Shown piece after piece: positions 1 to 41,390 of a DNA stretch of 41,390 nucleotides (its first letter is position 1; every line of letters starts with the position of its first letter). The notes under the pieces are model-generated. The model searched no databases and was not told where the DNA came from. It saw only the letters and a program-made list of their open reading frames with translations. The translations under genes were made by a program, and so were the position numbers. Source of the stretch: an uncultured Ruminococcus sp. (GTDB lineage Bacteria > Bacillota > Clostridia > Oscillospirales > Acutalibacteraceae); assembly GCA_902777275.1 (NCBI GenBank), contig CACYTI010000018.1, forward strand, positions 1 to 41,390, in the 5' to 3' direction.

Positions 1-90
1 CCGAAATGGAAGGCGTTTCTTGATCTGAAAGACTACTTTGATAGGAAAACCGGAACAGATCTTTATATGCTGATTGGAGTTACTCAATGA
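1..90 (+). CDS. C-terminal end of an unrecognised protein (cut by window edge)
   Basis: An open frame enters from the left edge in frame 1 and ends at TGA 88-90, giving the last 29 residues of a protein (it ends ...LIGVTQ). Its stop overlaps the ATG of the next gene in an ATGA arrangement, so the two are translationally coupled and probably co-transcribed. Too little is visible to name the family. Confidence 0.6.
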   Translation, partial: PKWKAFLDLKDYFDRKTGTDLYMLIGVTQ

Positions 91-518
91 ATTACAAGAT
101 TGAAAACTGCAAGGACGGCGATGCCGATTATATCATTGACAGGCTTGTAGAATACAACCTTTCCCGAGTCCCTGCAGAGCAGGAAACGTTGTTTGATACA
201 CTCGACAAAAAGATAACCGACGATGCCGGAAAAATTATTGCCGGTTGTATCGCTAAAATGTATTGCTGGAATGTTGCTTATATCGACACGCTTTGGGTTT
301 ATGAAACTTATCGTGGTAGAGGGTTAGGCGCAAAGCTACTTACTGAAGTAGAAAACACCGCCAAAGAAAAGGGATGTTATCTGATACACCTTGATACCTT
401 TGATTTTCAAGCAAAAGAATTCTATGAAAAGCAAGGTTATTCGGTGTTCGGAGTTTTAGATGATTGCCCGAAAAGACATTGCAGATATTACTTGAAAAAG
501 GTTATATCAACGCTTTGA
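87..518 (+). CDS. GNAT family N-acetyltransferase
   Basis: This 143-residue protein has the size and layout of a single-domain GCN5-related N-acetyltransferase, which moves an acetyl group from acetyl-CoA to an amine. The acetyl-CoA pyrophosphate-binding motif is visible as RGRGLG at about residues 76-81, preceded by the beta-strand AYIDTLWV. The C-terminal FYEKQGY is the usual motif B region with its tyrosine. The start ATG overlaps the stop of the upstream frame, so it belongs to an operon that begins outside the window. The substrate cannot be read from the sequence: small GNATs act on antibiotics, polyamines, peptides or ribosomal proteins. The family call is solid and the specific function is unknown. 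Confidence 0.9.
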   Translation: MNYKIENCKDGDADYIIDRLVEYNLSRVPAEQETLFDTLDKKITDDAGKIIAGCIAKMYCWNVAYIDTLWVYETYRGRGLGAKLLTEVENTAKEKGCYLIHLDTFDFQAKEFYEKQGYSVFGVLDDCPKRHCRYYLKKVISTL

Positions 519-683
519 GAATATCCGTAACGCTCAGACTCATAAAGTAATATAATTACCCTTCCTAACCGATTCTGATTTCAAAAGGGCGCATAAACAG
601 TACCTTTTTAAGCCTAAAAACGTGACACTTTTTCGATTTATTATTTCGTTCATAAAGCATAGTAATTTTATCGCTTTAAAGTG

Positions 684-712
684 TTGATTTTAAAGATTGT
701 TCGTGCTATAAT
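684..712 (+). promoter_or_regulatory. sigma-A type promoter of a gene-free transcription unit
   Basis: TTGATT (684-689) and TATAAT (707-712) are separated by 17 bp. Transcription would begin near 719 and runs into the hairpin terminator at 883-925 with no credible ORF in between. A second, poorer candidate (TTGATA 726-731, TATAAT 747-752, 15-bp spacer) lies just downstream. Confidence 0.55.
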
Positions 713-718
713 GATTGC

Positions 719-930
719 AGTACCGTTGATACTGTTTTGATACTGTTATAATTTGATGCCCAAAATAATAGGCATAATATCGAAAATAATGGTATCAAAA
801 GAAACGGATACTAAACTAATATATTTAGTGCCAAAATTTATCAAGCACGTGGGAGTAATTTTCTAAATCAGAATTATAATCACTGCCGCCAAGCGGGAAA
901 AACTCCTGCTTGGCGGCGGTTGTGTTTTTT
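719..930 (+). ncRNA. candidate structured small RNA (~210 nt)
   Basis: The stretch from 519 to 958 holds no convincing gene on either strand. It does contain a promoter (684-712) and a strong terminator (883-925). Between them are short inverted repeats: ATGCC...GGCAT near 755-777, GTATC...GATAC near 791-811, and ACTAAA...TTTAGT near 812-832. A nine-base complementarity also joins TTTTGATAC (736-744) to GTATCAAAA (791-799), so two alternative folds are possible. No family is recognised. The alternative is an untranslated leader or decayed gene remnant. Confidence 0.4.
883..927 (+). terminator. Rho-independent terminator, GC-rich stem
   Basis: A stem of about 13 bp is built around CCGCCAAGC (886-894) and GCTTGGCGG (908-916). 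It is followed by a T-rich run (920-928) on the plus strand. The same core stem recurs at 2076-2105. No plus-strand gene lies directly upstream, so it probably ends the candidate small RNA. Confidence 0.75.
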
Positions 931-958
931 GATTATTCTATGTATTAAAGTGCTGTAT

Positions 959-1612
959 TCATTCGGCATTGTTCATATCCTTTTTTGCTGCTATATAAGA
1001 ATATATTGTATCTATAACAGTTACTCCGATCAGCAAGCCTATCATCAAAAAGATATTCGGGAAAACAAAGGCAAGAATTAAAAGTATTATACCGAGTATA
1101 ATCATTGAAATGCCACCGAACAGTTGAGATTTTTTCCATACGGTATCGCTGCTCATGCTCCATTTTGTTCTCAATCCGATAAAAGAATTCTTTTTGGTCA
1201 GCGGCATAAGATTTCCGATAAAAATGAACAGAGCTCCGAAAATTAACAACAGTATTCTTTGAATATCGGAAAAGCCCGAGTTGATACTTTTTATGTCGTT
1301 GCTCTGAATATAAAGAATATAATAATCCAATGCGTTCAAGGCAAGGATAACAGCTATACCAAAATCTAATATCACTTTTTGGTTTTGTTCGTTTTTCATA
1401 AGGATTCCGGGAAGTAAAAAGATAAAGCTTAAAACAAAGATTGCAATCGGTAAAATCAATATTTCAAACTTGCTTCCGTAACGGTCAACCGTAAACTCGG
1501 ATCCGTAATGTGCCGGGATCTGATCTGGAAGAAAAATCAGCGCGATCAAACTTACTGTCAGCGGCAAGATCGCTAAAGATAAAAGCAGTATTTTTTTAAT
1601 TTTCATCGTCAT
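959..1612 (-). CDS. SdpI/YhfL-type membrane protein with DUF1648 domain (immunity-like)
   Basis: This 217-residue integral membrane protein has about six hydrophobic segments. The N-terminal part (LPDQIPAHY) matches the DUF1648 pattern. The later stretch GLRTKWSMSSDTVW is the conserved SdpI signature. In Bacillus subtilis SdpI gives immunity to the secreted toxin SdpC and sequesters the repressor SdpR at the membrane. Here the gene overlaps the upstream ArsR/SdpR-like gene by 17 bp, the same order as sdpR-sdpI. No SdpC-like toxin gene is visible nearby. It may be an orphan immunity or envelope-stress protein. The family call is strong and the role is inferred. Confidence 0.85.
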   Translation of the reverse strand: MTMKIKKILLLSLAILPLTVSLIALIFLPDQIPAHYGSEFTVDRYGSKFEILILPIAIFVLSFIFLLPGILMKNEQNQKVILDFGIAVILALNALDYYILYIQSNDIKSINSGFSDIQRILLLIFGALFIFIGNLMPLTKKNSFIGLRTKWSMSSDTVWKKSQLFGGISMIILGIILLILAFVFPNIFLMIGLLIGVTVIDTIYSYIAAKKDMNNAE

Positions 1613-1874
1613 TCTCTCCTTTCAAAGCGTTAAGCCAAACGATAAGCTCACCGAGAACAGAAAGATTTAATTCGTAATAAATAAAATTCTTGTATTTGGT
1701 TTCGTAGATGATATTCGCTTTTTTCAGCTTTGACAAATGGTATGACAATGCTTGCGGAGTAATATCAAGATACTCCGCCAAATCTCCTGTGCTGATTTTG
1801 CCCTCCCGCAGCTTCATAATAATAGCTCTGCGCGTGTCATCGGCTAAAGCGGAAAGAATTTTATTTATAGACAT
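1596..1874 (-). CDS. ArsR/SdpR-like winged-helix transcriptional repressor
   Basis: This 92-residue protein spans one ArsR-type winged helix. The recognition region PQALSYHLSKLKKANII (about residues 40-56) carries the family signature, and LADDTRRAIIMKLREG near the N-terminus is the usual first helix. There are no cysteine or histidine clusters of the metal-sensing kind, which together with the downstream SdpI-like gene points to the SdpR subgroup. The gene is first in a two-gene minus-strand operon and overlaps its partner. An inverted repeat at 1891-1912 lies between the promoter and the start codon and is the probable autoregulatory operator. Confidence 0.9.
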   Translation of the reverse strand: MSINKILSALADDTRRAIIMKLREGKISTGDLAEYLDITPQALSYHLSKLKKANIIYETKYKNFIYYELNLSVLGELIVWLNALKGENDDEN

Positions 1875-1888
1875 GGGAATTGCTCCAA

Positions 1889-1956
1889 TCTATTTAAAAA
1901 CTTTCTTAAATATATTATAATGTTTGCAATGACGTTTGTAAATATCTATTTAAAAA
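1889..1956. promoter_or_regulatory. probable ArsR-type operators flanking the promoter
   Basis: TATTTAA (1891-1897) and TTAAATA (1906-1912) form an inverted repeat with perfect 7-bp arms just downstream of the -10 box. The 12-mer TCTATTTAAAAA occurs at 1889-1900 and again at 1945-1956, directly upstream of the -35 box. Repeats bracketing a promoter in this way are typical of repressor sites. Binding is inferred, not shown. Confidence 0.5.
1914..1942 (-). promoter_or_regulatory. promoter of the sdpR-sdpI-like operon
   Basis: On the minus strand TTTACA (1942-1937) and TATAAT (1919-1914) are spaced by exactly 17 bp, about 40 bp upstream of the ArsR-like start codon. Its -10 region overlaps a plus-strand TATAAT (1916-1921), so it may fire in both directions. 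Confidence 0.7.
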
Positions 1957-2112
1957 TAATTTTAATTAGTTTCGCGGCTTGTTTTAATCACTTGATTTAA
2001 AATAATAAATCTCAAATATCTAATATGATTTTAGGGTGTAAACGAAAATAAAATTCAAAATAGGAATAATAACAGCCGCCAAGCGGGATAATTTTTGCTT
2101 GGCGGAGTTTTT
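1928..2112 (+). ncRNA. possible second small transcript ending in a shared terminator stem
   Basis: The 390 bases from 1875 to 2265 contain no convincing gene. A weak plus-strand promoter (TTTAAA 1893-1898, 17 bp, TATAAT 1916-1921) faces a terminator at 2076-2112 with almost the same stem as the one at 886-916. This is a weaker case than 719-930. The transcript could equally be a leader or noise. Confidence 0.2.
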
Positions 2113-2113
2113 T
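2074..2113 (+). terminator. Rho-independent terminator, second copy of the CCGCCAAGC stem
   Basis: CCGCCAAGC (2078-2086) pairs with GCTTGGCGG (2097-2105) and is followed by a T-rich run at 2107-2113. The nine-base core is identical to the stem at 886-916, although loops and flanks differ. Confidence 0.65.
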
Positions 2114-2265
2114 GTTGCTTTATCCTCGGATTCGTGGTAAAATTTTAGTTAATACAATAGATATTTTGATCACGATGAGGCGGCGTACATTAATAAGACA
2201 AAATGAATTAAGGTTAAGACAACGCAAAAATTTGGATGACAATGCTGATAAGCGAGTGGTATGCT

Positions 2266-3645
2266 ATGAAAACAAAACATATTTCACAATTTGATAAAAT
2301 GACAAAGACGCCTGTATCAAGACTTGTTGTTGCGCTGTCAGTTCCCACAATCATCAGTATGCTTGTTACAAATATCTACAACCTTGTCGATACGGCGTTT
2401 GTCGGCCGGCTCGGAAACTCCGCAAGCGGCGCGGTGGGAATTGTATTCGGTTTCATGTCGGTGCTTCAGGCTGTGGGATTCATGTTCGGCAACGGCTCGG
2501 GAAGTATAATATCAAGGCTGCTCGGCGCGAAGGACGGAGCACAGGCTTCCAAGGTCGCTTCAACGGGATTTTTTTCTTCACTTGCTTTTGGCGCAGTATT
2601 GTCCGTTTTCTGCGCGTTTGTGCTTGATCCGCTTGTAATGTTTCTCGGCAGCACGGAAACCATAGCGCCGTTTGCTCAGACTTATATCAGCTATATTTTG
2701 ATTGCAGCTCCGTTTATCACGGCAAGCTTCACAATGAATAATATTCTGCGCTATGAGGGCAAGGCGGCTCTCGGCATGATCGGATTGGCTGTCGGCGCGG
2801 CGCTGAATATCGCGGGCGACCCGATATTGATGTTCGGCTTCGGAATGGGTATCGCCGGAGCGGGATTGTCAACCTGTATTTCTCAGATCATCGGCTTTTT
2901 TGTTCTGCTTGCGATGTTTTTGCTCGGGAAAACGCAATGCAAATTATCCGTTAAGCTGATTTCTCTGAAAAGCCTGCCCGATATAATCGCGACAGGTCTG
3001 CCCAGCCTGCTCAGACAGGGGCTTAACTCGCTCAGCACGGTGGTGCTCAACAACTGCGCCTCGGAGTTCGGAGATCCCGCCGTTGCCGCCATGAGCATTG
3101 TTTCACGCGTGATTTTCTTTACATTCTCGTTTGCGCTCGGAATCGGGCAGGGCTTTCAGCCCGTCTGCGGCTTCAACTACGGCGCGAAAAAATTTGACAG
3201 GCTGAAAGCCGCTTTCCGCTTTACAGTGCTGCTGTCGGAAATCATCATCGCGGTTATGTCCGTTGGCTTGCTGCTTTTCCCCGGAGAGATCATCCGTGTG
3301 TTCCGAGATGACAGCGCGGTTGTTGAGATAGGGACACGCGCTTTGATTTTACAGGCCATAGCGCAGATTTTTCTTCCGTTTTGTATGGTCACGGAGATGG
3401 CTCTACAAAGCGCGGGCAAAAAAATAGGCGCGTCGCTGTTGTCAATACTGCGAAACGGCTTGTTCTTCATTCCGCTGCTGCTGATCATGTCGAATGTCCG
3501 CGGGCTTGCGGGAATTCAGGAGGCGCAGCCGATTTCAACCGTTATTTCGGTTATTCCATCCGTTATTTTAGCGGTAAAATTTTTCAAAGAGTTGCCTGAG
3601 AGCGGCAAAGTTGAGACATCGGCTGACAAAGCCGAAACCGGCTGA
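2266..3645 (+). CDS. MATE family multidrug/cation efflux transporter
   Basis: This membrane transporter belongs to the multidrug and toxic compound extrusion family, which uses an ion gradient to expel organic cations or drugs. It has the usual length (459 residues from the chosen start) and about twelve hydrophobic segments. Family features are visible: SVPTIISMLVTNIYNLVDTAF near the N-terminus and the repeat-like GQGFQPVCGFNYGAKK in the second half. The open frame extends to ATG 2236. ATG 2266 is preferred because GAGTGG lies 6 bp upstream of it, while 2236 has no ribosome binding site. It is a separate paralogue of the MATE gene at 16655. The substrate is unknown. Confidence 0.9.
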   Translation: MKTKHISQFDKMTKTPVSRLVVALSVPTIISMLVTNIYNLVDTAFVGRLGNSASGAVGIVFGFMSVLQAVGFMFGNGSGSIISRLLGAKDGAQASKVASTGFFSSLAFGAVLSVFCAFVLDPLVMFLGSTETIAPFAQTYISYILIAAPFITASFTMNNILRYEGKAALGMIGLAVGAALNIAGDPILMFGFGMGIAGAGLSTCISQIIGFFVLLAMFLLGKTQCKLSVKLISLKSLPDIIATGLPSLLRQGLNSLSTVVLNNCASEFGDPAVAAMSIVSRVIFFTFSFALGIGQGFQPVCGFNYGAKKFDRLKAAFRFTVLLSEIIIAVMSVGLLLFPGEIIRVFRDDSAVVEIGTRALILQAIAQIFLPFCMVTEMALQSAGKKIGASLLSILRNGLFFIPLLLIMSNVRGLAGIQEAQPISTVISVIPSVILAVKFFKELPESGKVETSADKAETG

Positions 3646-3676
3646 TGTACTAAATCAAAAATGAAAGGCAATTTGT

Positions 3677-4105
3677 ATGAAGAAAGCATTTGCAATAACA
3701 TTTGCTGCCGCTCTGCTTATTGCGGCGCTTATGACAGGCTGCGCAAAGGATCGTCCTCCCGATGACGGCACTCCTTCTCCCGAGCCGCTTAACGGAGTTT
3801 TTTCGGGAGAATACGGTGAGCTGACATTTAACGGCGACGGCAAAAGCATTGAGCTGAACGTCAGCGGGGAATTTGCCCGTTTGAGCGGGATGACCGGAGG
3901 AGAAAGCGCCGGAACCTATGTTTTCCTGTTCCACAATGAGAGCTGGCGGAGGGACATGGCGGAATATTTTCGCGTCACGATAGACGATAAGAAGTATTCC
4001 TTCAACAATTCCGTCGGAAAGACCGATTCCGACACCTTGGTGTTTTATCTGCCGTCGGACAGCTCAAAGGAATTTGTTTTTGAAAAGCAAGGGGTAAAGG
4101 AGTGA
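3677..4105 (+). CDS. small exported lipoprotein, function unknown
   Basis: This 142-residue protein has a lipoprotein signal peptide: Lys-Lys at residues 2-3, a hydrophobic stretch, then lipobox LMTGC with Cys22 as the predicted lipidation site. The mature part is small, polar and rich in Gly, Asp and Ser. It looks like a compact beta-rich domain (NGVFSGEYGELTFNGDGKSI), similar in feel to lipocalin-like domains, but no family is recognised. The coding end overlaps the ribosome binding site of the zinc-ribbon gene that follows, so the two form an operon. It probably sits on the outer face of the membrane. Confidence 0.8.
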   Translation: MKKAFAITFAAALLIAALMTGCAKDRPPDDGTPSPEPLNGVFSGEYGELTFNGDGKSIELNVSGEFARLSGMTGGESAGTYVFLFHNESWRRDMAEYFRVTIDDKKYSFNNSVGKTDSDTLVFYLPSDSSKEFVFEKQGVKE

Positions 4106-4110
4106 AAAAT

Positions 4111-4842
4111 ATGTTTTGTACAAACTGCGGAGCACAGATAGACGGGAATGAAAAATTCTGCCGTGCGTGCGGAGCAAAAAATGACGGCACAACTCGGGAA
4201 AAGCCCACGGATAAAAAGATGATAAACGAGGGTGCAAGGGTGACGGAAAACATATATCTTTGCGGAGACGGAAAATACCGCTGGGTATACGAAATGCCGA
4301 TTCTGAAAAATCCGACTATCTTTATTCTTGTATGGAAAATTTTCTTCTTTATTTTATTGGGAATATTTGCCGTTACATTGATTTTTGACGCTTTTGAGGG
4401 GAATTTTGACGGCGAGCAATTTCTGAATACGCTGAAATTCATGGGGATTTTTCTTGCCGGCATGACTGTTTTGGTCGCGCTCGGCGTGCTGATTTACGCC
4501 GCGATCATGGGCGGAAAATATGTTGTGATGTTTGAGATGGACAACGACGGCATTAACCACAAGCAGCTCCCGAAGCAGGTGAAAAAGGCGCAGATGATTG
4601 GCTTTATCACCGCCTTGGCGGGCTTGGCGACGGGAAACGTCACAACAGTCGGAGTCGGACTTACATCCGCTTCGCGCAGTGAAATGTACTCGGAGTTTGA
4701 ACGTGTCCGCTCGGTAAAAGCGTATCCGCGCAGGCATTTGATAAAGGTCAACGAGCGTTTCGGCAAAAATCAGGTATACGCCGAATCTGCGGATTACGAT
4801 TTTGTTCTTAACTATATCCGCAAACGCATTAATATTAAATAA
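4111..4842 (+). CDS. zinc-ribbon membrane protein, function unknown
   Basis: The first 25 residues form a zinc ribbon with ligands Cys3, Cys6, Cys17 and Cys20. They are followed by a polar linker, then two hydrophobic segments at about residues 75-97 and 112-135 that look like transmembrane helices, and a polar C-terminal half. The start at ATG 4111 is chosen because AAAGGAG (4096-4102) lies 8 bp upstream. A GTG nine bases earlier lies inside that ribosome binding site. Proteins of this shape are common in Clostridia and lack a defined role. It is the second gene of a pair with the lipoprotein and ends just before a strong terminator. Confidence 0.8.
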   Translation: MFCTNCGAQIDGNEKFCRACGAKNDGTTREKPTDKKMINEGARVTENIYLCGDGKYRWVYEMPILKNPTIFILVWKIFFFILLGIFAVTLIFDAFEGNFDGEQFLNTLKFMGIFLAGMTVLVALGVLIYAAIMGGKYVVMFEMDNDGINHKQLPKQVKKAQMIGFITALAGLATGNVTTVGVGLTSASRSEMYSEFERVRSVKAYPRRHLIKVNERFGKNQVYAESADYDFVLNYIRKRINIK

Positions 4843-4844
4843 AA

Positions 4845-4886
4845 CAAGGCTTGGAATCCGTATCGGGCTCCAAGCCTTGAAATTTT
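4845..4886. terminator. bidirectional Rho-independent terminator
   Basis: An 11-bp perfect stem (CAAGGCTTGGA 4845-4855 with TCCAAGCCTTG 4869-4879) has T-rich tails on both sides. It serves the zinc-ribbon gene on the plus strand and the esterase operon arriving on the minus strand. Confidence 0.9.
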
Positions 4887-4891
4887 TGTCG

Positions 4892-5683
4892 TCAAAATTC
4901 ATTTCTGCGCGTCAGGAATGTGTGGAGAAAATCTCTGAAAACAGGCTCCCATGCGGTTTCGTGGTGCTTTTGCTCAAGCAGAACTATTTCATTTAGCAAA
5001 TGCATGGGATAGCACTCAAGCAGAATGTCATACGTCCGCTCGACGCCCTCGTATATGTCCTTCTCCAAGTCGTCGCCCGCTCCGGTATAAAGGTAAAGAT
5101 ACGGCATATCAAGTTGTATCTTTCTGTGGATCCAGCGGCTCATATCCTCTTCGGAGTAAAGCAGAAAAGCGGGGGAAAGCACGCCGGCGGCGCAGAATTT
5201 ATCCGGGTGGCTCAGCGCTGTGAAAAACGCTTGCAGACCGCCCGAGGAGCTGCCGCAGAACGCGGTGTTTTTTCTGCCTTTTTTCACGGGGAATCGCGCT
5301 TCAACGGCGGGCATTACCGTGTTGACTGTAAAAGCATCGAAGATTTCGCCCAGCGGAACGGGTTCTTTTTCAAGGTGCCTTGAGGGTAAGAGTGTGCCGA
5401 TAGTCTTCGGAGTTAGCTCGTTTGTGCGCTGATCTGAGTCGTCGTTATGTATCCCGACGATGATAGCCGTCTGACCGCTCATCTTGCGTTCGGCTCTCAC
5501 CGATTCGCGTGTGTGCCAGCAGCCGTAGGTGCTCGTCTCCTCGTCAAATAAATTAGAGCCGTCGGTCATGTAAATCACGGGAAGGGTCTCTCCGTCCTCA
5601 TGCGCGGGAACGAAAACCCTTACCAATCTGTCGTCTTGACCGGGATAAGGGAGCCAAAGCTCGGTTATTTTTTCTTCTGTCAT
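4892..5683 (-). CDS. alpha/beta-hydrolase of the esterase D / enterochelin esterase-like family
   Basis: This 263-residue cytoplasmic protein (no signal peptide) belongs to the putative esterase family (Pfam Esterase). The nucleophile elbow is CGSSSGG, with Ser146 in G-x-S-x-G. The likely catalytic histidine is in KHHETAW near residue 241. The N-terminal DRLVRVFVPAHEDGE and VIYMTDGSNLF are typical of this family. The natural substrate is unknown: relatives hydrolyse carbohydrate acetyl or feruloyl esters, S-formylglutathione or siderophores. It is the last gene of the minus-strand ClC-DUF389-esterase group, with a good ribosome binding site (AGGAGA) in a 31-bp gap after the DUF389 gene. Confidence 0.85.
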   Translation of the reverse strand: MTEEKITELWLPYPGQDDRLVRVFVPAHEDGETLPVIYMTDGSNLFDEETSTYGCWHTRESVRAERKMSGQTAIIVGIHNDDSDQRTNELTPKTIGTLLPSRHLEKEPVPLGEIFDAFTVNTVMPAVEARFPVKKGRKNTAFCGSSSGGLQAFFTALSHPDKFCAAGVLSPAFLLYSEEDMSRWIHRKIQLDMPYLYLYTGAGDDLEKDIYEGVERTYDILLECYPMHLLNEIVLLEQKHHETAWEPVFRDFLHTFLTRRNEF

Positions 5684-5714
5684 GTTATTTCTCCTGAAAA
5701 GTCGTGTGTAAAAT

Positions 5715-6488
5715 TTAACCGTTGTAATACATAAAGTAGGCTATGATAAAGCTTGGTATCAAGATAATGATAGTGTTCCGCACCATACGGAAGCGCAGCT
5801 TTTTCCACTCGCGCTCCGTCAGCTCGCGCACCTTCGGCGTTTTGAGAATGCTGAGAATGACAGCGGAGGCTAAGAAAATGAAATAGGCGTTCACAATAAA
5901 CAGATAAGCCGCTCCGCCCAGCATTTTCCAATGACCGTTGGCTATTGAGTAGCCGCAGGTGCAGATAGGAGGCATAAGAGCAGTTGCGATGGCTACGCCG
6001 GGGATAATGTTGTTGAATTGTCCGCTTCGGGTCTGACCGATTATTCCGGCTAATCCGCCAGCCGTAGCAATGATAACATCGAACAGTCCCGGCGATGTAC
6101 GCGCGAGCAGCTCGGAGGTCGCTTCTTTTTCGGGTGACAGAAGGAAATAAATTGTGGACGTCGCCAAGCTTATCAATATCTGCATCAAAAACCCGACGGC
6201 GTGGTTGCGCAAAAGACGGAAATCGTTTGATACAAGTCCGTAAGCCATGGCGAGAATGCTGCCCATAAGGGGCGAAATCAGCATTGCACCGATTATTACG
6301 GCGGTCGAATTGACGTTTAATCCCACCGAGGCTATTACCATTGCGCAAATCAGCACGCACATATTTGTGCCTGTGATTTTTCCTCCCGAGATCAGGCGCG
6401 AGCGTATCTCCTCGTGCGAGGCGGAGTCTTCCTTGAGCGAAAACATTTTTTTGAAAATTGTGCGAAGCTTTTCTTCATGGACAGTCAT
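5715..6488 (-). CDS. DUF389 family membrane protein
   Basis: This 257-residue membrane protein has at least five hydrophobic segments. The stretch GLNVNSTAVIIGAMLISPLMG (shared here only in outline, about residues 55-76) is the hallmark of the DUF389/TIGR00341 family, whose function is unknown. It overlaps the end of the chloride channel gene by 14 bp and has its own AAGGAG ribosome binding site inside that gene, so expression is coupled. The pairing suggests a shared role in ion homeostasis, which is inference from context only. Confidence 0.9.
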   Translation of the reverse strand: MTVHEEKLRTIFKKMFSLKEDSASHEEIRSRLISGGKITGTNMCVLICAMVIASVGLNVNSTAVIIGAMLISPLMGSILAMAYGLVSNDFRLLRNHAVGFLMQILISLATSTIYFLLSPEKEATSELLARTSPGLFDVIIATAGGLAGIIGQTRSGQFNNIIPGVAIATALMPPICTCGYSIANGHWKMLGGAAYLFIVNAYFIFLASAVILSILKTPKVRELTEREWKKLRFRMVRNTIIILIPSFIIAYFMYYNG

Positions 6489-7725
6489 TATTTGTTTCTC
6501 CTTCTGTTGTCGGTTCGTTCAGCAAAAATCGGGGAGTGGGAATGAATTTTGCCGCTGCCGCAGCGAATATCATTATCGGGATGAGCCTCAGCGGAAAAAC
6601 TATCATCAGCAGCAGAACGGTCGCCAAGGGCTTTTTCAGCGTGTGTCCGACCAGAGCGGCGGTAACTGCCGCCATGCAGAACACGGGGTTCAAGCCGAGC
6701 AGCAGGCTCATTGAGCAGCCGATACTCACTCCGCAGAAGATGACGGGGAAGAAGTGACCGCCTTTAAGCCCCGAGTCGATGCAGATATTCGTGAGTAGCA
6801 GCTTGACAACAGCAATCAAAATCAGCATAAACGCGCCGATTTTTTCCGCGTCCGCCGTGACCTCGGCAATTTGGTGCTCGCCCGAAAACATTGTAAGCGG
6901 AAGAAATGTTCCGGCAATACCGAGAAGCAGACCGCCTGCTGTTGCGCGAAGAATCGTGAACCTCTTTAATCTGCTCTTTATCGACGTGGTCAGCTTCTTG
7001 AACGCGAAATACAAATACCCCGCAAAAATACCGATAAGTGAAAGCGGAATAGCGTACAAATATTTCCAAAGCGTCATTCCGCCGAAATCCATGCTCTCCA
7101 TGCCCGTTTTTCCGCCTGTCAGCTTGTTGAGCAGGATAAACACGCCGAGCGAGCTTAGAATAGCCGTAAAGTACAGGACGATTTTTGAGGTTTTCGGCAA
7201 AACAGTTTCCTTGTCGGATTCTATCGGCTCAATAAATCCGAACATCGGCGAGCGGAATATTGTTCCGAGCGTCGCGCTCAGTCCTATCGCCGTCAGCTCC
7301 TCGACCTCATGCTTGTAGCGTTTCAGCTTGTCGCCTACCCATGTACACAAGCCCGCGATAACGCCCGTTAGCCCCGCCTCGGGACCGACGGAGGACCCTA
7401 TAAGCAGCGGAAACAGCGCCGAGCCTATGGTCGAAAAAACGTTGCCGTAAGGATAGCGCCCCGTCTTTTTTACCTTGCCGAGCACCACGTGCAGCTCCTC
7501 GGGGTAGTCGCCGAACTTTTTCTTCCACAAACCGACAAGCACGCCGCCGACGGCGCAGATGCACAGAGTGTACAGCGGAAAATCAATTTGCGAGGGAAGA
7601 AAATCCCACAAAAACTCGATTCCAAGGTTCATCAGCTTGAGGAAAGTCCAGACTATCGCGCCGACAATGGCTCCAAGCAAAATTGTGTAAAACAAAAAAA
7701 TAACATTATTTTTAAACTTCTTCAA
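6475..7725 (-). CDS. ClC-type chloride channel / H+-Cl- exchanger
   Basis: This 416-residue protein of the voltage-gated chloride channel family has about ten membrane segments. The selectivity-filter region GSSVGPEAG carries the gating glutamate at the expected spot, and GGHFFPVIF matches the conserved GGxFxP motif. TTG 7725 is taken as the start: GGAAGGTGG lies 5 bp upstream, whereas the longer frame back to 7776 overlaps the promoter -10 region (7765-7770). It heads an operon with DUF389 and esterase genes. Bacterial members help with acid resistance or halide export. Whether this one is a channel or an exchanger cannot be told. Confidence 0.9.
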   Translation of the reverse strand: MKKFKNNVIFLFYTILLGAIVGAIVWTFLKLMNLGIEFLWDFLPSQIDFPLYTLCICAVGGVLVGLWKKKFGDYPEELHVVLGKVKKTGRYPYGNVFSTIGSALFPLLIGSSVGPEAGLTGVIAGLCTWVGDKLKRYKHEVEELTAIGLSATLGTIFRSPMFGFIEPIESDKETVLPKTSKIVLYFTAILSSLGVFILLNKLTGGKTGMESMDFGGMTLWKYLYAIPLSLIGIFAGYLYFAFKKLTTSIKSRLKRFTILRATAGGLLLGIAGTFLPLTMFSGEHQIAEVTADAEKIGAFMLILIAVVKLLLTNICIDSGLKGGHFFPVIFCGVSIGCSMSLLLGLNPVFCMAAVTAALVGHTLKKPLATVLLLMIVFPLRLIPIMIFAAAAAKFIPTPRFLLNEPTTEGETNNDCP

Positions 7726-7764
7726 AAAAACCACCTTCCGTATTTTTAGACTATTTATATGCTT

Positions 7765-7793
7765 ATTATAAAACAAAATTATAAAAATGTCAT
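7765..7793 (-). promoter_or_regulatory. promoter of the ClC-DUF389-esterase operon
   Basis: On the minus strand ATGACA (7793-7788) and TATAAT (7770-7765) are spaced by 17 bp. The transcript would start near 7758, leaving a short leader before the TTG start at 7725. Confidence 0.7.
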
Positions 7794-7822
7794 TACTTTT
7801 TTTGTTAAATTTGGATTAAATG

Positions 7823-7851
7823 ATGACATTTTCAAAAAACTGTTATATAAT
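7823..7851 (+). promoter_or_regulatory. promoter of the Bax-inhibitor-1 family gene
   Basis: ATGACA (7823-7828) and TATAAT (7846-7851) are spaced by 17 bp. The -35 box is identical to that of the divergent ClC promoter 30 bp away. Confidence 0.7.
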
Positions 7852-7900
7852 AGATGTAATTAATTCCAATAGGGATTAAAAATATCTTAGGAGGATAAAT

Positions 7901-8752
7901 ATGAGTAGTTTATCACAAAATCAAAACAAGACACAAAAAAAGAAGAAAAACTCGTTTCTCGCCTCAAACCCCGTAATGCGCAGGCTGGATTCTGTTGATG
8001 AATTTTCCGAAAGCAACGCCGCAAGCTACGGCGGAATAGCCGCGAAAACAGCGTTCTTTTTGCTGTTCTGCGTCGCCGGGATCCTATTGCTGTTCGTCAT
8101 TGAAAAGCCGCTTATGTTCGGGGATATCGTTAATTTCAACGTTTACAAATTCCCCGTAACGCTTTACACAGGCGAGATAATCGCGCTTATTGCCTCGGTT
8201 ATTTTGGGCATTGTTTTCCAGCTTTTGGCTTTCTTCGCAAAAGCGACCACACCCGTTACGGGCGCGCTTTACTGCGTGACACAGGGTTACTTTATTTCTT
8301 TCCTTGTTTTCAAGGTGCTCAAGGGCTACGAATACCTCGGCGCTCTCGCGCTGGCTATAACAATGGTTATAATTCTTGTTATGGCTATTCTTTACTCAAC
8401 GGGAGTTATCCGCGTCACAAAGAAATTCAAAATGGTGATGCTTACGCTTTTCGTGACAATGATAGGTTCTTCGCTGTTGGTTCTTGTCGGCTCGTTCATT
8501 CCTGCCACACAGGGACTTGTGGCGCAAATCAGAAATAACCTCGCACTTTCGATCGGTGTAGGAGTTATTTTCATTATAATCGCCGCGCTGTTTTTGATCT
8601 GCGACTTTGACACGATCGACCACGTTGTAAACGACAAGCTTCCGAAGAAATACGAGTGGGCGGCGGCTTTCGGTCTTGCCTTTACCGTGATCTGGCTCTA
8701 TTTAAAGGTTCTCGATCTAATTCTTAAAATCGCGGGCAACAGTAAGGATTAG
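7901..8752 (+). CDS. Bax inhibitor-1/YccA family membrane protein
   Basis: This 283-residue protein has a lysine-rich cytoplasmic N-terminus (TQKKKKNS) followed by about seven membrane helices. The N-terminal pattern NPVMRRLD...ASYGGIAAKTAFFL and the closing FDTIDHVV region with its acidic residues match the YccA-like branch of the BI-1/TMBIM family. Structurally studied relatives are pH-sensitive calcium leak channels. In bacteria they also interact with membrane proteases. AGGAGG lies 6 bp before the ATG, and a good promoter lies at 7823-7851. The physiological role here is unknown. Confidence 0.9.
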   Translation: MSSLSQNQNKTQKKKKNSFLASNPVMRRLDSVDEFSESNAASYGGIAAKTAFFLLFCVAGILLLFVIEKPLMFGDIVNFNVYKFPVTLYTGEIIALIASVILGIVFQLLAFFAKATTPVTGALYCVTQGYFISFLVFKVLKGYEYLGALALAITMVIILVMAILYSTGVIRVTKKFKMVMLTLFVTMIGSSLLVLVGSFIPATQGLVAQIRNNLALSIGVGVIFIIIAALFLICDFDTIDHVVNDKLPKKYEWAAAFGLAFTVIWLYLKVLDLILKIAGNSKD

Positions 8753-8788
8753 AACAAAACTCCTATGAAACAACGGGAGGACAGCACA

Positions 8789-9991
8789 ATGAAAAAAACT
8801 GTAAAAATTATTACGGTTCTGCTTGCGGTGGTTCTTTTGGTTTCTGCTGTGCCGTTTGCGGTAACGGCGGCGGAAACTTTCCAAAGCGTGGGAGCAAAGA
8901 GCGGCAGAACCGGCGACTGTACATGGAAGATAGACGACAACGGCACGCTGACTATCAGCGGAAACGGTAAAATGGGAGATTATTCGTATTTTGAAGGTTC
9001 TGCTCCTTGGGTTGATTTGGGAATAAAGCGCGTTATCATTGAAAAAGGAGTGAAAAACATTGGTAATCTCTCGTTTTATCATTGCGAAACATTAACAGAT
9101 ATTTTTATCTCTGACAGCGTAACCGAAATCGGGTCACAAGCGTTTCTATTATGCAAAAAATTAGATGATATTGTTATTCCGAACAGCGTGACAAAAATCG
9201 AATCTTCTGCGTTTTCATATTGTGAGAATCTGAAAATAGTTAAGATTCCCGACAGTGTGACAAGTATTGGAAAAAGTGCATTTGACAATTGCAAAGGACT
9301 GACGAAAATTGAACTTTCCAAAAATTTAACTTCGCTTGGACCGCTCGCGTTTGATTCCTGCACGGGATTGACAGATATTGTTATTCCGCCAAAAGTAACT
9401 TCCATTGAATACACTACATTTAGAAATTGTACTTCTTTGAAAAGTGTTGAGATGCACGATGGCATAACAAGCATCGGAGATAGTGCGTTTTGTTCCACTG
9501 CATTAACAAGTATAAAAATCCCCGACAGTGTGACAAATATAGGTTATAGTGCTTTTAGTTCATGCAACGAACTTATAAGCGTAAAGATACCCGATGGAGT
9601 TACAAATATACGAGGAGAAACTTTCGAAAACTGCAAAAAACTGAGAAGGGTTATTATTCCAGCCAGTGTGACCAAGATATATAATAACGCGTTTGATTAT
9701 TCCGATAATGTCACTATCTACGGAACAGAAAACTCATCCGCTCAGAGCTTTGCCGAAGATTACGGTATCCCGTTTGTGTCGATCCTTCCCGGGATCATCG
9801 GCGACGCAAACAACGACGAGTTGGTTGATGTCCGCGACGTTACCTGTATTCAGCGCCATATTGCCGAGTTTGAATTGATAACGAATAAAAGAACTTATCT
9901 CGCAGACTTTGATTGCGACGGAGAAGTGACCGTGGCGGACGCGACGCTCCTGCAAATGTTCCTTGCCGAATATGACGTACAAATAAGCTAA
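8789..9991 (+). CDS. secreted BspA-type leucine-rich-repeat protein with C-terminal type I dockerin
   Basis: This 400-residue protein has a signal peptide (Lys-rich start, hydrophobic core, AVTAAE cleavage region). A short domain ending in LTISGNGKMG follows, then about ten BspA-like LRR_5 repeats of roughly 23 residues (pattern VTSIGxxAFxxCxxLxxIxIPDS). Residues of about 338-400 form a type I dockerin with two calcium-loop segments (DANNDELVD and DFDCDGEVT). The start at 8789 follows GGGAGG by 8 bp; an upstream in-frame ATG at 8765 lacks a site. Dockerins dock to cohesins on scaffoldin or cell-wall proteins, so this is probably a surface-displayed adhesion or substrate-binding component. It carries no enzymatic domain. 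It is paralogous to the protein at 23699. Confidence 0.92.
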   Translation: MKKTVKIITVLLAVVLLVSAVPFAVTAAETFQSVGAKSGRTGDCTWKIDDNGTLTISGNGKMGDYSYFEGSAPWVDLGIKRVIIEKGVKNIGNLSFYHCETLTDIFISDSVTEIGSQAFLLCKKLDDIVIPNSVTKIESSAFSYCENLKIVKIPDSVTSIGKSAFDNCKGLTKIELSKNLTSLGPLAFDSCTGLTDIVIPPKVTSIEYTTFRNCTSLKSVEMHDGITSIGDSAFCSTALTSIKIPDSVTNIGYSAFSSCNELISVKIPDGVTNIRGETFENCKKLRRVIIPASVTKIYNNAFDYSDNVTIYGTENSSAQSFAEDYGIPFVSILPGIIGDANNDELVDVRDVTCIQRHIAEFELITNKRTYLADFDCDGEVTVADATLLQMFLAEYDVQIS

Positions 9992-10000
9992 CTAAAAAAA

Positions 10001-10030
10001 CCTCCCGTTCCTGAAAGACGGGAGGGATTT
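10001..10030. terminator. bidirectional Rho-independent terminator
   Basis: CCTCCCGT (10001-10008) pairs with ACGGGAGG (10018-10025). A run of T follows on the plus strand and a run of A precedes, so it works for the LRR-dockerin gene and for the convergent malic enzyme gene. Confidence 0.9.
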
Positions 10031-10045
10031 TTGAAGTGTTTGTTA

Positions 10046-11221
10046 TTATTTCAATCTCGCTACGCCGGATTCGATCGCAGCTTTCCTGACAGCTTCCGCG
10101 ACAGCCTTTCCTACTCTCGGGTCGAAGGCGTGGGGGAGAATGTAATCGGCGTTCAGCTCGCTATCGTCGATTATCGAAGCGAGAGCGTATGAGGCGGCGA
10201 TTTTCATTTCCTCGTTGATGTCGGAGGCGCGGCAGTCGAGCGCTCCCCTGAAAATTCCGGGGAAGGCTAAAACGTTGTTTATCTGGTTCGGGAAATCGCT
10301 TCTGCCCGTTCCCACAACAGCCGCTCCCGCTTTTTTGGCGAGGTCGGGCATGATCTCGGGGGTGGGGTTTGCCATGGCGAAAATGATCGGGTCGCTGTTC
10401 ATGGAGCGCACCATTTCCTCGCTCACGCAGCCTGCCGCGGAAATGCCAAGGAACATATCCGCGCCGATCATAGCGTCGGCGAGCGTGCCGGTTTTGTGTT
10501 CAAGGTTGGTGATCTCTGCCATCTCGCGCTTAACGGCGTTCAGCCTTTCGTCGCCCTTGCAGATGATGCCGTTTCTGTCGCACATCGTTATGTGCTTTAC
10601 GCCCATGTTCATAAGGTGCTTGGCTATAGCGATGCCCGCCGCGCCCGCGCCGTTCATCACAACCTTTATTTCATCTATTTTTTTGCCTGTTATTTTAAGA
10701 GCGTTCAGCAGACCCGCCGCGACTATAATGGCGGTTCCGTGCTGGTCGTCGTGAAAAATCGGAATGTCGCATTTTTCTTTTAGCTTTCTTTCGATCTCAA
10801 AGCAGCGCGGAGCGGAGATGTCCTCAAGATTTATCCCGCCGAAGGAGCCGCTGATCAGATAAACCGTGTTGACAATCTCATCTACGTCCTTGCTTTTGAT
10901 GCAGAGCGGGAACGCGTCAACGTCGCCGAACGCCTTGAACAGCGCGCATTTTCCCTCCATAACGGGCATACCCGCCTCGGGACCGATATCTCCGAGGCCG
11001 AGCACCGCCGTGCCGTCGGTCACCACCGCTACAAGGTTGTTTCTTCTGGTGAGCTCATAGCTTTTGTTGATGTCTTTCTGCACCTCAAGACACGGCTCCG
11101 CGACGCCGGGGGTATAGGCAAGAGCCAAATCCTCGGAGGAATTAATGGGAACGCGCGAGACAACCTCGATTTTTCCGTTCCATTCATAGTGCTTTTTTAG
11201 GGACTCTTTTCTGATATCCAT
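10046..11221 (-). CDS. NAD(P)-dependent malic enzyme (oxaloacetate-decarboxylating malate dehydrogenase)
   Basis: This 391-residue enzyme converts malate to pyruvate, CO2 and NAD(P)H in the cytoplasm. Family motifs are clear: YTPGVAEPC near the N-terminus, the lysine region [16 protein letters not shown], the metal-binding HDDQHGTAI, and a Rossmann motif [14 protein letters not shown]. The length is that of the short prokaryotic form without a phosphotransacetylase extension. ATG 11221 is chosen over an upstream TTG (11239) because AAGGAG sits 7 bp before it. The gene stands alone, divergent from rnpB, with its own promoter (11258-11286). Cofactor preference cannot be decided from sequence by eye. 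Confidence 0.95.
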
Positions 11222-11257
11222 TTGAATACTCCTTTTCAATCACAAAATACACGCCAT

Positions 11258-11286
11258 ATTATAAAACATTATTTATGATATGGCAA
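11258..11286 (-). promoter_or_regulatory. promoter of the malic enzyme gene
   Basis: On the minus strand TTGCCA (11286-11281) and TATAAT (11263-11258) are spaced by 17 bp. Confidence 0.7.
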
Positions 11287-11293
11287 GAATTAT

Positions 11294-11322
11294 TTGACAT
11301 TTTTCAGCTTTTGTTTTAATAT
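11294..11322 (+). promoter_or_regulatory. promoter of the RNase P RNA gene
   Basis: TTGACA (11294-11299) is followed after 17 bp by TAATAT (11317-11322). Transcription would start at about 11329, matching the 5' end deduced from helix P1. Confidence 0.65.
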
Positions 11323-11328
11323 AATAGT

Positions 11329-11684
11329 GCGAGTGCGCCGAACAGCCGCGAGCAGCACCCGAAAGGGTCTGTGCGAGGAAAGTCCGGGCTTCACAGAGCG
11401 AAAATAACGGCTAACGGCCGCCGGGGGCGACCCCAGGGATAGTGCAACAGAAAGTAACCGCAGCTTTGCTTATTGGCTGGCTGCAAGGGTGGAAAGGTGA
11501 GGTAAGAGCTCACCGGAGGGCAGGAGACTGCTCTGCCGTGTAAACCCTATTTGAAGCAACACCGTGGAAGGACACAATGCGCTTGCTCGGCGCGTCCTGA
11601 GGAGGTGGCATCGAGCGGTTCGGGCAACCGGCCGCCAAGATAGATGGCTGTTCAAGACAGAACCCGGCTTACAGACGCAGTCGC
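11329..11684 (+). ncRNA. rnpB: RNase P RNA, bacterial class A
   Basis: This is the catalytic RNA that trims the 5' leader from tRNA precursors. The universally conserved segments are present: AGGAAAGTCCGGGCTTC in the 5' part, and ACAGAACCCGGCTTACAG near the 3' end, which pairs with it to form helix P4. The ends are set by helix P1, GCGAGTGCG (11329-11337) with CGCAGTCGC (11676-11684), giving about 356 nt. The overall architecture looks like the ancestral A type rather than the B type of Bacillus, in keeping with Clostridia. A terminator follows at once. Any ORFs through this stretch are artefacts. Confidence 0.97.
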
Positions 11685-11720
11685 AAAAAAGCGTGCGCAC
11701 TCCGTGCGTGCGCTTTTTTC
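11685..11720 (+). terminator. Rho-independent terminator of rnpB
   Basis: AAAAAAGCG (11685-11693) pairs with CGCTTTTTT (11711-11719). An inner GC-rich stem (GCGCAC with GTGCGT) leaves a small loop. The six T residues complete a standard terminator. Confidence 0.9.
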
Positions 11721-11858
11721 AGCCGGCGCTCGTGCGCACGCAGGGTGCAACTGAGCGGGCAATACAAAATTTTTTGCTTTATAGTAGTTTACGTTATAAC
11801 CTGTAAATTGTATGTTTTAATGCAGCGTTACAGAGCAGTTTCCTATAATAAAGCGAAA

Positions 11859-11896
11859 AACGAGGAAATGATTTCGGTCATTTCCTCGTTTGAGTT
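11859..11896. terminator. Rho-independent terminator of the DUF4870 gene
   Basis: A perfect 13-bp stem (11859-11871 with 11878-11890, arms AACGAGGAAATGA / TCATTTCCTCGTT) has T-runs on both strands. The 11721-11858 stretch before it holds no gene or clear signal. Confidence 0.9.
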
Positions 11897-11903
11897 TTTA
11901 AGA

Positions 11904-12440
11904 TCAATTGTTAAAAGAAGCGTAGATTTTGTCCATAAGTGTTTCGATCCACGGAATCTGACTGATCAGCGGCAGCTTTGTCTTTTTGCCCTGAGCGGCG
12001 TTGACAATGCCGATGATCGCAAGAACGCAGAGAAATACGGTTCCGGCGCTGAACAGGATATTAAAAACATGATAAACAGGGGTATGAACGATACCGTACC
12101 AATAAACTCTGGCTGTAGCCGCGCCGATAATTGCCATAGTGATACCCACAATTGTTTCGTATGCGATAAGTACCGCGCAGAGTGTAGCGCCCTGCTTGAC
12201 ATGGAACTTGCAGTATTCTGAGTTCTTTCTTGCAAACAAGGGAATCAAAAACAGCAGTCCGCAGTAAGCAAGCCATGCAATGCCTCTGTTTGCCTGAATA
12301 TCGGCGTTTTCATCTGTTGCCGGCTGTACGGCAGTTGTGTTTTCCGCAGGCTGAGCATCTTCAGCGACAGGTGCGCCGCAGGCGGTGCATTTGGTCGCGT
12401 CGTCATTCAGCTGCTGTCCGCAGTTGTTACAAAATTTCAT
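11904..12440 (-). CDS. zinc-ribbon DUF4870-type membrane protein
   Basis: This 178-residue protein starts with a zinc ribbon (Cys4, Cys7, Cys18, Cys21), followed by an Ala/Glu/Thr-rich linker and then a membrane domain of about four helices. The segment NRGIAWLAYCGLLFLIPLFARKNS followed by CKFHVKQG (about residues 60-90) is the DUF4870-like pattern. The family has no established function; members are widespread in Firmicutes. It is a single-gene unit with its own promoter (12505-12533) and terminator. A small hairpin in the leader (12464-12480) lies before the AAGGAG ribosome binding site. Confidence 0.85.
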   Translation of the reverse strand: MKFCNNCGQQLNDDATKCTACGAPVAEDAQPAENTTAVQPATDENADIQANRGIAWLAYCGLLFLIPLFARKNSEYCKFHVKQGATLCAVLIAYETIVGITMAIIGAATARVYWYGIVHTPVYHVFNILFSAGTVFLCVLAIIGIVNAAQGKKTKLPLISQIPWIETLMDKIYASFNN

Positions 12441-12504
12441 AGATTATCTCCTTTTTGTGCTTATCCCGCATGAAGCGGAAAAAATAAGTGTTTCTTGCAA
12501 TAAC

Positions 12505-12533
12505 ATTGTATCAAATACGGATTGAATTGTAAA
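12505..12533 (-). promoter_or_regulatory. promoter of the DUF4870 gene
   Basis: On the minus strand TTTACA (12533-12528) and TACAAT (12510-12505) are spaced by 17 bp. Confidence 0.65.
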
Positions 12534-12594
12534 TGAGTATTATTAACAATAAGACAGTAACAATCTGTGTGCTTTTCGTGTGAAAATCAACTGT

Positions 12595-14193
12595 TCACTC
12601 TGAAACGCCGGAATTACCGATGATTTTTTCAGCGCATTTTATTCCGTCAACAGCGGCGGAGATTATTCCTCCCGCGTAGCCTGCTCCTTCGCCGCAGGGA
12701 TACAGACCGTTCAATGCGACGGATTGCAGCGTTTCGGCATTTCTTAAAATGCGTATGGGGGAGGAGGAGCGCGTTTCAACGCCTGTCAGCACGGCGTCGC
12801 CGTCGTCAAAGCCGTTCAGCTTTTTGCCCATTGATGTAATAGCCTCGCGCATACCGGCGCTCACATATTCAGGCAGGATATCATTGAGGTTGCTGAGAGT
12901 GTAACCGGGACCGATCGATGGCTTTACCTCGCCGATAGATTTGCTTTTTGTGTTCTGAATAAAATCGGCGACTCTCTGAACGGGAGCGGAGTAGCTTCCG
13001 CCGCCGATTAGAAAAGCTTTTTCCTCTAAATCACGCTGATAGTACATTCCCGCAAGCGGAGAGTCCGAGCCGTAGTCCTCGGGATTTACGCTGACTAAAA
13101 GCGCGGCGTTGGAGTTTGTTTCGTTTCTTGCAAATTCGCTCATGCCGTTTGTGCAAAGTCTGCCGCTTTCGCTCGAAGCGTTTACCACCCTGCCGCCGGG
13201 ACACATACAAAAAGTATAAGCGCCCCTGCCATCTGAGGTGCGGACATTCATTTTATAGTAAGCCGCGCCGAGGCTTTTGTTCCCCGCAAATTTGCCGTAC
13301 TGGGCGCGGTCGATTTTTTCTCGAATATGTTCAATGCGCGCTCCCACCGAAAAAGGCTTAGCCTCGACGGGCAGTTTGTTATTATAAAGCATTTCAAAGG
13401 TGTCGCGCGCGCTGTGACCGATCGCTAAAATCACGCTGTCGGTTTCGATTTTTATTTCGGAGCCGTTTTTCTCCGCGACGGCGGCGGTTATTTTGCCGTC
13501 GCTGCTTTCAAGTCCTGTCAGACGGGTTTCAAACAACACCGTGCCGCCGAGTGAAATGATTTCCTCGCGGATGTTTTTGACGGTTATTTTCAGCTTGTCG
13601 GTGCCGATGTGCGGCTTTGCGTTGTACAAAATCTCGTCGGGAGCGCCGTGCGAAACGAATTCCTCGAGCACCTTGCGCTGACGGATATCCTTTGTTCCAG
13701 TGTTTAGCTTGCCGTCGGAGAAGGTTCCCGCGCCGCCCTCGCCGAACTGAACGTTTGAATCGACGTTCAATTTTCCGCCTGTCCAAAAGCTGCTTACGTC
13801 TCGCGTGCGGCTGTCAACGTCCTTTCCGCGTTCAAGAACGATTGGCTTTGCACCGCTGCGCGCTAAAATCAGCGCCGCAAACATCCCTGCGGGTCCGAAC
13901 CCGACAATGACGGGCTGCGCTCCTCCGCGCCACTTAGGTATTTCATAGCGGTACGGAACGCTTTTTGAGGCATTTTTGCTTTTTTTCAGAACGTTGCTTT
14001 CGTTTATGTTCAGCTCAACGTCAAGCGCACACACAAAGCACAGGTTATCTTTCTTTCGTGCGTCAACAGAGCGGCGGAACAGGCTGACTCTTTTAATGCA
14101 TTTTTTATCTATCCTAAGCTCTTTTGCGGCGGCTTTTTTTAACGCTTCGTCGCTGTAGTCGAGCGGAATTTTAATATTGTTAAGTCGGATCAT
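12595..14193 (-). CDS. FAD-dependent dehydrogenase of the COG2509 family
   Basis: This 532-residue flavoprotein has an N-terminal domain of about 90 residues (with KELRIDKKCIKRVSLFRRSVDAR), then a dinucleotide-binding fold with VIVGFGPAGMFAAL and an acidic residue at the end of strand 2 (VLERG). FGEGGAGTFSDGKL and AGYAGGIISAAVDGIK near the C-terminus are typical of COG2509 dehydrogenases. The physiological substrate is unknown. ATG 14193 overlaps the stop of the upstream flavoprotein (ATGA) and is preceded by AGGAGA, so a longer frame to 14262 is rejected. The two genes often travel together in Clostridia. Confidence 0.9.
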   Translation of the reverse strand: MIRLNNIKIPLDYSDEALKKAAAKELRIDKKCIKRVSLFRRSVDARKKDNLCFVCALDVELNINESNVLKKSKNASKSVPYRYEIPKWRGGAQPVIVGFGPAGMFAALILARSGAKPIVLERGKDVDSRTRDVSSFWTGGKLNVDSNVQFGEGGAGTFSDGKLNTGTKDIRQRKVLEEFVSHGAPDEILYNAKPHIGTDKLKITVKNIREEIISLGGTVLFETRLTGLESSDGKITAAVAEKNGSEIKIETDSVILAIGHSARDTFEMLYNNKLPVEAKPFSVGARIEHIREKIDRAQYGKFAGNKSLGAAYYKMNVRTSDGRGAYTFCMCPGGRVVNASSESGRLCTNGMSEFARNETNSNAALLVSVNPEDYGSDSPLAGMYYQRDLEEKAFLIGGGSYSAPVQRVADFIQNTKSKSIGEVKPSIGPGYTLSNLNDILPEYVSAGMREAITSMGKKLNGFDDGDAVLTGVETRSSSPIRILRNAETLQSVALNGLYPCGEGAGYAGGIISAAVDGIKCAEKIIGNSGVSE

Positions 14194-15386
14194 AGGCTTT
14201 CTCCTGCTATTATGCCGCTTGCGAACGCGAAGTGCAGGTTGTAGCCGCCGCACTCGCCGCACAGGTCTATCGCCTCGCCGCAGACATATAGATTTTTGTC
14301 GATCCTGCTCTGCATGGTCAAAGGGTCGATCTCATTCCCCTGCACACCGCCCCTGCACGCCTGAGAACGGTCAAAGCCGGCGTTTCCGGTGATGGTGAAT
14401 CTGAGACTTTTTGCGGCGTTTGCTGCTCTGCGGAGCTCTTCATCGCCGAGTGTAGTGCAGGGACGGGAAAAATCCTTGATTTCGGCGGTTTTCATCACAG
14501 CCTGAGCTATTCTTTTTTGGAGGATACCCGTGAAAAGGCAGTCCGCGTTTTGTAATGAGAACAGACTTTTATTCTTTAGCAGAACATCATATAATTCTTT
14601 ATTAGAAATATCCGGGAGCAGATCAACGGTGATAATGTCGTTCGGGCGCGTATAAAGAGAAAGATTAAAAACGCAGATACCCGAAAGATTGTCCTCGTTG
14701 AACTGAACCTCGCCGCGTTCGGTTCTGTCCGCAATACCGACCTCTGCCTGAGCGCGAAGCCCTTTGAGCGATTTTAAGATATCCGATTTAACCTCAATGG
14801 GGCAAAGCGCGGGGGTGAACGGAACGATTTTATGTCCGCGGTTTTTCAATATGTCCGCCGCGCTGCCGCTTCCTCCAAGCTTGGGACCCGCTTTGGAGCC
14901 TGTCGCCGCAACTAACTTTTTGGCGCTGAAAACATTTTTATCGGTTTTGATTAGAAAGCCGCTCTGTTTTTTTATGCTTTGAACCGTTTCTTTGCAGAAG
15001 AACTCGACGCCTCTGTTTTCACAGTTAAAGCGCAGTACGTCGAGCACCGAGGAAGCCTGCCGCGAAACGGGGTAGTATCTTCCCTCGTTGTCTTTGAACG
15101 TCAGCAGCCCGAGAGCTTCAAAATATTCAAGCAGCTCGGCACAGCCGTATCTTTTGAAAACAGCTTCGCTTTGTTTTGTAAAGCTTCCTGTATATCTTTC
15201 ACGGCAAACGTTTTCGTTTGTCAGATTGCACCTGCCGTTGCCCGTGGCGAGAAGCTTTTTGCCGACCCTGTCGTTTTTTTCCAAAACGGCGATTTTTAAA
15301 TGCTGATTTTTGCGCTTGGCGGCTATCGCGCACATCAGTCCCGACGCTCCGCCGCCGAGGATGACCGCGTCAAATTTGTAATTCAT
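14190..15386 (-). CDS. NAD(P)/FAD-dependent oxidoreductase, HI0933/YhiN family
   Basis: This 398-residue flavoprotein has the FAD-binding Rossmann motif ILGGGASGLMCAIAA at about residues 9-23, VLEKNDRVGKKLLATGNGRCNLTN (about 35-58), and the closing GYNLHFAFASGIIAG. These are the landmarks of the HI0933-like family. Relatives act as putative aminoacetone oxidases or reductases, and the true substrate is uncertain. ATG 15386 is chosen because GGGTGAAG lies just upstream; three extra codon groups further back look untranslated. It is first of a two-gene operon with the COG2509 dehydrogenase. Confidence 0.9.
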   Translation of the reverse strand: MNYKFDAVILGGGASGLMCAIAAKRKNQHLKIAVLEKNDRVGKKLLATGNGRCNLTNENVCRERYTGSFTKQSEAVFKRYGCAELLEYFEALGLLTFKDNEGRYYPVSRQASSVLDVLRFNCENRGVEFFCKETVQSIKKQSGFLIKTDKNVFSAKKLVAATGSKAGPKLGGSGSAADILKNRGHKIVPFTPALCPIEVKSDILKSLKGLRAQAEVGIADRTERGEVQFNEDNLSGICVFNLSLYTRPNDIITVDLLPDISNKELYDVLLKNKSLFSLQNADCLFTGILQKRIAQAVMKTAEIKDFSRPCTTLGDEELRRAANAAKSLRFTITGNAGFDRSQACRGGVQGNEIDPLTMQSRIDKNLYVCGEAIDLCGECGGYNLHFAFASGIIAGESL

Positions 15387-15411
15387 AACTTCACCCGAAA
15401 ACATATAAAAC

Positions 15412-15434
15412 AAGGCAGCCGAAAGCTGCCTTAT
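15412..15434 (-). terminator. Rho-independent terminator of the COG2426 exporter gene
   Basis: AAGGCAGC (15412-15419) pairs with GCTGCCTT (15425-15432) around a short loop. On the minus strand a T-rich tail follows. Confidence 0.8.
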
Positions 15435-15463
15435 TCTGTTTATGATATTTATTAATGTTACGA

Positions 15464-15946
15464 TTATGATTTAGGAGCAAGCAGGAAGCTGATTCCGCCG
15501 AAAACGCCCATGCTTGCGAGACCCATGATAATGCCTGCTAATATAACGCCGCACATTACGGCGATAACGCTTTTTTTGAAACCCATATCCAAGAAGCTGG
15601 CGGCGAGCGTACCCGTCCACGCGCCTGTGCCGGGAAGCGGTATTCCGACAAAGAGCATCAGAGCGATAAACAAACCCTTGCCTGCTTTGGCTTGCAGCTT
15701 TTGTCCGCCCTTTTCACCCTTTTTTAAGCACCATGTAAAGAACTTACCGATGTATTTTTTGTCCTTGCCCCAAATCAGTACCTTTCTGGCGAAGAAGTAA
15801 ATCAGCGGCACCGGAAGCATATTTCCGATGATACAAATGATATACGCCCACACCATGTTCAGGTTCATTCCGACGGCTACGGGGATCGCTCCTCTAAGCT
15901 CAATGAGGGGAACCATGGAAATCAAAAAAACAATTAAATAGCCCAT
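15464..15946 (-). CDS. COG2426 small multidrug export-like membrane protein
   Basis: This 160-residue membrane protein has about four helices. It begins with MVPLIELRGAIPVAVG, a hallmark of the small multi-drug export protein family (Pfam Sm_multidrug_ex). The loop VGIPLPGTGAWTG is also conserved in the family. The drug-export label is historic; the LPGTGAW pattern resembles the reentrant loops of DedA/SNARE-associated proteins. It is a single-gene unit with its own promoter (16005-16033) and terminator. Confidence 0.88.
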   Translation of the reverse strand: MGYLIVFLISMVPLIELRGAIPVAVGMNLNMVWAYIICIIGNMLPVPLIYFFARKVLIWGKDKKYIGKFFTWCLKKGEKGGQKLQAKAGKGLFIALMLFVGIPLPGTGAWTGTLAASFLDMGFKKSVIAVMCGVILAGIIMGLASMGVFGGISFLLAPKS

Positions 15947-16004
15947 ACAGTGAATACGCTCCTTTTGGATATCATAAAAAAATTTATTTATTCAAACTCC
16001 GAAT

Positions 16005-16033
16005 AGTATAGCAGAAAAAGTGATAATTTTCAA
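16005..16033 (-). promoter_or_regulatory. promoter of the COG2426 gene
   Basis: On the minus strand TTGAAA (16033-16028) and TATACT (16010-16005) are spaced by 17 bp. Confidence 0.65.
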
Positions 16034-16093
16034 TATAAAAAATCATTCTTTCCGTATAATCCAACAGAGTTAAAAAAAAGACTGTTATTTTCA

Positions 16094-16121
16094 TTGACTT
16101 TAACCATAAATGTTGTAAAAT
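16094..16121 (+). promoter_or_regulatory. promoter of the VanZ-MATE gene run
   Basis: TTGACT (16094-16099) and TAAAAT (16116-16121) are spaced by 16 bp, just ahead of the VanZ start codon. Confidence 0.65.
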
Positions 16122-16143
16122 ATATATGATACGGAGTGATAAT

Positions 16144-16665
16144 ATGGAGAATAACAGAGCGTCAGCGCGATTTCGAGCCGTTATTTTTACGCTGACCGCG
16201 CTGATGATTTTATTCGCGTGGATTCATTCGTGCTTTCCGGCGGATCTATCGTCGATGGAAAGCAAAGGCGTTTTTCAGATCATTTATAATTTCCTTCATA
16301 TGTTCGGGGCGGGAGTTGAGCTTACGGAGCATATTATCCGCAAGTTAGCTCACTTTACCGAATTCACCGCGATCGGCGGTCTGCTGTTGAGCTGCGCCTA
16401 CTGCTTTGACAGGGCGCAGCCGTACAGATTCACCGTGCCCGTGCTGTTTACGGGACTTATCGCGGCGCTGATAGATGAAACCATTCAGCTTTTTGTCGAG
16501 GGCAGAGCGGGAATGATCGCGGACGTGTGGATAGACTTCGGCGGCGTGATCTTCGGCTCGCTTGTCATGTCGGCGTTTTACACCTTATACAGGAAAAAAA
16601 CAGAAAAAAGAAGAGAACGACTGATTAGGGGGAGCAATGGAAAAGGAAGTTCATATGGAAAATAA
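16144..16665 (+). CDS. VanZ family membrane protein
   Basis: This 173-residue membrane protein has about four helices and the VanZ-like pattern: FAWIHSCFPA at the first helix, EHIIRKLAHFTEFTAIGGLL in the middle, and IDETIQLFVEGRAGMIADVWIDFGG. VanZ gives low-level teicoplanin resistance in enterococci, but most chromosomal VanZ-like proteins have no known function. ATG 16144 is chosen because GGAG lies about 7 bp upstream; an in-frame ATG at 16126 lacks a site. The gene overlaps the following MATE gene by 11 bp, so the pair is co-expressed. Confidence 0.88.
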   Translation: MENNRASARFRAVIFTLTALMILFAWIHSCFPADLSSMESKGVFQIIYNFLHMFGAGVELTEHIIRKLAHFTEFTAIGGLLLSCAYCFDRAQPYRFTVPVLFTGLIAALIDETIQLFVEGRAGMIADVWIDFGGVIFGSLVMSAFYTLYRKKTEKRRERLIRGSNGKGSSYGK

Positions 16666-18028
16666 AATGGGCACCATGCCGATGACAAAGCTGATTCTCA
16701 CAATGTCGCTGCCCGCCATTTTTTCAATGACGATTTTGGCGATGTACAACGTTGTGGACAGCATTTTCATAAGCCGTTATGATATGGACGGCTTTACCGC
16801 CGTGTCGCTCGCTTATCCCTTGCAGCTTTTGCTTATAGCAGCTTCGGTCGGAACCGCAGTCGGCGTAAACTCTCTGGTGTCGCGCAAGTTAGGCGAGCAG
16901 AATTATGCTCAGGCTAATTCCGCCGCGACTCACGGACTTGCTCTCTGCGCGGTGACTTACACATTCTTTTTGCTGCTCGGTCTGTTCGGCGTCCGTCCGT
17001 TTATGAACGCGTTCAGCGGAGGAAATCAAAGAGTGGTAGAGGCGGGAGTGGAGTATTTCACTATCGTTCTATGCCTTTCGGTGTTCTCGATAATTCAGGT
17101 CATGATCGAAAAAACCCTGCAAGCTACGGGCAACATGATTTACCCGATGCTGTTTCAGCTTCTGGGCGCGGTCGTAAACCTGATTTTTGACCCGCTGCTT
17201 ATTTTCGGCATTGGATTTTTCCCCGAGATGGGCGTATCGGGAGCGGCTGTCGCGACGGTGTTCGGTCAGCTCTGCGGAATGGTTTTCGCGGTTATTATTC
17301 TCTTTAAGAAAAATCATAAGATCAAAATCCAATTGAAGGGCTTTAAGCCCGATAAAGTCACCATAAAGAATATTTATGCGGTGGGCTTTCCCGCTATTAT
17401 TATGCAGAGCATAGGCGCGATTATGATGCTCGGCCTTAACGCGATTTTCCAGGCGTATAATTCCATCGTTTCGGTAGACGTTTTCGGAATATATTTCAAG
17501 CTGCAAAGCTTTGTGTTTATGCCGTGCTTCGGACTCAGTCAGGGGCTTATGCCGATTATCGGCTACAACTACGGAGCGCGAAACAAGGAGCGGCTCTATT
17601 CCGCCATAAAGCGCGGAGTTATTATCGCTGTGGGGATAATGCTTGTCGGCACAGTACTGATGTGGACTATCCCCGACGTGCTTTTGTCGCTGTTCGGCAG
17701 TGAGGAAAGCTTTACCGACGTTGACCCCGAAACGCTTATGCGTGAGGGAGAGCGGGCGTTCAGGATAATCAGCCTTTGCTTTGTTCCCGCGGCGGTGGGC
17801 ATTACGATGACCACGGTTTTTCAGGCGGTGGGCAAGGGCTTGAGAAGTCTTTTGCTTTCGTTCTGCCGTCAGCTTATCCTTCTTCTGCCTGCGGCGCTTT
17901 TGCTGTCGCTCATTTTCGGAGTAAGCGAAGTGTGGTTCGCGTTTCCGATTGCCGAAATCGGCGCGCTGACATTGGCGCTGATACTGTTTATGAACCTTGT
18001 AAAAGGTGATTTTAAAAAATTGCGATAA
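16655..18028 (+). CDS. MATE family efflux transporter (second paralogue)
   Basis: This membrane exporter has 457 residues and about twelve helices. The N-terminal region MTKLILTMSLPAIFSM and AMYNVVDSIFIS is the usual MATE start, and GLSQGLMPIIGYNYGAR is the matching second-half motif. ATG 16655 is preferred because AAGGAAG lies 5 bp upstream; ATG 16637 has GGAG only 2 bp before it, which is too close. It overlaps the VanZ gene. It is clearly different from the MATE gene at 2266, so the window encodes two distinct exporters. The substrate is unknown. Confidence 0.9.
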   Translation: MENKMGTMPMTKLILTMSLPAIFSMTILAMYNVVDSIFISRYDMDGFTAVSLAYPLQLLLIAASVGTAVGVNSLVSRKLGEQNYAQANSAATHGLALCAVTYTFFLLLGLFGVRPFMNAFSGGNQRVVEAGVEYFTIVLCLSVFSIIQVMIEKTLQATGNMIYPMLFQLLGAVVNLIFDPLLIFGIGFFPEMGVSGAAVATVFGQLCGMVFAVIILFKKNHKIKIQLKGFKPDKVTIKNIYAVGFPAIIMQSIGAIMMLGLNAIFQAYNSIVSVDVFGIYFKLQSFVFMPCFGLSQGLMPIIGYNYGARNKERLYSAIKRGVIIAVGIMLVGTVLMWTIPDVLLSLFGSEESFTDVDPETLMREGERAFRIISLCFVPAAVGITMTTVFQAVGKGLRSLLLSFCRQLILLLPAALLLSLIFGVSEVWFAFPIAEIGALTLALILFMNLVKGDFKKLR

Positions 18029-18035
18029 TGATTTT

Positions 18036-18072
18036 TCACCTCGGCGCATATAATTGCGTTGAGGTGATTTTT
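18036..18072 (+). promoter_or_regulatory. terminator-like hairpin that contains the next gene's ribosome binding site
   Basis: TCACCTC (18036-18042) pairs with GAGGTGA (18061-18067). The inner bases GGCGCA and TGCGTT extend this to a nearly unbroken 14-bp stem with a TATAAT loop, followed by a T-run (18068-18072). The 3' arm GAGGTG is also the ribosome binding site of GTG 18073. Folding would both end transcription and hide the site. Confidence 0.6.
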
Positions 18073-18444
18073 GTGGAAGAAAAGCAAAGTACGATTACAT
18101 ACGATGACAACTGGCGCGAGGTCAGCACACCCGAGATCCCCGTGCTCGGTTCGGCGGAGACTTATGACAGAGATGTTATGACTGACGAGCCGGAGCTTGA
18201 AATGCCGGATGACGGAATTGAAAAGCGCTGTTTTACAGCTCCAAAGCACTTGGTTCTGACGGTGCAGCTTGTTGTTTGCATTCTTCTCGCTTTGATGGCT
18301 TTCGCGCTGAAAAGCATCGGCGGAGAAGTATACGAAGCGGCTCGCGCTTGGTACATTGAACAGCTTAACGATACGGCGGTGTTCGACGGCAGCCGGGATT
18401 TTGGTCTGCCGTTTTTGAACGGCGCGACGGCTGATGAGGTTTAG
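18073..18444 (+). CDS. SpoIVFA-like small single-pass membrane protein (no LytM domain)
   Basis: This 123-residue protein has an acidic cytoplasmic N-terminus of about 58 residues, one transmembrane helix (about 59-80) and a short outside tail. No family motif is recognised directly. It lies immediately upstream of, and overlaps by 11 bp, a SpoIVFB-like M50 protease, the position held by spoIVFA. It has the same N-in/C-out single-pass form but lacks the C-terminal LytM/M23-like domain of SpoIVFA, so it may be a reduced version. GTG 18073 with GAGGTG 6 bp upstream is the likely start; the frame back to 18028 lies in the hairpin. The functional assignment is inference from position. Confidence 0.6.
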   Translation: MEEKQSTITYDDNWREVSTPEIPVLGSAETYDRDVMTDEPELEMPDDGIEKRCFTAPKHLVLTVQLVVCILLALMAFALKSIGGEVYEAARAWYIEQLNDTAVFDGSRDFGLPFLNGATADEV

Positions 18445-19039
18445 GCTTGCGTCAACGCAGATCGAGCTTTCATATACCTTGCTCTGCCTTGCGGCGGTGA
18501 GCGTTATGCTTGGCTTGTTCAGCGGCTTTTTGTGGTGCGCGGCAGCAATAATCATCCATGAGGGCGGTCACTTGCTTGCGATGATAAGCTGCGGATATTT
18601 CCCGAAAAGAATTAAAATATCGCTGTTTGAAATAAATATCTCCGACGATAAAAGAACAGAGCGCAGCGTGCGGCAAAACTTTTTTATTATTTTTTTCGGT
18701 CCTTTTGCGAATTTTATTTGTTTTCTTCCGTGTTTTCTGCTATACTTAAATGGAATGAACCGGATCATACCCTTTGCGGCGGCGAATTGCTCTGTCGGGC
18801 TGTTCAATATGCTGCCAGTGATGTCGCTCGACGGCGGTCAGCTCGCATATTTACTGCTGACAAGGCGTTTTTCGGCGCTGACGGCGGAAAAAGCCGTAAA
18901 TGCTCTTACATTCTGCTCCATATTTCCCTGCGCAGCTTTCGGCTTTTGGCTGCTGCTGCGGACGGGAAATGTGTCGCTGCTGTTTGTCAGCGTATATATG
19001 GTTTTTTCACTGCTTTTCAAAGGGAACCGATATTATTGA
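18434..19039 (+). CDS. M50 family intramembrane metalloprotease, SpoIVFB-like
   Basis: This 201-residue site-2-protease family member is mostly membrane-embedded. The zinc-binding HEGGH motif is at residues 42-46 and the third ligand region NMLPVMSLDGG ends near Asp133-Gly135, so the active site looks complete. It is short and lacks PDZ and CBS domains, as expected of SpoIVFB, which cuts pro-sigma-K in the mother cell of sporulating Firmicutes. It overlaps the SpoIVFA-like gene. SpoIVB, the upstream activator of this pathway, is encoded at 30144. The substrate here is inferred. Confidence 0.82.
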   Translation: MRFRLASTQIELSYTLLCLAAVSVMLGLFSGFLWCAAAIIIHEGGHLLAMISCGYFPKRIKISLFEINISDDKRTERSVRQNFFIIFFGPFANFICFLPCFLLYLNGMNRIIPFAAANCSVGLFNMLPVMSLDGGQLAYLLLTRRFSALTAEKAVNALTFCSIFPCAAFGFWLLLRTGNVSLLFVSVYMVFSLLFKGNRYY

Positions 19040-19050
19040 CGGAGGTTTTT

Positions 19051-20910
19051 ATGGTAGGCAAAAAGGTTGAAAAACTGCTGCTAAAGGTGCAGAAGCCCGG
19101 GCGTTATGTAGGCGGCGAGCTGAACGAGGTAATAAAAAGCAAAAGAGATGTTGATGTTCGCTTCGCGTTTTGCTTTCCCGACACCTATGAGGTTGGTATG
19201 TCGCATTTAGGCATGAAAATTCTGTACAGCCTGTTTAACAGCGTTCCGTATATATGGTGCGAGCGCGTTTTCGCGCCTTGGGTCGATATGGAGGAGCTGA
19301 TGATAAAGCACAACATCCCTCTTTACGCGCTTGAAAGCGGCGACCCGTTGTCCGAATTTGATTTTATAGGCTTTACTCTGCAATATGAGCTGAGCTATTC
19401 CAATATGCTGAATATGCTGAAGCTTGGCGGCGTTCCGTTCAGAGCTTCCGAGCGCGGCGACGGGCTGAAAAATATTGTCGTCGCGGGAGGTCCCTGTGCC
19501 TGCAACCCCGAGCCTGTCGCCGATTTTGTCGATTTGTTCTTCATCGGAGAAGGCGAAGAGGTCGATTTGGAGGTCATCGAGCTTTTCCGAAAGTGCCGCT
19601 CCGAGGGCGTCGGCAAGCGTGAGTTCCTGCGCCGCTGTGCCGATATAGAGGGAGTGTATGCGCCTTCGCTTTACGAGGTCGATTACAATGACGACGGCAC
19701 CATCAAAAGCTTTACTCCGAAGGACGGCGCGCCTGCCGTTATCCATAAAAGGATTATGAAGGACATGGACAAGTCCTACTACCCCGATAACTTTGTTGTG
19801 CCGCTCGTTGAGATCGTGCACGACCGTGCGGTTCAGGAGATTTTCCGCGGCTGTATACGCGGCTGCCGATTCTGTCAGGCGGGCTTCATTTACCGGCCTG
19901 TTCGCGAAAAATCGCCCGATACGATAAACGCCCAGTGCAGGGCTCTGTGTGAGAACACGGGCTATGACGAGGTCTCGCTTTCATCTCTCAGTTCAAGCGA
20001 CTACAGCCAAATCGTTCCGCTCCTTGAAAAGCTTACCGAGTGGACGGGGGAGGAGAAGGTCAGCATTTCGCTGCCGTCCCTGCGCGTCGACGGCTTTACC
20101 GACGAAATCATGAACAAGATAAAAACCGTGAGAAAGAGCGGTCTGACCTTTGCGCCCGAGGCTGGCAGCCAGAGAATGCGCGATGTTATAAATAAAAATG
20201 TCCGCCATGACGAGCTTATGCAGACCTGCGCCACGGCTTTCGCGGGCGGTTGGACGACGGTCAAGCTGTATTTTATGATCGGTTTGCCCACCGAGACATT
20301 GGACGACGTCGCGGATATAGCGAATTTAGGACAGGCTGTGGTCGATACCTACTACGCTACGCCGAACCGCGCAAAGGGCAAAAGCGTTCGCGTCACCGTT
20401 TCGGCATCTTCATTTGTCCCAAAGCCGTTTACGCCGTTCCAGTGGGAGCCGCAGGACGATATCCCGACGCTTCACGAGAAGCAGGCTCATATCAAAAACA
20501 GCATTACATCAAAGAAAATCACGTTCAACTATCACGACGCCGACACAAGCTTTTTGGAGGCGGTTTTCGCGCGAGGCGACCGCAGGCTTTGCGAGGTTAT
20601 GGCTCTCGCCTGTGAAAGAGGCTTTCACTTTGACGGCTGGAACGATTGCTTCAGTCTCGAAAAGTGGTTGGAGCTGTTTGAGGAGTGCGGCATCGATCCC
20701 GCGTTTTACGCCAACCGCCGCAGAAGCTTTGACGAGCTTTTGCCGTGGGATCACATCGACTACGGCGTTACAAAGAGCTTTTTGAAAAAAGAATGCCAAA
20801 AGGCATACAACAACGAAACAACGCCGCATTGCCGTCTTAAATGCTCGGGCTGCGGAGCGGCAAAATACGGGGAGGGAGTCTGCTTTGAAAAACGTCAGGA
20901 TTTGGTTTAA
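19051..20910 (+). CDS. TIGR03960 family B12-binding-type radical SAM protein
   Basis: This 619-residue protein has an N-terminal half resembling a cobalamin-binding fold and a radical SAM core whose cluster cysteines are C268, C272 and C275 (RGCIRGCRFCQAG). Residues 35-60 with FAFCFPDTYEVGMSHLG are characteristic of TIGR03960. The family is found almost always next to TIGR03936, as here, and is thought to modify RNA or a translation component, but the reaction is not established. ATG 19051 has GGAGG 5 bp upstream. A longer frame back to 18718 merely reads through the protease gene in another frame. It overlaps the next gene by 26 bp. Confidence 0.93.
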   Translation: MVGKKVEKLLLKVQKPGRYVGGELNEVIKSKRDVDVRFAFCFPDTYEVGMSHLGMKILYSLFNSVPYIWCERVFAPWVDMEELMIKHNIPLYALESGDPLSEFDFIGFTLQYELSYSNMLNMLKLGGVPFRASERGDGLKNIVVAGGPCACNPEPVADFVDLFFIGEGEEVDLEVIELFRKCRSEGVGKREFLRRCADIEGVYAPSLYEVDYNDDGTIKSFTPKDGAPAVIHKRIMKDMDKSYYPDNFVVPLVEIVHDRAVQEIFRGCIRGCRFCQAGFIYRPVREKSPDTINAQCRALCENTGYDEVSLSSLSSSDYSQIVPLLEKLTEWTGEEKVSISLPSLRVDGFTDEIMNKIKTVRKSGLTFAPEAGSQRMRDVINKNVRHDELMQTCATAFAGGWTTVKLYFMIGLPTETLDDVADIANLGQAVVDTYYATPNRAKGKSVRVTVSASSFVPKPFTPFQWEPQDDIPTLHEKQAHIKNSITSKKITFNYHDADTSFLEAVFARGDRRLCEVMALACERGFHFDGWNDCFSLEKWLELFEECGIDPAFYANRRRSFDELLPWDHIDYGVTKSFLKKECQKAYNNETTPHCRLKCSGCGAAKYGEGVCFEKRQDLV

Positions 20911-21544
20911 AAAGGACGGCGAATGCCGCTATATATCTCACCTCGATCTGAACCGCACAATGCTCAGGGCGCTTCACAAAAGCAAACTCCCGATTTGGCA
21001 CACAGAGGGCTTCAATCCTCACCCGTTCGCGACCTTTCCGCTGCCGTTGTCGCTCGGCTTTCGGGGAGTGAACGAGTGCATGGACGTGAAGCTTGAGGAC
21101 GATAATTATTCTTTTGAAGAAATTCAGAAAAAGCTCAACGACTGCCTGCCGCGCGGTATACGCGTGTTTGACGTTACCGAGGCGGTTATGAAGGCGGGCA
21201 AAATCGCCTTTGCCTCGTTTACAATGCTTGTTTCTATTGAAAACAAACCGTCCGGGCTTGTCTGCAAGCAGCTCAAAGAGCTTCTTTCGCTCGATAAGAT
21301 AGAAATCGAAAAAAGATCCAAAAAGGGCATGAAAACCGTGGATATAAAACCGTGCATAAAAAAATACTCGGTGACAGAGCTTTTCGACTGTGCCAAGCTG
21401 GATATCATTTTGTCGGCGGGCAGCAACGACAATGTCAATCCCAATCTGATTATAGCCGCTTTGGAAAAAAGGACGGGCGAGGAGTATGAGGTCGATATAA
21501 CAAGAAATGACCTGTATAATGCAGATATGGAAGTTTTCAGGTAG
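20885..21544 (+). CDS. TIGR03936/DUF2344 radical SAM-associated protein
   Basis: This 219-residue protein starts MKNVRIWFKKDGECRYISHLD, a clear DUF2344/TIGR03936 opening, with LNRTMLRAL and FNPHPFATFPLPLSLGF following. It is the usual partner of TIGR03960 and in some bacteria is fused to it. Translation probably starts at TTG 20885, with GGAGGGAG upstream inside the end of the partner gene, so the two are coupled. Its role is unknown beyond that partnership. Confidence 0.9.
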   Translation: MKNVRIWFKKDGECRYISHLDLNRTMLRALHKSKLPIWHTEGFNPHPFATFPLPLSLGFRGVNECMDVKLEDDNYSFEEIQKKLNDCLPRGIRVFDVTEAVMKAGKIAFASFTMLVSIENKPSGLVCKQLKELLSLDKIEIEKRSKKGMKTVDIKPCIKKYSVTELFDCAKLDIILSAGSNDNVNPNLIIAALEKRTGEEYEVDITRNDLYNADMEVFR

Positions 21545-21553
21545 GTGGAGCCG

Positions 21554-22237
21554 GTGTTTGAGTTTACAATAAATGAAGCTGAATTTTTGAATGAATTCAA
21601 GCAGAAAATCCAGGAGTATATCAACAAGTCATACAAATACACGATGAGTTTTTTGGCGAGTCCCGTGCTCAACGATTACCGCGATAACGAGCGGCTTATA
21701 CTTATTTCGGTCAACAAATCGGTTTATCAGAATTTGTACAGCTTTATGCACCTCAATGACAGCAATATGCAGTACGCCGCTTTTGCCTGCCTTGAAAGGG
21801 CGCTTTATGGCATGAGGTTCTACAACGCTCTCGCGCTTGATCCAGACAATATGCACACCTACATCACCTCTCCGGGCTTTTCTCTTGAAAAGAGCGAGGA
21901 GGAGCAGGAGGAAAAGCGGCGGGAGTATTCCGAAAATGAAGAACAATTTTCTATTAAAGAATTTTCCGAGACGCTTCATCTCTTTAATACCTTTGTGCTG
22001 AAAAGTCCGTCGATTTCCTCACAGCTTCACAACAGGAACATTTTTTTGGGCTTGTCCTGCGGAAAGGAGCTGAGCGACGAGCTGCAAAACGAGGTCAGAA
22101 AAAATCTTGTCGGCGCTTATCTGTCGCTTAGCAAGCACATTAAGCTGTTTTTTAACGGCGGTCTTGACGAGGAGCTTGAAAACTTTGAGGACGAGCTTTA
22201 CGCTATGTTCGTTGAATACGTTAAAAAGTTTTCTTGA
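21554..22237 (+). CDS. unrecognised 227-residue soluble protein
   Basis: I do not recognise this family. The protein has no signal peptide and no membrane segment. It has a charged, probably helical segment in the middle (SEEEQEEKRREYSENEE, about residues 117-133) and a C-terminal half rich in leucine and acidic residues. GTG 21554 is chosen with AGGTGG 5 bp upstream; GTG 21545 directly abuts the previous stop and has no spacing for a site. It sits after TIGR03936, a position where many Clostridia carry a ribonuclease G gene, but it lacks any RNase G-like feature (no S1 domain). Composition matches its neighbours, so recent transfer is not suggested. Confidence 0.75.
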   Translation: MFEFTINEAEFLNEFKQKIQEYINKSYKYTMSFLASPVLNDYRDNERLILISVNKSVYQNLYSFMHLNDSNMQYAAFACLERALYGMRFYNALALDPDNMHTYITSPGFSLEKSEEEQEEKRREYSENEEQFSIKEFSETLHLFNTFVLKSPSISSQLHNRNIFLGLSCGKELSDELQNEVRKNLVGAYLSLSKHIKLFFNGGLDEELENFEDELYAMFVEYVKKFS

Positions 22238-22258
22238 TTTGAAAAAACGAAAAAGGGG

Positions 22259-22334
22259 TTCATCTGTTCTTACTAAAACGTTCACATGGATTTGCACTAA
22301 ACTTCATACAGCCTTCACATTGCGGGGCTATACT
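22259..22334 (+). promoter_or_regulatory. six-fold 11-bp direct repeat (Pho-box-like) with -10 box
   Basis: Hexamers begin at 22259 (TTCATC), 22270 (TTACTA), 22281 (TTCACA), 22292 (TTGCAC), 22303 (TTCATA) and 22314 (TTCACA), each separated by exactly 5 bp. TATACT (22329-22334) follows 9 bp after the last repeat, and no good -35 box is present. TT(A/C/T)A(C/T)A hexamers at 11-bp period are the known binding pattern of PhoP/PhoB and related OmpR-family response regulators. The promoter is therefore likely activator-dependent. Which regulator binds is inferred. Confidence 0.65.
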
Positions 22335-22340
22335 TTAGAC

Positions 22341-22423
22341 ACGATAAAGAGATAACCCCCTTTAATGATTTTTCATAGATGTTCCTTCTTGATAGAGGCC
22401 GGCGTTGAAGCCGGTCTTTATTA
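22341..22423 (+). ncRNA. candidate short RNA from the repeat-controlled promoter
   Basis: From the expected start near 22341 the transcript would hold an unpaired C-rich stretch (AACCCCCTTT, 22354-22363) and a 10-bp stem (22394-22403 with 22410-22419) followed by a T-rich tail, giving about 83 nt. C-rich unpaired stretches in Gram-positive small RNAs often pair with ribosome binding sites. The same segment may instead be an attenuator leader for the radical SAM gene at 22553. No family is recognised. Confidence 0.35.
22394..22423 (+). terminator. candidate Rho-independent terminator or attenuator
   Basis: Ten consecutive pairs, including G-T pairs, join 22394-22403 (AGAGGCCGGC) to 22410-22419 (GCCGGTCTTT) around the loop GTTGAA. 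The T-tract is interrupted (TTTATTATT), so efficiency may be partial. Confidence 0.5.
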
Positions 22424-22424
22424 T

Positions 22425-22441
22425 TGCAACGTGACGTTGCA
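22425..22441. promoter_or_regulatory. 17-bp perfect palindrome, possible operator
   Basis: TGCAACGT and ACGTTGCA flank a single G. The one-base centre suits a DNA-binding dimer better than an RNA hairpin. It lies 111 bp upstream of the TIGR01212 start codon. The cognate regulator is unknown; LacI-family sites have a similar form. Confidence 0.35.
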
Positions 22442-22552
22442 TCCATTCCGCGCTGCTGATGTTTGTGATATTGATTACCGCATTTCCCGCGTTCAAATGT
22501 GCTGTTTATAAAGTGTTTTCTAAATGTCGTTTGCAAGAGGGAGAGATTTAAA

Positions 22553-23497
22553 ATGTATTATTATTCTTTAAACGAATATTTACAAAAGACCTTCGGCGAA
22601 AAGGTCTATAAATTATCCATTGACGGCGGCATGACCTGCCCCAACCGCGACGGTACCTGCGGAGACCGTGGCTGTATTTTTTGCAGCGGAGGAGGCTCGG
22701 GAGAATTTGCCGCAAGCGCTTCGCTGACGGTACCAGAGCAGCTTGAGCAGGCAAAAAACAGGATTTCGGCAAAAACAGGCTGCAAAAAATTCATCGCGTA
22801 CTTTCAGCCGTTTACAAACACCTACGCGCCGGTTGAGTACCTACGTAAAATATTTTACGAGGCGATAACACCTGATGAAATCGTTGCGCTCTCGATCGCC
22901 ACGCGCCCCGATTGTCTCGGAGACGATGTTTTGTCTCTCCTTGACGAGCTGAACAGGATAAAGCCTGTCTGGGTGGAGCTCGGTCTGCAAACCATTCACA
23001 GCCGCACTGCGGAATATATAAGGCGCGGCTATGCTTTGCCCGTGTACGACGAGGCGGCGCGAAGGCTCAGAAGCTTGGGAATACAGGTGATAACGCATAT
23101 TATCCTCGGCTTGCCCGGTGAGAGCAGAGAAGAAATGCTGCAAAGCGTCCGTTACGCGGGGGAGAGAAGCGACGGGATAAAGCTGCAGCTTCTTCACGTC
23201 CTGAAAAACACCGATCTGCTGAGTGATTGGGAGCAGGGAAGGTTCAAAACGCTTTCGCTTGAGGAATACGTCGATATACTCTGCGACTGTATTGAAGCTT
23301 TGCCGAAAAACGTTGTTATACACAGACTGACGGGCGACGGTGACAAAAAGCTGCTTGTCGCCCCCGTGTGGAGCGCCGACAAAAAACGCGTGCTTAACAC
23401 GATAAAAAAAGCCCTGAACGACCGGGATATCGTTCAGGGGAAAAATACCGAAGGTTCGTTACAGGGGCTCGTTTCCGAGCTGTCGGATTTATCATAA
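22553..23497 (+). CDS. TIGR01212 family radical SAM protein (YhcC-like)
   Basis: This 314-residue protein opens with MYYYSLNEYLQKTFGEKVYK and then CPNRDGTCGDRGCIFC, which holds the cluster cysteines C29, C41 and C44. This spaced motif is the signature of the YhcC/TIGR01212 branch. Downstream, YFQPFTNTYAP and VELGLQTIH are family landmarks of the SAM-binding barrel. The reaction is unknown; a role in tRNA or protein modification is often supposed. ATG 22553 follows GAGGGAGAG by 7 bp. A frame to 22499 lacks a site. The upstream 300 bases contain the repeat-type promoter, a possible attenuator and a palindrome. Confidence 0.92.
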   Translation: MYYYSLNEYLQKTFGEKVYKLSIDGGMTCPNRDGTCGDRGCIFCSGGGSGEFAASASLTVPEQLEQAKNRISAKTGCKKFIAYFQPFTNTYAPVEYLRKIFYEAITPDEIVALSIATRPDCLGDDVLSLLDELNRIKPVWVELGLQTIHSRTAEYIRRGYALPVYDEAARRLRSLGIQVITHIILGLPGESREEMLQSVRYAGERSDGIKLQLLHVLKNTDLLSDWEQGRFKTLSLEEYVDILCDCIEALPKNVVIHRLTGDGDKKLLVAPVWSADKKRVLNTIKKALNDRDIVQGKNTEGSLQGLVSELSDLS

Positions 23498-23504
23498 AAT
23501 AAAA

Positions 23505-23541
23505 GCCTGCGTCCGGATAAAACAAGCGCAGACAGTTTTTT
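23505..23541 (+). terminator. probable Rho-independent terminator
   Basis: CTGCG (23507-23511) pairs with CGCAG (23527-23531) across a long loop, and six T residues follow at 23536-23541. It ends the TIGR01212 transcript. Confidence 0.55.
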
Positions 23542-23638
23542 GAACTATCAGTTTTTCATAACTTACGGTGAAGGGTAAATATTTGCGAATACTGTATTGC
23601 TTGTGCACTATTGCCAAATAGACATGGTTAAATTTGGT

Positions 23639-23667
23639 TTGCTCTATTGTGCCGATTGTGATAAAAT
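23639..23667 (+). promoter_or_regulatory. promoter of the large LRR-dockerin gene
   Basis: TTGCTC (23639-23644) and TAAAAT (23662-23667) are spaced by 17 bp, giving a leader of about 25 nt. Confidence 0.6.
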
Positions 23668-23698
23668 ATAGATAAGACTTCTTCAAGGGGGAATAAGA

Positions 23699-26422
23699 AT
23701 GAAGAACGCAAAAAAATGGTTCAAAAAAACAGCGGCTGCTCTGCTTGCGGTTTTACTTTTGGCTTCGGTTGTGCCTCTCACCGTTTCGGCTGCGGAGGCA
23801 GATCAAAGCACGGGCGCAAGCAGCGGCACGACCGGAAAATGCACATGGACGCTTGACAGCGGCGTGCTTACGATCAGCGGAAACGGGGCTATGGGTAATA
23901 ATTCGGCGTATTCCAAGCCGTGGGGAAGATCGATCAAAAGCGTTATTATTGAAAACGGCGTTACTAAAATCAGCGTGGACGCGTTTTCCAACAGCCCGTA
24001 CTTAGCGAGCGTCGCCATTCCCGACAGCGTTACCGAAATCGGCGGCGGCGCGTTTTCCAATTGCACAAGCCTTACGTCAATAAGTATTCCCGGCGGTGTG
24101 AAGGTTATAGGTTCTCGTGCTTTTTTCGGCTGTACGGGCTTGTCAAATATAACGATACCCGACAGCGTAGAATATGTCGGAAATTACGCGTTTAATAACA
24201 CAATATGGTATGATAATAAACCTGACGGCTTGGTATATATCGGTAAGGCGGTCTACAAATATAAAGGGACAATGCCTTCAAATACGTCCATAGTCTTAAA
24301 AAACGGAACAAAATGCATTTCCGGGGACGCGTTCTGCAACCTTGCGAACCTGACAAGCATAACAATTCCCGAGGGTGTGACAAGTGTCGGCAACAATGCG
24401 TTTTTGAGTTGCAAAGGTCTGACCGGCATAACGCTTCCCGACAGTGTGACAAGTATCGGCAGAGAAGCTTTTTCAGCCTGCACAGGCTTGAAAATCGCTG
24501 TTATCGGAAACGGCTTAAGGATTATTGAGAAGTATTCGTTTAATAGGTGCACCGCTTTGAGAAGCGTCACATTCGGCAACAGTGTGAAGACTATCGGTGA
24601 GTTCGCTTTTTACGGCTGCACGAGTTTAGCGAACGCGGATCTTCCCGACAGCTTGACGAGTATCGGTAAGTTCGCTTTTTACGGCTGCACGAGCTTAGCG
24701 AACGCGGATCTTCCCGGCAGCTTGACGAGTATCGGTGATTCCGCTTTTTACGGCTGCACCGGCTTGGCGAGCGTTGTTATCGGGAACGGATATACGGATA
24801 TCGGCGAAAATGCGTTTTATAACTGCACGGGTCTTACAAGCGTAACAACAGGAAACAGCATAAAAAATATTGGCGTTTCCGCTTTTTATAACTGCACTGG
24901 GCTTACAAATATAACAACGGGAAACCGTATAAAAAGCATAGGTGAAAATGCGTTTTTCGGTTGTAAAAGCTTAAAAAGTTTTATTATCCCGGACAGCACG
25001 ACGAGTGTAGGCATCAAAGCGTTCAGTGGTTGCTCGGGCATGACAAGCTTATCTATAGGCAGCGGCGTCACGAGCCTCTACAGCTCGATGTTTTCAGGCT
25101 GCACGGGCCTGACAAGCATTGTCATTTCTCCGGATAATTCTGCTTATGACAGCAGAAACAATTGTAACGCTGTTATTGAAACCGCTTCAAACAGGCTTGT
25201 GAAGGGCTGCAAAAAAACTGTGATCCCAGATGGCATTGCTATTATCGGAGATTACGCATTTTACAACTGCAAGGGTCTGAAAAGTATTGTTTTTCCGGAT
25301 AGCCTGGCAAGCATTGAAGAATATGCGTTTTCCGGCTGTACGGGCTTGACCTGCATTGCTTTTCCCGAGAGCGTGACAAGAATTTGCGGCAGTGCGTTTT
25401 ACGGTTGTACAAGCCTTAAAAGCGCGATCATTCCGGACAGTGTGACAACCATAGACAGAGGCGCGTTCGGAAACTGCGGCAGTGTTTTGACCGTGTATGG
25501 TTTCAGGGGCTCGGAGGCGGAAAACTACTGTATAAATAACTCCGTTAATTTTCTGACCTTGTATGAATATTCGGATTTGGGTAGCAATAAGTTAATGATT
25601 ACCCAATGCAACTTCATTGATTCTTTGGGCAGCTTATCAATACCGTCGTCTATCGGCGGAAAAACCGTAACTCAAATCGGTGAATGGCTCATTGCGAACA
25701 ACACGAAATTGAAAAGCGTTTCAATTCCCGATACCGTGACAAAAATCCTGAGGGGCGCGTTCTATAACTGCACTGAGCTCAGAACGGTAAGAATGGGCAG
25801 CGGAGTTACCGAAATAGGCGAGAGCGCCTTTGAAAAATGCCTGTTCCTCGAAAGCATAAACCTCAGCAGCGGACTCAAGAAAATCGGCGACGAGGCGTTT
25901 TACGATTGCCGCAGGCTTAAAACTCTCAGTATTCCCGATACGGTTATGTTAATAGGGGAGGAAGCGTTCACAAATTGCCGCAGCCTGCAAAGCCTTATAA
26001 TCCCGAACGGGGTTAAAAAGTTAGGCGACGGCACGGGCTTCGGTATCTTTGAAAACTGCAAGAGTCTGAAAGCGATAAAGATTCCCGAATCGGTGAGATT
26101 TATTCAGAACAACGCCTTTGACGGCTGTTTGGATGTGACAGTCGTGGGAGCAAAGGATTCATATGCCGAAAACTACTCCGCGAAAAATCATCTCCGTTTT
26201 TCAATAATGGGCAGTAATCCGGTTGGAGATACGAACCTCGACGGCGTTGTAAATATAAAGGACACCACTGCCATTCAGCGCCATATTTCGGAGCATGAAA
26301 CGCTTACGGGCAACGCGTTCTTCCTCGCTGACACAAACCGCGACGGAAAAATAACCGTAGCTGACGCCACGCTGCTGCAAATGTACCTTGCGGAGTATGA
26401 CGTGCAGATTAAGACAAGCTGA
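23699..26422 (+). CDS. large secreted BspA-type LRR protein with C-terminal type I dockerin
   Basis: This 907-residue protein has an N-terminal signal peptide (KKWFKKTAAALLAVLLL, cleavage near TVSAAEA). A short domain ending in LTISGNGAMG matches the paralogue at 8789. About 26 LRR_5 repeats of ~23 residues follow, interrupted by three longer linkers. A type I dockerin occupies about residues 842-903, with loops DTNLDGVVN and DTNRDGKIT. The family forms elongated solenoids used for adhesion, and the dockerin predicts attachment to a cohesin-bearing scaffold on the cell surface. Two adjacent repeats are nearly identical at the DNA level (24592-24729). The ribosome binding site is AAGGGGG. The gene ends directly against a truncated Rpn remnant. 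Confidence 0.93.
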   Translation: MKNAKKWFKKTAAALLAVLLLASVVPLTVSAAEADQSTGASSGTTGKCTWTLDSGVLTISGNGAMGNNSAYSKPWGRSIKSVIIENGVTKISVDAFSNSPYLASVAIPDSVTEIGGGAFSNCTSLTSISIPGGVKVIGSRAFFGCTGLSNITIPDSVEYVGNYAFNNTIWYDNKPDGLVYIGKAVYKYKGTMPSNTSIVLKNGTKCISGDAFCNLANLTSITIPEGVTSVGNNAFLSCKGLTGITLPDSVTSIGREAFSACTGLKIAVIGNGLRIIEKYSFNRCTALRSVTFGNSVKTIGEFAFYGCTSLANADLPDSLTSIGKFAFYGCTSLANADLPGSLTSIGDSAFYGCTGLASVVIGNGYTDIGENAFYNCTGLTSVTTGNSIKNIGVSAFYNCTGLTNITTGNRIKSIGENAFFGCKSLKSFIIPDSTTSVGIKAFSGCSGMTSLSIGSGVTSLYSSMFSGCTGLTSIVISPDNSAYDSRNNCNAVIETASNRLVKGCKKTVIPDGIAIIGDYAFYNCKGLKSIVFPDSLASIEEYAFSGCTGLTCIAFPESVTRICGSAFYGCTSLKSAIIPDSVTTIDRGAFGNCGSVLTVYGFRGSEAENYCINNSVNFLTLYEYSDLGSNKLMITQCNFIDSLGSLSIPSSIGGKTVTQIGEWLIANNTKLKSVSIPDTVTKILRGAFYNCTELRTVRMGSGVTEIGESAFEKCLFLESINLSSGLKKIGDEAFYDCRRLKTLSIPDTVMLIGEEAFTNCRSLQSLIIPNGVKKLGDGTGFGIFENCKSLKAIKIPESVRFIQNNAFDGCLDVTVVGAKDSYAENYSAKNHLRFSIMGSNPVGDTNLDGVVNIKDTTAIQRHISEHETLTGNAFFLADTNRDGKITVADATLLQMYLAEYDVQIKTS
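24592..24729 (+). repeat. 69-bp in-frame tandem duplication inside the LRR gene
   Basis: Copies 24592-24660 and 24661-24729 differ at only about three bases, and each encodes one 23-residue repeat (core AFYGCTSLANADLP). All other repeats in the gene are far more diverged, so this is a recent expansion by slippage or unequal exchange. Confidence 0.85.
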
Positions 26423-27051
26423 ATGTTGACAATAAAATAGTAAACATCGAAATGCAGGTCAACAGAGAGTCGGATTTCAAGGACAGAACGCTGTTTTACT
26501 GGGCAAAGCTGTATAGCGAAGAGCTGAAAACAGGCGACGAGTACGGTGAGCTTAAGCAGACGATTTGTATCAATATCATCAATTTTGATTTGTTCGCCTG
26601 TGAGGATTACCACTCAAGCTTCAAAATCATGGAGAGTGAACGCCGCGAGCTTTTGACGGACAAATTCGCGATCCACTTTTTTGAACTTAAAAAGCTGAGC
26701 AAATTCAAAAGAAACAGACGAATGGAAGATTGGTTGAACCTTATCAATGCGGAAACGGAGGATGAGCTTATGTCAATTCAGCAAACGACAATAATACCGG
26801 AAATCAAAGACACGATAGTAATGCTTCGTGAGCTCAGTGATGACGAAAAGGTAAGAGCGGAAGCCTTTTACCGCGAAAAACGACTCCACGACGAAGCCAG
26901 CGCGTTAGGCAGCGCAAGACGTGAGGGAATAGAACAAGGCAGAGCTGAGGGCATAGCTGAAGGCAGAGCACAGGAGCGCAGCAGTATAATTGAGCGTATG
27001 CGGAATAACGGATTTACTGAGGAACAAATTCAAAAAATAATCGGTGAATGA
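26413..27051 (+). pseudogene. N-terminally truncated Rpn/PD-(D/E)XK nuclease family protein
   Basis: The frame from 26413 encodes NKIVNIEMQVN, then FKDRTLFYWAKLYS and repeated acidic helices ending in EEQIQKIIGE. This is the pattern of the Rpn family of recombination-promoting nucleases (PD-(D/E)XK nuclease family transposase). The N-terminal part with the first catalytic acidic residue is missing. The frame is closed by a stop at 26410-26412, only ten bases before the dockerin gene's own stop. The first ATG (26452) has no ribosome binding site. The E-x-Q half-motif remains. The fragment is probably not a working nuclease. A proper terminator follows. Confidence 0.75.
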
Positions 27052-27060
27052 TACAGATAA

Positions 27061-27100
27061 ACCTGCGGGAAGCTGTTTTGGCAGTCCCGCAGGTCTTTTT
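27061..27100 (+). terminator. Rho-independent terminator
   Basis: A 10-bp stem (ACCTGCGGGA 27061-27070 with TCCCGCAGGT 27085-27094) is followed by CTTTTT. It ends the Rpn remnant and perhaps the LRR-dockerin transcript. Confidence 0.9.
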
Positions 27101-27111
27101 AGTTCCGTGAG

Positions 27112-27121
27112 TTTCGACAAA
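27112..27121 (-). promoter_or_regulatory. perfect 0A-box-like decamer (possible Spo0A site)
   Basis: The minus strand reads TTTGTCGAAA, which contains the TGTCGAA core bound by Spo0A. It lies about 37 bp upstream of the -35 box of the purine permease promoter. A given 10-mer is expected about 0.08 times in both strands of a window this size, so it is notable but unproven. Confidence 0.3.
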
Positions 27122-27157
27122 AAAAGTTATGAAACTTGTTTTAATTCCAATAAGTTA

Positions 27158-27186
27158 TTGAACCCTGAATAAAAAATGTATATAAT
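27158..27186 (+). promoter_or_regulatory. promoter of the NCS2 permease gene
   Basis: TTGAAC (27158-27163) and TATAAT (27181-27186) are spaced by exactly 17 bp. A small hairpin (TGAGG...CCTCA, 27194-27213) lies in the leader. No purine riboswitch is present. Confidence 0.75.
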
Positions 27187-27237
27187 GTTTAACTGAGGGG
27201 ATATTTATTCCTCAAAATAAGTTCAGGAGGGAACATT

Positions 27238-28623
27238 TTGGAAAAACTATTTCATCTCAAAGAGAACGGCACCAACGTCAGAACAGAAGTCGTCGCCGGT
27301 TTAACAACGTTTTTGACCATGGCGTACATCATCTTTCTGAATCCCGAATTTGTGGGTACATTAAATTTGGGAACTGTTGATAACCCTGTTCCGTATTTTA
27401 TAATGCCAAACTCTGCGGTTGTCACAGGAACTTGTATTGCCGCCGCGTTCGGAACATGGCTGGTTGGTATTTTATCCAACTATCCGATGGCACAGGCTCC
27501 GGGTCTGGGCTTGAACGCTGTTTTCGGCTATACCCTTTGTCTCAGCTTTAAGCTTCCGGCAGAGGCAGCGCTTGCGGCGGTATTCCTCGGAGGTGTATTC
27601 TTTATATTGCTTACCGTGACAGGCGCGAGAACCGCGATTGTAAAGTCGATTCCGACATCTTTGAAAAAGGCTATTTCGGCAGGTATCGGATTATTTATCT
27701 CACTGATTGGATTCTCCGAGTCGGGCATTGTTGTACAGGGTAACGGCACAACGGTTGATCTTGCCGCATTTTCTTCCCCAAAGGTTATTCTTGCGCTTGT
27801 CGGCTTGATTATCATAACTATTTTTGTGATTCAACAGGTTCGCGGCGCGATTTTTATCGGTATGCTGGTAACTGCTGTTATCGGTAATGTCTGCCAATTT
27901 GCATTTAATCTTGACATGGGAATAAAAATACCGGAATCATGGGTTCCGAATCTCGATTTTTCAATGTTCGGAAGGTGTTTTCTGGGCTTTGGGCAGTTGT
28001 TCAGCGCCCCGATCGCGTCTGTGCTTGCGGTAATGATAACATTGATAATGGTTGATATGTTCGACACCATAGGAACACTTATCGGAGCCGCTGATAAAGC
28101 CGGATTTCTTGATGAGAACGGTCATCTTCCGAAGATGGAACACGCAATGATGGCAGACGCGCTTGCGACCACCGCAGGCTCGATATTCGGAACATCAACC
28201 GTTACAACCTATGTTGAATCTACTGCGGGCATAGCTGTCGGAGGAAGAACGGGCTTGACCTCAATGGTAACGGGTCTGTGCTTTGCGCTGTCAATGTTCC
28301 TTACTCCGATCGTCGGTTTTGTGCCGAGATGCGCAACTACGCCGGTGCTTATAATAGTTGGCATTATGATGTGTTCGTCGCTCAAGGATATTGACTGGGG
28401 CGACCTTGAAGTTGCGGTTCCATGCTTCTTTACTGTTGTAGGAATGCCCTTCTTCTACTCGATTACCGACGGTATGGCTTTCGGTTTCCTCAGCTATTTG
28501 ATAGTAAAGGCAGCCAGAGCTAAATTCAAAGAAATCAATCCTTTGATGTACATTATCTGCGGACTGTTTATAGTTATGTATGTAATTTACGGTTTGCAGG
28601 ATCTTGGAATACTTCAATCATAA
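27238..28623 (+). CDS. NCS2 family purine (guanine/hypoxanthine or adenine) permease, AzgA type
   Basis: This 461-residue membrane transporter has about 12-14 helices. The N-terminal TEVVAGLTTFLTMAYIIFLNP, the motif APGLGLNAVF, and MVDMFDTIGTLIGAADKAG in the second half are characteristic of the AzgA-like branch of nucleobase-cation symporter 2. It imports purine bases with protons. Translation starts at TTG 27238 with AGGAGG 7 bp upstream. It stands alone with its own promoter. The choice between adenine and guanine/hypoxanthine as substrate cannot be made here. Confidence 0.92.
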   Translation: MEKLFHLKENGTNVRTEVVAGLTTFLTMAYIIFLNPEFVGTLNLGTVDNPVPYFIMPNSAVVTGTCIAAAFGTWLVGILSNYPMAQAPGLGLNAVFGYTLCLSFKLPAEAALAAVFLGGVFFILLTVTGARTAIVKSIPTSLKKAISAGIGLFISLIGFSESGIVVQGNGTTVDLAAFSSPKVILALVGLIIITIFVIQQVRGAIFIGMLVTAVIGNVCQFAFNLDMGIKIPESWVPNLDFSMFGRCFLGFGQLFSAPIASVLAVMITLIMVDMFDTIGTLIGAADKAGFLDENGHLPKMEHAMMADALATTAGSIFGTSTVTTYVESTAGIAVGGRTGLTSMVTGLCFALSMFLTPIVGFVPRCATTPVLIIVGIMMCSSLKDIDWGDLEVAVPCFFTVVGMPFFYSITDGMAFGFLSYLIVKAARAKFKEINPLMYIICGLFIVMYVIYGLQDLGILQS

Positions 28624-28647
28624 ACGTAACTGAATGATCGATCAAAA

Positions 28648-28687
28648 AACAACCGCCGGGGTCTAAGCTCCGGCGGTTGTTGCGAAA
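28648..28687. terminator. Rho-independent terminator between convergent genes
   Basis: A 12-bp stem (AACAACCGCCGG 28648-28659 with CCGGCGGTTGTT 28670-28681) has a strong T-run on the minus strand for the YegP-like gene. On the plus strand the tail is weaker. Confidence 0.85.
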
Positions 28688-28696
28688 TAAAATAAA

Positions 28697-29071
28697 TTAC
28701 GATCCTATTTTTTCCACCTTGGCGTCGGGGGCGTTTTTGCCTATGCTCGCGATTCCGTTCATTGCGCTCGCCTTCGCCTTGTAGCCCTCGGAGGTAGCGA
28801 TTATCTCGCCGTTCTTCGCCTTAAGGCGAAAGCGGAACTCTCCTGCCTTGTCGGTGTACACCTCATACTTCGGGTGCTTGCGCGCCTCGAAATTCTCTAC
28901 TGTCTGATCCTCAACGGCAGCCAAAGCGTTTGTTCTGACGCTTTCAATGCCCGCCTTGCAGGAAGCCTCGGATTTGTAAATCTGAGAGGAAGCGATTATT
29001 TCGCCGTTGCCCGCTTTTAAATCAAACTTGAATCCGCCGTTGTTAGTTTCCTTGATAACGAATTTGCCCAT
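28697..29071 (-). CDS. YegP-like protein with tandem DUF1508 repeats
   Basis: This 124-residue soluble protein is built from two copies of the DUF1508 unit, at about residues 1-50 and 63-112. Each has the pattern (F/Y)xFxLKAxNGEIIA(S/T)S followed by a helix with YK(S/A)xAxxxxGI. The duplicated unit matches the YegP family, whose function is unknown. AAAGGAGG lies 8 bp before the ATG, and a good promoter is at 29140-29168, so it is probably well expressed. Confidence 0.9.
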   Translation of the reverse strand: MGKFVIKETNNGGFKFDLKAGNGEIIASSQIYKSEASCKAGIESVRTNALAAVEDQTVENFEARKHPKYEVYTDKAGEFRFRLKAKNGEIIATSEGYKAKASAMNGIASIGKNAPDAKVEKIGS

Positions 29072-29139
29072 GCTCAGTTCCTCCTTTGAGAGCTTAATAG
29101 ATCTGTTTTTGTACGGCTATGCCATACAATTCCAACTAA

Positions 29140-29168
29140 ATAGTATCATAAAATATAGAGGATGTCAA
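29140..29168 (-). promoter_or_regulatory. promoter of the YegP-like gene
   Basis: On the minus strand TTGACA (29168-29163) and TACTAT (29145-29140) are spaced by 17 bp. Confidence 0.7.
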
Positions 29169-29228
29169 TGAAAATTAGCTAAAATGCTGTATTGATTTAA
29201 GCAGCAATAATCGTCAACTGTCAATTGG

Positions 29229-29996
29229 TCACGACGCGTTTTTGATTTGCAGGCGCAGGCGGTCGGAAATCATGGCGATGAACTCGCTGTTGGTCGGCTT
29301 GCCTCTGTCGTTGTGGATAGTGTACCCGAAATACGAGTTGAGCACGTCGATATCTCCGCGGTCCCATGCCACCTCGATCGCGTGACGAATAGCGCGCTCC
29401 ACACGCGACGAGGTGGTTTCATATTTCTTGGCAACCGAGGGATAGAGCTGTTTTGTCACGGCGTTGATGATCTCGGGACGCTCCACCGACATGATGATAG
29501 AGTCGCGCAGATAGTGATATCCTTTTATATGAGCCGGAACTCCGATCTCGTGCAGGATTTCCGTCACCTTAAGCTCGATGCCGAACGCGTCTACGCTTAT
29601 CGGCATACGTAGCAGGCGGTCGCTCTTTTTGACCATAAGGCGGATATTTTCACAAAGCTGTCCCACGTCATACGGCTTCAACACAAAGTAGCTCGCTCCG
29701 CCGTTCATTATCTCTCGCTCCAGCACCGCGCTGTGAAAGGAAGAAAAAACTATAAACAGCGGCTGCTTGCAATTTTGTCGTTTAATGCTGCGCATGACGC
29801 CGATTGCGTCCAGCCTTGTCATAAACGACTCCATAAGCACCACGTCGGGCTGCTCCTGTATTATACGGCTGCAAAGCTCCTCGCCGTCCTTGGAGCAAAA
29901 GGCGATAGAAATATTAAAATTTTGAAACTTTTCAAGATTTTCTCTATCAAATTCGGCAGCGTCCTCGGTAATCATCAGTTTAATGCTATTGTCCAT
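29229..29996 (-). CDS. spo0A: Spo0A sporulation master regulator with Glu at the phosphoacceptor position
   Basis: This 255-residue protein has a response-regulator receiver domain (about 1-120) and the Spo0A-specific DNA-binding domain. The latter is well conserved: [37 protein letters not shown] and [13 protein letters not shown]. In the receiver, the position normally held by the phosphorylated Asp (PDVxxLDxxMP) reads [11 protein letters not shown], so residue 56 is Glu and the following Pro is Thr. The acidic pair (E11, D12), a hydroxyl residue (Ser85) and the conserved Lys107 remain. In known Spo0A proteins phosphorylation drives dimerisation. Here it may be absent or mimicked. The gene follows spoIVB on the same strand, the classical order, and has its own promoter. 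Confidence 0.95.
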
Positions 29997-30030
29997 GTTC
30001 AGTCTCCCATCAATTTTTTAATGTGATTTG

Positions 30031-30059
30031 ATTTTACCACAAAATGGTAAACTTGGCAA
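30031..30059 (-). promoter_or_regulatory. sigma-A type promoter of spo0A
   Basis: On the minus strand TTGCCA (30059-30054) and TAAAAT (30036-30031) are spaced by 17 bp, about 35 bp before the start codon. A TGTCGAAA (minus strand, 30163-30156) in the end of spoIVB is a possible upstream 0A box, but a 7-mer core is expected several times by chance in this window. Confidence 0.6.
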
Positions 30060-30143
30060 TAGTTTCCGTGAAAATTTTTTAAAAAATCTTAAAAAACTTT
30101 TTTGCAAATAAATACAAAATACAAAAATATACTATATATTGTA

Positions 30144-31253
30144 CTAATCTTCGTATTTCGACACCATATTTTGCGCTGTTATGCCATATCCCTCTTCGGG
30201 TGAGTTGAGGAACACATGTGTGACGGCTCCCACCAGTCTGCCGTCCTGAACAACGGGGCTGCCGCTCATTCCCTGAACGATCCCCCCGCATTCGTCAAGA
30301 AGATTCAAATCTGTAATTTTTATGACAAAATTTTCATTTATGCCGCTGTCAAGACTGCAGATGCTTATGATCTCGGCTTCATACGAGGCAGATTCGCTGC
30401 CCTTGACTGTGGTGTAGATCTCCGCTTTACCGACGTGGATCTCTCCGTTTTCCGCTAACTCAAGCGAAACGCCGTTTTGCAGATTATTGTCGTTTGTTGT
30501 CCCGAACACTCCGCAATCGGTGTTTTTTGTCAGCTTTCCGAGCACCTTATCGGTAAAATAACCGTTCAGACTGCCCGCCTTGCCCGCCGAGCTTCTGCTC
30601 GCGGAGCTTATGCTGACACTTACGACCTCCGCTTTGCCCAAAGGCATAAGCTCTGAGGTGTCGCTGTCGCATATTCCGTGACCGAGCGCGGCAAAATAAT
30701 TGTTGCCGGGGTCGTAGAAGGTCACGGTTCCTATCCCCGCGCAGCTGTCGCGCACCCATGCACCCAATAAATATGAGCCTGCCATATTCTTTTTGGGGGT
30801 GACGGTCTTGACAAGCTCCTTTCCGTTGCGCTCCACGGTGAAGACGACGGGATTTCCATCGCTGCCGAATGCCGCAAGCTGTAAATCCTCGTTGTTGGCA
30901 ACCTTTGTTCCGTTAACTTCTTTAATGACGTCGCCCACCGCGAGTCCGCCCTCACGCGCGGGACAAATATATCTGCCATCGCTGAAAAAATCCTCAAGCT
31001 CCGTAATCATAATGCCGTCGCTGAAAAACTTTACTCCGAATGGCTGACCGCCGAGCACCACGGTTTTGCGCGGAGCTTCATCTGCCGCCGACACCGTAAG
31101 GACAGATGAAGCGTTTAGCGCTGTTATGACGGACAGCGCCGCCGCAATGACTTTTGTTTTGCAGGAGAATAGTTTATTTTCTTTTTTAAAATTATTGCCG
31201 ATATTACAATGCGCTGCCTCGGCAGATTTAAAGCTTATATTAAAAAAATTCAA
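30144..31253 (-). CDS. spoIVB: SpoIVB serine peptidase (S55 family)
   Basis: This 369-residue sporulation protease starts with an N-terminal membrane anchor (about 34-57), followed by a PDZ domain (about 75-145, with VGDVIKEVNGTKV) and the S55 peptidase domain. The catalytic triad is readable as His192 (ALGHGICD), Asp315 (KITD) and Ser330 (VQGMSGSP), with the same 15-residue Asp-Ser spacing as in Bacillus subtilis. SpoIVB is made in the forespore and cuts SpoIVFA to release SpoIVFB for pro-sigma-K processing. TTG 31253 is the likely start with AAGGTG 5 bp upstream. It precedes spo0A. Confidence 0.93.
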   Translation of the reverse strand: MNFFNISFKSAEAAHCNIGNNFKKENKLFSCKTKVIAAALSVITALNASSVLTVSAADEAPRKTVVLGGQPFGVKFFSDGIMITELEDFFSDGRYICPAREGGLAVGDVIKEVNGTKVANNEDLQLAAFGSDGNPVVFTVERNGKELVKTVTPKKNMAGSYLLGAWVRDSCAGIGTVTFYDPGNNYFAALGHGICDSDTSELMPLGKAEVVSVSISSASRSSAGKAGSLNGYFTDKVLGKLTKNTDCGVFGTTNDNNLQNGVSLELAENGEIHVGKAEIYTTVKGSESASYEAEIISICSLDSGINENFVIKITDLNLLDECGGIVQGMSGSPVVQDGRLVGAVTHVFLNSPEEGYGITAQNMVSKYED

Positions 31254-31436
31254 AAAAATCACCTTCTTTCCGTTGCCTTTCTTATTGTTTCCGATTATAA
31301 TAATAAATAAGGTCGTTTTTTAATATTATTATAGTTATTGGAAAAGACCGGAAGCGGAGAGTTTGTTTCATTCGTAAAAGCGGAGTGAATTCAAATATTT
31401 TTTAAATTTTTCATTATTTTCAAGTTGAGGTTAGTT

Positions 31437-33779
31437 ATGCAGGAAAACAAAATAAGTTTTACGGGACTTAGTGAGGAAGAGGTTCTCGCACGCGTTGAAG
31501 CGGGGCAGGTGAACACTGCGTCAACCGTAAAAACAAAATCTATCAGGCGGATTTTTTACGACAACATTTGTACAGTTTTTAACGCGATAAACGTCATTCT
31601 GTTTTTGGCTTTGCTTTTTGTCGGCTCATATAAGAATCTGCTGTTCATCGGAGTTGTTCTGGCAAACACTATCATCGGTATCGTTCAGGAGATACGTTCC
31701 AAAAAGAGCGTCGATACCCTGACTATCCTCACCGAGAGCAAGCTTGACGTGATACGCGGCGGCAAGGTCGTTCAGCTTTCAAAGGACGAGCTTGTTTTGG
31801 ACGACATCATAATTTTGTCGCGCGGAAATCAGGTGCCGGCAGACTGCGTTCTTGTTCAGGGAAGCTGCAAGGCTAACGAAAGCCTGCTAACGGGCGAGTC
31901 AAACCTGATTGAAAAGAAGATAGGTTCCGAGCTGCTTTCGGGAAGCTTTATCTCGGCGGGAACCTGCTATTGCAGGGTCAACCGCGTCGGCTCGGAAAGC
32001 TACGCCGCCAAAATCAACAACGAGGCTAAATATATTAAGAAAAACAACTCGCAGATTTTAAAGTCCTTTAAATTTATTATCAACATCTGCACCGCGGTCA
32101 TCTTCCCGGTCGGCGCGCTGCTATTTATTTTAAAATATTTTGTTCATAACACGGAATTTAAAGAAACGGTAGTGTCAACCGTCGGCGCACTTGTAGGAAT
32201 GATCCCGGGCGGAATGATCCTGCTGACAAGCACCGTGCTTGCTGTTTCGGTGATCCGTCTTTCAAAGAAAAAAGTCCTTGTTAACGAAATGTACTGCATT
32301 GAGACCCTTGCGCGCGTCGATGTGATCTGCCTTGACAAGACGGGTACGCTCACGGCGGATTCGATGAACGTGCATGAGGTGATTGATCTCAACTCCGACG
32401 ACGAAATAATAAAAAACGCCCTCGCTTCCATTGTGGCGGCGAGCGACGAGATAAACGCGACCTTGCAGGCGATAAGCGAATACACCGCCGGAATTGAGCC
32501 TGTGAAGTGCAAAAGCTTCGTTCCGTTCTCATCGGAAACCAAGTGGTCGGGAGGCTGCTTTGCAAACGGAAAGACATACATAATAGGCGCCGCCGAGTTT
32601 GTTTTTTCCGATAAGGAAAAATATCCCGAGATGTTTAAGAGGATAGACAAAATTGAGGAAACTGTCCGGATCATTGTGCTCGCTTCATCGGAGCAGCCCG
32701 TTGAGAACGGCAAGCTGCCCGGAGATTTGCAGCCGATGGCGCTTATCCTGATAAAGGATAAGCTTCGCGACAACGTATGCGAAACTGTCAATTACTTTAA
32801 GGAGCAAGGCGTTACGCTCAAGGTCATTTCGGGCGACAGCGTTAAGACGGTCAAAAATATAGCTATTGATACCGGAATAGCGGGAGCGGAAAACGCGGTC
32901 GATATGACGACTGTCAAAACCGACGAGGAGCTTTACGAGGCGGCGGAGCGCTGCAACGTTTTCGGCAGAGTAACTCCCGCGCAGAAAAAAAAGCTGGTTC
33001 TCGCGCTTAAATCTCACGGTCACAAGGTGGCTATGACGGGCGACGGCGTAAACGACGTTCTCGCTCTTAAAGAAGCCGACTGCTCGGTTGCGATGGCGTC
33101 GGGCAGCGAGGCGGCTCGAAATGTGTCGCAGCTTGTGCTTGTGAACAACGACTTTGCCTCTATGCCTCACGTTGTAGCCGAGGGCAGACGAACGATTAAC
33201 AACATAGAACGCAGTTCATCGCTTTATCTGGTGAAGACGATCTATTCGATCATTCTTGCTGTGTTCTTCATGTTCTCTCACCTGACCTATCCGTTTCAGC
33301 CGATCCAGCTCAGTCTGATAGGCGCTCTCACAATAGGCTTTCCGTCCTTTGTGCTCGCCTTGCAGCCGAATAAAAACATTGTGCGCGGCAATTTTACCTT
33401 CAATATAATCTCACGCGCCGCGCCTGCCGCATTATGCGTAGTGCTGACTGTTATTCTTACTGCCGCGCTGAGCGGAGTTTTCGGGATAACGCAGGCGGAG
33501 CTTTCGACGATCGCGGTTTATATTACCTCACTGATTTGCCTGTTGCTCATTGTCAGGCTGTCAATTCCCTTTAACCCTCTGCGCGTAGCAATGTTGGCCG
33601 TAAGCGTCATCGGTCTTTCAATAGCATTCATATTCTTCAGCAGCTTCTTTATGCTTGTGCTGCTGAGCACAAACGCGATAATAATGCTGGTGGTTTTTTC
33701 CTTGGTTATCGCTCTGCTTTTCAATGTGCTCTACAATGTTGCAGATCATTTTATTGAAAAGTTCAAACGGAAACGATAA
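31437..33779 (+). CDS. P-type cation-transporting ATPase, CtpE-like
   Basis: This 780-residue P-type ATPase has the phosphorylation motif CLDKTGTLT with Asp300, the actuator motif LLTGES, and the hinge MTGDGVNDVLALKEAD. About ten membrane helices are present. The M4 region reads GMIPGGMILLTSTVLAVSVIRL and is followed by LARVDVICLDKTG, a close match in style to cation ATPase E (CtpE). In mycobacteria CtpE is a calcium importer. The usual PEG of M4 reads PGG here. No heavy-metal-binding N-terminal domain is present. ATG 31437 has GAGG 6 bp upstream. It is a single gene, divergent from spoIVB. Confidence 0.9.
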   Translation: MQENKISFTGLSEEEVLARVEAGQVNTASTVKTKSIRRIFYDNICTVFNAINVILFLALLFVGSYKNLLFIGVVLANTIIGIVQEIRSKKSVDTLTILTESKLDVIRGGKVVQLSKDELVLDDIIILSRGNQVPADCVLVQGSCKANESLLTGESNLIEKKIGSELLSGSFISAGTCYCRVNRVGSESYAAKINNEAKYIKKNNSQILKSFKFIINICTAVIFPVGALLFILKYFVHNTEFKETVVSTVGALVGMIPGGMILLTSTVLAVSVIRLSKKKVLVNEMYCIETLARVDVICLDKTGTLTADSMNVHEVIDLNSDDEIIKNALASIVAASDEINATLQAISEYTAGIEPVKCKSFVPFSSETKWSGGCFANGKTYIIGAAEFVFSDKEKYPEMFKRIDKIEETVRIIVLASSEQPVENGKLPGDLQPMALILIKDKLRDNVCETVNYFKEQGVTLKVISGDSVKTVKNIAIDTGIAGAENAVDMTTVKTDEELYEAAERCNVFGRVTPAQKKKLVLALKSHGHKVAMTGDGVNDVLALKEADCSVAMASGSEAARNVSQLVLVNNDFASMPHVVAEGRRTINNIERSSSLYLVKTIYSIILAVFFMFSHLTYPFQPIQLSLIGALTIGFPSFVLALQPNKNIVRGNFTFNIISRAAPAALCVVLTVILTAALSGVFGITQAELSTIAVYITSLICLLLIVRLSIPFNPLRVAMLAVSVIGLSIAFIFFSSFFMLVLLSTNAIIMLVVFSLVIALLFNVLYNVADHFIEKFKRKR

Positions 33780-33817
33780 GTATAAGTACAAGAACATAAT
33801 TGAATGAAAGTCTGCAT

Positions 33818-35179
33818 ATGAAAATCAAAATCAAACCCGAAGCGAACAAAATTATTCATACTTTGCAAAAAAACGGCTTTGAGGCTTACGCCGTCGGCGG
33901 CTGTGTGCGCAACGCGGTAATGGGCATTGAGGCGAAGGACTGGGATATCTGTACCGACGCGACGCCCGACCGCATGAAGCAAATATTCAGCGGTTACAAG
34001 ACCGTTGACTTCGGCTTGAAGCACGGCACCCTCGCGGTGATTTCGGGCGGTGAAAAATTTGAGGTGACGACTTACCGCATAGACGGGACTTACTCCGACA
34101 ACCGCCACCCCGAGAATGTAACGTTCACCGATGATCTTACGCTTGATTTGTCACGCCGTGATTTTACCTGCAACGCGATGGCGTACAACGACGAGGACGG
34201 CTTGGCAGACCCATTCGGCGGAGTGAAAGATATAAAGCGAGGCTTGCTGCGCTGTGTGGGAAACCCCGACAACCGCTTTAACGAGGACGCTTTGAGGATT
34301 TTGCGAGGACTGCGATTCGCTTCTGTTTACGGCTTTGCTCCCGAAAGAAAAACCTCGGAAGCGATAAAAAGAAACGCGTATCTGTTGAACAGGATAGCGG
34401 GGGAGAGGATACACACCGAGCTTGACAGGATCCTCTGCGGAAATAATGCTGAGGCGGTTCTGAGAGAGTACCGCGAGGTTTTTGCCGTGGTAGTTCCCGG
34501 GCTGAGCGAGACCTTTGACTTTCCGCAGCGCACACCGCACCACAGGTACGATGTGTGGGAGCACATCGTTCACTCTGTCGGAAAAATCGAGCCTGACGCC
34601 GTTCTGAGAATGACGATGCTGCTCCACGACATAGGAAAGCCGCGTGCGTGTACCGTTGACCGTTACGGCGCTAATCATTTTAAGGGGCACCCGGTAATCA
34701 GCACGGAAATGGCGCGAAATATTCTGAGCCGCCTGAAATACTCAAACGAATTCTCGTCGGAATGTCTGCTGCTCATAGAATACCACGATGTGCGATACAG
34801 CGGCTCTCAAAAACAGATAAAACGGCTGCTTAATAAAATAGGCGAACGTGAAATGCGCCGCTTGTTCAAGGTTCAGCGAGCCGACACACTGGCGCAGTCC
34901 GATTATCTGAGAAGAGAAAAGCTCGGCAGCATAGAAACCGCCCGAGCTCAGCTTGATGAAATAATAGCGAATGAAAAGTGCTTCTCGCTAAAGCAGCTTG
35001 AAATAAAAGGCGGCGACTTGATCGGAATGGGGATCCCGAAGGGGGAGAGGATAGGAACGATCCTAAACACCCTGCTCGACGAGGTCATAGACGAAAAAAT
35101 CCCGAATAAAAAAGATGTTCTTATAAAAAGGGCGAAAGAGATCGGGGCTGAGGCGAAAAGTGACGCCCTATCCGGTTAA
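33818..35179 (+). CDS. cca: CCA tRNA nucleotidyltransferase with HD domain
   Basis: This 453-residue class II nucleotidyltransferase adds or repairs the 3' CCA end of tRNA. The head domain has GGCVRNAVMG and the catalytic DWDICTDA. The next motifs are RRDFTCNAMAYN and the ERIHTEL neck region. An HD domain (MLLHDIGKP) follows in the C-terminal half, as in the longer bacterial form with phosphohydrolase activity. ATG 33818 is preferred over TTG 33800, though neither has a strong ribosome binding site. It is probably read from the same strand as the P-type ATPase gene, 38 bp upstream. Confidence 0.93.
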   Translation: MKIKIKPEANKIIHTLQKNGFEAYAVGGCVRNAVMGIEAKDWDICTDATPDRMKQIFSGYKTVDFGLKHGTLAVISGGEKFEVTTYRIDGTYSDNRHPENVTFTDDLTLDLSRRDFTCNAMAYNDEDGLADPFGGVKDIKRGLLRCVGNPDNRFNEDALRILRGLRFASVYGFAPERKTSEAIKRNAYLLNRIAGERIHTELDRILCGNNAEAVLREYREVFAVVVPGLSETFDFPQRTPHHRYDVWEHIVHSVGKIEPDAVLRMTMLLHDIGKPRACTVDRYGANHFKGHPVISTEMARNILSRLKYSNEFSSECLLLIEYHDVRYSGSQKQIKRLLNKIGEREMRRLFKVQRADTLAQSDYLRREKLGSIETARAQLDEIIANEKCFSLKQLEIKGGDLIGMGIPKGERIGTILNTLLDEVIDEKIPNKKDVLIKRAKEIGAEAKSDALSG

Positions 35180-35185
35180 AAAACA

Positions 35186-35233
35186 CCTTCCTTTAATTTC
35201 TGCGTTGAAACCCGGAATTGAAGGAAGGGTTTT
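35186..35233 (+). terminator. Rho-independent terminator of the cca gene
   Basis: CCTTCCTT (35186-35193) pairs with AAGGAAGG (35221-35228), extended by AATT pairs, and is followed by GTTTTGCTT. The rest of the gap to 35369 shows no other clear signal. Confidence 0.8.
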
Positions 35234-35369
35234 GCTTATTAAATCCGGAAAAGATGTATTAATACTAAATACTTATCTTCAAATAAAACCCTTTAACATC
35301 TGTTAAAACGATTTAACTGAAATAAGATAATTAGCGACAGTTTCTGTGCCGTGAAGCTTTGTCACATTT

Positions 35370-35399
35370 TTGCATATAAAAAATAAAATGTGCTATAAT
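35370..35399 (+). promoter_or_regulatory. promoter of the XRE regulator gene
   Basis: TTGCAT (35370-35375) and TATAAT (35394-35399) are spaced by 18 bp, with the start codon 30 bp further on. Confidence 0.65.
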
Positions 35400-35429
35400 A
35401 GAACTAAATCAGCACGGGAGTGATGTTTT

Positions 35430-35798
35430 ATGCCAAAAAGAAAATGCGGTTCGGTAGACGCTTCTTTGGGCCGAAATCTGGCGTATTTCAGAAAGCTTGC
35501 GGGTCTTACCCAACAGCAGGTCGCGGAAAAGCTAAATCTGAATCGCACAACTTACACTAAATATGAAACAGGAGCCTCGGAGCCGAGCATTGAGATATTA
35601 AAGCAAATAGCGGTTATTTTAAAAGTTGACGTCGCATCTATCCTCGCCGATGATAATACCGCCACTGTCAACGATGCTCAAAGCGACGACCTTCAAGGCT
35701 TTGAACCGGAGCTGCGCAACCTTATCATCAATTACAGAGCGCTGGCGCGCGACGACAGGGAAGAGGTTTTCAAGCTTATTAATCAATTGAACGTTTGA
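35430..35798 (+). CDS. XRE family helix-turn-helix transcriptional regulator
   Basis: This 122-residue protein has one Cro/C1-type HTH domain at about residues 13-70 (LAYFRKLAGLTQQQVAEKL and NRTTYTKYETGASEPSIEIL) and a short helical C-terminus (RDDREEVFKLINQL). No sensor domain is visible. GGGAG lies 7-8 bp before the ATG. It is a single gene between cca and rpsO, and the targets are unknown. Confidence 0.9.
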   Translation: MPKRKCGSVDASLGRNLAYFRKLAGLTQQQVAEKLNLNRTTYTKYETGASEPSIEILKQIAVILKVDVASILADDNTATVNDAQSDDLQGFEPELRNLIINYRALARDDREEVFKLINQLNV

Positions 35799-35847
35799 CT
35801 TTTGCTTTCGGTTTAAAGGCTGAATAAAAAATATTCCGAAAAAATTC

Positions 35848-35876
35848 TTTACAAAGGCATATTTATATGATATAAT
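35848..35876 (+). promoter_or_regulatory. promoter of the rpsO-pnp unit
   Basis: TTTACA (35848-35853) and TATAAT (35871-35876) are spaced by 17 bp. Transcription would start near 35883. Confidence 0.75.
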
Positions 35877-35882
35877 CTAACA

Positions 35883-35979
35883 GTTGACCTAAGCCACGGA
35901 TTTGGGGATAAGCCGCTATGCGGAGTTTCACAGCCTTTTTCTGAGACTTGGGCGAATAAAATAAAAGGTGGAATAGAAA
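35883..35979 (+). promoter_or_regulatory. structured leader of rpsO, candidate S15 autoregulatory site
   Basis: The ~97-nt leader can form an enclosing stem (CCTAAG 35888-35893 with CTTGGG 35947-35952) around an internal hairpin (CCGC 35913-35916 with GCGG 35920-35923). Multi-helix leaders before rpsO are known binding sites for S15 in several Firmicutes. I cannot match it to a named leader class by eye. AGGTGG follows as the ribosome binding site. Confidence 0.45.
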
Positions 35980-36243
35980 ATGTTAAAAGAAGAAAAACAA
36001 GCTATAATGGCTGAATACGCCATTCACGAAGGCGACACGGGTTCACCCGAGGTTCAGATTGCGCTTCTCACAAAGAGGATCAACGATCTCACCGAGCATC
36101 TCAAGATCCACAAGAAGGATCACCACAGCAGACGTGGCCTTTTAATGATGGTTGGTCAGAGAAGAAGCCTTCTCAACTACCTCAAGAAGGTAGACATCGA
36201 GAGATACCGCTCCATTATCGGCAGACTCGGAATCCGTAAGTAA
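35980..36243 (+). CDS. rpsO: 30S ribosomal protein S15
   Basis: This 87-residue protein has the standard length and sequence of bacterial S15 ([39 protein letters not shown] and LLNYLKKVD). It binds the central domain of 16S rRNA early in small-subunit assembly and bridges to 23S rRNA. The gene precedes pnp, as in many bacteria. A hairpin (36258-36287) follows the stop codon. Confidence 0.98.
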
Positions 36244-36255
36244 TTTTGAATCAAT

Positions 36256-36287
36256 CGGGGCAAGCAGGGTCAAATCCCGCTTGCCCT
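36256..36287 (+). terminator. strong hairpin after rpsO, weak T-tract
   Basis: GGGCAAGC and GCTTGCCC pair, with an inner GGG/CCC, giving a stem of about 11 bp. The bases after it (TAAATTCC) are poor in T, so it is more likely a partial terminator or an mRNA 3'-end stabiliser that lets some transcription continue to pnp. Confidence 0.5.
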
Positions 36288-36313
36288 AAATTCCATTAAA
36301 GAAAAATGGTAAT

Positions 36314-36405
36314 AACGGGATTTAGCTGCTGTTTTTTAGCGGTAAAACGAGCGGGTGCTCCGCCGCCTGTTGGTTTTATTGCTAAATCAGCGTTAAAATC
36401 CCGTT
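36314..36405 (+). promoter_or_regulatory. long bipartite hairpin in the rpsO-pnp spacer
   Basis: AACGGGATTT (36314-36323) pairs with AAATCCCGTT (36396-36405). GCTG and CAGC continue the stem. TTAGCGGTAAAAC (36337-36349) pairs along 13 bases with GTTTTATTGCTAA (36373-36385). An inner GAGC-loop-GCTC (36349-36360) lies near the tip. The stem is about 27 pairs in all. It could be an RNase III target controlling pnp, or a small inverted-repeat element. Confidence 0.55.
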
Positions 36406-36431
36406 TTCATACACCGGGCGCGTCGGTGGGT

Positions 36432-36478
36432 GGCGGCGGGCACTTTTGTCCGCCTTTGGAATCGTCCGAATTTTTTAA
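36432..36478 (+). terminator. tandem hairpins with T-run ahead of pnp (candidate attenuator)
   Basis: An 8-bp GC-rich hairpin (GGCGGGCA...TGTCCGCC) is followed by a smaller one (TTTGGA-ATCG-TCCGAA) and six T residues. No clear promoter lies between this and pnp, so full termination would silence pnp; partial or regulated termination is likely. Confidence 0.5.
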
Positions 36479-36482
36479 GCGT

Positions 36483-36555
36483 TCATCAACGGCGGAATGA
36501 AGAAGCTTCATATCGAAAAAGTGCCTGTATGCCCTCCCGCTCATCAACGGCGGAA
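36483..36555 (+). repeat. direct repeat of a 15-mer in the pnp leader
   Basis: TCATCAACGGCGGAA occurs at 36483-36497 and again at 36541-36555, 58 bp apart. A shorter repeat (AGAAGTATTA twice) follows at about 36560-36579. Their purpose is unknown. Confidence 0.7.
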
Positions 36556-36608
36556 CAGAGAAGTATTAGAGAAGTATTAAAGTAAATCAAGTATGAAAGG
36601 ATTTTAGC

Positions 36609-38816
36609 ATGAACAAATTTATGACATTTGACAAGTACAGAGTATTTGAAACCGAATTTGCCGGACGTCCCCTTAAGGTGGAAACAGGCAAAATGACTCA
36701 GCTCGCAAACGGAGCCTGTCTTGTAACCTATGGCGATACGACCGTACATTGCGCCGTAACAGCCTCCGCGAAGCCCAGAGAGGGCGTCGATTTCTTCCCC
36801 CTCTCCGTTGATTATGAGGAAAAAATGTACTCCGTGGGCAGGATCCCCGGCTCTTATCTCAAAAGAGAGGGCAGACCCACCGAGCACGCGATCCTCACAG
36901 GCCGTGTGATCGACCGCCCCATCCGTCCGCTTTTCGACAAAAGTATGCGCAACGATGTTTCGATCGTCTGCACCGTTATGAGCGTGGATCCCGACTGCCA
37001 GCCTGAGATCATCGCAATGATTGGCGCTTCGATCGCTATCTCAATTTCCGATATTCCGTGGAACGGACCGATTTCCGGCTGCTCCGTCGGCATGGTTGAC
37101 GGCGAGTTTGTAATCAATCCCACCGAGGCGCAGAGAAAGGTGAGCAAAATGGCTACCACCGTCGCCTCAACATCCGACAGGATCGCCATGATCGAAGCGG
37201 GCGCAGACTGCGTTTCCGACGAGGAAATGTACAACGCGATCATGTTCGGTCACGAGGCTAATCAGAAGATCATCAACTTTATAAATGAAATCAAGGCAGA
37301 AATCGGCAAGCCCAAGTTTGAGTTTGTAAGCCTTGAGCCGGACCACGATATGTTCGAGTCTATCAAGGCTTTTGCCGAGGAGGATGTTAAAATCGCCCTC
37401 GATACCGACGACAAAACTGTCCGTGACGAAAGACTCAAGCCGATTTATGAGGCTGTTCACGCGAAATTTGACGAAATCTATCCCGATAGCGAAGCGATGA
37501 TCGACGAGTGTCTGTACAAGACTCAGAAGTTCATCGTCCGCCGCTGGCTCCTTGACGAGCAGAAGCGCGTTGACGGAAGAGGCATGGACGATATCCGTCC
37601 GCTCGCGAGCGAGGTCGCGGTGCTGCCCAGAGTTCACGGCTCGGGTATGTTCACCAGAGGTCAGACACAGGTTCTCACCGTTGCTACTCTCGGCTCCGTC
37701 GGCGACAAGCAGCTCCTTGACGGCATCGACGGCGAGACTGAAAAGAGGTATATCCACCACTATAACTTCCCCAGCTATTCGGTAGGCGAAACCAAGCCCA
37801 GCCGCGGTCCCGGCAGACGTGAGATCGGTCACGGCGCACTTGCCGAGCGCGCTCTGCTGCCCGTTATCCCTTCGGTTGAGGACTTCCCCTACGCACTCAG
37901 ACTTGTTTCCGAGGTTCTTTCCTCCAACGGCTCCACCTCGCAGGGCTCGATCTGCGGCTCCACACTCGCTCTTATGGATGCAGGCGTGCCGATCAAGGCT
38001 CCCGTCGCGGGTATTTCCTGCGGTCTTATCACCGAGGGCGAGCGCTGGATGACAATGGTCGATATCCAGGGTCTTGAAGATTTCTTCGGCGACATGGACT
38101 TCAAGGTTGCCGGTACTCACGAGGGTATTACAGCTATTCAGATGGACCTCAAAATCAGCGGTCTTACTCCCGAAATGGTCAAGGAAGCGCTTGAAAAGAC
38201 ACACAAGGCGCGTTTGTTCATTCTCGATGAGGTAATGCTCAAGGCTATCGCCGAGCCGCGTCCCGAGCTTTCTCCCTACGCTCCCAAGATGTTCACCACC
38301 ACTATCCCCGCAGACAAAATCAGCGAGGTCATCGGCAAGAGCGGCAAGGTCATCAAGGAGATCCAGGCTGAGTGCGAGGTCAAGATCGACATTGAGGAAG
38401 AGGGCGAGATCGGTCAGGTATTTGTTGCCGGTCTTGATACCGACAAGTGCCAGCGCGCTATTGATATCATTCAGACTATTGCCAGCGACCCCGAGCCCGG
38501 CGCTATGTATCTCGGCAAGGTAACAAGGATCATGGACTTCGGCGCGTTCGTAGAGATCGCTCCCGGAAAGGAAGGACTCGTTCACGTTTCGCAGCTTGAC
38601 GTCAAGCGCACCGAGAACGTCACCGATGTTGTCAATGTTGGCGATATTATCCGCGTTATGGTTACCGAGATCGACGACAAGGGCAGACTCAACCTGAGCC
38701 GCCGTCAGGTGCTTATTGATGTTGACGGTCTGACTCCCGAGGACAGCGGGGATGAAAAGTCAAGACGTCCGCGCAGACCCGGCGGAAACGACCGCAGAAG
38801 AGGCGGCAGACGTTAA
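36609..38816 (+). CDS. pnp: polyribonucleotide nucleotidyltransferase (PNPase)
   Basis: This 735-residue phosphorolytic 3'-5' exoribonuclease has two RNase PH-like domains (about 10-230 and 310-540, with FTRGQTQVLTVATLG and the GSTSQGSICGSTLALMDAGVP region). They are joined by an alpha-helical domain. A KH domain follows (VIGKSGKVIKEIQAE), then an S1 domain (GKVTRIMDFGAFVEIAPGKEGLVHVSQL) and an Arg-rich tail (RRPGGNDRRRGGRR). It degrades and tails mRNA in the cytoplasm. Its leader is rich in structure, fitting the post-transcriptional autoregulation known for PNPase in other bacteria. It follows rpsO, a common pairing. Confidence 0.97.
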   Translation: MNKFMTFDKYRVFETEFAGRPLKVETGKMTQLANGACLVTYGDTTVHCAVTASAKPREGVDFFPLSVDYEEKMYSVGRIPGSYLKREGRPTEHAILTGRVIDRPIRPLFDKSMRNDVSIVCTVMSVDPDCQPEIIAMIGASIAISISDIPWNGPISGCSVGMVDGEFVINPTEAQRKVSKMATTVASTSDRIAMIEAGADCVSDEEMYNAIMFGHEANQKIINFINEIKAEIGKPKFEFVSLEPDHDMFESIKAFAEEDVKIALDTDDKTVRDERLKPIYEAVHAKFDEIYPDSEAMIDECLYKTQKFIVRRWLLDEQKRVDGRGMDDIRPLASEVAVLPRVHGSGMFTRGQTQVLTVATLGSVGDKQLLDGIDGETEKRYIHHYNFPSYSVGETKPSRGPGRREIGHGALAERALLPVIPSVEDFPYALRLVSEVLSSNGSTSQGSICGSTLALMDAGVPIKAPVAGISCGLITEGERWMTMVDIQGLEDFFGDMDFKVAGTHEGITAIQMDLKISGLTPEMVKEALEKTHKARLFILDEVMLKAIAEPRPELSPYAPKMFTTTIPADKISEVIGKSGKVIKEIQAECEVKIDIEEEGEIGQVFVAGLDTDKCQRAIDIIQTIASDPEPGAMYLGKVTRIMDFGAFVEIAPGKEGLVHVSQLDVKRTENVTDVVNVGDIIRVMVTEIDDKGRLNLSRRQVLIDVDGLTPEDSGDEKSRRPRRPGGNDRRRGGRR

Positions 38817-38887
38817 GAGAGTTTTATCGTCCGTCAAAAGCGGAATGAAAAGCTTACAGCTTACAATGAATATAATAATTATATAGA

Positions 38888-38924
38888 TTACAGCGGCTAT
38901 GCGAAAAACACATAGCCGCTGTAA
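38888..38924. terminator. perfect 14-bp hairpin between convergent genes
   Basis: TTACAGCGGCTATG (38888-38901) pairs with CATAGCCGCTGTAA (38911-38924). T-tracts are poor on both sides, but its position between the ends of pnp and the aminotransferase gene suggests a shared 3' end. Confidence 0.6.
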
Positions 38925-38958
38925 AAATATAGGAGAAAACAATGAAAAATGTGTATAA

Positions 38959-39984
38959 TCAGCAGATTTCTTTGATCCAGCCCTCGGGAGCTTCGATTCT
39001 GCCCATTTGGATTCCGGTGAGAGTTTCGTAGAGCTTTTTGGTAACAGGACCCATTTCATCCATGCCGCTCGGGAAGCAGATTTCGTTTCCGTGGTCGTAG
39101 ATTTTGCCGACGGGAGAGATGACCGCAGCCGTGCCGCAAAGACCGCACTCCGCAAAGTCCTTGACCTCTTCAAAGTAAACCTCGCGCTGCTCAACCTCAA
39201 GACCGAGATAATGCTCGGCTACGTACATGAGCGAACGGCGAGTGATAGAGGGGAGAATGCTGTCGGACTTGGGTGTAACGACCTTGCCGTCCTTTGTAAC
39301 GAACAGGAAGTTGGCTCCGCCTGTTTCCTCAACCTTTGTGCGTGTTGCCGCGTCGAGATACATATTTTCGTCAAAGCCCTCTTCGTGCGCGGTTACGATA
39401 GCGTGCAGGCTCATGGCGTAGTTAAGACCCGCCTTAATATGACCCGTGCCGTGGGGAGCAGCTCTGTCAAAATCGGATACTTTGATTGTTATGGGCTTTG
39501 CGCCGCCCTTGAAGTAAGGACCAACGGGCGTCGCGAAAAGGCGGAACTGATATTCGTCGGATGGCTTTACGCCGATGACGGGGCCGCAGCCGAAGATGAA
39601 CGGACGCAGATAAAGCGTTGCGCCTGTGCCGTAGGGAGGCACATAGTCGGCGTTAGCCTTAACGACCTCTTCAACAGCCTCAAGGAATCTCTCCTGCGGA
39701 AAAGCTGGGATCTCGATGCGCTTTGCGCTGTCCTCAAGACGCGACGCGTTGAGATCGGGACGGAAAACAACGATTTTGCCGTCAACAGTAGTGTAAGCCT
39801 TCAAGCCTTCAAAAACCGTTTGGGCATACTGGAGAACGCCCGCGCACTCGCTCATTGTAATGGTTGTTTCGGTCGTCATTCTGCCTTCGCCCCACTTGCC
39901 GTCCTTGTATTCGGCAAAGTAGCGCTCACCTATGGGCATATAGCCAAAACCGATATTTGACCAGTCAATGTTTTGTTTTGCCAT
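38959..39984 (-). CDS. ilvE: branched-chain amino acid aminotransferase
   Basis: This 341-residue class IV PLP enzyme exchanges amino groups between glutamate and the 2-keto acids of Leu, Ile and Val. The PLP lysine is Lys184 in GHIKAGLNYA. Other family landmarks are FEGLKAYTTVDGKIVVFRPDLNASRL, the ETGGANFLFV segment, and ECGLCGTAAVISPVG near the C-terminus. The size is that of the long, mitochondrial/Bacillus-type BCAT. AAGGAG lies 8 bp before the ATG. No T-box or leader peptide is visible in the short 5' region. Confidence 0.95.
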   Translation of the reverse strand: MAKQNIDWSNIGFGYMPIGERYFAEYKDGKWGEGRMTTETTITMSECAGVLQYAQTVFEGLKAYTTVDGKIVVFRPDLNASRLEDSAKRIEIPAFPQERFLEAVEEVVKANADYVPPYGTGATLYLRPFIFGCGPVIGVKPSDEYQFRLFATPVGPYFKGGAKPITIKVSDFDRAAPHGTGHIKAGLNYAMSLHAIVTAHEEGFDENMYLDAATRTKVEETGGANFLFVTKDGKVVTPKSDSILPSITRRSLMYVAEHYLGLEVEQREVYFEEVKDFAECGLCGTAAVISPVGKIYDHGNEICFPSGMDEMGPVTKKLYETLTGIQMGRIEAPEGWIKEIC

Positions 39985-40111
39985 ATATATTACTCCTTAA
40001 AATGAATTAAAATCTACCAAATTATATTTTATCACTTTATTTTCTTACTATAATTCCATATTGGAAATATGATAAGATAAATGAATTATATAATAATATT
40101 GGGTGTTGATT

Positions 40112-41218
40112 ATGAAAGAAATAACTAAAATTGTGCTTACAGGCGGTCCGTGCGCGGGAAAAACCTCCGCGATGACTATTCTCACCGAGCAGCTTATGCA
40201 GTACGGAGTCAAGGTTATAGAGATCAGGGAGCAGGCTACGGCTTTAAAACAGAGCGGAAAGACCCCCGAAAATATGGGCTCGTATGAGTTTCACAGTCTG
40301 CTTTTCGCTAATCAGCTTGCCGAGGAGGACGATGCGCTTAAGCAGGCTGAGGAGTGTGAAGAACCAAAGGTGCTCATAGTCTGCGACAGAGGCTTGCTCG
40401 ACAGCAGAGCTTATGTGACCCCGGAGGATTTCGAGAGATATTCTTCGTTATACGGCTTGAACGAGGAGAAGCTCCGCAACCGTTACGACGCCGTATTTCA
40501 CATGGTGACAGCCGCCGACGGCGCACAGGAGCACTATACTCTTCAAAACAACGACGCGAGAAGCGAGGATTTGGAGCAGGCGAGAGCGCTTGACAGGGAG
40601 ATCCTTTCGCTTTGGGTCGGAACGGCTCATCTGCGCGTGATTGAAAATCACGGCTCTTTTGCGGATAAGCTCAATCATCTGCTTGAGGAGGTATTAGCGG
40701 TTCTCGGTATCCCCGAGCCGCTGGAAATCGAGCGAAAGTTTTTGATCGGCTATCCCGATTTGGATTATCTCAACTCAATTAAAGCCTGTCGCAGAGTTCC
40801 GATTACCCAGGCGTATTTGACTACTCCGGATGAAGGACGTTTTCGCGTGCGCAAAAGGGGAGAGGGAAGCGATGCTCTTTATATTAGAACCGTAAAGCAT
40901 AAAATCAACGATATAAAGCGCATTGAGATCGAGGATTATATTTCCGAAGAAGAATATAACAGTTATCTCGCAAAAAAAGAATACGTTGAAGGAATCATAA
41001 GCAAGGACAGATATTGTCTTGTGTGGCACGGACAGTATTTTGAGCTTGATGTGTATCCGTTCTGGATTGACAAGGCGACTCTGGAAATTGAGCTGTTGAG
41101 CGAGGATCAGGAGTACGAGCTGCCTGACTTTTTAACGCTGATTAGAGACGTCACGACCGAAAAGCAGTTCAGAAACAAATATCTTGCTGTGCTGTATCAT
41201 AAATTCTTTGCCATGTGA
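40112..41218 (+). CDS. fusion of a P-loop (AAA_28/NadR-type) kinase-like domain and a CYTH domain
   Basis: This 368-residue protein has a Walker A motif GGPCAGKT at residues 11-18, within a kinase-like domain to about residue 198 (with FHSLLFANQ and CDRGLLDSRAY). A CYTH/triphosphate-tunnel domain follows, beginning EIERKFLI at about 205-212. The E-x-E-x-K signature (E205, E207, K209) is intact, as are alternating basic and acidic strands (RFRVRKRG, RIEIED, ELDVY, LEIELLS). CYTH proteins hydrolyse inorganic or nucleoside triphosphates. The joint activity of this fusion is not established. ATG 40112 is chosen, with GGGTG 6 bp upstream. The gene is divergent from ilvE. Confidence 0.9.
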   Translation: MKEITKIVLTGGPCAGKTSAMTILTEQLMQYGVKVIEIREQATALKQSGKTPENMGSYEFHSLLFANQLAEEDDALKQAEECEEPKVLIVCDRGLLDSRAYVTPEDFERYSSLYGLNEEKLRNRYDAVFHMVTAADGAQEHYTLQNNDARSEDLEQARALDREILSLWVGTAHLRVIENHGSFADKLNHLLEEVLAVLGIPEPLEIERKFLIGYPDLDYLNSIKACRRVPITQAYLTTPDEGRFRVRKRGEGSDALYIRTVKHKINDIKRIEIEDYISEEEYNSYLAKKEYVEGIISKDRYCLVWHGQYFELDVYPFWIDKATLEIELLSEDQEYELPDFLTLIRDVTTEKQFRNKYLAVLYHKFFAM

Positions 41219-41270
41219 TTCGCTTTGCGCGGCAAAGGACTGAATTTTTTGAAAAATTTTCAAAAAACTA

Positions 41271-41299
41271 TTGACAATATCAGGTTTTAAGGCTATAAT
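41271..41299 (+). promoter_or_regulatory. strong promoter of the tRNA gene
   Basis: TTGACA (41271-41276) and TATAAT (41294-41299) match both consensus boxes exactly, with 17-bp spacing. Confidence 0.85.
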
Positions 41300-41323
41300 A
41301 TAAAGGCTGACTTGTTCAGATAT

Positions 41324-41390
41324 GCGCCAATAGCTCAGCTGGATAGAGCAACTGCCTTCTAAGCAGTAGGTCAGGGGTTCGAGTCCCTTT
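41324..41390 (+). tRNA. tRNA-Arg (anticodon TCT), cut by the window edge
   Basis: The first 67 bases of a tRNA are present: acceptor strand GCGCCAA, D arm with GCTC...GAGC, anticodon stem ACTGC/GCAGT around loop CTTCTAA (anticodon TCT at 41358-41360), the variable region, and the T arm with GGTTCGAGTCC. The 3' acceptor strand lies beyond the window. It reads AGA (and probably AGG) arginine codons. Confidence 0.92.

Follow-up and report, generated by a model that had tools for sequence, protein, structure and literature searches.

Entry into sporulation is taken to follow phosphorylation of Spo0A at its acceptor aspartate in all endospore formers (PMC11210211). The stretch of DNA analysed here (the window, 41,390 nucleotides) belongs to an uncultured Ruminococcus sp. 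and encodes a Spo0A which has glutamate in place of this aspartate at residue 56 (E56), and raises the question of how such a regulator, and with it the decision to sporulate, is controlled.

The window protein is a genuine Spo0A adjoining spoIVB (Table 1). On the whole-protein equivalog profile TIGR02875 (spore_0_A) it scored 269 bits, above the cut-off of 200, and the domain profile search gave 156.8 bits for Spo0A_C and 36.8 bits for Response_reg, in agreement with the original prediction of a Spo0A with a conserved DNA-binding domain. Its domain order is that of the Bacillus and Geobacillus Spo0A (TIGR02875; receiver 1QMP, DNA complex 1LQ1), and its DNA-binding domain is 55-61% identical to theirs and shares a stretch of 18 residues with 1lq1. 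The neighbouring gene spoIVB, which is also the neighbour in Bacillus, where we take the spoIVB-spo0A order to be the same, scored 243.8 bits for Peptidase_S55 and 305.3 bits for spore_IV_B (cut-off 305.25). The prediction that spoIVB is kept therefore stands, but the SpoIVFB-like protein expected along with it was absent among the 20 window ORFs scanned, a subset of the ORFs of the window. The genome comprises 57 contigs and 2.59 Mb, and a plasmid search with window positions 1-25000 gave zero matches. Besides, the window encodes two BspA-type leucine-rich-repeat proteins, one at 8765-9991 (LRR_5 and Dockerin_1, with a dockerin-like region at its end) and another at 23699-26422 with a dockerin-like end judged by eye; such endings are as expected, given that the amylosome-bearing R. 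bromii is related.

Table 1. Features of the spo0A locus in the window, with protein domains given in residues of Spo0A
Feature	Position	Strand	Basis or remark
spo0A ortholog, 255 aa	29229..29996	minus	ORF, profile matches, alignment, AlphaFold2 model, Foldseek
Pseudo-receiver of Spo0A	about residues 3-125
Intact Spo0A_C DNA-binding domain	residues 144-247
Codon 56, Glu for phospho-acceptor Asp	29829..29831	minus	position computed from ORF start
Predicted sigma-A type promoter of spo0A	30031..30059	minus	TTGCCA, 17 bases, TAAAAT
Palindrome TTTACCATTTTGTGGTAAA	30033-30051		within predicted spo0A promoter
spoIVB (SpoIVB peptidase S55)	30144..31262	minus	directly upstream of spo0A

The predicted placement of the glutamate at the acceptor site was confirmed by alignment, structure prediction and structural search. 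When HMMER aligned the protein with the known receiver structure of Spo0A (1dz3/1qmp), no gaps were needed, and E56 and K107 fell in line with the Asp of LLLDIIMPHLDG and with the Lys, respectively. The AlphaFold2 model (mean pLDDT 82, pTM 0.53; ten-residue blocks at 82-96 over residues 1-120) has E56 as the final residue of strand beta-3 (52-56), S85 as the final residue of beta-4 (80-85) and K107 right after beta-5 (103-106), and these three residues stand where the catalytic D, T and K are expected. Foldseek matched 1qmp_B, the receiver of Spo0A in its phosphorylated form, the target TM-score being 0.82. D51 and D63, the aspartates that might have served as acceptor in place of residue 56, are ruled out, neither being at the acceptor place in the alignment or the model. 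A canonical receiver has an acceptor Asp closing beta-3, where Glu56 is found here; the window receiver is therefore not classed as a canonical phosphorylatable receiver, and its receiver fold with no Asp at the acceptor place is that of a pseudo-receiver. The remaining catalytic positions, namely the metal ligands E11 and D12 along with S85 and K107, are all present. Misreading of GAC or GAT as GAG is also ruled out, because 16 distinct proteins carry E56 and they do so with two Glu codons (GAG in 11, GAA in 5).

These 16 proteins comprise 12 from genomes of the genus of Ruminococcus bromii, which we take to be Ruminococcus_E in GTDB, and four from a collection of named loci. The genus sample consisted of 100 genomes including that of the window and provided 90 Spo0A proteins, with D56 in 78 and E56 in 12; one partial protein (G210) was left out and nine genomes had no close match, among them G225 (93% complete) and G246 (91% complete). 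On a tree of 131 proteins, built with column 56 included, the 16 E56 proteins make up one side of a single branch with support of 99/90, recovered in 200/200 bootstrap trees. The change from D56 to E56 happened once in this clade, and the idea that E56 is a clade-wide trait is upheld. All 16 members have E56, S85, Y103-F104 and K107 invariant, and in all 16 loci, the window included, spoIVB lies upstream of spo0A. Each of the fourteen named E56 loci (L123-L136) has a title marking it as uncultured, and RUG isolate names, which presumably denote rumen genomes, are found on 11 of them.

Two further details of the original prediction were true in part. The acidic pocket and Lys107 are kept in the window, but the metal ligand D12 is replaced by Asn in four of the 16 clade members. 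The window has Thr at residue 60 for the Pro of Bacillus and Geobacillus, as was pointed out, but this replacement is not coupled to E56: Thr60 is genus-wide (83 of 90 proteins) and is therefore no part of the E56 change. The Spo0A proteins of R. bromii strains YE282, ATCC 27255 and 5AMG, which are 84, 77 and 76% identical to that of the window, likewise have Thr60, but D56 is kept in them.

At E56, normal aspartyl phosphorylation would be impossible, and phosphotransfer would therefore no longer feed Spo0A. The glutamate most likely touches K107 and S85, a contact that would lock the receiver in a partly active form. The reading that we favour and consider reasonably likely is that this is a genuine Spo0A from a bacterium of the spore-former type within the R. 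bromii genus, with a receiver that has turned into a pseudo-receiver, is not set by Asp phosphorylation, is fixed partly active by E56 and is controlled through the amount of Spo0A or through a partner. It draws on an E56 of single origin that appears to be kept by selection, on the conservation of S85, F104, K107 and the DNA-binding domain (K107 being kept more often with Glu than with other replacements outside the genus), on the presence of two spore markers in most members, on the scant evidence for a dedicated kinase input in four genomes and on the conserved predicted promoter. The bacteria carrying E56 probably start sporulation by some other route, and of the options raised at the outset, a hard-wired Spo0A or one under a different mode of control still fits best.

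A plain constitutive phosphomimic, by which E56 Spo0A would be permanently and fully active, so that its synthesis alone would set off sporulation, is in our judgement unlikely. The retention of K107 and S85 in all 16 members agrees with it, as does the observation of a 2015 review that, where receivers lack the aspartate, Glu takes its place most often (26%; PMC4395418). However, the same review states that a D-to-E change alone is often insufficient and names Spo0A as an example, citing Green 1991 (PMC4395418), and Glu is described in general as a possible yet unreliable phosphomimic in two sources (PMC12632262, PMC4395418). The loss of the ligand D12 in four members also speaks against full activity, and keeping a master regulator fully active would presumably carry a cost. 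Control might instead have stayed phospho-dependent with the receiver modified in another way, by phosphorylation of Glu, of another Asp or by a Ser/Thr kinase. S57, S85, D51 and D63 are close in sequence, and modification of Glu is named as a possibility in the review (PMC4395418), but D51 and D63 lie away from the acceptor place in the model and residue 57 is Ala in two of the 16 members, leaving this a slim chance.

The receiver of the E56 clade is under purifying selection, with a median pairwise dN/dS of 0.134 as compared to 0.107 among the near D56 relatives (pairs limited to dS 0.1-1.5, which retained 91 of 120 and 43 of 630 pairs, respectively). The corresponding values for the DNA-binding domain were 0.035 (45 pairs) and 0.024 (58 pairs). 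Since the receiver value is slightly above that of the D56 relatives, a mild relaxation is possible. At codon 56, Glu is one third-base transversion away from Asp; within the clade, GAA and GAG have interchanged synonymously at least four times with zero changes from E to D, due to which Glu appears to be kept by selection. This signal is modest, about 1 in 20 and from one site: the least number of transversions needed averaged 2.97 over 60 four-fold sites, and 5% of these sites had none.

The spore programme was gauged by two markers, SpoIVA and SASP. SpoIVA was detected in 10 of the 12 E56 genomes and in 20/20 D56 genomes of the genus, and SASP in 9/12 and 15/20, respectively; the E56 genomes missing a marker were 83-91% complete. 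Because both markers persist in most E56 genomes, loss of sporulation in the clade is not supported, and the suggestion of a lineage leaving sporulation with remnants of the programme is not borne out, the receiver being under purifying selection as well. R. bromii L2-63 of the same genus forms heat-resistant spores (PMC5814915); for an E56 member, no published report of spore formation was found. We also looked at decay, with sporulation being lost and the receiver drifting, as an explanation of the altered pocket. The erosion of pocket residues across the order, the slightly raised receiver dN/dS, the absence of SpoIVA in 2/12 and SASP in 3/12 E56 genomes and the 9/100 genus genomes with no close Spo0A are all compatible with it. 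But a receiver dN/dS of 0.13 is far below 1, E56 has been retained over the synonymous switches, the genomes lacking markers are incomplete to the extent given above, and SASP is absent in 5/20 D56 genomes as well, which makes decay quite improbable.

The original prediction also raised the loss of histidine kinases along with E56. This was not observed, as HisKA counts were alike in both groups (3-11 per genome with a median of 6 in the 12 E56 genomes; 4-10 with a median of 7 in the 20 D56 genomes). Through the neighbourhoods of 27 HisKA proteins in two E56 (G000, that of the window, and G269) and two D56 genomes (G201, G254), we identified a same-strand adjoining response regulator for 25, called with a profile built in this analysis. 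Of the other two, L398 gives a match to the response-regulator profile in its own sequence and is a probable hybrid, and L394 is a fragment (G000 contig C3, 40646-40846), a HisKA stretch in a 228-aa frame with no in-frame ATPase domain, whose appearance suggests a large kinase that is broken or was misassembled. Pfam confirmed HisKA in all seven proteins of G000 and the ATPase domain in six. Unlike Bacillus, the four genomes encoded no stand-alone orphan kinase of the HisKA class, and Spo0E was found in 0/64 genomes with the B. subtilis control positive; as it is absent from all 64, its loss is uninformative as a marker of E56. The lack of orphan HisKA kinases in the E56 and D56 groups alike suggests, from the HisKA neighbours of these four genomes, that input from kinases had already been weak or absent when E56 arose. 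HisKA proteins of about 1000 aa, which are probably hybrids, were present in other E56 genomes (e.g. G271, G212, G223 and G284), and a hybrid-kinase input to Spo0A in E56 genomes is possible.

The genome of the window encodes a second Spo0A_C protein of 265 aa (L002:1012-1809, contig C9) that has an intact acidic pocket and acceptor Asp (EDD and VLD). Such a paralog could have taken over the phospho-dependent work and left the E56 copy free to change, but it occurs in only one of the 12 E56 genomes, the other 11 having no second Spo0A_C protein, and its DNA-binding domain is divergent (76.9 bits vs 158.8 bits for Spo0A in the genome profile search). Compensation by a paralog is thus rejected as a general account, and takeover by it is very improbable. 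This paralog was excluded from every Spo0A count. Weak matches in the Spo0A_C range in further genus genomes are candidates only, and one member of the order (G381) had six Spo0A_C matches.

Under the favoured reading of a receiver fixed partly active by E56, the sporulation decision would lie in the amount of Spo0A, through transcription from the conserved predicted promoter, and/or in a partner binding the receiver. The predicted promoter (Table 1) has TGTG one base before the -10 element. TTG plus TRTGGTA was present upstream of spo0A in 81/88 genus, 77/109 family and 16/55 order regions, compared to 0.2% in letter-shuffled sequence, and a looser core of the palindrome in 65/88, 41/109 and 4/55, respectively. 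The element is shared with D56 relatives and hence did not originate together with E56. Judged from its sequence, the promoter-like element is a candidate control point for the amount of Spo0A, and the operator-like palindrome is a possible binding site for a regulator.

To see how far the loss of the acceptor extends, Spo0A was compared across the family and the order, the latter taken by us to be Oscillospirales. The family sample of 200 searched genomes gave 109 distinct proteins selected by DNA-binding-domain score, mostly one per genus, and D56 was absent in 10 (five E, four N, one W); K107 was absent in nine of these 10 vs 21 of the 99 that keep D56. Elsewhere in the order, D56 was absent in 27 of 96 Spo0A proteins, in a sample from 245 genomes partly chosen for low scores (30 best-scoring, 30 picked for low scores and 40 middle); by stratum the counts were 6/28, 12/28 and 9/40, respectively. 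The count of 96 distinct proteins follows from moving L307 to the family, which raised that set to 110, from leaving out the short L311 and L341 and from merging one duplicate. On a quick tree of 223 proteins, with column 56 left out and with long branches that meet, the D/non-D state has to change 27 times (gains or losses), and starred branches impose 16 of these changes. The acceptor Asp has hence been lost repeatedly, 16 being the least number of changes that the well-supported branches of this tree allow. The sporulation markers were present with and without it: SpoIVA in 10/10 family genomes with non-D56 Spo0A, 12/12 with D56 and no K107 and 9/10 with the canonical pocket, SASP in 10/10, 11/12 and 9/10 of the same, and SpoIVA in 25/27 order genomes with non-D and 21/22 with D Spo0A.

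All five catalytic positions were kept in 35/90 genus, 50/110 family and 28/96 order proteins. Outside the genus, K107 was kept in 18 of 23 proteins with a Glu replacement vs 4 of 14 with other replacements (Fisher p 0.005, not corrected for kinship). We read this as two routes, in one of which Glu would retain a working E-K contact and in the other of which the pocket would have collapsed; the two are not cleanly apart, because five of the 23 Glu proteins lack K107. The second metal ligand, which we take to be D11 in B. subtilis numbering, is non-acidic in 51/96 order proteins. Among the 169 proteins from outside the genus that keep the acceptor Asp, only 105 have an acidic residue there, and for this reason impaired metal-dependent phosphorylation may be more widespread than acceptor losses by themselves would indicate.

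Receiver folds lacking the acceptor Asp are known from the pseudo-receivers ChxR, RitR, BldM and WhiI (PMC4395418, PMC12632262, PMC4125116). These are other regulators and not Spo0A; the nearest parallel is with BldM and WhiI, atypical regulators of Streptomyces spore development. In pseudo-receivers Glu is common at the acceptor and Asn at the second metal ligand (PMC12632262), and both replacements are found in the E56 clade. A published description of a natural Spo0A with no acceptor Asp was not found in a search that covered few subscription journals, nor was any paper combining Spo0A and D56E, and the available portions of PMC6136694 and PMC11210211 make no mention of a natural Spo0A of this kind.

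Across the order, Spo0A may repeatedly have given up aspartyl phosphorylation with the sporulation programme kept, so that much of the gut spore-forming flora would sporulate without phosphorylated Spo0A, a reading which we put forward tentatively. The clade of the window would then be the Glu variant in which the rest of the switch is preserved, other lineages having lost Lys107 and the metal site as well. The on/off switching of bacterial pseudo-receivers is called a mystery in PMC12632262, and the series from D56 through E56 to the collapsed pocket offers a natural series showing how a pseudo-receiver evolves. If a natural Spo0A works without phosphate, the sporulation signal of many gut anaerobes would differ in kind, and this would bear on the spread of gut anaerobes between hosts.
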